Origin: a bacterium
GTDB lineage: Bacteria > SM23-81 > DAOVCL01
DNA: 40,381 bases
NCBI GenBank assembly: GCA_029932675.1
Contig: JAOZPP010000023.1
Span: forward strand, 1 to 40,381
Direction of reading: 5' to 3'
Position 1 is the stretch's first letter, and the number at the start of each line of letters is the position of its first letter. The notes below the pieces were generated by a model, which saw only the letters and a list, made by a program, of their open reading frames with translations, was not told the origin of the DNA and did not search any database. Positions 1 through 40,381 of this stretch are shown piece after piece. Position numbers and translations under genes: made by a program.

Positions 1-1
1 G

Positions 2-358
2 AAATCATTGTATTTACCCATGTTTGCACTTAAATTTTTTCCGGAATGTGGGTTAGAACAAAATTATCCGAATCCGTTTAATCCTTCCACCCTTATCCGC
101 TACCATCTGTCGGCGGTCGGCCGTCCGCGGACGGCGGTCACTCTAAAAGTTTACAACATCCTGGGCCAGGAGGTAAAAACCTTGGTGGACAAGGTCCAAG
201 CCCCTGGGTACTATTCTGTTGTCTGGGACGGGAGGGATAATTCAGGACAAGATGTCTCCAGCGGGATCTACTTTTGTAGGTTAGAGGTGAGAGGGCTGAA
301 AGCGGAAAGCCAAAAGCTGAAAGCTGAAATGACGAGGAAGATGGTGCTGATGAGGTAA
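2..358 (+). CDS. C-terminal part of a T9SS-sorted secreted protein (cut by window edge)
   Basis: The reading frame is open to the left edge of the window, so this is probably the 3' end of a larger surface or secreted protein. What is visible is a T9SS type-A sorting domain: LEQNYPNPFNPST, then VYNILGQEVKTLVD, then VVWDGRDNSGQDVSSGIYFCRLE, ending KMVLMR. In this family the domain directs export across the outer membrane and is then removed. Two oddities: the beta-strand after the PNPFNP motif contains SAVGRPRTAV, encoded over a perfect 16-bp palindrome, and the tail has an extra segment rich in LKAESQKLKAE where paralogues in this window have only GDF before the terminal TRKM. The second insertion is made of the same AAAGC(T/C)GAAAGC low-complexity sequence that follows the stop codon. 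Nothing can be said about the catalytic or adhesive part. Confidence 0.8.
   Translation, partial: KSLYLPMFALKFFPECGLEQNYPNPFNPSTLIRYHLSAVGRPRTAVTLKVYNILGQEVKTLVDKVQAPGYYSVVWDGRDNSGQDVSSGIYFCRLEVRGLKAESQKLKAEMTRKMVLMR
120..135. repeat. 16-bp perfect palindrome inside a coding region
   Basis: GCCGTCCGCGGACGGC is self-complementary over all 16 bases. It lies inside the T9SS sorting domain and encodes the atypical GRPRTA stretch, so it looks like a small palindromic unit inserted in frame. Confidence 0.6.
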
Positions 359-440
359 AGCCGAAAGCCAAAAGGCGAGAGCAGAAAGGAGGATCGTAGA
401 TCGTTGCTCGTAGATCGTGGATCGGATAGGCTAATCAGAT
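355..440 (+). repeat. Low-complexity 3'-tail repeat, copy 1
   Basis: From the stop codon onward, AAAGCCGAAAGCCAAAAG is followed by GCGAGAG, AGGAGGATCG, iterated TCGTAGATCG units and GGCTAATCAGAT. Nearly the same 85-base series follows the stop codon of the gene ending at 3294. The similarity also runs back into the coding end (AAGATGGTGCTGATGAGGTA), so the repeat includes the T9SS gene terminus. Scrambled pieces of the same material occur near 16500-16690 and 18060-18110. Confidence 0.7.
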
Positions 441-453
441 GGAAAAAATAGGG

Positions 454-655
454 AAAAAATAGGGACACTTCCTATTTTTTAGGCTATCCTTCTTGAATTG
501 CCATCTGGTTAGGTGTCATTCTTCTTTGTGCAGTTTCTGCCAACAAGATTCTCATAGATCCATCTCCCCGTAAGATGCCTTTCCTTTGAGGAGAGCTTTT
601 CCGAACCAACGCAGAAGAGAATACCAAGGGAAAATGGGAAGTGTCCCCATTTTCC
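454..655. mobile_element. Small element bounded by two opposite-facing hairpins
   Basis: The left hairpin (454-480) has arms AAAAAATAGG and CCTATTTTTT around the loop GACACTT. The right hairpin (629-655) has arms GGAAAATGGG and CCCATTTTCC around AAGTGTC, the exact reverse complement of the left loop. This matching inverted pair resembles the ends of REP/RAYT-type (Y1-transposase-dependent) elements; that class assignment is inference. The 148 bases between hold no recognisable transposase, so it would be a non-autonomous or decayed copy. A third copy of GGGACACTTCCTATTTTT lies at 16441-16458. Confidence 0.5.
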
Positions 656-657
656 AA

Positions 658-702
658 GCAGGTGATTTTGTGCAGACGAGGAAGATGATCTTGATGAGAT
701 AA
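658..702 (+). pseudogene. Relic tail of a T9SS-sorted protein gene
   Basis: Codons from 658 read AGDFVQTRKMILMR followed by TAA at 700-702. This is almost identical to the end of the giant protein at the right of the window (AGDFVQTRKMILLK), so it must be the last 14 codons of a former T9SS gene. The rest of that gene is missing; the hairpin element ending at 655 directly abuts the relic. Confidence 0.75.
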
Positions 703-714
703 AAAAGGGGGAGC

Positions 715-766
715 GGACAGACATCCCGATCCGCATTCTGCAGTCGGGACAGGTTCCTGTCTGTCC
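715..766. repeat. Nested inverted repeat upstream of the SBBP protein gene
   Basis: GGACAGACA (715-723) pairs with TGTCTGTCC (758-766) and, inside, TCCCGA (724-729) pairs with TCGGGA (744-749). It would form a long hairpin about 40 bases before the start codon at 808. It could be another palindromic element or part of the leader; no T-run follows. Confidence 0.5.
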
Positions 767-807
767 CTACACGACATAAGAAACCTTTAAATCCGAAGGG
801 GGGGATT

Positions 808-3294
808 ATGAGAAAGGGATTTGTTATTGGGATGCTCTGTGTTTTGAGCATGCTGCTCATTGGAGATGCCTGGGCAGCAAGGCTCGCTCCAGGCAGCAGT
901 TTTAGTAACGAGCCCACCGAAGCAGAGAGGCAATTGGTGGTCTCAAAGTTGGCCTCTATGCCGCTGTCGTTCACTGAGAACAAGGGGCAGTTTGGGGAGA
1001 AGACTAAGTTCCGCTGCAATGCCCTGGGGGCGACATTCTATTTCGCCGCTGGTGAGATGGCCTATCTTTTCAGCCGTGAGACCGATGAACCCATAGAAAA
1101 AGCGCTGGGGCCTTGGGTAAGTGTCTCTGGTATGCCAAATTCCCCGGACAGGTTCAGCCAACCCCGTTACAGGAGAGAGGGACTTCTGGTGCGGGCCAGG
1201 TTTGTGGGTGCCAATCCCAATGCTGAGGTTGTCGGTGAGGAGATGCTTTCCCATAGGAGCAACTACTTCTATGGCAACGATCCCTCCAAGTGGCACACGA
1301 ATGTTCCCAACTATTCTGCTGTGACATACAGGGAGATCTACCCGGGGATAGATTTGAAGTACTACGGTGATGGTCGTTCTTTAAAGTATGACTTCATCGT
1401 CAAACCTGGTGCTGATCCTTCCCGGATAAAGATAAAGTATGATGGGGTAAATTCCCTTTCGGTTAATGGTAAGGGTGAACTGGTGGTATCCACCAAATTT
1501 GGGGATGTCATTGAGCGAGTACCTTATGCCTACCAGGAAATAGGTGGTGAGAAACGGCAGGTATCCTGTCGCTATGTGATCCTGGATAGGGAGAGGTTTG
1601 GTTTTGCCCCAGGCAAGGACTACGATAAGAACTATCCGTTGATCATTGACCCGGAGCTTTCCTACAGCACCTACCTGGGCGGGAGCGATTGGGATTGGGG
1701 TTATGGCATAGCCACAGATGACGGAGGCTGTGCCTATGTAACGGGAGAAACTTATTCCTCTGACTTCCCCACGGCCAACCCTTACGATGGAAGCCATAAT
1801 CGCTACTATGATGTTTTCGTAACCAAGTTTTCTACCTCCGGGAGCTCTCTCGTTTACAGCACTTACCTGGGGGGGAATTTTTGGGATCGGGGCAATGGCA
1901 TAACCGTGGATGGTGGAGGTAACGCTTACGTGTCAGGATGGACTGATTCTCGCGACTTCCCCACGGTGAACCCTTACGATCGAAGCCACAATGGTTACTT
2001 CGATGTTTTCGTGACCAAGCTTTCTGCCTTTGGGGATTCCCTTCTCTACAGTACCTACCTGGGCGGTAGCGGTGGCGATGAAGGCGCAGGGATTGCTTTG
2101 GATGGCAAAGGCTGTGCCTACGTCACGGGTTGGACTAATTCCACTGACTTCCCAACTGCTAACCCTTACGATGGAAGTTTCAATGGTAATAATGATGCTT
2201 TCGCGACTAAGCTCTCCGCCTCTGGCAGCGAACTCATTTACAGCACCTACCTGGGTGGGAGCGAGTTTGATGGGGGCTATGGCATAGTCGCAGATGACAG
2301 AGGCTGTGCCTATGTGACGGGAAGGACTAGTTCCACCGGATTCCCGGTGGCAAACCCTTACGATGGAAGCTTCAATGGTAATAATGATGCTTTCGTGACC
2401 AAGCTTTCGCCATCTGGCAATACCCTACTCTACAGCACCTACCTGGGCGGGGGTGGTAACGATTATGCCTCTGGCATAGCCGTGGATGACGCAGGCAATG
2501 CTTATGTGACGGGAGCGACTGATTCCACCGGATTCCCGGTGGCAAACCCTTACGATGGAAGCTTCAATGGTAATAATGATGCTTTCGTGACCAAGCTTTC
2601 GCCATCTGGCAATACCCTACTCTACAGCACCTACCTGGGCGGGGGTGGTAACGATTATGCCTCTGGCATAGCCGTGGATGACGCAGGCAATGCTTATGTG
2701 ACGGGTTGGACTAATTCGACAGACTTCCCGACAGCCAACCCTTTTGATGGAAACCAGAATGGTGGTTGGGATGGTTTCGCAACTAAGGTTTCGGCCTCTG
2801 GGAGTTCTCTTTTTTACAGCACTTACCTCGGTGGGAGATATGATGACCAAGCTGGTGGTATAGCGGTGGATGGCGTAGGCTGTGCTTATGTGACGGGATG
2901 GACTAAGTCCCCAGATTTCCCTACAGTTAACCCACATGAAAGCGATCTTGGGGGAGCTAAAGATGCCTTTGTGGCTAAGTTTGGAGGCGGTGACTGGGTC
3001 AAAGATGAGGAGACAGGGAATAATCTTCCTCTTCGTTATTACCTCTCTCAAAACCACCCTAATCCATTCAACCCTATTACCGAGATCAGGTATACCGTGC
3101 CCAGGGATTGTTGGGTGCGATTGGAGGTTTATAATATCTTGAGCCAGAAGGTAGCAACTTTGGTTGATGGGAAGCAGAAGGCGGGATATAAAGTTGCCAG
3201 GTGGGATGCGAGTTCCTTCTCCAGCGGAATCTATTTCTGTAGGTTAGAGGCTGGGGATTTTACAGAGACAAGGAAGATGGTGCTGATGAGGTAA
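808..3294 (+). CDS. Secreted SBBP-repeat beta-propeller protein with T9SS sorting domain
   Basis: The 828-residue protein starts at an ATG preceded by GAAGGGGGGG and opens with a signal peptide (MRKGFVIGMLCVLSMLLIG, cleavage likely after DAWA). Residues about 50-280 match the 'ENKGQ' domain that commonly precedes SBBP repeats (LSFTENKGQFG). Residues about 284-731 are seven consecutive 64-residue SBBP units, each with YSTYLGG, GIAVD, AYVTGWT, DFPT.NP and DAFVTK, which should fold as a beta-propeller. Residues about 742-828 are the T9SS domain (NHPNPFNPIT, VYNILSQKV, SGIYFCRLEAG). It is expected to be exported by Sec, then T9SS, and displayed or released. Its ligand is unknown; no catalytic motif was seen. 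Units 4-6 include a perfect 183-bp duplication. Confidence 0.9.
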   Translation: MRKGFVIGMLCVLSMLLIGDAWAARLAPGSSFSNEPTEAERQLVVSKLASMPLSFTENKGQFGEKTKFRCNALGATFYFAAGEMAYLFSRETDEPIEKALGPWVSVSGMPNSPDRFSQPRYRREGLLVRARFVGANPNAEVVGEEMLSHRSNYFYGNDPSKWHTNVPNYSAVTYREIYPGIDLKYYGDGRSLKYDFIVKPGADPSRIKIKYDGVNSLSVNGKGELVVSTKFGDVIERVPYAYQEIGGEKRQVSCRYVILDRERFGFAPGKDYDKNYPLIIDPELSYSTYLGGSDWDWGYGIATDDGGCAYVTGETYSSDFPTANPYDGSHNRYYDVFVTKFSTSGSSLVYSTYLGGNFWDRGNGITVDGGGNAYVSGWTDSRDFPTVNPYDRSHNGYFDVFVTKLSAFGDSLLYSTYLGGSGGDEGAGIALDGKGCAYVTGWTNSTDFPTANPYDGSFNGNNDAFATKLSASGSELIYSTYLGGSEFDGGYGIVADDRGCAYVTGRTSSTGFPVANPYDGSFNGNNDAFVTKLSPSGNTLLYSTYLGGGGNDYASGIAVDDAGNAYVTGATDSTGFPVANPYDGSFNGNNDAFVTKLSPSGNTLLYSTYLGGGGNDYASGIAVDDAGNAYVTGWTNSTDFPTANPFDGNQNGGWDGFATKVSASGSSLFYSTYLGGRYDDQAGGIAVDGVGCAYVTGWTKSPDFPTVNPHESDLGGAKDAFVAKFGGGDWVKDEETGNNLPLRYYLSQNHPNPFNPITEIRYTVPRDCWVRLEVYNILSQKVATLVDGKQKAGYKVARWDASSFSSGIYFCRLEAGDFTETRKMVLMR
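2331..2705 (+). repeat. Perfect 183-bp tandem duplication in the SBBP gene
   Basis: Bases 2331-2513 and 2523-2705 are identical with a period of 192 bases, that is 64 codons or exactly one propeller unit. Other units of the same gene differ at many positions, so this is a very recent duplication or gene conversion, or less likely an assembly error. Confidence 0.9.
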
Positions 3295-3377
3295 AGCCGA
3301 AAGCCAAAAGCCGAGAGACGAAAGGAGGATCGGTAAATCGTTGTCGTAGATCGTAGATCGGAGAGGCTAATCAGATA
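3292..3377 (+). repeat. Low-complexity 3'-tail repeat, copy 2
   Basis: This is the counterpart of the repeat at 355-440, again beginning at the stop codon of a T9SS gene (TAAAGCCGAAAGCCAAAAG) and ending in GGCTAATCAGATAG. The two copies differ by a handful of substitutions and small indels. Confidence 0.7.
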
Positions 3378-3440
3378 GAGATGAGAGATAGAGACCGCCC
3401 AGCCTTGAGATGGGTCTGTAGATTGCAGTTGGCAGCTATG

Positions 3441-3473
3441 AAAGGGGGGAGTGAGTGAGCTCCCCTCTTTTTT
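3441..3473 (+). terminator. Rho-independent terminator after the SBBP gene
   Basis: GGGGAG and CTCCCC form a stem around TGAGTGAG, followed by TCTTTTTT. It is 150 bases after the SBBP stop codon and would end that transcript. Confidence 0.7.
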
Positions 3474-3527
3474 GTAGGCTTCTGCGGAGGTTTGGGGTTT
3501 TCGGCGAGGTTAACCCCAAAAGTTCCT

Positions 3528-3556
3528 TGACTGAGGGCTCCTGAAAGATTATATTA
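3528..3556 (+). promoter_or_regulatory. Sigma70-type promoter upstream of a toxin-antitoxin remnant
   Basis: TTGACT, a 17-base spacer, then TATATT. The predicted start is near 3563, about 130 bases before the antitoxin-like ORF. Confidence 0.55.
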
Positions 3557-3690
3557 GTATGTAGTTGGGAGAAAGATGGTGATAAGCAAATGCAAATGGA
3601 TAATGAGGTAGCAGAAGAGAGCTTCTGCCACCTCAAACAGAATTTTCCTGCTGTTATCCAGTCAAGAGCGGGGTGTTATACGGAAACCAT

Positions 3691-3870
3691 ATGAGCCGTA
3701 GCTCGGGGGAAAATATACAACTTGCACACTGGCAGCCAAAAAATAAATTCGTGCATGAATGGCAAAAAGAAGAGTTGGCTCGTCGAAAAGCTAACTTGAT
3801 GAGCAAGCCGGGTTCGGGGCTTTCGTGGGACGAAGTCAAACGCAGGATTCGAACTCGCTATGGCCGTTGA
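3691..3870 (+). CDS. Addiction-module antitoxin-like protein, probably N-terminally truncated
   Basis: The C-terminal part (FVHEWQKEELARRKANLM, then GLSWDEVKRRIRTRYG) resembles the end of the 'putative addiction module component' family, in which a charged helix and a W-x-E-V motif precede the stop. Family members are usually about 70-80 residues with an N-terminal helix that is not recognisable here, so the 59-residue form looks shortened. I chose the ATG at 3691; a GTG at 3673 in the same frame is possible. Its 3' end overlaps the ParE-like toxin start by 11 bases (ATG at 3860), the usual antitoxin-toxin coupling. Because the toxin is broken, the pair is probably dead. Confidence 0.55.
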   Translation: MSRSSGENIQLAHWQPKNKFVHEWQKEELARRKANLMSKPGSGLSWDEVKRRIRTRYGR

Positions 3871-4069
3871 ACTAATAATCGCGCAGGAAGCACAACAGGA
3901 CGTCGATGAGGCATATAGCTGGTATGAAGATCGTAGACCTGGCTTGGGGGAAGAGTTTCTTACCTGTGTGGACGCGTACGACAAGGGGTCAGGTCTTGCT
4001 TTTTGCTGGTTTGTGCATAGATGTGAGGGTCGTTATGAACAATTTGGATTACATTGCAGTTTGAGTTAA
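3860..4069 (+). pseudogene. RelE/ParE-family toxin truncated by a repeat element
   Basis: The first 39 residues (MAVELIIAQEAQQDVDEA, then YSWYEDRRPGLGEEFL) are a typical ParE/RelE plasmid-stabilisation toxin start: beta-strand, then the helical hairpin with W-Y-E-x-R-x-x-G-L-G-E-E-F. ParE toxins are normally about 95 residues and continue with the RRFPY and beta-sheet core. Here the family sequence stops at CVDA and reads into AAGGGGTCAGG..., the start of a repeat that occurs again at 4523. The remaining 30 residues are repeat-encoded. The missing C-terminal half was not found downstream, so a deletion accompanied or followed insertion. Loss of activity is inferred. Confidence 0.8.
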
Positions 4070-4225
4070 TAATGAAGGTTAGTAAACCGGCACTTCACAT
4101 TTTCGGGAACTTCTTAGAAAGTCAGTCATCTTGCATTGCCAATTGTGAAGATTCTTGCTGATCCCTGGTGACTGTTACAAAATTGTTGATTGGGATTCGT
4201 GCAAAAGGAGTCTAATCGCTCAGGG

Positions 4226-4255
4226 ACCGCCGGGGCCAAAGCCTCGGCGGTTTTT
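4226..4255 (+). terminator. Rho-independent terminator
   Basis: ACCGCCGGGGC pairs with GCCTCGGCGGT (one G-U pair) around CAAA and is followed by TTTTTG. It stands about 155 bases after the truncated toxin frame and may be the original terminator of that locus. Confidence 0.75.
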
Positions 4256-4417
4256 GTTAGGCTGGCAAATGACCCCGTTGCATAGGACTTTAAGGTTTAA
4301 CAAGGGGTTAGATGGGGTAGAGGGGAGAAAAACTTGCCAAACGACGAAAAAAGCCGTATCTTCCCAACTTGACAAAAAATCAAAAGTTGTGGGTCAATGG
4401 GGTCAAATCTAAACATT

Positions 4418-4522
4418 TTACATTAGCCTCTTCAGCTTTGCTTCAAATTCAGCATATCTCTTTCGAAGTCCTGCATCCTGATTCATCTTCTCTTTTAAAC
4501 GCCTCCGTGCATAATAAGTAAT
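4418..4522 (-). pseudogene. C-terminal fragment of an unidentified protein, copy 1
   Basis: The minus strand reads YYARRRLKEKMNQDAG, then LRKRYAEFEAKLKRLM and a stop at 4418-4420. The charged, helix-forming sequence with a clean stop looks like the end of a real protein, possibly a transposase. Upstream it is cut by the A repeat. I do not recognise the family. Confidence 0.4.
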
Positions 4523-4736
4523 AAGGGGTCAGGTCTTGCTTTTTGCTGGTTTGTGCATAGATGTGAGGGTCGTTATGAACAATTTGGATTACATTGCAGT
4601 TTGAGTTAATAATGAAGGTTAGTAAACCGGCACTTCACATTTTCGGGAACTTCTTAGAAAGTCAGTCATCTTGCAATTTTTCACCCTCTCCTTAGTCCTC
4701 CCCCGTCAAGGGTCAATGGGGTCAAATCTAAACATT

Positions 4737-4841
4737 TTACATTAGCCTCTTCAGCTTTGCTTCAAATTCAGCATATCTCTTTCGAAGTCCTGCATCCTGA
4801 TTCATCTTCTCTTTTAAACGCCTCCGTGCATAATAAGTAAT
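4737..4841 (-). pseudogene. C-terminal fragment of an unidentified protein, copy 2
   Basis: Identical to the fragment at 4418-4522 and part of repeat unit B. Duplication of the same truncated coding end shows that it travels with the repeat and is not a functioning gene. Confidence 0.4.
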
Positions 4842-4896
4842 AAGGGGTCAGGTCTTGCTTTTTGCTACTCTGTTTTTAAATGGGAGATTCGTTATG

Positions 4897-5361
4897 AACA
4901 ATTCGAACTACAATGCAGTTTGGGTGGATAGTGGAGGTTGGTAAACTGACACTTCACATTTTCGGGAACTTCTTAGAAATCTACACATGTTCTTGTAGAG
5001 GTCAAGAGTATAAAATGTACGGGATGAACGGAAAGTACGAGGTGAATGAGATTTATGCTTCCTTGACCTTTTGGTAACAGTTCACGGGCTCAGGGATCAG
5101 TACCAATGTAAAATGAAGAATTAAGAATAGAAGAAACTACTGACTGGGGCAGAATCGGGGTTCTGACGGCTCGGTGGGAAAGCAGTCAGGTAAGGATGTT
5201 TGACCGCACAGGCTAAATTTCCATTTTCCATCCCTCAAGGTTCCTGCCTTGATGGAAGGGGAAAAGTGTCCGTGAGATTTCGTGGTAAACTGTTACCTGA
5301 ACCTCTGAGAGATTTCGAAATGTTTTTTAAGGAAGGGGAAAGAGGGGATCTTCCAGATCCT
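4897..5361. repeat. About 465-bp dispersed repeat, copy 1
   Basis: Matches 18470-18934 in the same orientation without gaps, with about seven substitutions noticed. It is hairpin-rich: AGGTCAAG pairs with CTTGACCT, CAGAA pairs with TTCTG around TCGGGG, and TCAAGG pairs with CCTTGA. It holds only a short ORF from 5200 that both copies share and that resembles no family I know. The left part is related to repeat unit A (CACTTCACATTTTCGGGAAC). The right boundary falls on the stop codon of the minus-strand HepT gene (CTA at 5360-5362). Confidence 0.85.
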
Positions 5362-5824
5362 AATCCGGTCTCAACTGCGTCAGAAAATTTTCCTTGTCCT
5401 GTTGGAATGATCCCTCCAGTTGAAGCGCTATCCTAACGATTCTGTCCACCCTATCCGCATCCAGCTCTACCCCATAAGCATGGCGGAAGAAATGCCTAAA
5501 TCGCCTCAGCTCATCAAGCAACGCATAGGTGGACTCAGACAACAGAGATGGCCTTATGTCCTCAATTTCAATCTTCATCCGACGAAGCAAATCCGCATGA
5601 TAGCGGGCTCCCTCAATGCGGTTTTCAAAGAAACTTGCTACTGTCTCAAAATACTCCTCGTAAGCACCATAGAGATTATGGAGGTGATAGGCCATACTTT
5701 CCACCCCTTCTTCAGTATTTCGGAAGGAAGCCTGCCGCTGGTGAATGCGCTCGTAAATCCGCTCCACTACCCTGTAACTTTCCCTAAGTTCGGCTTCGAA
5801 TAGGGCAAAATCTACCTTATCCAT
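5360..5824 (-). CDS. HepT-like HEPN-domain ribonuclease toxin
   Basis: A 154-residue all-helical protein with the HEPN catalytic signature R-x4-H-x-Y (RHFFRHAYGV, near residue 114). In MNT/HepT (type VII) modules HepT is an RNase or translation-inhibiting toxin that the nucleotidyltransferase partner neutralises by AMPylating the tyrosine of this motif. Its ATG overlaps the MNT stop codon by 8 bases (ATGGATAA), so the two are translationally coupled in the order MNT-HepT. Key residues are intact, so it may be active. Its stop codon coincides with the edge of the 465-bp repeat, so the extreme C-terminus may have been trimmed by that insertion. Confidence 0.8.
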   Translation of the reverse strand: MDKVDFALFEAELRESYRVVERIYERIHQRQASFRNTEEGVESMAYHLHNLYGAYEEYFETVASFFENRIEGARYHADLLRRMKIEIEDIRPSLLSESTYALLDELRRFRHFFRHAYGVELDADRVDRIVRIALQLEGSFQQDKENFLTQLRPD

Positions 5825-6161
5825 AGACTCTCACACCCTTTCTCTTGAAGAGTTGGGGAAAGGGATGCCTATCCAGGTCGATGACATCCACTCTCTTTCC
5901 TGTTGCTTCTTCCAACTCCTTCATGATGGTAAGTAGGTGTTCCGAACATCCACTTAAAGCGACGTCAATGTCCGAAAAAGGATACCAGCGATTCGGCAGA
6001 AGCAAAGATCCAACGATATAGGCCGACTGAATGTCATATCTTCTTTGAATCTCCCTGAGGGTTTTTTCTACCAGCTCAAGGAGACCTCTTCTCTCCCTTT
6101 CCAGCCTCTCCCTTTGCTCTCTCAATGCAATGTCCAGGATTCCGGTATCAAACTTCGGCAT
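5817..6161 (-). CDS. MNT-type minimal nucleotidyltransferase antitoxin
   Basis: A 114-residue protein with the nucleotidyltransferase fold: a GS motif followed by D-x-D (YIVGSLLLPNRWYP, then FSDIDVALSG) and a later conserved D (RVDVIDLD). MNT antitoxins transfer AMP to the HepT toxin. A long N-terminal helix (LREQRERLERERRG) precedes the catalytic strand. It is the first gene of a two-gene minus-strand operon with HepT. A promoter with an internal inverted repeat lies about 120 bases upstream, consistent with autoregulation (inference). Confidence 0.82.
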   Translation of the reverse strand: MPKFDTGILDIALREQRERLERERRGLLELVEKTLREIQRRYDIQSAYIVGSLLLPNRWYPFSDIDVALSGCSEHLLTIMKELEEATGKRVDVIDLDRHPFPQLFKRKGVRVYG

Positions 6162-6279
6162 ACCCTCTCCGAATTGGCAAATCTACGAATCGGCGAATAG
6201 CGAATCACAACCCGGCAAGGGAGCTACCTTCCCATTCACATATTCGTCCATTCACCCTGTCTCCCTTCACCATTAAACC

Positions 6280-6307
6280 AAGATAAGCTTAACGCTTAAG
6301 ATGTCAA
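6280..6307 (-). promoter_or_regulatory. Promoter with operator-like palindrome for the MNT-HepT operon
   Basis: On the minus strand TTGACA (6307-6302), a 16-base spacer and TATCTT (6285-6280). The spacer contains the palindrome CTTAA-CGC-TTAAG (6288-6300), positioned where a bound repressor would block RNA polymerase. Confidence 0.6.
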
Positions 6308-6407
6308 GGAAAATGAGAGAAAGAACGGATTTTTTGGTAATCCTCCGCTCGCTCGTATTGCTCCGCCCTTACCTTTGAAGGGGGCCTACCCCCTCCAAAC
6401 AACCCCG

Positions 6408-6440
6408 ACATTTCGGAATTTCTTAGAAATTCCGAAATGT
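6408..6440. repeat. Perfect 15-bp-arm hairpin
   Basis: ACATTTCGGAATTTC, then TTA, then the exact reverse complement GAAATTCCGAAATGT. Half-sites or variants occur at 32025-32038 (AGAAATTCCGAAAG) and 33012-33025 (GTTTCGGAATTTCT), and the related TTTTCGGGAACTTCTTAGAAA is inside repeat unit A and the 465-bp repeats. It lies in the 446-base gap between the divergent MNT and porin genes; no T-run follows it. Confidence 0.8.
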
Positions 6441-6607
6441 ATTCTTAACCCAAAATTAATATTACCTTCATACTCAGTTAACATTGAGGGGGTAAATTAC
6501 CTCCGAGATTTGATTCATTCACCAAAGCTCTTACATAAAGGGGGGGATGCCGATGAGACAACAGAGATGATTGATTGAGATGTATAGTCCAAAACAAAGG
6601 AGGATAA

Positions 6608-7714
6608 GTGCGAAAAAGACTGTTTTCCTTGGGTCTAACGGTAGTGATCTCCACCGTCGTTCCCGCCTTTGCTGGGGTAACCCAGTTTGAGGCTTATAAC
6701 TGGATGAGATATACGATGAAATTGGAGAAGGAGAATGGTGCTTATGCCACCCAGGAAAGCCAATGGGCCCTGAAGAGAGGATACCTGAGGTGGAAACACA
6801 AGTTCACCGAGAGGATTGACACCAGGGTGAACATCGACCTCTTCTCCTCAGCCAATGGCAGGCTTGATAGGGTGGAAACAACGGGGATAACCGACGTTGA
6901 CAGCACAGAACATACCGTGGTCAAGAAGGTTAAACCAAAGAAGAACGGCGCCGATATCAAGCTCAAGTATGCTTATGTGAAGCTGGGCTACCTCATCCCT
7001 CAGGGGGATATCACTGTTGGACTCCAGAAGTTCTACTTCGGGACTATCTACGAATGGAAATATATGACCATCGAGAAGTCCCTTGAAGATGTGGAAAAGG
7101 TCTGTGCGAGTGCAGACTACGGAGTTTCCCTTGGTGGTTATCTCCCTAAAGGTTACGGAACATGGAGGTTCCAGGTAGCAAACGGTGAAGGCTACAAGCA
7201 TACTGGAGGGGATGTGAACACGGAGCCAGCTTATGTGGCTGACCTGCGGTTCATTCCCATTCCTGGGCTCACACTGGGTGGGTCAGCTCTCCATGAAAAT
7301 GTGGGGACCAAGCCTTTTGAGAAGAGGCAATGGCTTTCAATCTCTCCCAGGTTTACCTCGGGGCCGATTGATGTCTGGGTGAACTTCCTCTTAGGCGAGA
7401 CGGGGGACAAGGATGAACCAACCAAGAAGCAGGGCTACATGATATACCCCACGGTCAAGCTGAGTCCCAATCTGGAGGTTTTGGGGCGATATGACCATTG
7501 GGACCCAGACATCGATAGGGAGGACGATGGTCATAATCGCTACATTGCCGGGTTCAACTACCATCTCTGTAAGCGAGAAAAGGGGAGACCTGGTGTTATG
7601 ATTCAGGTCAACTGGCAAGGGGAAAAGGGAGAGGCAGAGGGCTCAGAGATGGAGCACAAATTTATGGCTCAGCTCAGGTGGGAATGGGCTTCGCCAAAGT
7701 TTGGCAGCCTGTGA
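6608..7714 (+). CDS. Outer-membrane porin, probably phosphate-related
   Basis: A 368-residue protein starting at GTG, chosen because AAAGGAGGATAA is 6-7 bases before it and a signal peptide follows (RKRLFSLGLTVVISTVV, PAFA). The remainder is alternating amphipathic beta-strands with aromatic belts (YNWMRYTMKL, KYAYVKLGYL, AQLRWEW), as in OprO/OprP-type phosphate- or polyphosphate-selective porins. The fold assignment rests on pattern, not a specific motif. It directly precedes pstS with a 44-base gap, so delivering phosphate to PstS is the natural role. TTAAC-type sequences upstream (6445, 6478) could be Pho-box-like but are not convincing. Confidence 0.75.
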   Translation: MRKRLFSLGLTVVISTVVPAFAGVTQFEAYNWMRYTMKLEKENGAYATQESQWALKRGYLRWKHKFTERIDTRVNIDLFSSANGRLDRVETTGITDVDSTEHTVVKKVKPKKNGADIKLKYAYVKLGYLIPQGDITVGLQKFYFGTIYEWKYMTIEKSLEDVEKVCASADYGVSLGGYLPKGYGTWRFQVANGEGYKHTGGDVNTEPAYVADLRFIPIPGLTLGGSALHENVGTKPFEKRQWLSISPRFTSGPIDVWVNFLLGETGDKDEPTKKQGYMIYPTVKLSPNLEVLGRYDHWDPDIDREDDGHNRYIAGFNYHLCKREKGRPGVMIQVNWQGEKGEAEGSEMEHKFMAQLRWEWASPKFGSL

Positions 7715-7758
7715 TTTGCGGTTCCATCAGATTACAATTTCTCACAAAGGAGGGTAAG

Positions 7759-8601
7759 ATGTTAAGGAGAATTTCAATGATTGCCCTGGTTGCCCTTACC
7801 CTCATAGGGGCAACTGAGGGTATCGCATGGGATTGGCCCTGGGCAAAGAAGAAGGCCAATACCCTCACACTTACCGGATCAACCACTGTTCTTCCCGTTG
7901 CCCAGAGGGCCGCAGAGGAATATATGAAAGCCCACCCAAAGGTAAACATCACCGTTCGAGGAGGGGGCTCTGGAGTTGGCATTGCCGCCCTCATTGATGG
8001 CACCACAGACATTGCCAATGCCTCAAGACCAATGAAGTCTAAGGAGTTAAAAAGCGCCAGGTCAAAGGGGATAAACCCTGTAGAGACCGTGATTGCTCGA
8101 GATGGAATAGCCATAATCGTCCACCCATCTAACCCCCTGGAGAAGATCTCACTGCAGGACTTGAAGGCCATCTACTTGGGCGAGATCAACAGGTGGAGCG
8201 ATGTAGGTGGAAAGCCTGAACCCATAGTTACGGTATCCAGGGATGTGGCCTCCGGCACCTTTGAGACCTTCAAGAAATTAGTCCTCAAAGGAGGAAAGAC
8301 CAGGGGAGACGCCCTTATGCTTGCCTCAAACAAAGCGGTGGCCACGACCATAGCACAGACTCCTGGAGGTATTGGCTATGTTGGGCTTGGTTACCTTTCA
8401 CCCCAGGTAAAGCCACTCCAGGTAGAAGGAGTCTCTCCCAGCCCCCAGACGGTCTCCTCCGGAGAATACATACTTGCCAGACCGCTCTTTATGTATACCA
8501 ATGGTAAACCCAAAGGGCTGGCAAAGGAGCTCATTGACTTCATATTGAGCCCAGAGGGACAAAAGATCGTGAGTGATGTGGGATACGTTCCAGTGAAGTA
8601 A
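7759..8601 (+). CDS. pstS: Phosphate ABC transporter substrate-binding protein PstS
   Basis: A 280-residue periplasmic phosphate-binding protein. I start it at the ATG at 7759 behind AAAGGAGGGTAAG rather than at an earlier in-frame codon, because a signal peptide follows (MLRRISMIALVALTLIGA). Binding-loop motifs are present: LTGSTTVLPVAQ, RGGGSGVGIAAL, DIANASRPM and SRDVASGTFE, and the protein ends in the family's SPEGQKIVSDVGYVPV. There is no lipobox cysteine, so it is probably soluble in the periplasm. It follows the porin and is separated from pstC by a T9SS gene and three signalling genes, which is not the usual pstSCAB order. Confidence 0.95.
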   Translation: MLRRISMIALVALTLIGATEGIAWDWPWAKKKANTLTLTGSTTVLPVAQRAAEEYMKAHPKVNITVRGGGSGVGIAALIDGTTDIANASRPMKSKELKSARSKGINPVETVIARDGIAIIVHPSNPLEKISLQDLKAIYLGEINRWSDVGGKPEPIVTVSRDVASGTFETFKKLVLKGGKTRGDALMLASNKAVATTIAQTPGGIGYVGLGYLSPQVKPLQVEGVSPSPQTVSSGEYILARPLFMYTNGKPKGLAKELIDFILSPEGQKIVSDVGYVPVK

Positions 8602-8892
8602 AAGTGGGATTCACATGGAGGCGAAAGAAACTATTGACCATAGGAAGGTCGAGGGACTGGGCTTCTGCCTCAGCTTCCACTTCATTGCTGTCCTGGGCCT
8701 CCTTCGCCTACAGAACTTGCATTTTTCAATCTACCCCTTTGGTTTCGGCTTTCCCAAAAAGAGGAGATGACGTTGCGTTGAGAATTAAGTTGGTAACTTA
8801 AAAACAAAAGGGGGTGATCTATAACGCATAAAATCAGACCTTCTGCTATTTTCTTCTGTAATTAAGGCTCAAAAACTAAGGAGGGATTAAAG
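8602..8892 (+). other. Intergenic region with a doubtful 51-codon ORF and a small palindrome
   Basis: An ORF from 8615 to 8770 would encode MEAKETIDHRKVEGLGFCLS and a hydrophobic stretch (FHFIAVLGLLRL), but it lacks a good ribosome-binding site and matches nothing I know. TTAAGTT-GGT-AACTTAA (8785-8801) is a perfect 7-bp inverted repeat. The next gene has a strong ribosome-binding site (AAGGAGGGATTAAAG). Confidence 0.3.
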
Positions 8893-10785
8893 ATGAAACG
8901 GTTTTTGATTGCCATCGCATTGTTGGGCCTATTGGCTATAACACATTCTCTGATGGCCACAACCATCTATGAGGTCCAGCACAATGAGACAAATCAAGGT
9001 AGTGGCAATAACTGTTACCCGTCACCTTTAGTTGGGCAAACTGTTGCCATATCGGGAGTTGTCACTGCAGTTAAGTCAGGTTCTTATCCTAATTTCTGGA
9101 TGGAGGACGCATCAGATGGGTTATGGAACGGCATCTATGTTTACGATGCCTCTGTGAGTCCTTCAAGAGGAGACAGTGTAACCATTACAGCAAAGGTGTA
9201 TGAGTATTATGGGATGACGGAGATGAAGGAGGTCAGCTCATTCACCATCCATTCCAATGACAATCCACTTCCAGATACCATTGAGATTTCCACGGGAACA
9301 TTGGCTGGTGGTTGCTCGGCAACGGCAGAAGCTTATGAGGGCCTTTTAGTGAGGGTAAATGATGTGGTTGTTACTCAAACCGTGGATCAGTATGGCCAGT
9401 GGTATGTTGATGATGGAAGTGATGAATGCCAAATTGAGGATGGGCTCTTCCATTACGAGCCGGATTTAGGAGATACCATCGGGGCCATTGTTGGAGTAGT
9501 AACATACAGCTATAGTGAATATGAAATCAATCCCCGAGATATGGATGACATAATCCCAGTAGAGCCTGTGATTAGATCGGTACGGAGGTATCCCTATGTG
9601 CCTCAAACAGGAGAAGGTGTGTTAGTCAAGGCAGTGATCACGGACGATGTTGGCATCTCCTCTGTAAGCCTGACTTACACAGTCAACCACACCGATTCAA
9701 CAACCCTGTCTATGACCCCCGCTACTGGCGACACTTTTGAGACTACTATTCCCGGCCAGAGCAACGATGCTGATTTGGTTGAGTTTCAAATCAAGGCTAC
9801 GGATGTTGCAAAGTCGCATACGACCTATTCTTACATAAACGGATATTTTGTGGGAACTACACCTATCGGTTATATCAGAGTGAATGATGCTAACGGAGAC
9901 AACATTTACTGGAATTACGGGGTGAGGGTGACCGGTGTAGCCACTGTAGCTACTGGCACATTTGCTGAGGGCTATGTTGACATCTATCTCCAGGACAATT
10001 CGGGTGGGGTAAACATCTTCAGTTTCTACGATACGCTTTCTGTGGTAAATCGGGGAGACTCCTTAGAGGTTGTAGGAAGGATCGCTCAATATTATGGCAA
10101 GGTGGAAGTAGTCTCGATTAAGGATGTTCCTTTCATCACTCACTTGGGTTCTGGCACACTTCCTGAGCCTCAGGTTATCACCGTCAGCCAGCTAAGCGAG
10201 TCCTATGAGGGGGTGCTTGTTGCCATATCCTATGTAAGTTCAACAGGTGACTCTACCTGGCCAGCCGCAGGTGAGAATGGCAACTTCGCCATAACGGATA
10301 GCTCACTTGCCGATACCGTTATTATGCGTATTGATAAGGAGACGGATATTGATGAGTGGGGAGAGCCTCCTTGGCCAAAGGATGTGGTAGGAATCTGCAC
10401 TCAATTTGATCGTACCTCTCCCTATACTGAAGGTTACCAGTTGACTCCTCGGAATACCCTGGATTTCCAGCCAGCCGGGAGCGTTGGGGTAGTGCAATCT
10501 CTCAGTCAGAGTTCTTTACCTTCAGGATTTTCCCTTTCCCAGAACTACCCCAATCCCTTCAACCCTGTGACTCAGATATTCTTCTCACTGCCCGAGAGGG
10601 CAGAGGTTCACCTAGCTGTTTACAACATCATCGGCCAGAAGGTGGCTGAGTTGGTGAATGGGAAGTTGGATGCCGGAAGTTATCGGGCAAGCTGGGATGC
10701 CAAAGGGTTTACAAGTGGAATTTACTTCAGTCGGCTAAGGGCTGGAGCTAATGAAAAGGTTATAAAGATGATATTGCTGAAATAG
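8893..10785 (+). CDS. T9SS-sorted secreted protein with two OB-fold-like domains
   Basis: A 630-residue protein with a signal peptide (MKRFLIAIALLGLLAITHS) and C-terminal T9SS domain (residues about 545-630; QNYPNPFNPVTQ, VYNIIGQKVAEL, SGIYFSRLRAG). Residues about 30-225 and 325-530 each look like the OB-fold/YhcR-like beta domains found next to extracellular nucleases (VAISGVVTAV, YPNFWMEDASDG, GIYVYDA; second copy VRVTGVATVA, VDIYLQDNSGG, GDSLEVVGRI). An Ig-like segment lies between them. No endonuclease/exonuclease catalytic motif is visible, so it may bind nucleic acid or another polymer. Its place inside the phosphate block hints at phosphorus scavenging, which is only inference. Confidence 0.75.
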   Translation: MKRFLIAIALLGLLAITHSLMATTIYEVQHNETNQGSGNNCYPSPLVGQTVAISGVVTAVKSGSYPNFWMEDASDGLWNGIYVYDASVSPSRGDSVTITAKVYEYYGMTEMKEVSSFTIHSNDNPLPDTIEISTGTLAGGCSATAEAYEGLLVRVNDVVVTQTVDQYGQWYVDDGSDECQIEDGLFHYEPDLGDTIGAIVGVVTYSYSEYEINPRDMDDIIPVEPVIRSVRRYPYVPQTGEGVLVKAVITDDVGISSVSLTYTVNHTDSTTLSMTPATGDTFETTIPGQSNDADLVEFQIKATDVAKSHTTYSYINGYFVGTTPIGYIRVNDANGDNIYWNYGVRVTGVATVATGTFAEGYVDIYLQDNSGGVNIFSFYDTLSVVNRGDSLEVVGRIAQYYGKVEVVSIKDVPFITHLGSGTLPEPQVITVSQLSESYEGVLVAISYVSSTGDSTWPAAGENGNFAITDSSLADTVIMRIDKETDIDEWGEPPWPKDVVGICTQFDRTSPYTEGYQLTPRNTLDFQPAGSVGVVQSLSQSSLPSGFSLSQNYPNPFNPVTQIFFSLPERAEVHLAVYNIIGQKVAELVNGKLDAGSYRASWDAKGFTSGIYFSRLRAGANEKVIKMILLK

Positions 10786-10788
10786 ATA

Positions 10789-10815
10789 GGGGCTAACAGG
10801 ACCCCCAAATTTTTT
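10789..10815 (+). terminator. Weak terminator after the OB-fold protein gene
   Basis: GGGG (10789-10792) pairs with CCCC around CTAACAGGA, followed after CAAA by TTTTTT. The stem is short, so some read-through into the downstream genes is likely. Confidence 0.45.
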
Positions 10816-10880
10816 CTGTGAGAGTGTCATCTGAAAAACAGATACCGAGTCTTAAGCTCCTCACAAAGCCACGGGAGAGA

Positions 10881-11047
10881 AGAGGGACCTGCCTCAAGGG
10901 CAATCACTCAGAGGTCACAGGGGGAAGGAGTCTTTGCTTGAGTCCCTTTCGATAAAACCTTAAACAAGAGATCGAAAGGTCCTAAAACACCCAAGCAAGG
11001 CGGAAGGAGTTTTTCTGAGAGGTCACCTCAAGAGGCAGGTCACCTCT
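10881..11047 (+). ncRNA. Candidate structured RNA upstream of the STAS/phosphatase/pst genes
   Basis: Four nested helices can be drawn by eye. AGAGG+GACCTGCCT (10881-10894) pairs with AGGCAGGTC+CCTCT (11033-11047, one bulged A). CTCAGA (10907-10912) pairs with TCTGAG (11014-11019). CTTTGCTTG (10932-10940) pairs with CAAGCAAGG (10992-11000, one G-U). CCTTTCGAT (10945-10953) pairs with ATCGAAAGG (10971-10979) around a 17-base loop. The internal loops on both sides carry GGAAGGAGT. The shape (long closing stem, large internal bubble, apical stem, about 167 nt) recalls 6S RNA or a leader regulatory element, but I find no diagnostic consensus. It ends about 63 bases before the STAS start codon. 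Confidence 0.55.
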
Positions 11048-11110
11048 TCACCCGGAGGATGCGCCCTTTTTGTGGTTAAGTGCAGGATTAAACCAAAGGA
11101 GCAAAACCCG

Positions 11111-11455
11111 ATGAAGATCAAAGAGGAAATGAAGAGTGATGTGGCTATTCTTATCCTGAGAGGAGAACTGAGAGGTGGGCCAGAGACCACTGCTGTGCAC
11201 GATCACATCAAGGGATTGATAGCTGATGGAGTCACAAAGGTCGTTGTCGATCTGGCTAAGGTGAAGTGGCTAAACAGCTCCGGGTTCGGGGTTCTGTTGG
11301 GAGGGTTAACCTCCTTGCGAAATGCGGGAGGGGACCTGAAGTTGGCTGGTGTAACAGAGAGGGTGGAGAGCTTGTTAATGATGACCAAACTGATCAGCAT
11401 CTTCGAGACATTTGAGACTAAAGATAGGGCGGTGGCCAGTTTTGTCAAAGGTTAA
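11111..11455 (+). CDS. STAS-domain anti-sigma factor antagonist (SpoIIAA/RsbV-like)
   Basis: A 114-residue single STAS domain. I place the start at the ATG at 11111, 9 bases after AAAGGAG; earlier in-frame codons lack such a site. The phosphorylation loop is present (VVVDLAKVKWLNSSGFGVLL), with the switch serine in N-S-S-G as in the other STAS protein of this window (DWMNSSGLGIL). Such proteins, when dephosphorylated by a SpoIIE/RsbU phosphatase, bind a RsbW-type kinase and release its sigma factor or other partner. It is followed five bases later by the damaged phosphatase locus. No cognate kinase is encoded in this cluster. Confidence 0.9.
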   Translation: MKIKEEMKSDVAILILRGELRGGPETTAVHDHIKGLIADGVTKVVVDLAKVKWLNSSGFGVLLGGLTSLRNAGGDLKLAGVTERVESLLMMTKLISIFETFETKDRAVASFVKG

Positions 11456-11460
11456 CCTTT

Positions 11461-11589
11461 ATGATACAACCAAAAGTATTTTATCGTAAGATAGACTCTC
11501 TTCTCTCTAAGATCAGCCAGGAGGAAGGAGAAAAAAGTCTTCTCCCCTCTGTGCTTGAGGAACTTGTCAGCTCATTTGGGGAGGGATGA
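11461..11589 (+). pseudogene. Detached N-terminal piece of the RsbU-like phosphatase
   Basis: An ATG five bases after the STAS stop codon, with AAAGG nine bases upstream, begins MIQPKVFYRKIDSLLSKIS and continues LLPSVLEELVSSFGEG before TGA at 11587. This looks like the normal amino terminus of GAF-containing SpoIIE phosphatases (FYRK.DSLL.KIS, VLEELVS.FG). The continuing protein is in the next frame, and most of the GAF core is missing between them, so a deletion with frameshift is the simplest explanation. Confidence 0.6.
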
Positions 11590-12502
11590 TCCTGCCCTCA
11601 CACTTGATCCAAAAGTCGAAAGCGGGATGGGATATTCAGCTTTAGCTGCTTTCGTAGTAGAAGAAGATAAAAAACCTTGGCTAATGGTGTTTGAACTTGA
11701 CCACGGTTGGGAGCACGAGGAGATAGAATTCTGCCTCAACACCGTTAGAACAGCCATAGGTTATAGATTGGCTGCAGAGCGCTTTCAGAGCGATCTTCGC
11801 CAGGCGGCCCAAATACAACTGAGCCTATTGCCTGATAGTCCACCACCCATCGCCGGTTACCAAGTGGCAGGAAAGCAGATTCCAGCCGAACTGGTGGGAG
11901 GGGATCTTTACGACTACTATCCATTTGATGATGGGTGCTTCGGGGTAGCCGTTGGTGATGCCAGTGGACATGGGCTCCCTGCTGCCCTCCTCGTCAGGGA
12001 TGTAGTCACCGGTCTGCGTATGGGGATAGAAAAAGAATTGAAGATTCAGCATGTCTTTCGGAAGTTAAATCGAGTAATCCACCGCAGTAACCTCTCTACC
12101 CGTTTCATCTCACTCTTCTATGGGGAGCTGGAATCGAATGGAAATCTCTTCTATATCAATGCCGGTCAACCTCCACCGCTTCTTTTTTCAGAAGGGGGGA
12201 TTCAGGAACTTGGGGTGGGGGGTATAGCCATAGGCCCCCTGCCGGAAACGGATTTCAAACGTGGTTTCGCCCACATGGATCATGGATCCCTTCTCGTCCT
12301 CTACACCGATGGATTGATCGAACGGGAAAATAGGGCCGGAGATCGTTTTGGCATTCAAAGATTGAAGAAGCTTTCCTTGAAGCACCGAGGAGATGATCCA
12401 GATCAGATCCTTGATCTCATATTTGATTCAGCCCAAAAGTTTGGAAAGGTGGCCAAATGGGAGGACGATATAACCGTGGTGGTGATAAAAAGAACCCTAT
12501 GA
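11555..12502 (+). CDS. SpoIIE/RsbU-type PP2C serine phosphatase (N-terminally damaged)
   Basis: The 315-codon frame covers the tail of a GAF-like domain (WLMVFELDHGWEHEEIEF, LNTVRTAIGYRL), a linker helix (SDLRQAAQIQLSLLPDSPPP), and a complete PP2C/SpoIIE catalytic domain: VGGDLYDYY, VAVGDASGHGLPAALL, LVLYTDGLIERE and WEDDITVVVIK carry the metal-binding aspartates. It should dephosphorylate a STAS protein, most simply the one encoded just upstream. The usual N-terminus is in another frame (11461-11589), so the product either starts internally (the first codon of this frame is TTG at 11555; ATG at 11626 is another option) or the gene is inactive. The stop overlaps the PHP start (ATGA). Confidence 0.8.
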   Translation: MRNLSAHLGRDDPALTLDPKVESGMGYSALAAFVVEEDKKPWLMVFELDHGWEHEEIEFCLNTVRTAIGYRLAAERFQSDLRQAAQIQLSLLPDSPPPIAGYQVAGKQIPAELVGGDLYDYYPFDDGCFGVAVGDASGHGLPAALLVRDVVTGLRMGIEKELKIQHVFRKLNRVIHRSNLSTRFISLFYGELESNGNLFYINAGQPPPLLFSEGGIQELGVGGIAIGPLPETDFKRGFAHMDHGSLLVLYTDGLIERENRAGDRFGIQRLKKLSLKHRGDDPDQILDLIFDSAQKFGKVAKWEDDITVVVIKRTL

Positions 12503-13212
12503 ATGATAAGTGGCTTCTTTGTGATTTTCATATCCACAGCAATATGAGCGATGGAGCTCTCCCCGTTAATGAGATCGTTGATCTCTATGGGGAGAAGGGA
12601 TTTGATGTTATCAGCATAACCGATCATGTGTTGGACAGGGTAAGCCTAAAAGAGGAAAAACAAAAGGGGGAGCCCTGCCCCAATGTAGAGAAGGAAGAGT
12701 TTGGTGAATACCTGAAACTCCTATGGAGAGAAAAGGCACGAGCCTGGAAGGAGTATAACCTATTGCTGATTCCCGGTGCTGAGCTGACCAACAATTGGAA
12801 GAAATACCACATACTGGCCGTAGATATAAAGGAGTGGATCGATCCCACCTTGCCTGTAAAGGAGATCGTAGATTGCATACATTCTCAGAACGCTATAGCA
12901 ATTGCCTGCCATCCCCATCATAAACCAAACGAGGGGCCGCAGCCCCATATCCACCTATGGAGGAATCAGAGAAAATACCGGGACATCTTTGATGCCTGGG
13001 AGATCGCTAATAGGGACGATCTCTTCAATGTGATCGGACTGAAGAGATTCAATTATGTGGCAAATTCAGATTTCCACGAGCTGAGGCACCTCTATTCCTG
13101 GAAATCGCTGATTCTGGCGGAGAAGAATGAGGAGGCAGTAAAGGATGCCATCCGATCTAACAGATATGTTGCCGTCTACCTCTTTCGGGAGAACAAGGAG
13201 AGCCTTGGATGA
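12499..13212 (+). CDS. PHP-domain metal-dependent phosphoesterase
   Basis: A 237-residue protein beginning at the ATG that overlaps the phosphatase stop codon (ATGA). The metal-binding motifs of PHP enzymes are all visible: H-x-H in CDFHIHSNMSDG, ITDH, the glutamate in LIPGAELTNN, ACHPHH, and the final NSDFHE. The family includes nucleoside 3',5'-bisphosphate phosphatases, histidinol phosphatases and other trinuclear-metal phosphoesterases; substrate cannot be told here. It overlaps both the upstream phosphatase and downstream pstC by four bases, so it is co-translated with the phosphate transporter. A role in releasing phosphate or turning over a phosphorylated signal is inference. Confidence 0.88.
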   Translation: MNDKWLLCDFHIHSNMSDGALPVNEIVDLYGEKGFDVISITDHVLDRVSLKEEKQKGEPCPNVEKEEFGEYLKLLWREKARAWKEYNLLLIPGAELTNNWKKYHILAVDIKEWIDPTLPVKEIVDCIHSQNAIAIACHPHHKPNEGPQPHIHLWRNQRKYRDIFDAWEIANRDDLFNVIGLKRFNYVANSDFHELRHLYSWKSLILAEKNEEAVKDAIRSNRYVAVYLFRENKESLG

Positions 13213-14057
13213 GAAAGAACCTGATTGAAAGGGTGCTGCCGATTATTGCCTCATTGGCCTGGGCATTTCTCTTCGGGATAATGCTCATTCTCTTTACGGA
13301 AGGGATACCAGTGGTAAAATCCATATCCCCTCTCCGCTTCCTGTTTGGCCTGCACTGGTATCCTGTCCATGAACCACCGGAGTTTGGGATTTTGCCTCTG
13401 CTCTTAGGCTCCTTTATGGTTACACTGGGGGCTATAATAGTTGCCCTTCCCCTGGGACTCGGTTGTGCCATATACCTTTCAGAGATTGCCCGTCCCTGTA
13501 TAAGGGATATAACCAAGCCTTTTATAGAGATGCTTGCCGGTATCCCTTCGGTAGTGTATGGATTCTTTGGTCTGGTATTCTTGGCCCCCCTTATCCAAAG
13601 AATCGGTCACCTCCCTACAGGGCTAACCGGGGGAACGGCCTCGATCATTCTGGGAATTATGGCCCTTCCCACCGTAACCAGTATCGCTGAGGATGCCATA
13701 TCCTCGGTTCCCAGGAACCTGAGGGAGGCATCTTTCGCCCTGGGGGCGACCAGGTGGGAGACCATAACAAAGACAGTCCTCCCGGCGGCCAAATCGGGTA
13801 TCTTCACCTCCGCCATTTTGGGAGTTGGCAGGGCAATTGGTGAGACGATGACTGTCTTAATGGTTGCCGGAGGTTCAGCGGTCATCCCCAGCCACTTCTT
13901 CCGACCGGTAAGACCAATGACCGCAACCATCGCCGCGGAGATGGGGGAAGCACCCATGGGAAGCCTACACTACCATGCTCTGTTTGCTATCGGACTCGTC
14001 CTCTTTCTGCTGACCCTGGGGCTGAGTCTGGCCGCAGAATGGGTTAAGGAAAAATGA
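13209..14057 (+). CDS. pstC: Phosphate ABC transporter permease PstC
   Basis: A 282-residue inner-membrane permease of the PstC type with about six membrane segments. The cytoplasmic coupling loop (EAA motif) reads [19 protein letters not shown], and the conserved segment IEMLAGIPSVVYGFFGL precedes it. It forms the channel with PstA, receives phosphate from PstS and is powered by PstB. Start and stop each overlap the neighbouring genes through ATGA, showing tight translational coupling with the PHP phosphoesterase and pstA. Length is typical. Confidence 0.95.
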   Translation: MRKNLIERVLPIIASLAWAFLFGIMLILFTEGIPVVKSISPLRFLFGLHWYPVHEPPEFGILPLLLGSFMVTLGAIIVALPLGLGCAIYLSEIARPCIRDITKPFIEMLAGIPSVVYGFFGLVFLAPLIQRIGHLPTGLTGGTASIILGIMALPTVTSIAEDAISSVPRNLREASFALGATRWETITKTVLPAAKSGIFTSAILGVGRAIGETMTVLMVAGGSAVIPSHFFRPVRPMTATIAAEMGEAPMGSLHYHALFAIGLVLFLLTLGLSLAAEWVKEK

Positions 14058-14902
14058 GAGGAAAGAAAGAGTTGCTTGGAATATTGGCTATTCGCATCTC
14101 CGTTCTGTTTGTCCTGGTCTCCCTTTTTGCGGTTCTTATCTTTATTGGATTGAATGGGCTTAAGGTCTTGAATATAGGGTTTCTCTTTGAACCGCCCAAA
14201 GAGGGGATGACCAAAGGCGGTATCCTTCCAGCAATTGTGGGCAGCCTTGGGCTTTCGTTAGGATCGATCTGCTTTGCTCTACCCCTGGGAGTGCTGAGCG
14301 CGATCTACCTTGCCGAGTATGCAAAGGGGAAGAGGCTAATCAGGGTAATAAAGATGGGGATAAATGCCTTAGCCGGGGTCCCCTCTGTGGTCTTTGGCCT
14401 CTTCGGACTGGCGGTATTTGTTAAATTCTTTGGCTTTGGCGTATCCATCCTCTCAGGCTCGCTCACCCTGGGGATATTGATCCTCCCCACGATAATAAGG
14501 GCAAGTGAGGAGGCTGTTCTGGCAGTCCCTCAGGACTTCAGGGAGGCATCCTTTGCCCTGGGGGCAAGCAAGTGGCAGACGGTAAGAAGGGTAGTCCTCC
14601 CCACAGCCTTGCCCGGCATCCTCACTGGCACCATCCTGGGAATAGGCCGGGCTGCGGGTGAGACAGCTCCCATTATGTTCACTGCTGCCACATTCTACCA
14701 GAGGGGTCTCCCCCATTCCATATTTGATGAGGTTATGGCCTTGCCCTATCACATCTATGCCCTGATGACCGAGGGGACATCTCCCCAATATCAAGTCCCC
14801 ATTGCCTATGGAACTGCCCTCGTGCTCCTCCTGCTGGTTCTGGGGATAAACCTGGTGGCCATCATTATGCGCACCCGAGCGAGGAGAGCCAAAAAATGGT
14901 GA
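14054..14902 (+). CDS. pstA: Phosphate ABC transporter permease PstA
   Basis: A 282-residue permease with about six membrane spans and an EAA-type loop ([20 protein letters not shown]). Family motifs [18 protein letters not shown] and [11 protein letters not shown] are present; the latter distinguishes PstA from PstC (GETMTVLMVAG). It partners PstC in the membrane. It starts inside the pstC stop codon (ATGA) and overlaps pstB by seven bases. Confidence 0.95.
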
Positions 14903-15654
14903 AACCTAAGATCGTCACAAAAGAACTGAACCTCTGGTATGGGGAAAATCATGCCCTAAAGGATATAAACATCTCCATACCGGAGAAGGCCGTTACCGCC
15001 ATAATGGGCCCTTCCGGATGTGGGAAATCGACCCTCCTCCGTTGCTTCAATAGGTTGAATGATCTGGTGGATGGCACCCGAGTTAAAGGGGAAGTCCTTC
15101 TCGATGGCGAGAACATATATAAAGACTCGATTGATGTCTTCCTTTTGAGAAGGAGGGTGGGAATGGTATTTCAAAGGGTGAATCCCTTTCCCAAAACCAT
15201 CTTTGAAAATGTGGCTTATGGTTTAAGGATTCATGGATGTAAAGATGGGGCCAAACTTGAGGATAGGGTAAGAGAAAGCCTTATGGATGCAGCCATCTGG
15301 GACGAGGTTAAAGCCAGTCTCCACAAGAGCGCCTTCGACCTCTCAGGCGGCCAGCAGCAGAGGCTCTGCATTGCCCGAGCAATAGCGATTGAACCAGAGG
15401 TCATCCTTTTTGATGAGCCCTGTTCAGCACTTGACCCCATCTCCACCGCAAAGATTGAGAAGTTAATTGAGGAATTGAAGCAAAAGTTTACAATTGTGAT
15501 TGTTACCCATAATATGCAGCAGGCAGCCAGAGTTTCAGACTATACTGCCTTTATGCTCTTGGGGGAACTGGTGGAATTTGGGAAGACCGAAAAGATATTC
15601 ACCGCGCCAGAGGACAAACGAACGGAGAACTATCTAACAGGAAAGTTTGGATAA
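14896..15654 (+). CDS. pstB: Phosphate ABC transporter ATPase PstB
   Basis: A 252-residue ABC ATPase. Walker [11 protein letters not shown]-loop ([14 protein letters not shown], the PstB-specific NPFPK), signature LSGGQQQR, Walker [14 protein letters not shown] and the H-loop VTHN are intact. It energises phosphate import through PstCA. It overlaps pstA by seven bases; phoU follows after a 16-base gap with its own strong ribosome-binding site. Confidence 0.97.
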
Positions 15655-15670
15655 AAGAGGGGGAAGGATA

Positions 15671-16339
15671 ATGTTAGACCAGAAAATTATTGAACTCAAG
15701 GAAAAGCTCTCCGCCCAGGCGGGCCTGGTAGAGGAGATGGTGGCCAAAAGTGTGCGGTCACTATTGGAGGGAGATGAATCGCTTGCTAAGTGGGTAATTG
15801 AAAAGGATGAGCCCAGGGCAAACGATCTGGAGATCGAAATTGAAGACTATGCCATCAATTTAATGGCCCTCTACCAGCCCGAGGCCTCAAACCTACGCAC
15901 CCTAATTATGATCGTTAAGATAAACAACGACTTAGAGAGAATCGGAGACCATGCGGTAAACATCGCCGAAAGGGCGCTATACTTGATACCAAGGCCAAAG
16001 GTCAAACCATTGATTGATATTCCCAGAATGGCTACCCACTCGATAAAGATGTTGGAGGAGAGCCTTGACTCCTTTACCAGGAACGACCCAGACCTTGCCG
16101 GGAGGGTATGCAAGATGGATTCGGAGGTTGATGCCCTCCTCGATCAGATCACCAGAGAGCTCCTCACCTATTTAATGAGTGATTCCTCCACAATAGACCG
16201 TGCACTGGAGTTAATTCTCATTGCTCGTAACCTGGAAAGAATAGCCGACCTGGCGACAAATATAGCTGAGGATGTTATCTTCATGGTAAAGGGTGAGGTG
16301 ATAAAACATCACAGGGGAAATTCTCCGATGGGGAGATAA
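15671..16339 (+). CDS. phoU: Phosphate signalling/transport regulator PhoU
   Basis: A 222-residue PhoU with two three-helix bundles, each with the metal-binding E/D-x3-D signature (NNDLERIGDHAVNIAE and ARNLERIADLATNIAED). The start is the ATG at 15671 behind GAGGGGGAAGGATA. PhoU normally restrains PstB-driven uptake and PhoR signalling when phosphate is plentiful; no PhoR/PhoB pair is in this window. The stop codon lies inside the first nine bases of a 101-bp dispersed repeat (16331-16431), so the last residues (MGR) may derive from the repeat. Confidence 0.95.
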   Translation: MLDQKIIELKEKLSAQAGLVEEMVAKSVRSLLEGDESLAKWVIEKDEPRANDLEIEIEDYAINLMALYQPEASNLRTLIMIVKINNDLERIGDHAVNIAERALYLIPRPKVKPLIDIPRMATHSIKMLEESLDSFTRNDPDLAGRVCKMDSEVDALLDQITRELLTYLMSDSSTIDRALELILIARNLERIADLATNIAEDVIFMVKGEVIKHHRGNSPMGR

Positions 16340-16431
16340 GGATCAGCCCTTGACATTTGACAAATTAGGCGAATGTGGAAAACACCTGGAAGCACATGGG
16401 GCCAAACTTCATAAATGCTAATTGATAACAG
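16331..16431. repeat. 101-bp dispersed repeat, copy 1
   Basis: Matches 18947-19047 over 101 bases with a single difference noticed. It begins GGGAGATAAGG, contains CAGCCCTTGACATTTGACAA and ends GCTAATTGATAACAG. The GGTCAGCCCTTGACA-type edge is similar to the GGGGTCAGGTCTTG edge of repeat unit A, so both may belong to one element family. Confidence 0.85.
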
Positions 16432-16712
16432 TGAAAATTCGGGACACTTCCTATTTTTCTGTTGCGACTCAATAAAATTTCAAGCTTGCTCTATCCCAAG
16501 AAGACGGCGCTGCTCAGATAGAGAGGAGAGACGGGAGACGAAAGGCGAGGGACGGGGAGACAAAAGGCGGAAATCAGAAACTGGAAAATAAGAAAATGGG
16601 GAAACCCAGAGCCGTGGATCGTTGCTCGTGAAGATGGTGCTGATTACGCGAGACAGACACAAGTGACAAGGCACAAGTGGGAGAACTGAAGTGGATCGGG
16701 ATCGCCCCCTTT
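16432..16712. other. Repeat debris between phoU and the DUF3368 toxin
   Basis: No gene is visible. GGGACACTTCCTATTTTT (16441-16458) is a third copy of the hairpin-element end. Bases 16500-16610 are purine-rich low-complexity sequence (GAGACGAAAGGCGAGGGACG). GTGGATCGTTGCTCGT plus AAGATGGTGCTGAT (16616-16645) are rearranged fragments of the 3' tail of T9SS genes (compare 320-410), including codons for the terminal KMVL. Confidence 0.6.
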
Positions 16713-17198
16713 TCATCTCTCATTCGCCTTTTGAAGTATCTCGTCTATAACTTCATCGCTGATCCTAAACCCCTTGTTCCTGAGTTCTGTGATCAAAGGG
16801 CTTAACTTTGAAACAAATCCCAGGTTTTTAGCGGCTAAGAGAAATCCCAATAGACCCATTATCCTAAACCCTCCTATGGACGCTAACTTCCGTGCCTTTA
16901 TTTCATCGAGGAGCAGTAGATCAACCTCTTGTTCCTGAGCTAATACAAGAACTTCCGCCTCTCCAGGGCCAAGATTCGCAAGGAACATTGAGACCAGCCT
17001 CTTATTCTTCGGTTCCTGTATTGAGATGCAATCAGCCTCCCTCACTGTCCGTGCTCCAACGCGTTCTTTACCCCTCTCAACCACTTCATTGTAAACTTCC
17101 GGCGGAATAAGCACCTCCTCAAAGACCTTCCCCAACAAGTCTGCTTTTTCAATCTTACAAAGCCCGATTAGAAAGGAGGCATCAGCTATCGCTTTCAT
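16713..17198 (-). CDS. DUF3368 PIN-like toxin
   Basis: A 161-residue PIN-fold putative ribonuclease. I start it at the ATG at 17198 because this overlaps the antitoxin stop (ATGA); an upstream in-frame codon exists but is inside the antitoxin. PIN acidic residues are visible: D in IADASFLIGLCKIE, E in LGPGEAEVLVLAQE, and DE in LLLLDEIKARKLA. DUF3368 proteins pair with UPF0175 antitoxins, exactly the arrangement here. Toxicity by RNA cleavage is assumed from the family. Confidence 0.85.
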   Translation of the reverse strand: MKAIADASFLIGLCKIEKADLLGKVFEEVLIPPEVYNEVVERGKERVGARTVREADCISIQEPKNKRLVSMFLANLGPGEAEVLVLAQEQEVDLLLLDEIKARKLASIGGFRIMGLLGFLLAAKNLGFVSKLSPLITELRNKGFRISDEVIDEILQKANER

Positions 17199-17488
17199 TT
17201 CTTGGCCACTTCTGTTAACCACTCAGCGGCACTAATCTCTTTGCTGATTTCCTCGTCGTCATAGTCTATTACAGGAACACCTAGATCCCCTAAGAAATCT
17301 ATGAACTCCCAGATTCCTATCCCCGCAAGCTCAGATGCCTTGCCTAAGCTCAACAACTTCTTCCGAAATAGCCCCGCTGCCAAATGTAATTTGAACTCTT
17401 TTTTGAGTTTTTCGCCCACATAACCATTTGCAGAAAGGGCAGCATAAACATCGGGCGGAAGATCTATCATTGTTTGAACACTTTTCAT
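17195..17488 (-). CDS. UPF0175-family antitoxin
   Basis: A 97-residue protein of the UPF0175 family: hydrophobic beta start (MIDLPPDVYAAL), a helix with LKLHLA-like sequence (KEFKLHLAAGLFRKKLLS), and the helix-turn-helix-like SLGKASELAGIGIWEFIDFL followed by GVPVIDYDDEE. It is the presumed antitoxin and repressor of the DUF3368 toxin, with which it overlaps by four bases. Its own start codon overlaps the stop of a broken RHH gene upstream, so the three were once one operon. Confidence 0.85.
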   Translation of the reverse strand: MKSVQTMIDLPPDVYAALSANGYVGEKLKKEFKLHLAAGLFRKKLLSLGKASELAGIGIWEFIDFLGDLGVPVIDYDDEEISKEISAAEWLTEVAKK

Positions 17489-17655
17489 CTTGTCAACCCC
17501 TCCTCCATGGCATTAAGGAGATTAAGGCGCTTGTCTTCCCTCCTTGCTGCCTGGGTAATGAACTGGCTGCGTTATCCCTGTCCAACCAGCTTGTCGACCG
17601 CCCGGAGCAGATCCTCGGTCACGATCATGTGGGCTCGCTTTCGGGCTGTCTCCAT
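17485..17655 (-). pseudogene. CopG/RHH-type antitoxin gene with an internal stop codon
   Basis: The minus strand from ATG at 17655 (AAAGGAG six bases upstream) reads METARKRAHMIVTEDLL, RAVDKLVGQG, then TAA at 17574-17572, then RSQFITQAARREDKRLNL in the same frame, ending at TGA over the UPF0175 start. The RSQFI.QAA.RE pattern after a beta-strand and helix is typical of ribbon-helix-helix antitoxins, where N precedes RSQF; here that asparagine codon position is a stop. It is a nonsense-mutated gene of 56 codons, or a base error in the sequence. Confidence 0.65.
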
Positions 17656-17764
17656 AAGATACTCCTTTCAGTTCCAAGGGCCGAAGTGGATAAACCGTTG
17701 GGCAATCTCCAAGGATATAAGAAACTTTCTTAGGGTTTCACTCCACACTCCAAAATTCCATTAC

Positions 17765-17793
17765 AAATTAATCTAATAGTGGGACTTTGTCAA
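17765..17793 (-). promoter_or_regulatory. Promoter of the RHH-UPF0175-DUF3368 operon
   Basis: On the minus strand TTGACA (17793-17788), 17-base spacer, TAATTT (17770-17765), about 110 bases before the ATG of the broken RHH gene. Confidence 0.6.
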
Positions 17794-18272
17794 GAGAATT
17801 TCGTTTGGTCCCCTCCAAGGGCAAAAGCCCGAAATACGTCTAAACCACAGATGGACAACGGATTTTCACAGATTATGTAAAAATCTTCATGAATATAGGC
17901 TTCCACCTTTTAGGTGAAAAAGGGGGTTAAACTCAATTTTTGAAAGCTCTTTATTTTGAATACCTTGTGATAATCTTGTGAAATCTCGTGGTTCCCTAAC
18001 TCATAATCTGGGAAAGGAACGTCCATAAAATTATAAGACTTCTACAGCCACGGGGATAGGGCTGCTCAGATAGAGGGGAGAAACGGGAGAAGAAAGGCGG
18101 AAATTGGAAAATGCGGTTGGCTGTCAGCTTGAATATATAAATTCCCATTTTTTGGACAGGATTGACAGGATGAACGGGATAAAAATCATGTAAATCCTGT
18201 TATCCCGTCAGAAAAGCCTCATCAAAAGCAGCCAAGTTTGGAATTTAACACATCTGAGGGGATTTGAAAAGA
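17794..18272. other. Gene-free region with dispersed low-complexity repeats
   Basis: ACCACAGATGGACAACGG then ATTTTCACAGATTATG (17844-17877) is the kind of low-complexity unit that recurs in intergenic DNA of uncultured bacteria. Bases 18060-18115 carry the AGATAGAG-GGGAGAAACGGG purine-rich sequence also seen near 16517. No coding or RNA gene was recognised. Confidence 0.5.
18151..18210. repeat. ACAGGAT-iterated repeat
   Basis: GGACAGGATTGACAGGATG, then AACGGGATA paired with TATCCCGTC. Related sequences stand at 24170-24190 (GACAGGATTGGCGGGATGAA) and 33696-33737 (GACAAGATAAACAGGATG ... CCTGTGAACCCTGTC). The family is built of iterated (A)CAGGAT units with self-complementary halves. Confidence 0.6.
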
Positions 18273-18305
18273 GGGAAACCACCGGAGGATTCCAGTGGCT
18301 TTCCC
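18273..18305. repeat. Strong hairpin
   Basis: GGGAAA+CCAC (18273-18282) pairs with GTGG+TTTCCC (18295-18305, one bulged C). TTTAT follows, so it could act as a weak terminator on the plus strand, but no gene precedes it on that strand. Confidence 0.55.
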
Positions 18306-18386
18306 TTTATGGTATCCTCATTTGATAGACCTAACCCGGATTATTCAAAAGATCCCACTCAGATGCTTTAAGCGACCAGTGGCTGA

Positions 18387-18452
18387 GCCGTCAGGTGCCC
18401 TCACCTGGACGGCAAAGGAGGAGGGTGGAAGAATCGGGGTTCTGCCACCTCA
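18387..18452. repeat. Two adjacent hairpins left of the second 465-bp repeat
   Basis: GCCGTC+AGGTG (18387-18397) pairs with CACCT+GACGGC (18402-18413, one bulged G). GTGG+AGAA pairs with TTCT+CCAC across 18425-18450, with loop TCGGGG. The second hairpin shares AGAATCGGGGTTCTG with the inside of both 465-bp repeats (5152 and 18725 areas). Confidence 0.55.
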
Positions 18453-18469
18453 CTTTATATTGCTTAATA

Positions 18470-18934
18470 AACAATTCGGACTACAATGCGGTTTGAGTGG
18501 ATAGTGGAGGGTGGTAAACTGACACTTCACATTTTCGGGAACTTCTTAGAAATCTACAGATGTTCTTGTAGAGGTCAAGAGTATAAAATGTACGGGATGA
18601 ACGGAAAGTACGAGGTGAATGAGATTTATGCTTCCTTGACCTTTTGGTAACAGTTCACGGGCTCAGGGATCAGTACCAATGTAAAATGAAGAATTAAGAA
18701 TAGAAGAAACTACTGACTGGGGCAGAATCGGGGTTCTGACGGCTCGGTGGGAAAGCAGTCAGGTAAGGATGTTTGACCGCACAGGCTAAATTTCCATTTT
18801 CCATCCCTCAAGGTTCCTGCCTTGATGGAAGGGGAAAAGTGTCCGTGAGATTTCGTGGTAAACTGTTACCTGAACCTCTGAGAGATTTCGAAATGTTTTT
18901 TAAGGAGGGGGAAAGAGGGGATCTTTCAGATCCT
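18470..18934. repeat. About 465-bp dispersed repeat, copy 2
   Basis: Same orientation and content as 4897-5361 at a constant offset of 13,573 bases, about seven substitutions and no gaps noticed. It is followed after 12 bases by copy 2 of the 101-bp repeat, so different repeat families cluster here. The shared short ORF (MTAQAKFPFSIPQGS...) is probably not a gene. Confidence 0.85.
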
Positions 18935-18946
18935 GGGGAGATAAGG

Positions 18947-19047
18947 GGGAGATAAGGGTCAGCCCTTGACATTTGACAAATTAGGCGAATGTGGAAAACA
19001 CCTGGAAGCACATGGGGCCAAACTTCATAAATGCTAATTGATAACAG
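18947..19047. repeat. 101-bp dispersed repeat, copy 2
   Basis: Counterpart of 16331-16431. Just before it GGGGAGATAAG is present twice in tandem (18935-18956). It ends 47 bases from the 3' end of the minus-strand phosphatase gene. Confidence 0.85.
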
Positions 19048-19094
19048 AATAGGGATGAAAAAAAGACAGCCTCGGGGCAAGATCTAAATTCATA

Positions 19095-21332
19095 TCAACC
19101 TTTAGTAATCATCATTTCACTGATCTTTAAGACCATAATGGTTAAGTCATCAAAGGGAGGAGCGAAGTCGCTAAATCCCCTTACCCCACTAAGGATTCTC
19201 TCCTTTATCTCTTGAGGAGGTAATTCCCTGTTTCCCACTACCGAACTGAGCAACCTCCCTTCGCCATATTCCTCCTCACCTTGGTTCAGGGCCTCCGTCA
19301 CCCCATCGGTATAGAGGATGAGAAGATCACCTATAGAGAGTTGAGCTCTACCAACCTCATATTGAGCGTCAGGAAAGGCTCCTAAGATAGTCCCCCCCCT
19401 CTCTAACCTCTCCACCCGACCGCTGGAATGGACTAAGAGCGGATGGTTGTGACCGGCATTGCAGTAGGAGAGGGTCTTTTGGATAGGGTTTAGTTCCCCA
19501 TAGAAGAGGGTGACAAACTTCTCCGGGGTGGTGCTTTTGAAGAGGAGGGAGTTAACCAGTCGCATTGTATCCTCGATGGGATGGCCGTTCTCCACCTCAG
19601 CCCGCAAGGAAGCCTGGAGCGAGGACATCAACAGGGCAGCGGGCATCCCCTTTCCCGACACATCACCTATGGCAATCCCCAGTTCTCCCCGTTTAGTAGT
19701 GAGAAAATCGAAGTAATCGCCTCCCACCTGTCTACAAGGCCTGGACTCCACGCATATCTCCAAGCCAGGGAGGGAAGGTGGGGATGAGGGAAGGAGAGAC
19801 TCCTGGATTTGGCGGGCCAAGTTCAGCTCATCCTCTAACCTCCTCTTTTCTAAAGACTCTTCATAAAGCTGGGAATTCACTAAGGCCACAGCGAGCTGGT
19901 TGGAGAGGAAGCTAAGCAAAGTGATCTCATCATAAATATACCGGAATCCCTTGACCTTCTCCCCCAGGCCCAAAAACCCTATGAACTCCTCACCTCTTAA
20001 AAGGGGAAAGAGGAGATAGGGCTTAAAGTCCGGCTGGAATGCCCCCCTTTGAGGCAGATTATCCATAAACTCCTCGGCCAAGAGAGGCCCTCCCCTTTCC
20101 GCCAACCCCCTCATCTTCTCCTCATCGAGATCAATCCTGGTCTTCCCCCTCCCCCAATTGATCAAAAATCCCTCCCTCCCCTTCATTACCAGGAAGATCC
20201 CTTGAACGTTTAGTCCATTCTTCAGCGTATCCTCTAACCTCCTCCACAGGCCTTCAAAATCCATCAGGGAGACGATCTCACTGCTCAGCCCCTTGAGAAG
20301 GGTGAGGTAATCTCCCCTCTCCTGGGAGCTGACCTTTTCCATTACCCTTTCCACCCTTCCCATAAGGGGACGGAAGATGAGGATGGCCATAACGATGAAG
20401 GCCACATCGAAGAGGGGGAGATCCCTCCCCAAGGAAAGGGAAAGAACCCGACTTAACCGCCTAACGATCAGAAGATAGGTGAAGATAAAAAATCCAATGG
20501 TGAAGGAGTAGACTAAGCTCTGCCTGACAATGGCCTCTACATCCAAAAACTGGTGTTTGGTAACCGCCCAAGCAACAGATCCACTTCCCACCACCACAGC
20601 GAGAAGGGCTAAGAAGAGCTTGAGATCACTGGGAATATGTAGGGGGAGAAGAACAGGTAGTATATAGGCAGCAGCATAAAGCCCAATGCTTGATCTTATC
20701 CCATAAACAAGCAGGCCCATCCCCTTCCTCAGCTTAGGGTTCTTAATCGCCCGGTAACCACGGTAGAGAAGCCACACCCCGAGGAGGAAGTAGACCAGGT
20801 TTATGGAAGCGAAAAACTTAATGTGGAACTTAAATAGGAGGGAGAAACCAATTCCAATAAATTTAGTCAGAAAGTTGAAGGAAGAAGAAAAGGGGCCTAA
20901 TCGGTCGGAGATGGCCTCCAATAGGGAGTTAGGTATTAACTTCCCCCATTGGGAGAAAGTAGTAATAAAAAAGAAGTGAAAGGTGTGCGGAGCAAATATG
21001 ATATATTTTATCCACAGATGCTTGAGGTAGAAGGGATTCTCCTGGGGGAAGATTAAAGCAAAAAGAAGCAGGAAAGGGAAGAAAAACTCCCAGATGTAAA
21101 AGAGATTAGGGAAAAATGGGGCATAAAACGGTATCCCACCCGGATTTAACCGCTCTAAGACCAGGCCTATCCCCCCCATAAGCGGACCAAGGCCGGCAAA
21201 ACAAAGCATCAGGCCGGTAACCTCACTTTCCCTCCTTTTAGGACTCGCCCTCCAGATGACCAACCCAATGAGGAGAAGAACCGCACCCCCCAACAGAAAC
21301 CCACTAACGGCAAGGATCTGATAGGCAGACAC
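19095..21332 (-). CDS. Membrane-anchored GAF/SpoIIE serine phosphatase
   Basis: A 745-residue protein starting at GTG, with AAGGAG six bases before it inside the end of the kinase gene. Residues about 1-340 contain roughly eight to ten membrane segments (for example LAVSGFLLGGAVLLLIGLV, FFPFLLLFALIF, FLALLAVVVGSGSVAW). A GAF-like domain follows (about 345-500), then a helical linker (DELNLARQIQESLLPSSPP) and a full SpoIIE/PP2C domain: VGGDYFDFL, IGDVSGKGMPAALLMSS, CNAGHNHPLL, LYTDGVTEALN, FDDLTIMVL. It should sense a membrane or extracellular signal and dephosphorylate a STAS protein. It is the last gene of the partner-switching operon. Confidence 0.92.
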   Translation of the reverse strand: MSAYQILAVSGFLLGGAVLLLIGLVIWRASPKRRESEVTGLMLCFAGLGPLMGGIGLVLERLNPGGIPFYAPFFPNLFYIWEFFFPFLLLFALIFPQENPFYLKHLWIKYIIFAPHTFHFFFITTFSQWGKLIPNSLLEAISDRLGPFSSSFNFLTKFIGIGFSLLFKFHIKFFASINLVYFLLGVWLLYRGYRAIKNPKLRKGMGLLVYGIRSSIGLYAAAYILPVLLPLHIPSDLKLFLALLAVVVGSGSVAWAVTKHQFLDVEAIVRQSLVYSFTIGFFIFTYLLIVRRLSRVLSLSLGRDLPLFDVAFIVMAILIFRPLMGRVERVMEKVSSQERGDYLTLLKGLSSEIVSLMDFEGLWRRLEDTLKNGLNVQGIFLVMKGREGFLINWGRGKTRIDLDEEKMRGLAERGGPLLAEEFMDNLPQRGAFQPDFKPYLLFPLLRGEEFIGFLGLGEKVKGFRYIYDEITLLSFLSNQLAVALVNSQLYEESLEKRRLEDELNLARQIQESLLPSSPPSLPGLEICVESRPCRQVGGDYFDFLTTKRGELGIAIGDVSGKGMPAALLMSSLQASLRAEVENGHPIEDTMRLVNSLLFKSTTPEKFVTLFYGELNPIQKTLSYCNAGHNHPLLVHSSGRVERLERGGTILGAFPDAQYEVGRAQLSIGDLLILYTDGVTEALNQGEEEYGEGRLLSSVVGNRELPPQEIKERILSGVRGFSDFAPPFDDLTIMVLKISEMMITKG

Positions 21333-21334
21333 GG

Positions 21335-21754
21335 TTAGCTCCTTATATATTTAACTAAGGTCACTTTCGTCCCCCGCCGAAATCTGATCTTCACCTCGTC
21401 CATCAGGGAGCGCATAATGAAGATCCCCCTTCCCCGGGTTCTCATTATGTTCTCGGGGCTCGCGGGGTCCTTGAGCTTCTGAGGGTTAAAACCCGGACCC
21501 TCATCCCAAACTTCTATTATCAATCTGTCCTTAGAGGGAAGGAGAGAAAGGAAGATCTTCCCCTGGCCATACTCAATGGCGTTGTTCACTGCTTCTGTCG
21601 TGGAAATCGCTATCTCATCAACCGACTTGGGATCAAAACCCATCTGGTTGGCAACCCTCTCGGTGATCTCATCCGCCTCTTTCACTGCTGAAGGTGAACG
21701 AGGGAGGGTTAAAACTATTCGCTTTCCCTCCTCATCCAACAATTTTCCCTCCAA
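21335..21754 (-). CDS. RsbW/SpoIIAB-like anti-sigma factor serine kinase
   Basis: A 139-residue GHKL ATPase. The N box is EIAISTTEAVNNAIEYG (with the expected E and N), the G1 box is VWDEGPGFNPQ and the G2 region is TRGRGIFIMRSLMDEV. Such kinases hold a sigma factor or other partner and phosphorylate the STAS antagonist. The start appears to be TTG with AAGGA seven bases upstream; a stop lies nine codons before it, so no ATG alternative is available upstream. It sits 79 bases after the GAF-GAF phosphatase and two bases before the membrane phosphatase. It is the only switch kinase in the window and could serve both STAS proteins. Confidence 0.9.
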   Translation of the reverse strand: MEGKLLDEEGKRIVLTLPRSPSAVKEADEITERVANQMGFDPKSVDEIAISTTEAVNNAIEYGQGKIFLSLLPSKDRLIIEVWDEGPGFNPQKLKDPASPENIMRTRGRGIFIMRSLMDEVKIRFRRGTKVTLVKYIRS

Positions 21755-21833
21755 AAGGCTTTCCTTAGCCCAAACTCAACCAGCTAAATCCTGGGAATCC
21801 TCTTCCTACCCCTACATCGATGCTATCCCTGCT

Positions 21834-23606
21834 TCATTCCACCTTCACCACTACTATGGTGAGATCATCCCCCTGAGAAGGGGCAAACCTCCTCACCTCC
21901 TCGACTATCTTTACCCGGAGAGCTCTCGCCGTGAGATCAAGATTTCCCTTAATAACATCCAACAACCTCTCCATCCCAAACTCCTCTCCCTGCTGATTGG
22001 TGGCCTCTGTTACCCCATCGGTATACATTACCAAAATATCCCCTGAATCCAATCTCACCCTCTCCTCCTGATAGGTTGAGTTGTAGAGCCAACCCAAGAC
22101 TATACCCCCCCTATCCAAATATTCAACCCTATCTTCCCTTTTGAGGAGAATGGGCGGATTGTGTCCAGCATTAGCATAGGTAAAGACCCTTTTCACGGTA
22201 TCCAAAACCCCATAGATGGCAGAGACGAACTTGTCCTCCTCCGTGCTCTCATAGAGGAGGTTGTTCACCTTCTTCAAAATCTCGCCTATAGAGTAGTTGT
22301 TCCTTATCTCCGCGATGAGGCTGGCCCGGAAGCTGGCCATTATTAGGGAGGCAGAAATCCCCTTCCCGGAGACATCCCCCACAACTAACCCCCACTGCTC
22401 GTCCGTTATGCGGATAAAATCGTAATAGTCTCCCCCCACCTCTTGAGAGGGAAGGTTTATCCCAGAGATATCAAAACCAGGTATGCGCGGGCGGAATTTC
22501 GGCAAGAAGGTGCGTTGAATCTGGCGGGCCAAGGCCAGGTCCTTATCCAACAACCTTTTCTTGGTTACCTCCTCATGGAGGAGGGCATTTTCTACCGCCA
22601 CCGCCGCTTGACTGGCAAAGGTGGTGAGCAGAAGGAGGTCGTCCTCATCATAGGCATTTAGCTTTTCGCTCTCTAAGTTAAAGACCCCGATAACCTTTCC
22701 CTCACTAATTAGGGGAGCAGCGATCTCTGATTTGGTATCCTCCTTGGCCATTACGTAGCGGGAATCCTGAGAGACATCGGGGACGATCTCCCCTTTCCCA
22801 GTCTTTGCCACCCACCCCATAACCCCCTCACCGACCTTCAACCTCACCTTGGCCTCCATAGCCGGAGGGTAACCCCTGGTTGTCTCCCTCTTGATGTGTT
22901 GGTCCACTGGATCGATGAGGTAGATGCCGGCGGCATCATAATCCACCACCTTTCGTAAGGAATCGATTATCGAATCTAACACCTCATTCAAATCCAATGA
23001 GGAGCTAATCTTCTTCCCGATCTCATAGAGGGTAGATTTCTCCAGCACCTCCCTCCTCGCCTGATTATAGAGACGGGAATTCTCGACAGCTATCCCCACT
23101 TGCTCAGCAAAGGCAGAAAAGAGGGCTAAGTTTTCCTCGGTAAACGATCGATCGCCAAGAGGGCGGATAGCCTCTAAGACCCCTATCACCCCTTCCCTCC
23201 CCCACAAAGGGACAAAGAGAACCGGATGGGAGAGCTTTCCCTCCTTCTCTGGGAGGAAGAAAGGGTCCTCTTCTGGGTGGTTGATTATCCTCCCCTTTCC
23301 TTCCCTGGCCACCCAACCAGCTATCCCCTCACCCCATCTCAACCTAACCGTTTCCTTCTCCCTCACCCTCTGGTTGAAATGGATGTGGAAGGAGAGCTCT
23401 TCTCCCCTTTTATCCAGAAGGAGAAGCGAACAGGCCTCAACTTCCATCAATTCCTTGGTTAAACTCACCGTAAGGGAAAGCAGCTCCTCGAAGTCCAAGG
23501 TGGAATTAAGTTGTTTGCTTGCTTTGATGAGAAGCCAAAGGTGGGATGGTTGCAGTTGGGTCCCCTGGTGAAAACCATCCCTATTTCCTTTTTGGACCAA
23601 ATCCAT
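21834..23606 (-). CDS. Soluble GAF-GAF-SpoIIE serine phosphatase
   Basis: A 590-residue protein starting at ATG behind GAGGAGGAGG. Two GAF domains follow one another (residues about 30-180, with WGEGIAGWVAREGKGRIIN; and about 195-345, with VGEGVMGWVAKTGKGEIV), then a linker helix (DLALARQIQRTFLPKFRP) and a complete PP2C domain (VGGDYYDFI, VGDVSGKGISASLIMAS, ANAGHNPPIL, MYTDGVTEATN, GDDLTIVVVKV). GAF domains usually bind small molecules or redox cofactors; the ligand is unknown. Expected role: dephosphorylate the STAS antagonist encoded upstream. Read-through of the terminator at 23665-23691 is needed if it is transcribed from the STAS promoter. Confidence 0.92.
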   Translation of the reverse strand: MDLVQKGNRDGFHQGTQLQPSHLWLLIKASKQLNSTLDFEELLSLTVSLTKELMEVEACSLLLLDKRGEELSFHIHFNQRVREKETVRLRWGEGIAGWVAREGKGRIINHPEEDPFFLPEKEGKLSHPVLFVPLWGREGVIGVLEAIRPLGDRSFTEENLALFSAFAEQVGIAVENSRLYNQARREVLEKSTLYEIGKKISSSLDLNEVLDSIIDSLRKVVDYDAAGIYLIDPVDQHIKRETTRGYPPAMEAKVRLKVGEGVMGWVAKTGKGEIVPDVSQDSRYVMAKEDTKSEIAAPLISEGKVIGVFNLESEKLNAYDEDDLLLLTTFASQAAVAVENALLHEEVTKKRLLDKDLALARQIQRTFLPKFRPRIPGFDISGINLPSQEVGGDYYDFIRITDEQWGLVVGDVSGKGISASLIMASFRASLIAEIRNNYSIGEILKKVNNLLYESTEEDKFVSAIYGVLDTVKRVFTYANAGHNPPILLKREDRVEYLDRGGIVLGWLYNSTYQEERVRLDSGDILVMYTDGVTEATNQQGEEFGMERLLDVIKGNLDLTARALRVKIVEEVRRFAPSQGDDLTIVVVKVE

Positions 23607-23664
23607 CTACCTCCTCCTCAGGTGATATGGAGACCGGAGACATCCCTGTCCAGGGGGATATACC

Positions 23665-23691
23665 AAAAAAGGTAGGCCTTAGACCTACCTT
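23665..23691 (-). terminator. Intrinsic terminator/attenuator between STAS and phosphatase genes
   Basis: On the minus strand AAGGTAGG-TCTAAGG-CCTACCTT is followed immediately by further T residues (plus-strand AAAAAA at 23665-23670). It would limit downstream expression and give the STAS protein in excess over the kinase. Confidence 0.7.
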
Positions 23692-23716
23692 ACAAAGAGG
23701 TTTAACCTAATTTAGC

Positions 23717-24055
23717 TTAGATGAAACTCTCTATTGCTCCCTCTACCGTTTCGTGGACATCGAAGATGGAGTCAAGTTTCGTGACCTGGAGGAGGTTCCT
23801 TATCCTCTCGTTTAGGCAGGCCAATCTCAGATCGCCCCCATTATTCCGCAAGCTGATCAAACTGCCGATCAATATACCCAAGCCCGAGCTGTTCATCCAA
23901 TCTACTCCTGAAAGGTCGATCACTACCTTCTTCCTCCCCTTATCGATGAGCTCATATAGCCTCTGGTGGAGAAGGCTAGCATCCGCTCCTCCCATTATCT
24001 TCCCCTGGGGGCCTAAAATGGTCACCGCTCCCTCTTCCCGATATGAGAACTTCAA
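23717..24055 (-). CDS. STAS-domain anti-sigma factor antagonist (SpoIIAA/RsbV-like)
   Basis: A 112-residue STAS domain with the phosphorylation loop VVIDLSGVDWMNSSGLGIL and the conserved tail RIRNLLQVTKLDSIFDVHET. It is closely similar to the STAS protein in the phosphate cluster (both have N-S-S-G and the L.S.RN.GGDL.LA block), so the two are probably paralogues competing for, or sharing, a kinase. The start is TTG at 24055 with GGGAG seven bases upstream. It is the first gene of the minus-strand partner-switching operon. Confidence 0.92.
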   Translation of the reverse strand: MKFSYREEGAVTILGPQGKIMGGADASLLHQRLYELIDKGRKKVVIDLSGVDWMNSSGLGILIGSLISLRNNGGDLRLACLNERIRNLLQVTKLDSIFDVHETVEGAIESFI

Positions 24056-24117
24056 AATCGCTCCCTCACTTCGCCCTATTAAAAGATACGAGCCATTAAA
24101 GGTTAGGTTTCACCTTA

Positions 24118-24146
24118 AAGTTACAAAATCTCCCTGGGGTTGTCAA
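24118..24146 (-). promoter_or_regulatory. Promoter of the partner-switching operon
   Basis: Minus strand TTGACA (24146-24141), 17-base spacer, TAACTT (24123-24118), giving a leader of about 55 bases before the STAS start. Confidence 0.6.
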
Positions 24147-24369
24147 ACGGTTTTTTCAGGTTGCCCTTTAGACAGGATTGGCGGGATGAATAGGAATCCC
24201 CACCTTGAAGGGAGTCTCCTTCCCCTCGATGGGTGAGGATTATGCCCGGTTCGAGAATTGAGGAAGGTGGACAGAGGGAACTTTAGCCGAGCGGAATGAG
24301 CCCGCCAGACAACATCGAGGCTAAGTTCTTTGTCAGGAGGGATTTACTTTGAAAGAGGATTAGGGAAGA
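24147..24369. other. Intergenic region with an imperfect long inverted repeat
   Basis: GACAGAGGGAACTTTAGCC (24270-24288) pairs imperfectly with GGCTAAGTTCTTTGTC (24319-24334), with GCGG/CCGC inside. It lies just downstream of secA on the minus strand and could be its terminator-like 3' end, though no T-run follows. A degenerate ACAGGAT repeat is at 24170-24190. No gene. Confidence 0.4.
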
Positions 24370-27336
24370 TCAAACAAGTCTTCCACAACAGTTCTTATAC
24401 TTCTTCCCCGATCCACAGGGGCAGGGGTCGTTTCTCCCTACCTTCTTCTTCACCCTTATCGGAGCAGGGGCATCGGGGGCTGGAGAGGCAAAGACCTGGG
24501 CTCGCGGATGCACCTCTTTTATCCGTTCAGGCTCCCGGGGGGCAACCAGGGGCCTGAGCTGAGCTTTGAATATGACTTCAAGCACCTCCTGGTTTATGCG
24601 GTCGAGAAGCTCTAAGAACATATCAAAGGCCTCCCGCTTATATTCTATCAAGGGGTCCTTCTGTCCGTAGGCCCGCAAGCCTATCCCTTCCTTTAATTGG
24701 TCAAGCTCATAGAGGTGCTCTTTCCACCGCTCATCGATCACCTGAAGGGTAGCCAACCTCTCCAGTTCCCTGAGCTGTTCGGCCCCCAACTCAGCTTCCC
24801 TTCGCTGGAGAGCGAGCATAACTGCATCCCTTACCAGTTCCTTCAGCTTCTGATCATCCCCCTTCTTCCCCCCCATCTGGCCAAAGTCTACCTCCACCAG
24901 GAAAAGCCTCCTCAACTCTTCCTTCAACCCTTCCAGATCCCACTCCTCTGGATAGAGCTTGGGATCCACATAAGAGGAGATCTTCCCCTCGATCACTTCA
25001 TCGATCATCTCCTCTATATCCTGGTGGAGATCTTCCCCTTCCAAGGCATGAAGCCTCCGATCGTAGATGACCTCCCTCTGGCGGTTCATTACATCATCAT
25101 ACTCCAAGAGGTGCTTCCTGATGGAGAAGTTCTGAGCCTCAACCCTCTTCTGTGCCCTCTCAATGGCCCTGGTGACCATTGGATGTCTAATTACCTCCCC
25201 CTCCTTCACCCCTAACCTATCCATCACCGCTGCTATCCGCTCTGAACCGAATAGCCTCATCAGGTCATCCTCTAAGGAAAGGTAAAAGCGGGAGGAGCCT
25301 GGGTCACCTTGACGGCCACTTCTTCCCCGAAGCTGGCGGTCGATCCTGCGGGCTTCATGTCTCTCTGTGCCGATTATCCTTAGGCCACAAGGGACATCCT
25401 CCCAGCATTTGAGTTCTTCATAATGAGGGCAAAGTTCCCCCTCCTCCGGTGGGGCAACAAGCCGACAGCCAGGATGTCTGACCACCCCCGGCCCCAGCTT
25501 TATATCCGTTCCCCTACCGGCCATATTGGTGGCGATGGTCACCGCCCCCTTTTGGCCGGCCAAGGCCACTATCTCCGCCTCTCTCTGATGGTGTTTGGCG
25601 TTGAGCACAGAGTGGGGTATGCCCCGGTGGCGAAGCATACGGGAAAGGGTCTCGGAGACCTCCACGGAGACGGTTCCCACAAGCACCGGATGGCCCTGCT
25701 CATGGAGCTTGGCCACCTCCTCGATGATAGCATTATACTTCTCCCTCTTCGTGCGGAAGATCACATCGTCGTAGTCTATCCGGCGCACTGGTTCATTGGT
25801 GGGGATGACCACCACGTCGAGCTTATATATCTCCCAGAATTCACTGGCCTCGGTCTCTGCAGTACCAGTCATTCCGGCAAGTTTCTCATAGAGCCGGAAG
25901 TAGTTCTGGAGGGTGATTGTGGCCAGGGTCTGGGTCTCCCTCTCAATCCTTACCCCCTCCTTGGCCTCCAATGCCTGATGAAGTCCATCAGAATATCTCC
26001 TCCCCGGAAGGAGCCGTCCGGTGAACTCATCGACTATGAGCACCTTGCCCTCTTGCACCACATAATCCACATCCTTCTCGAAAAGGGAGTAAGCTTTAAG
26101 CAATTGCTGGATGTTGTGGATGCTCTCACTCCTCTCCGCATATTCCCTATAAAGCCTATCCTTTTGCCTCTCCTTTTCGGTTTTGGAGAGGGATCCATCA
26201 GAATCGATACGGTGGATCTCCACGCTCAAATCGGGAAGGACAAAGAGTTCCCTCTGCTTGGGGGTCAAAAGCTGTATTCCCTTCTCCATCAGGTTAATGC
26301 TGTTTTCCCTTTCGTCTATGCTGTAGTAAAGCTGTTCGTCTATCTCCCCCATCCTTTTATCCCTGAGATAATCGTTCTCCACCCGGGAGATGAGTTTCTT
26401 CACCCCCTGCTCTTTCTGTAGCTTCATTAACCTCTTGTTCTTCGGCGCTCCCCTGCTGGCAGCAAGGAGTTTAATCCCAGCCTCATAATCCTTCCCCTGT
26501 CTGAGGAGCTCCTCCCCCTCAGCCACCATCCTGTTTACCAAGGCAGTCTGCTTACGCACCAACTCCCTCACCTGGGGATGGAGCTCATCATATCTATGGG
26601 TGGAGACAGAGACAGGACCGGAGATGATTAGAGGGGTTCTGGCCTCATCGATGAGCACGGAGTCCACTTCATCAACGATGGCATAGTAATGGCCCCGCTG
26701 CACCCTGTCCTCTAACCTAATGGCCATATTGTCCCTTAGGTAGTCAAAGCCGAACTCATTGTTCGTGCCATAGGTTATATCACAATTATACTGCGCCTTC
26801 CTCTCCTCAGAGTCCATCTGATTCTGGATACATCCCACAGAAAGGCCCAGGAACTCATAGATCTTCCCCATCCATTGAGCGTCCCTGCGGGCCAGGTAGT
26901 CGTTTACAGTAACTAAGTGCACCCCTTTGCCCGTAAGGGCATTAAGGTAGATGGGCATAGTGGCCACCAGGGTCTTCCCCTCCCCTGTAGCCATCTCAGC
27001 GATCTTCCCCTGATGGAGGACAACCGCCCCGATGAGCTGCACATCGAAGGGAACCATATCCCATTCGATCTCGATACCAGAGACATCCCAACGCTTCCCC
27101 AAAAGTCTCCGACAGGTCTCCTTAACCACCGCAAATGCCTCTGGAAGAAGGTCATCCAAGGTCTCACCCTCGGCAAGCCTCTCCTTGAACTCGGCGGTCT
27201 TACCGGATAGCTCCGCATCGGAGAGCTTTTTCAACCCATCATAGATGGAGTTTATCTCCTCCACCAAAGGGAGTATCTTCTTTACATCCCTCTCCTGCTT
27301 GGAGCCGAAGATCTTTGTTAAGACATTACCGAACAT
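24370..27336 (-). CDS. secA: Preprotein translocase ATPase SecA
   Basis: The 988-residue motor that drives secretory proteins through SecYEG. Walker A is MATGEGKTLVATMP, Walker B region IVDEVDSVLIDEART, helicase motifs TGTAETEASEF, TIATNMAGRGTDIKLG and RRIDRQLRGRSGRQGDPG are intact, and the C-terminus ends in the zinc-binding SEC-C motif (DPCPCGSGKKYKNCCG). It is longer than the roughly 900 residues of E. coli SecA because of an insertion around residues 240-400 (AEGEELLRQGKDYEAG, RVENDYLRDKRMGEID, SEIHR-like stretch), a feature of FCB bacteria. All T9SS cargo in this window must first pass this Sec pathway. It is a single-gene unit with its own promoter. Confidence 0.98.
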   Translation of the reverse strand: MFGNVLTKIFGSKQERDVKKILPLVEEINSIYDGLKKLSDAELSGKTAEFKERLAEGETLDDLLPEAFAVVKETCRRLLGKRWDVSGIEIEWDMVPFDVQLIGAVVLHQGKIAEMATGEGKTLVATMPIYLNALTGKGVHLVTVNDYLARRDAQWMGKIYEFLGLSVGCIQNQMDSEERKAQYNCDITYGTNNEFGFDYLRDNMAIRLEDRVQRGHYYAIVDEVDSVLIDEARTPLIISGPVSVSTHRYDELHPQVRELVRKQTALVNRMVAEGEELLRQGKDYEAGIKLLAASRGAPKNKRLMKLQKEQGVKKLISRVENDYLRDKRMGEIDEQLYYSIDERENSINLMEKGIQLLTPKQRELFVLPDLSVEIHRIDSDGSLSKTEKERQKDRLYREYAERSESIHNIQQLLKAYSLFEKDVDYVVQEGKVLIVDEFTGRLLPGRRYSDGLHQALEAKEGVRIERETQTLATITLQNYFRLYEKLAGMTGTAETEASEFWEIYKLDVVVIPTNEPVRRIDYDDVIFRTKREKYNAIIEEVAKLHEQGHPVLVGTVSVEVSETLSRMLRHRGIPHSVLNAKHHQREAEIVALAGQKGAVTIATNMAGRGTDIKLGPGVVRHPGCRLVAPPEEGELCPHYEELKCWEDVPCGLRIIGTERHEARRIDRQLRGRSGRQGDPGSSRFYLSLEDDLMRLFGSERIAAVMDRLGVKEGEVIRHPMVTRAIERAQKRVEAQNFSIRKHLLEYDDVMNRQREVIYDRRLHALEGEDLHQDIEEMIDEVIEGKISSYVDPKLYPEEWDLEGLKEELRRLFLVEVDFGQMGGKKGDDQKLKELVRDAVMLALQRREAELGAEQLRELERLATLQVIDERWKEHLYELDQLKEGIGLRAYGQKDPLIEYKREAFDMFLELLDRINQEVLEVIFKAQLRPLVAPREPERIKEVHPRAQVFASPAPDAPAPIRVKKKVGRNDPCPCGSGKKYKNCCGRLV

Positions 27337-27345
27337 CTCAAATTA

Positions 27346-27374
27346 AAGATAAATACCTGATTGGATTTTGGCAA
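27346..27374 (-). promoter_or_regulatory. Possible secA promoter
   Basis: Minus strand TTGCCA (27374-27369), 17-base spacer, TATCTT (27351-27346). The ATG is only nine bases after the -10, so the transcript would be almost leaderless; no strong ribosome-binding site is seen before the ATG. A CAAGGGG/CCCCTTG hairpin (27387-27403) is just upstream. Confidence 0.4.
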
Positions 27375-27593
27375 GCCTTTTTTCCTCAAGGGGAGGCCCC
27401 TTGGGAAAACCTCTTGCAGGGAGTTATCCGAAGAGGAACTTAGTGATAAGTGGCTGGAAAGGTTGGGGTTTTGCCCCTTGTGGAGGCTTTTGGTTGCCTT
27501 CCTGGGGGAAGACTTGCTCCTGAGGAGGAAACCTACATCGTCACACCCCGGAAACCCCAGGGATGACCCCCGCAGGAGCGTAAGCTACCCCCC

Positions 27594-27773
27594 TTAGGGA
27601 AGATCGGACTGGGCCTGGGAGAGGTTGTGCAGGAGGTCCATGACTTCCGCCTCAGCCCTCTTCAGGTATCTAAGGAGATCATAGCCCTGGGCCTCCCTCT
27701 TGGCCAAGCCAAGTTCATAGTGAAGCCTATGGCCGAGCTCAATGCACTCCTCTATCCGATCGCTGAGGGTCAA
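27594..27773 (-). CDS. Small helical protein coupled to the activase gene
   Basis: A 59-codon frame beginning at a TTG that overlaps the activase stop codon (TTGA). It reads MTLSDRIEECIELGHRLHYE, LGLAKREAQGYDLLRYLK, RAEAEVMDLLHNLSQAQ and ends SDLP. The composition is that of a charged alpha-helical protein, and the tight overlap argues for a real co-translated gene. I do not recognise the family; it may be a partner or folding factor of the activase-related protein. Confidence 0.55.
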   Translation of the reverse strand: MTLSDRIEECIELGHRLHYELGLAKREAQGYDLLRYLKRAEAEVMDLLHNLSQAQSDLP

Positions 27774-30700
27774 CTCTTTTCCCGGCTTCTTTTAAACCCT
27801 TTTGCCTGGTGAATGAAGGCCTCCAGCCTTGTCTGGGCAGTGGCCTCCTCTAAGCCATCATAGGCCATATCTATCCAAGGTAAGCCCTGCAAGTCTTCCC
27901 GCAGCTTTTTGGATACAGAGCTCACGATGGTCCCCGGCATACAGGTAAAGGGCATAGCATTCACTATCCCCGAGGCCCCTTTGCGCACAAAATCTATAGC
28001 TTTCCCTACGGTGAGGATAGCCTCCCCCCCGAAGCTGTAATGGAAATAGGGACTTGCCAACCCAATTATCTCCTCGGTAGTAGGTTCCTCTCCATCCCTT
28101 AACAGCTCACCGGCCGGCTTATAGATCTTTCTCTCGCACCATCTCTGAATCATATCCTGCAGGTAGCCCTTCAGATAGCTTAAATACCTCCCTCTCGCCT
28201 TTGCCCTATATTTGAACATAAAGTTGGTATAGAAGATCCACTCACAGAAGGGGGCTAACCGGGCCTCCCCCCCCAACGATTCTATCCTCTTAATTATGTT
28301 GTTGTTGGAGAAGGGGTTTGATCTTATATATATCTCCCCCACTACCCCGATAATTGGTCTGTCCCCGTCCTTAGTGGTTTTGATGGCCCCAAACTCCCTG
28401 AGACATCTGCGCAGGGCCTCTCCTATGCTTCCCTTAGCCTCCACAGTCCGACAAACATCCTGGAGAGATTGGAAGTAGACCGACTCCGTGCTCCCCTTCT
28501 CCTGCTCATAGGGACGGAGGTGGTGGAGGAACTTTTGTAAGAGGTCAACAGCCAACATCCCCTCCCAAGTGCGGTAGCGAAAACCTGCATCCACACCGCC
28601 GAAATCATTGTAGGAGGTCTCGGAATCGGGTGAGACAAGGGGAACATCCTCATAGCCACACTCGTTGAGAATCACCCTGTGGAGACGATTATATTGCCCA
28701 AATCGGCAAGGCCCTTCCGCCTTGGGCATAAAGAAGGCCGTTTTCTTGGGATCAAAGCCCGGGGATCTGATCATCCTCACCAGTTCGCCAGTGGTCAGGA
28801 TACAGGGGAAACACTCCCTTCCCGAGGTGTATTTCCTCCCCAGCCGGAGGGACTCCTCATCAGGGGGGGGCATCACCTCCGCCCTGATCCCACAGGAGCG
28901 GAGGCCAGCTTTGAGGACATGGGCGTGATCACACATATAGGGGATGTACAGGGTGCGCCCTCTCCCATTGGTGGAAACGATTTGGGGGAAAGCCTTAATC
29001 CTTTTAGGTTCAGCCCTATAAGATTTTAAGCTATCTAAGAAGGCTTCACACCTGGTAATCACCCCAGCATCTGCAGAATGTTCGTCTATTTCGATGAGAA
29101 GATAGGGTTTACCCCTCATCTCTTCCCGGAAGAAATGAGTAATGAATGAGTCTGCCCCACAACCGAAGTTTGTCAAATAAAGGGCAAATAGCCTGCTATC
29201 CTGTGAGATGAGCTTGGCAGCACTCATTATCCTTTGGCCATACCTCCAGTACATATCCGAGTATCCATTTGATAGATCCACCGACTCCAGGGGGAGGAGA
29301 TCCATCGGTATGGGTAAAACCCCTAACCTCCTAAGCTTCTTGGGGAGATCAAGGTTAACCCCGGAGTCACAGCCGTTGTAGGGACGGCTAACGATGACCA
29401 CGGCCTTCCCCCCCTCAGATAGCTCCTCCAAGGCCTGGCGGCCTAAGGAGAGAAGCTTGTCATAAAACCTCTCCTGAGCTGCCTCGGCCTCCGCCATCGC
29501 CTCCCTAAGCTCGCGGGGGGACCTACCCAACTGCCTCCCAAACCTGACAAGTTCCCTCTCCCTATACTTCCTCTCCCAGTGGAAATGGAAGGGGGGAGAG
29601 AGCAGCTTGGATGGATAGGGGGAGAAGTCTATGGCCGAACGGATAATATAGGGAATGGCCTGGACATAAGGGCAGTTGTAGCTCTGCTTTAAACCCTGTT
29701 TTGAGGGCATGTCGATTATGCTGGGCAAGAAAATGTAGTCAACTCCCTTCTTCAAAAGGTCAAGGATATGGCCGTGGGTGACTTTGATGGGGAAGCAAGT
29801 CTCTGCGGTAACCGCCTCCAGCCCTTCGTTGATTATCCCTTTGTTCGTTGGATCGGAGAGGACAACCTGGAAACCTAATTTAGCAAAGAAGGTAGCCCAA
29901 AAGGGAAGCAGCTCATGAAAGTGAAGAGCATAGGGCAGACCCACCTTCGGGCCATCACCCTTTGGGACCTGAGTGTAGGCCTCCAATAGGGCCTCCTGGC
30001 GAAGGGCAAAAAGGTCAGGTAAGTTGTATTCCTTCCACTCCCTCTTTACCTCATACTTCTCGCAGCGCCCCCCATAGTAGAGGGGATCTTCGCCCTCTAA
30101 TTTCACCACTTTGATCTCACAACGATTTGGACACCCCTTGCATTCGAATGAGGAGAGTTCATAGCTTCGTTTGCTCAAGTCGAACCCTTTAAACCTGCTC
30201 TCCCCCTCCCCCTTCTCCTCCATGGCCAGGATGGCTGCCCCGATGGCACCGGTGACATCATGATGGGGAGGAACGATAATGGGCTTTCCGGTCACCTTCT
30301 CAAAGGCCGCCACCACCCCCTTATTCCAAGCCACCCCTCCTTGGAAGAAGATCCTCTCCCCCACCCTCTTTCCAGCGACCACCCGGTTAAGATAGTTATA
30401 GACAATGGAGTAAGCCAAGCCGGCTACCAGATCCTCCTTCTTGGCTCCAGCCGACTGATGGGCCACGAGGTCAGATTCGATAAAAACAGTGCATCTCTCC
30501 CCTAAGTTGGCGGGGGATTGGGCCCTGAGGGCCTTCTCCCCGAACTCCTCCACGATGTTAAAGTCAAGCCTCTGGGCTTGTTCCTCCAAGAAGGAGCCGG
30601 TGCCTGCAGCACATACCTTGTTCATCTCGAAGTCAACTACCGCCCCATTCTTCAGGCTGATATACTTTGAATCCTGTCCCCCAATCTCGAAGATGGTATC

Positions 30701-31924
30701 CACCTGGGGATCAATCTCCACCGCTGCCCTCGCTTGAGAGGTGATCTCATTACGCACCACATCTGCACCAACGAAGTCACCAATCAGATATCTCCCCGAG
30801 CCAGTAGTACCTACCCCCGCTATCCTTACCTTACCCCCTATCTCCTCCCCAATCTCAGAAAGGCCTCTCTTCACTGCTTCTATGGGCCGTCCAGCGGTGG
30901 GGAGATACCGGCGGGCCAAAACCCTCTTCTCTCTATCGATCACCGCCAGGTTGGTGGAAAGTGAACCCACATCTATCCCCAAGTAAGCCTCGGTTGGTTC
31001 CTGAGGAGGGGTGGCCACGGTCTCTGCATACCTTTTCCCTGCTGGGTTATACCTCAACTTCTCCAACCCCTTCTTTAATTTAGGCCTCCCCTGTAGATGA
31101 GCACGTAGTTCCCCCAACCCAACAAATCCGGCCCCTTTCTCCCTGGCTATCAGCCCGGCTCCGATGGCCCCCAAGGAGGCGAAATGATCAGGGATGAACA
31201 GTTCCCCTTCCTTAAGCTCCAAAACCCTTTCGAAGGCCCGCACCATTCCTAAGTTGGCAGCCACTCCACCTTGGAATGATATCGGTTTGGTAAACCTCTT
31301 TCCTTTAGCTATGTTGCTCTTAAAATTCCTGGCTACAGCCAAACAGAGGCCGGCCACGATATCATAATCAGGGGTCCCTATCTGCTGGAGGTGGATCATA
31401 TCCGATTTGGCGAAGACCGAACAGCGGCCAGCTATCCGCGGTGGATTTTTAGACTTGAGGGCCAGTTGAGAAAACTCCTTCTCTATGGATAACCCCAGCC
31501 TCTTGGCCTGTTGATCTAAGAAGGAACCGGTTCCCGCAGCGCAGAGGGTATTCATGGCAAAATCCTCTATGATGGATTCCTTTATCCTCCGGTCATATCT
31601 GAGGAGGATAAACTTGGAGTCCTCGCCGCCCATCTCGATGACCGTGCGGATCTGAGGATGGTATCTACCCATCGCCTTGGCCAAGGCCACAACCTCGTTG
31701 ACAAAAAGGCCCTCTAAGAGTTCGCTTAAGGGCTTTCCTCCACCACCAGTAATCCCTGCCCCCATTGGAGAATCGGGGAGAACCTCTAAGACACTAAGGG
31801 CGGTGGCTAAGAGCTGGCCATGGTGTCTGGTGTAGTCCTCCCAGAGGACTTCTCCATCCTCGTCCAGAAGGACTGTATTAACCGAGACCGAACCTATATC
31901 TATACCCAGATATACCGATTTCAT
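27770..31924 (-). CDS. Giant 2-hydroxyacyl-CoA dehydratase activase-related protein (double BcrA/BadF ATPase + DUF2229)
   Basis: A 1,384-residue protein. Two ASKHA ATPase domains of the BcrA/BadF/HgdC type stand in tandem: residues about 1-265 (YLGIDIGSVSVNTVLLDEDG, MGGEDSKFI, CAAGTGSFLDQQA) and about 315-570 (YLGIDVGSLSTNLAVIDRE, IGGQDSKYI, CAAGTGSFLEEQA). Each contains the cysteine that in HgdC-type activators binds the inter-subunit [4Fe-4S] cluster. A cysteine cluster follows (FECKGCPNRCEI, GGRCEKYE), then a DUF2229/dehydratase-like region (ETCFPIKVTHGHI, YNCPYVQAIPYIIRS, SGRECFPCILTTGEL). Activators of this class use ATP to inject an electron into radical dehydratases, but the function of these long fused forms is not established. 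Typical of anaerobes. Confidence 0.92.
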   Translation of the reverse strand: MKSVYLGIDIGSVSVNTVLLDEDGEVLWEDYTRHHGQLLATALSVLEVLPDSPMGAGITGGGGKPLSELLEGLFVNEVVALAKAMGRYHPQIRTVIEMGGEDSKFILLRYDRRIKESIIEDFAMNTLCAAGTGSFLDQQAKRLGLSIEKEFSQLALKSKNPPRIAGRCSVFAKSDMIHLQQIGTPDYDIVAGLCLAVARNFKSNIAKGKRFTKPISFQGGVAANLGMVRAFERVLELKEGELFIPDHFASLGAIGAGLIAREKGAGFVGLGELRAHLQGRPKLKKGLEKLRYNPAGKRYAETVATPPQEPTEAYLGIDVGSLSTNLAVIDREKRVLARRYLPTAGRPIEAVKRGLSEIGEEIGGKVRIAGVGTTGSGRYLIGDFVGADVVRNEITSQARAAVEIDPQVDTIFEIGGQDSKYISLKNGAVVDFEMNKVCAAGTGSFLEEQAQRLDFNIVEEFGEKALRAQSPANLGERCTVFIESDLVAHQSAGAKKEDLVAGLAYSIVYNYLNRVVAGKRVGERIFFQGGVAWNKGVVAAFEKVTGKPIIVPPHHDVTGAIGAAILAMEEKGEGESRFKGFDLSKRSYELSSFECKGCPNRCEIKVVKLEGEDPLYYGGRCEKYEVKREWKEYNLPDLFALRQEALLEAYTQVPKGDGPKVGLPYALHFHELLPFWATFFAKLGFQVVLSDPTNKGIINEGLEAVTAETCFPIKVTHGHILDLLKKGVDYIFLPSIIDMPSKQGLKQSYNCPYVQAIPYIIRSAIDFSPYPSKLLSPPFHFHWERKYRERELVRFGRQLGRSPRELREAMAEAEAAQERFYDKLLSLGRQALEELSEGGKAVVIVSRPYNGCDSGVNLDLPKKLRRLGVLPIPMDLLPLESVDLSNGYSDMYWRYGQRIMSAAKLISQDSRLFALYLTNFGCGADSFITHFFREEMRGKPYLLIEIDEHSADAGVITRCEAFLDSLKSYRAEPKRIKAFPQIVSTNGRGRTLYIPYMCDHAHVLKAGLRSCGIRAEVMPPPDEESLRLGRKYTSGRECFPCILTTGELVRMIRSPGFDPKKTAFFMPKAEGPCRFGQYNRLHRVILNECGYEDVPLVSPDSETSYNDFGGVDAGFRYRTWEGMLAVDLLQKFLHHLRPYEQEKGSTESVYFQSLQDVCRTVEAKGSIGEALRRCLREFGAIKTTKDGDRPIIGVVGEIYIRSNPFSNNNIIKRIESLGGEARLAPFCEWIFYTNFMFKYRAKARGRYLSYLKGYLQDMIQRWCERKIYKPAGELLRDGEEPTTEEIIGLASPYFHYSFGGEAILTVGKAIDFVRKGASGIVNAMPFTCMPGTIVSSVSKKLREDLQGLPWIDMAYDGLEEATAQTRLEAFIHQAKGFKRSREKS

Positions 31925-31934
31925 GATAGGCTAA

Positions 31935-31963
31935 AATCTAACAGATGAAGGTAGACCTGTCAA
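31935..31963 (-). promoter_or_regulatory. Promoter of the activase gene, almost leaderless
   Basis: Minus strand TTGACA (31963-31958), 17-base spacer, TAGATT (31940-31935). The ATG at 31924 is ten bases after the -10, so transcription should begin only a few bases before it; no Shine-Dalgarno sequence is visible. Confidence 0.55.
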
Positions 31964-32050
31964 CAGAAAATCCTCGACAGGGGGAGAAAAAATGTTTATC
32001 TTATGATAACCTTGGGGTATCTCTCAGAAATTCCGAAAGGTAGGAGGTTG

Positions 32051-32075
32051 CTTGCCGAGGTATGCCTTTGGCAAG
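32051..32075. repeat. Hairpin in the gap between divergent genes
   Basis: CTTGCC...AGG pairs with CCT...GGCAAG. The 221-base gap also holds a half-site of the TTTCGGAATTTC hairpin family (32025-32038). No convincing promoter for the plus-strand gene at 32146 was found. Confidence 0.45.
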
Positions 32076-32145
32076 GAGGAGGGTGGAACACTAGAGGGGC
32101 GGTAGCCCTGATGAAGAGCTTGATGAGCTAAGTTCACGGAATGGT

Positions 32146-32982
32146 ATGGAGAGATTAAAGGAAGATATCGAGGAGTTAAAGAGGGAGATAAAGAGGATAT
32201 GGGCTCACCTCTCCTTAGGAGGAGCCCCTCCGGAGGTGGCCCTGAAGAAGAGAGGCTTTAGGTTGGCCTCCAGTTGCCCCCAGGCTGGGCTCATCTACCC
32301 TCAAGCCGAGGGGGAGGTGGAAAAGTTCTATGAACATATGAAAAGATATTCCTTTCGGCTCCTCCTCAGGGATATTGTTAAGTTGGCCAATGGTTTCCGT
32401 AAAGATGATCTTACCCATTACTGCTCCATAGAGGCGGTATCAACCTACTTAGGGTTTCTCCTCGCGGCGGGCATCATTGAGGAGAAAGGAAAGGGGGTAT
32501 ATGGCCTTCTTCCTGTGGTGGATAACTTTGGGGGAACCTTAGAGTGGTTCGTTGCTCAGGTCTTCCAGAGGGAGTTTGCTTCACCAGCCTCCTGGGGGAT
32601 AAGGCTTTTGGAGACCGAACAGGGTGGGGATTATGATGTGATCGCCCAAGTTGAGGGGAGAATCGTCTACGTGGAGGTGAAATCATCCCCCCCGAAGAAC
32701 ATCTATCAGGAGATGGTGGGGGAATTCCTCTCGCGCACCCAAGAGCTAAGGCCAAACCTGGCCATATTCCTCACCGATACCCATCTTAGGCTGGAGGACA
32801 AGATCAATAAGCTCTTCAAATGGGAGCTGGAGAAAAGGGGTAAAGGAACAGTGGAAATGGAAAAGCTCAGGGAGGGGATCTTCTCCCTGGGGAAGGGTAT
32901 TATGATCATCAATAGCAAACCAGATCTGGTAGCCAACCTGGCCTTCTGCCTCAGACATTTCTTCGGCTTTCTGGATAGGTAG
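32146..32982 (+). CDS. Uncharacterised PD-(D/E)XK nuclease-like protein
   Basis: A 278-residue protein I cannot assign to a named family. It begins with a coiled-coil-like helix (MERLKEDIEELKREIKRIW), continues with a winged-helix-like region (residues about 65-125; LLLRDIVKLANGF, LTHYCSIEAVSTYLGFLL), and has a C-terminal region with the spaced residues of a PD-(D/E)XK fold: E133 in GTLEWFVAQVF, D164 in GGDYDVIAQ, and E177-x-K179 in IVYVEVKSSPP. This suggests a DNA-binding or DNA-cleaving role, but catalysis is inferred only from the motif. It is an orphan gene divergent from the activase, with a weak ribosome-binding site (CGGA). Confidence 0.65.
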   Translation: MERLKEDIEELKREIKRIWAHLSLGGAPPEVALKKRGFRLASSCPQAGLIYPQAEGEVEKFYEHMKRYSFRLLLRDIVKLANGFRKDDLTHYCSIEAVSTYLGFLLAAGIIEEKGKGVYGLLPVVDNFGGTLEWFVAQVFQREFASPASWGIRLLETEQGGDYDVIAQVEGRIVYVEVKSSPPKNIYQEMVGEFLSRTQELRPNLAIFLTDTHLRLEDKINKLFKWELEKRGKGTVEMEKLREGIFSLGKGIMIINSKPDLVANLAFCLRHFFGFLDR

Positions 32983-33127
32983 GGGGGTAGTTGCCTGCTT
33001 CATAAGACAACGTTTCGGAATTTCTAAGAACTCGAACCATCGGGAGTTGTCTAAAGGGGTAGAAGATGACAACCATCTCAATTCCCCTGGCAGAACACAG
33101 AGATAAGTGTAAGAAAAGAGAAAAGCG

Positions 33128-33156
33128 TTGACAAAAGGAATGTGATCCGATATTAT
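33128..33156 (+). promoter_or_regulatory. Promoter of the DUF433 gene
   Basis: TTGACA, 17-base spacer, TATTAT. The core and spacer (TTGACAAAAGGA, TGATCC) are closely similar to the promoter at 33871-33899. Upstream, 32983-33127 has no gene but a half-site of the TTTCGGAATTTC hairpin family (33012-33025). Confidence 0.7.
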
Positions 33157-33258
33157 CAATTCTGATAGAATCAGATCCTTTTGTCCTGCAGAATATAGCC
33201 ATTCGGATTCGTACTTCTTCAATTTTACCCCTATCTCTTATTTTCTGGGAGATACAAT

Positions 33259-33474
33259 ATGTATGAACGCATCTCCATAGATCCGAAAATTTGTCACGGT
33301 CAAGCATGTATTAAAGGTACCCGTATTCCTGTTCATCAGATTGTTCACATGCTGGCCAATGGAGACACAATTGATGATCTCCTCCAGGAATATCCTTCAC
33401 TGAGCAGAGAGGACATTTTGGCCTGCCTGGAGTATGCTGCGGCTCTTGCTGAAGAAGAGATTGTACCTATTTAA
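33259..33474 (+). CDS. DUF433-family antitoxin
   Basis: A 71-residue protein matching the whole DUF433 pattern: RISIDPKICHGQACIKGTRI, PVHQIVHMLANGDTIDDLL, and YPSLSREDILACLEYAAAL. DUF433 proteins carry a helix-turn-helix and usually act as antitoxin and repressor for an adjacent PIN-like (often DUF5615) toxin. GGGAGA precedes the ATG. A strong promoter is about 100 bases upstream. The expected full-length toxin is missing downstream; only a short fragment is seen at 33493, so the antitoxin is orphaned. Confidence 0.85.
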   Translation: MYERISIDPKICHGQACIKGTRIPVHQIVHMLANGDTIDDLLQEYPSLSREDILACLEYAAALAEEEIVPI

Positions 33475-33492
33475 CACTGAGCATGAACATCA

Positions 33493-33594
33493 ATGCAAGC
33501 AATCAGCCAGTTCAAAGCCCAAGAATGGGAAGGGATGATCGTTGTGATGCGAGATTCCATTCAGAGCATATGGCGAACTGGGGAAAGAAGGTAA
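33493..33594 (+). pseudogene. Probable C-terminal remnant of the toxin partner of DUF433
   Basis: A 33-codon frame reads MQAISQFKAQEWEGMIVVMR, DSIQSIWRTGERR and a stop. An amphipathic helix, then a hydrophobic strand (IVVMR) and a basic end resemble the last part of DUF5615/PIN-like toxins, and the position directly after the antitoxin fits. The N-terminal catalytic part is absent. Identification is tentative. Confidence 0.35.
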
Positions 33595-33870
33595 CTTCAT
33601 CGGGTAAGGAAATACCTTATCGAATTACCTCCCAGCTTCTCGAAATCCGGCATAGGTGGCCCCTTTAACCCCAGACGGTGACTTTACCTTTTTTAGACAA
33701 GATAAACAGGATGATCTGGATATCCTGTGAACCCTGTCAAAAAGTCCCGCTATAGGTGATTGGGGAACCTGTCCAAAAAAACTTCACCTATAATCCTCAA
33801 TGACCTCCTGAGCGAACTTCCGCAAGGTGATAACCTTATGAACTTTTTATCAATTTTCCACAAAAAAGTG
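33595..33870. other. Gene-free stretch with an ACAGGAT-type repeat
   Basis: TTTTTAGACAAGATAAACAG, GATGATCTGGATATCC and CCTGTGAACCCTGTC (33690-33738) belong to the ACAGGAT-iterated family also found at 18151. CTATAGGTGA and TCACCTATA (33749-33793) form a further inverted pair. No gene. Confidence 0.5.
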
Positions 33871-33899
33871 TTGACAAAAGGAGATTGATCCACTATATT
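33871..33899 (+). promoter_or_regulatory. Promoter of the riboswitch-controlled giant-protein transcript
   Basis: TTGACA, 17-base spacer, TATATT, giving a start near 33906, about 40 bases before the c-di-GMP riboswitch. The sequence GTTGACAAAAGGA and the TGATCC in the spacer are shared with the DUF433 promoter about 740 bases upstream. Confidence 0.7.
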
Positions 33900-33944
33900 A
33901 ACTGCAGAATAGATTATTTTTCTTCAACGATTTCGTGGTCCTTT

Positions 33945-34042
33945 GAAGGTTCTGATAAAGGTAAACCCCAAGTGATTGGGGGACACAAAGCTACGGGTCA
34001 TATCCGGAACTTGGATATATGACAGCCGGGCTGCCGAAGGGC
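33945..34042 (+). promoter_or_regulatory. c-di-GMP-I (GEMM) riboswitch
   Basis: The sequence follows the class-I c-di-GMP aptamer closely. AAAGGTAAACC leads into a hairpin CCCCAA-GTGA-TTGGGG whose loop is a GNRA tetraloop (33972-33975). Then come the conserved GGACACAAAGCTACGGG, a second hairpin GTCAT..ATCC / GGAT..ATGAC, and the receptor-side CAGCCGGGCTGCCGAAG. In known members the ligand sits at the junction between the two docked helices. It lies between a good promoter and the 1,888-aa protein gene. The 3' strand of the aptamer overlaps a terminator stem, which predicts that c-di-GMP binding prevents termination (an ON switch); that direction is inference. Confidence 0.88.
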
Positions 34043-34067
34043 CAATCTGAGGCAGGTCGGTTTTTTT
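34026..34067 (+). terminator. Riboswitch-linked intrinsic terminator
   Basis: CCGGGCTGCC (34026-34035) pairs with GGCAGGTCGG (34051-34060; one G-U, one G-G mismatch) followed by seven T. The 5' arm is part of the aptamer's CAGCCGGGCTGCC, so aptamer and terminator are mutually exclusive. Confidence 0.75.
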
Positions 34068-34085
34068 GTTTTCGGTACAATACAC

Positions 34086-34167
34086 TGAGTCTCCAGGTGA
34101 TCAAGTGATTTGATGAGGAGCCAAAGTGTGGAAACTACCCGGGCAGTAGACAATTGATCAAGACTCA
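34086..34167 (+). ncRNA. Second structured leader domain, class unknown
   Basis: TGAGTCT (34086-34092) pairs with AGACTCA (34161-34167), and after a five-base bulge (CCAGG) TGATCAA (34098-34104) pairs with TTGATCA (34154-34160). Inside, CTAC (34135-34138) pairs with GTAG (34146-34149). It lacks the GEMM consensus, so it is not simply a second identical aptamer. It may be an expression platform or a different ligand-binding element. Confidence 0.5.
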
Positions 34168-34218
34168 CACCATCAGTGGGGGTGGGTTTGCTGTGCAGGA
34201 TGTAGGGCCTGTAAGCCG

Positions 34219-34270
34219 AAGGCACAACCGAGCACCCATTTAAGGGCGGTGGGTACAGTTGTGCCTTTTT
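34219..34270 (+). terminator. Second leader terminator
   Basis: AAGGCACAAC pairs with GTTGTGCCTT, with ACCCA/TGGGT inside, followed by a run of T (34264-34270). It is 79 bases before the giant gene's ATG and would attenuate the transcript a second time. Confidence 0.75.
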
Positions 34271-34348
34271 GCTTAAAAATTCCATCGAGCTCAAGAAATT
34301 CACTGATATGTGGTGATTTATGCGTCTTCTCTTAAACAAGGGGGGAAA

Positions 34349-37300
34349 ATGAGAAGCGAGCATAGAAGTGCGTTCAAGATAGTTATTTTGCTATCTTGTA
34401 TTATGGTATTTACACCAATGGGTATTCTACATTCGATGGAGAGGATAAGTGAACCTAACATCTTGCCCCGAGAGGAAACAAGAAAAGCCGCTGAAATTCT
34501 ATGTCGTTCTGTTTATGGGGCCAAACAATTGTACGATACTGTAACATATTTTGATGTAGATGGAGAACGCTCTTGTGATGTATATATTTTCGCAAAGAAC
34601 AACCGGTGGTTAAGTCAAAAAGGGGCGCTTTTAGATTCTATCTATGACCATAGGCGAATCTTGTTTGCATATGTTGATTCAATTCGGAATATAGATGAAT
34701 ATATTGGAGATAAATCAAAGAGGCAAGATGAGCTGCGACATTATCGCCAGATGACAGATTACCATCTTAAGATGTCAACGCGTCCTCATGATTTTATTTC
34801 AATTTATACCTCTGCTTCCAGGAATCATAAGCCCGTATTGGAATATAGGAAAGGTTTACCGGAGAGTTATGTTATGAAATATGACATTGAGCAGATTTAT
34901 CTAGAAAGGAAAGGAGTTGTTCCTTCTAAGCTTGAATTTTACTACTTTGGACCAATCAGAACTTATGTTGCAGATGCAAATTCTGACAAGCACACATTAA
35001 TTAGTGTGGACAATCCCGACGTAGAGCTAACTAACAATGATATCGGGGACTTCAGATTTAATTATACGACTCTGGACTCATGCTATCTTCAAAACTTAGA
35101 TAAATCCTGGTCCAACATTGAATCAATGAGTATGCAGGAAGTTCTACAGAAAAACTATGGTTCTATCAAGAGTCCCCCTCATGTGATATCAAATGTCCCC
35201 TATTTCAGACAATTTGATTGGGAGAATATCTTTCCCAAATTGGGCTGTTGTGTGGTAATGGCAGTGGGAAGTGTTCTTGGTTATTATGACCAGAAAGGTT
35301 ACTGGAGTATTTGTCCTTTTGCCTCGCATACTGGGAATGAACCAAACTTTGCCAACTACTCGGATGGGGGATTCGAAAGCTTTAGTGGTGAGAACTATTT
35401 TGGTACCGACTGCGGTTGTGTTGTACATTTTGGGCCAGAAACCATGCTATATGAAATAGCCCAAGATGTGGGTTATGATTTCACCTCAGGACGAGGTCCT
35501 AGCATCAGCTGCACCGGATTTAACCAGTTACCGGGTTTACTTCGCAATTATACTAATGATCGGTTGGGGTTAGACTTTGATTACGATCAGAAGTGTTATT
35601 GGGGCGGAGCAAGTTATAATACAATCAAGGATAGTATTGATTATAGTAGCCCTATGTTGTTGTTGGTCACAAATTATTCCTGGACAAGTTCCGAAGGACC
35701 CTATCCCGACTATATAGGTCCCCACCTTGTCGCACTAATTGCTTATGATGAGAATCACTGGGTTGGAGGAGATGCCATTGGAGTATACGTAAATGGTGCT
35801 ACCATCTATGAAATAGTGTGGTGGGATTATGATCAGATTAGAAGCGACAATGACGAGTTAACTGTAGAAATAGGTCCTGGAGGTTCATGTGGCAGTTGGA
35901 TTGACCCCCCTGCGGCATATTCACCTTTGGGTGATGTTTCGGAAGGCATTATAAACTTCTCCTGGGAGGACGTGGATGCAGCGCTTTACAGGATTCAAGT
36001 GAGTAAATATTCTGATTTTTCAACATATTTAGACGGTTTAGATTTTTATTCAGATGAAACATCAGTAGACATACCTATGGATACACCGGGGACCTATTAT
36101 TGGAGAATTGCCCCTCAAAATAGCAGTGGGAACTGGTGTCATTTCGGAGCTACTAATCAATTCACCATAGTAAAATCAGAAATAGTCAATGACCCGGGAA
36201 ATGGAATTTGGTTAAGCAAAGATTACTGGCCTGATCATATCAATGAGTTTGAAAATATTTGCACTGAGTTACAATCTCATCGAATTCAACATATATACTT
36301 TGATATCGGGAATTTTGATAACGAAACCGGCATATTTGACGACGCTGAAGATTATTTACACCCTGCAAATTATGATAACCTCATGAGGTTAATACAAATC
36401 GCTCATAACTATGGGTTGGCTATGATTGCCACGGTAGGAGATGGTGATGAAAGCAATGGAGGATTAGAAGGTGGACTTGTGGATATTACCAATTCAACTA
36501 TTAGAGATTCTGTAAGAGATATTTGCATCGATTTAATCGATTCCTACCATTTTGATGGAGTTCAACTCGATCTGGAACCAATCCCATCGATCAATCATAA
36601 TCCTTCAGTATATATATCATTTTTGACGCTATTAGACGACATAAACCAACAATGGTATCATAAGAACGTGCTCTCAGTAGTAACCCCAAAATGGGGAAGT
36701 TCCTCTTTATGGTGGTGGGATGAAGACAGTTATGCCTCCCTTGTTATGACATTATCAGATTTCCCAATTGCTCAGATAACCCCGATGGAATATGACTATG
36801 GGTATAGTGGCCCTGACAGTTTTATGCTTAAGGTGACTGAGATGACGGAAACACTCCTGGATCTAACCTATGGATATCCAAACATTAGGGTGAATATAGG
36901 CCTGCCTTGTTATGAAACATCACTTTACCACGACGATACCGTTGAGAATCTATTCTTCGGACTTAGTGCTGTGTGGTCGGCAGATAACCTTGCGCAGAGT
37001 AACTTCGAAGGGGAGAGTATATTTAGATATGAGTATGTCCACAGCGGTGCTCTTTCTTGCGGCTGGGATGAGTGGGATGAGTTACGTTATGACGATATTA
37101 GGGGAGGTTTAAAATGGCTTGAATATCAACAGGATACGGATGGTTCTTGGTCGGACAATGTGGGAACAACCGCCCTGGCGGCATTGGCTTTTCTGAATTA
37201 CGGGTATAGGGAAGAAGAGTCCGAACCCGTTGAGAAAGCCATTAGATATATTCTTTCAAATGTCCAGGAAGATAGCTCAATTTACAGTGCTGGCACTCCA

Positions 37301-40015
37301 ACTTATGAAACAGCCTTAGCAGTATTAGCTCTATTTGCTACGGAGAATGCGCAGTACAATGAGATTATAGTCAATGCGAGAAACTGGTTAGTGAGATCTC
37401 AATGGGATGTGAACTGTCTTTGGGGAAGTATTGATCCAGACAATTGGTTATATGGAGGATTTGGTTATGGTGATCCAGGCGAGTGGGCGGATTTATCTAA
37501 TACACAGTTTGCCTTGATGGCCTTAAGTCCTAAGAAACCACCTGATATTCCGGAAGTCGCACCTGAAGTCTGGACTAAGGCAAGAGTTTTCATAGGGCGT
37601 TGCCAAAATGATCCGGATTATAACGATCGGCCCTGGGCTCACGACAGTAGCCAATCTTCCTATGATGACGGTGGGTTGGTGTACACTCCTGGAGGTGGCA
37701 CGTCATACGGTAGTATGACTGCTGCCGGAATCTGGAGTTATCGGCTTTCTGGGGTTCAAGTCACGGATGAGAGGGTGAGACACGCCTTGGAATGGATGGA
37801 ATCATATGAAGACTGTTCTTTTGATGATAATCCTAATGAAGGGTCAAGCTGGCTATATTATTACTATATGACCATAGCAAAGGCTTTGGTCATGTGTCAA
37901 GTGAGCCAACTTAACGGTCACGACTGGTATTCAGCTTTGAGCAATAGGATTCTGGCTCTGCAATTGAATGACGGTCATTGGGAGGGCTCCTATACTTCTG
38001 AGACCACTACCGCTTTTGCACTGTTAGCCCTTGAAACAAAGGTTCCGCCGCCGGGAGATCTATGGATGAGTATCATATTGGAATCACTGGTTCCCGATTC
38101 TGAGAGAATGTTAGATCCTTGTGCTGATTTACATGTATACGACCCCGAGAACAGGCATTTAGGAATGAACTATGAAACCGGACAGATGGATACTTTAATA
38201 CCGGGAGCAACCCTGACTATTGATCAGGATGGTCGACAAATCGCCGTTTTTAAGGACATTGAAAAGGGAACTTACCATGTGGAGGTGATCGGATTGGACA
38301 GTTGCAATTATTCAGTTACCTTTCAGAGTCATAGAGACACATTCACAACTTCTTCGGAGACTTTTGAAGATAATATTACACCTGGTGAAACAGCAGCAAC
38401 TGATGCAATTGTTTCCTCAATATTTGGTAGTCTGGATATTAATGTGGAACCACCCAGACCAATTCCTGGCGGATTGATGGCTTTGTCTAGGAATGAGTCT
38501 ATAACGCTGCAGTGGAACGCAGTAGATGATGCGCTTGGTTATAAATTATACTACGACAGAGATGAGTCGGGTCCGCCTTATACCGGAACCGGGGCCAATC
38601 AGGGGCCTTCTCCAATAGATGTCGGGAATGTTACGAGCTATGAACTAACCGGGATAACCAATTATGCCACCTACTATATCTGCATTACAGCGTATGATAG
38701 CTTCGGTAACCAGACAAGTTATTCTGCGGAGGTTCTGTGTATACCTGGATTTACACCATTTGATGTTTGGATTACCTCTGAGGACATTATTATCTCCCCT
38801 GAGAGTGTTTATCCAAACAACTGGATGGACCTTGCTGCTATTGTCCATTGTGATTCAGCTTCTCTGCCCGTCGACAGCGTGGAAGTCTATTTTTACGACG
38901 GGAAACCAGATTCCGGCGGAATTCAGATCGGCGATGTACAAATGGTCTACGGTCTTACTCCCACTACCCCTGAGACCGTTCAGATAGCTTGGGTCTTTCC
39001 TGATACAACTTGCCACTACCTATACGTGAGAATTGATCCAAACAATCAACTTGAGGAATGGGATAAAGAGAACAACCAAGCTTGCCTGCTCATTCTGCCC
39101 ACTGTGCCAGCTATCGTTGAGCTGATTCCAGATACCCTCGGTCTGACTCCCGGCCTTCCTCCAGTTGAATGCTACATCGAGCTTCCGAATGATTACAAGT
39201 TGGAGGGCATTGATGAGGTTACCCTAAGCGGATGTACAGACGAATACTTAGAACCCTATCCCGACCCTTGGCAGATCGGTGACTATGATGGCGACGGAAG
39301 ACCAGATCTCATGGTACCATTTGATCAGCTAGCTGCCTTGAGGATAGTTGATCCTTATCACTGTGGCGTGGCTACTGTGAGGGGTTCTGTGTCCGGCCTC
39401 CCACCCTATGAAGAATTTACTTTGGGTTTCGAGGGAAGGGATACGCTCCAGGCCGAAAGCCTCGGCGGATGCATCTGTGGCGTGGTGAGCAGGGTTGATA
39501 ACCAAGAACCGATTTCAGGGGTTATGGTCCAGATCCTCAAAGACACACTGATAGTGGGGGACGACACCACCACTGGCGATGGCTATTATAGCGTCACCTA
39601 TGTTCTTCCGGGCAGCTATGAGGTCTTGGCCTCAAAGGAGGGTTATGACAGTTTGAGCGCACTCGGGGTGGAGAGTATAGAGGCCGAAACTACTGTAGTC
39701 AACTTTCAGCTTTCTGGATTTAAACCTGGGGAAAGAGAGGTAAGGATTCCAAAAATCTTCAGCTTAAGTCAGAACTACCCCAACCCCTTTAATCCTATCA
39801 CCGAGGTCAAGTATGCTTTACCGAGGGATTGTTGGGTGACGTTGGAGGTCTACAATATCTTAGGTCAGCGGGTGGCAACTCTGGTGGAAAAAAGTCAGAG
39901 AGCCGGCTACAAAATCGCGAAGTGGGATGCAAGCTCCTTCTCCAGCGGGATCTACTTCTATCGGATTCAGGCTGGGGACTTCGTGCAGACCAGGAAAATG
40001 ATTCTATTGAAATAG
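34349..40015 (+). CDS. Giant multidomain T9SS-secreted protein: C39-like peptidase, GH18-like barrel, alpha/alpha toroid
   Basis: 1,888 residues from the ATG behind AAGGGGGGAAA, with a signal peptide (AFKIVILLSCIMVFTPMG). Residues about 280-507 resemble a C39-like cysteine peptidase (catalytic Cys in KLGCCVVMAVGSVLGYYD, C300/C301; His459 in GPHLVALIAYD). About 519-607 is Fn3-like. About 614-910 resembles a GH18-type TIM barrel (FDGVQLDLEP; D736, D741, E743 present, Gln739 replacing the middle Asp). About 911-1230 is an alpha/alpha toroid with prenyltransferase/cyclase-type repeats (QQDTDGSWSDNVGTTALAAL, QLNDGHWEGSYTSETTTAFA). Then Fn3 (1369-1465), CARDB-like (1470-1583), a carboxypeptidase-regulatory-like domain (1704-1790) and the T9SS signal (1801-1888; QNYPNPFNPIT). 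Codon use is more AT-rich than its neighbours. Substrate unknown; polymer or cell-wall degradation is possible. Confidence 0.85.
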   Translation: MRSEHRSAFKIVILLSCIMVFTPMGILHSMERISEPNILPREETRKAAEILCRSVYGAKQLYDTVTYFDVDGERSCDVYIFAKNNRWLSQKGALLDSIYDHRRILFAYVDSIRNIDEYIGDKSKRQDELRHYRQMTDYHLKMSTRPHDFISIYTSASRNHKPVLEYRKGLPESYVMKYDIEQIYLERKGVVPSKLEFYYFGPIRTYVADANSDKHTLISVDNPDVELTNNDIGDFRFNYTTLDSCYLQNLDKSWSNIESMSMQEVLQKNYGSIKSPPHVISNVPYFRQFDWENIFPKLGCCVVMAVGSVLGYYDQKGYWSICPFASHTGNEPNFANYSDGGFESFSGENYFGTDCGCVVHFGPETMLYEIAQDVGYDFTSGRGPSISCTGFNQLPGLLRNYTNDRLGLDFDYDQKCYWGGASYNTIKDSIDYSSPMLLLVTNYSWTSSEGPYPDYIGPHLVALIAYDENHWVGGDAIGVYVNGATIYEIVWWDYDQIRSDNDELTVEIGPGGSCGSWIDPPAAYSPLGDVSEGIINFSWEDVDAALYRIQVSKYSDFSTYLDGLDFYSDETSVDIPMDTPGTYYWRIAPQNSSGNWCHFGATNQFTIVKSEIVNDPGNGIWLSKDYWPDHINEFENICTELQSHRIQHIYFDIGNFDNETGIFDDAEDYLHPANYDNLMRLIQIAHNYGLAMIATVGDGDESNGGLEGGLVDITNSTIRDSVRDICIDLIDSYHFDGVQLDLEPIPSINHNPSVYISFLTLLDDINQQWYHKNVLSVVTPKWGSSSLWWWDEDSYASLVMTLSDFPIAQITPMEYDYGYSGPDSFMLKVTEMTETLLDLTYGYPNIRVNIGLPCYETSLYHDDTVENLFFGLSAVWSADNLAQSNFEGESIFRYEYVHSGALSCGWDEWDELRYDDIRGGLKWLEYQQDTDGSWSDNVGTTALAALAFLNYGYREEESEPVEKAIRYILSNVQEDSSIYSAGTPTYETALAVLALFATENAQYNEIIVNARNWLVRSQWDVNCLWGSIDPDNWLYGGFGYGDPGEWADLSNTQFALMALSPKKPPDIPEVAPEVWTKARVFIGRCQNDPDYNDRPWAHDSSQSSYDDGGLVYTPGGGTSYGSMTAAGIWSYRLSGVQVTDERVRHALEWMESYEDCSFDDNPNEGSSWLYYYYMTIAKALVMCQVSQLNGHDWYSALSNRILALQLNDGHWEGSYTSETTTAFALLALETKVPPPGDLWMSIILESLVPDSERMLDPCADLHVYDPENRHLGMNYETGQMDTLIPGATLTIDQDGRQIAVFKDIEKGTYHVEVIGLDSCNYSVTFQSHRDTFTTSSETFEDNITPGETAATDAIVSSIFGSLDINVEPPRPIPGGLMALSRNESITLQWNAVDDALGYKLYYDRDESGPPYTGTGANQGPSPIDVGNVTSYELTGITNYATYYICITAYDSFGNQTSYSAEVLCIPGFTPFDVWITSEDIIISPESVYPNNWMDLAAIVHCDSASLPVDSVEVYFYDGKPDSGGIQIGDVQMVYGLTPTTPETVQIAWVFPDTTCHYLYVRIDPNNQLEEWDKENNQACLLILPTVPAIVELIPDTLGLTPGLPPVECYIELPNDYKLEGIDEVTLSGCTDEYLEPYPDPWQIGDYDGDGRPDLMVPFDQLAALRIVDPYHCGVATVRGSVSGLPPYEEFTLGFEGRDTLQAESLGGCICGVVSRVDNQEPISGVMVQILKDTLIVGDDTTTGDGYYSVTYVLPGSYEVLASKEGYDSLSALGVESIEAETTVVNFQLSGFKPGEREVRIPKIFSLSQNYPNPFNPITEVKYALPRDCWVTLEVYNILGQRVATLVEKSQRAGYKIAKWDASSFSSGIYFYRIQAGDFVQTRKMILLK

Positions 40016-40041
40016 GCCCGTTTCCTCAAGCAGGCAAACCT

Positions 40042-40076
40042 AAAAAGGGAGGAGAGAATATCTCTTCCCTTTTTTA
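40042..40076 (+). terminator. Rho-independent terminator of the giant gene
   Basis: AAAAAGGGA...AGAGA pairs with TCTCT...TCCCTTTTTT around ATA (two bulged G), 27 bases after the stop codon. Confidence 0.85.
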
Positions 40077-40381
40077 TCCCCAGGCCGGAAATTTTGTCTA
40101 TCGGTGCCGTCATGGCGGGAGCCCTGACCGCATAAGGAATTTTTCACAAAAGGCAGATGATAGAAAATGCGAGGGTGAATATAAAGGGAATGAGAGACGA
40201 TATTTTTAATAAAATATGGGGGTTTGTCCCTACATTTCACTCACCAAAAGGCCTTCAACCTCCATTGACAACACCTCATAAGAATTCCCTCCTGTTTCAA
40301 AAAACCTACATCGCAAATAGCCCATTATGGTACTGGGAAGGCAGATGGTAACCAGGGTGGGGGGGGCGGGGGTCCAAGGGA
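40077..40381. other. Gene-free right edge
   Basis: Short ORFs here (for example 40157-40351) have no ribosome-binding site, signal or family pattern. The only resemblance noted is GTCCCTACA, also present near 764. Nothing further can be supported. Confidence 0.5.

Follow-up and report, generated by a model that had tools for sequence, protein, structure and literature searches.

A predicted class-I c-di-GMP riboswitch ahead of a T9SS cargo gene, and an apparent set of diverged relatives in the same lineage

In class-I c-di-GMP (GEMM-I) riboswitches of the Vc2 type, the ligand is contacted by G20, A47 and C92 (PMC4744006, PMC11218506). Vc1, found upstream of gbpA in Vibrio cholerae, is a c-di-GMP-I element that acts as a positive regulator of a secreted chitin/GlcNAc-binding protein (PMC4744006). 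Bc1 of Bacillus thuringiensis is a c-di-GMP-I element with a long expression platform that includes two intrinsic terminators; its target, mcpE, is of the chemoreceptor type. Bc1 binds c-di-GMP but expression is unchanged, the response being hidden by the second terminator (PMC11218506). The window analysed here (the whole stretch of 40,381 nucleotides) carries an element that resembles the Vc2 type (RF01051) in aptamer fold, GNRA tetraloop, the three contact bases and family score. It differs from that type in its target (a type IX secretion system, T9SS, cargo gene), in its host (an FCB-type candidate lineage) and in a terminator, T1, one arm of which is shared with P3/P1. Unlike that of Vc1, the target encodes a T9SS-tailed protein that has a GH18 domain, and control is predicted to operate through an overlapping intrinsic terminator. 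The two terminators are separated by about 150 nt, versus 28 bp in Bc1.

The element fits well in a known riboswitch class; what is unusual about it is its target. It is predicted to be a c-di-GMP class-I riboswitch that acts as a transcriptional ON switch (antitermination) for the T9SS cargo gene (probability about 0.85). The features of the locus are given in the table.

Table. Features of the leader and of the T9SS cargo gene (positions in the window; T1 and T2, terminators)
Feature	Positions	Strand	Basis
Sigma-70-type promoter, TTGACA-17-TATATT	33871-33899	+	11/12 consensus matches
c-di-GMP-I (GEMM-I) aptamer including P1	33948-34043	+	RF01051 and RF03167 matches
P1, GGUUC paired with GGGCC	33948-33952 with 34039-34043	+	Other complementary pairs in C103 and G003 (by eye)
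P2 hairpin, capped by GUGA (GNRA) tetraloop	33966-33981; loop 33972-33975	+	Rfam consensus structure
G, ligand-contact base equivalent to Vc2 G20	33960	+	Rfam alignment
A, ligand-contact base equivalent to Vc2 A47	33987	+	Rfam alignment; c-di-GMP-I-GGC consensus has G
C, ligand-contact base equivalent to Vc2 C92	34034	+	Rfam alignment
T1	34024-34068	+	5' arm 34024-34035 is the P3 3' strand; loop contains the P1 3' strand
Inter-terminator leader (the purported second structured domain)	34080-34215	+	Unsupported
T2 with U tract	34221-34270	+	z -3.8 against shuffles; also in terminator scan
T9SS cargo gene, ATG at 34349, 1888 aa	34349-40015	+	Pfam; NCBIfam TIGR04183
GH18-like domain	36260-37012	+	PF00704, E 1.2e-8, 35.5 bits (cut-off 29.6)
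T9SS type-A C-terminal sorting domain	39776-40003	+	TIGR04183, 40.9 (cut-off 23); PF18962, 37.3 (cut-off 27)

By family score and canonical bases, the stretch 33950-34039 qualifies as an aptamer of the class-I c-di-GMP (GEMM-I) type. The sequence-only reading had named beforehand the lack of a significant RF01051 match as an outcome that would refute it. The genome search gave a match far above the cut-off (72 bits against 35, E 4e-14 per genome, 33950-34038, + strand). In the Rfam scan of the window, c-di-GMP-I-GGC (RF03167) was matched with 68 bits against a cut-off of 59 (33951-34039, + strand); this is the sole RNA exceeding any family cut-off in the window, where no tRNA was found either. 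The Rfam label with the lowest E-value is c-di-GMP-I-GGC; RF01051 gives more bits. The name GGC probably denotes positions 20, 47 and 92. The G at the 47-equivalent that the GGC consensus and, on this reading, its name call for is an A (A33987), so the element belongs under ordinary c-di-GMP-I. The register of P1 is weak and G-U rich, and in the minimum free energy (MFE) fold the aptamer faces competition from an alternative 5' pairing.

The expression platform overlaps the aptamer through 34024-34035. T1 has an MFE of -21.3 (z -3.0 against shuffles). Since T1 uses the aptamer's own 3' strand, the ligand should block termination (ON switch). In folds of the growing transcript, the aptamer with an extended P1 is present at 34045-34055 and T1 from 34060 onward. 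Once T1 is complete, a fold in which the aptamer is forced is 16-21 kcal/mol worse than the T1 fold, so control would have to be co-transcriptional. In the proposed sequence of events, RNA polymerase would start just past 33899. If c-di-GMP is bound during leader synthesis, P1 and P3 would retain the strand 34024-34043; T1 would then be blocked and transcription would proceed toward the T9SS cargo gene. In the predicted ligand-free state, that strand would pair with 34051-34062 and transcription would stop at T1. T2 would form a second obstacle, which could be constitutive or lifted by a further factor.

T2 (MFE -23.7) looks like a real terminator. A candidate antiterminator partner of its 5' arm lies at about 34175-34198 (-20.8 kcal/mol), a pairing equalled by 7-8% of shuffles. 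Cross-pairing between the aptamer/T1 region and T2 gave no signal. The leader between the terminators had been described as a second structured domain. It was rejected as a defined element: 34080-34215 has no excess stability over dinucleotide shuffles (z +0.27), matches nothing in Rfam at E values up to 5 and has no relatives detected in its own genome or in five close genomes. The other parts of the description (promoter, GEMM-I aptamer, GNRA tetraloop capping P2, T1 built on the aptamer's 3' strand, T2, a very large secreted multidomain gene) all agree with the present analysis.

The cargo gene is a single open reading frame. Its product has a signal-like N-terminus (by eye) and includes GH18-like, alpha/alpha-toroid (squalene-cyclase-like), fn3/CARDB-like and CarboxypepD_reg parts and the T9SS tail. 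The GH18 motif, DGVQLDLE, keeps the position of the catalytic Glu, and Gln replaces one Asp; the domain weakly matches PDB 3cz8 (YdhD). The protein had been called peptidase/glycosidase-like. For the glycosidase part, the GH18 profile is above its cut-off; the peptidase part comes down to a sub-threshold match to Peptidase_C39_2 (PF13529; 19.4 against 24, E 0.0016). Used as a query in the named genomes, the protein found no relatives. In whole-genome searches, mainly the C-terminal module (residues ~1480-1888) and the T9SS tail recur. On the opposite strand of the window, positions 27770-31924 encode a 1384-aa BcrAD/BadFG-type CoA enzyme activase with DUF2229.

The shared strand and the terminator arm were combined in one pattern (GCCGGGYTGCC...GGYDRBYCGGYTTT), with which four genomes were scanned. 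Six occurrences were found, in three genomes, and none for the reversed-pattern control: C85 (the element of the window), C84, C103 and C105 in this genome (G000), C62 in its congener (G001) and C70 in a relative from the same phylum (G003). In these six elements, 100% of cells pair over the 11-bp T1 helix, versus at most 61% when it is slid; the six sequences are related, so this pairing is not independent covariation. P1 was found, by eye, to be swapped for other complementary pairs in C103 (GAUUC/GAAUC) and in the G003 element (ACAGAC/GUCUGU). C105 and C103 are preceded by a promoter identical to that of the window in both hexamers and in the spacing of 17. C105 lies 132 nt ahead of a gene for a T9SS-tailed FG-GAP/cohesin protein of 1044 aa, with no scanned second terminator before it. 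C84 is followed by a PIN-type toxin gene, then by a gene for a 1766-aa T9SS-tailed protein. G001-C62 is followed by a gene for a 606-aa T9SS-tailed protein. The genes downstream of C103 encode a PqqD protein, a 408-aa T9SS-tailed protein and a radical SAM/SPASM protein, in this order; this operon, in which the last protein would be the maturase, is a possible peptide-modification cluster. C103 itself (L112:4410-4760, minus strand) consists of a GEMM-I aptamer with an insertion of about 240 nt in P3, then a shared-strand terminator.

Other targets bear on the ligand. HD-GYP-type and prepilin-like genes are classical c-di-GMP targets. The G003 element is located upstream of an HD-domain (HD-GYP-type) gene, and a GEMM element of G002 upstream of prepilin-like genes (named by eye from translation); both support c-di-GMP as the ligand. 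In this G002 element (C84, L017/L134), the terminator does not overlap the aptamer.

These data can be set against three alternatives. The aptamer could belong to the c-di-GMP-I-GGC variant group and sense a different ligand, such as another cyclic dinucleotide. The lowest E-value, that of RF03167 with its score above cut-off, agrees with this, but such a ligand is very improbable: RF01051 gives the higher score, A replaces the model's G at position 47, the Vc2 contacts G20 and C92 are kept and the relative in G003 lies before an HD-GYP-type gene. G20 also speaks against the c-AMP-GMP type (GEMM-Ib), which has A20.

The two other alternatives concern T2. T2 is strong and, by analogy with Bc1, the nearest precedent, could mask readthrough of T1; this is the chief challenge to a regulatory role of the leader. 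The leader would then bind c-di-GMP without regulating the gene, T2 terminating regardless. This decoupled state is unlikely although it draws on the stability of T2 and on the same succession of aptamer, T1 and T2 in Bc1, which binds c-di-GMP and in which T2 dominates (PMC11218506). Against it, the strand sharing of T1 is conserved across species, C105 lacks a scanned second terminator before its gene and the ~150 nt between the terminators would leave room for antitermination at T2, even if the candidate pairing is not significant. Conversely, an always-on terminator would silence the gene, which could mean that 34066-34270 acts as an antiterminator or as a second riboswitch in its own right, giving two-input control. 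A partner for the 5' arm of T2 is indeed available and C2, another leader of this genome, is in tandem before its own T9SS gene. This organization is nonetheless rather improbable given the frequency with which shuffles equal the pairing and the lack of excess stability, Rfam match and relatives for 34080-34215. An ON switch operated by c-di-GMP at T1 is the preferred reading.

Leaders directly before T9SS-tailed genes are C85, C105, C2, C11 and C3 in this genome and C62 in the congener. Counted were the class A, class B and canonical elements for which enough sequence was available downstream: C85, C105, C103, C2, C11, C109, C84a, C84b, C3 and C93a. The first same-strand gene is T9SS-tailed for 5/10 (C85, C105, C2, C11, C3) and the second gene is for C103; all six tails are above the TIGR04183 cut-off. 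The background is about 4% (~110 tails, i.e. 118 P0001 matches of which some are other domains, for an estimated 2,600 genes). The binomial chance for 5/10 is near 4e-5, a rough value, given that class A elements (see below) are closely related paralogues and that the number of genes is itself an estimate. Counter-examples are C109 (short ORF and sigma-54 activator downstream), C93 (short toxin-like ORFs downstream) and C90 (some 950 nt ahead of an operon that looks pyrR-like by eye). The proposed link to T9SS output is strengthened by the other leaders before T9SS-tailed genes, with the qualification that what the window element would control is transcription of one cargo gene, not secretion itself.

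Six loop-trimmed sequences served to build a covariance model for the 3' half (P3 and terminator arm), which was run over six genomes. It retrieved about ten further elements in G000; apart from the window element, only one reaches an Rfam cut-off. Beyond the training set, C19, C84b, C2, C11, C34 and C109 have E below 1e-6, C3 and C46 have E below 1e-3, and C93 and C90 are weaker. C120 (E 2e-11) and C57 (E 0.009) were found in G001; nothing below E 0.2 came from G002, G003 or the two remaining genomes. The model recovers C103 weakly (E 0.1) and misses the G003 training element, probably because of its long P3. The newly found elements reach no family cut-off in Rfam. The top match of C105, G001-C62 and G001-C120 is a sub-threshold one to c-di-GMP-I or c-di-GMP-I-GGC (25-28 bits); the tested elements of classes A and B give no such match.

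The classes were defined by eye. Class A: C2, C11, C19, C34 and C109, with G001-C62 bridging to canonical GEMM. Class B: C84a, C84b, C3 and C93a/b, in which a UCCCGAU...AUCGGGA-type stem replaces the usual base of P2. Class C: C90, C78, G001-C57 and a tandem copy upstream of C2. Descent of class A from GEMM, via G001-C62, is well supported. Similarity limited to the 3' half suggests the same origin for classes B and C. C2 (G000, L157:1050-1222 and 1405-1600) is made of two different tandem leaders that resemble the GEMM 3' half, a class C element followed by one of class A. Both have a shared-strand terminator of their own, and the pair lies ahead of a T9SS cargo gene of 1794 aa. C90 (class C; L174:315-467) is located upstream of an operon of pyrR/pyrB/pyrC-like genes. 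Five unrelated loci (L165, L167, L168, L169 and L170) carry near-identical cassettes of ~230 nt, each with a promoter, an aptamer-like RNA and a terminator; similarity stops just outside, as for a duplicated regulatory unit.

The genome has equipment for both c-di-GMP signalling and T9SS export. Five GGDEF domains above cut-off are encoded by G000, and GGDEF proteins are found in 4/4 genomes (G000 and three relatives). SprA is present in the same four genomes (SprA_N, E 1.4e-37 in G000) and in 0/14 control genomes. The P0001 search of the genome gave ~118 matches, mostly T9SS tails. The closest SecA (69%) comes from a metagenome-assembled genome called Candidatus Zixiibacteriota, which fits the FCB-type host that had been proposed. 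Three other genomes of the phylum appeared in the searches, one of them (G001) of the same genus. The congener has no RF01051 match at E<=0.001, only diverged elements. Among 21 other genomes reached via named loci, mostly of FCB-type phyla, one has an RF01051 match; it is labelled Omnitrophota. A combination of GEMM and T9SS was not seen in other lineages: GEMM loci of ~3 kb from a 60-genome sample contained no T9SS-tail motif. This null is weak because such loci are short; at that size, the long T9SS genes of the present genome escape the test as well.

None of the papers searched deals with a connection of c-di-GMP riboswitches to T9SS, and the regulation of T9SS cargo is, to our knowledge, poorly understood outside Bacteroidota. 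The main interest of the locus lies in the apparent regulon and in the diverged, Rfam-invisible relatives of its element. Among the related leaders of the genome, several of them located before other T9SS cargo genes, the window copy is the most canonical; it thus marks the canonical extreme of what appears to be a riboswitch regulon for T9SS cargo, specific to this lineage. More tentatively, and with chances slightly short of even, these leaders could form a genus-level, expanded family derived from GEMM-I and mostly invisible to Rfam, in which the 3' half and the shared-strand terminator are kept and P2 or P1 is rebuilt. Jointly, they would constitute a cyclic-dinucleotide regulon, possibly with an altered ligand, for T9SS-exported surface proteins. 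If so, several c-di-GMP-type leaders would tie lifestyle signalling to part of the secretome by RNA alone, and the lineage would offer a natural series of diverging aptamers for studying how riboswitches change or lose their ligand.
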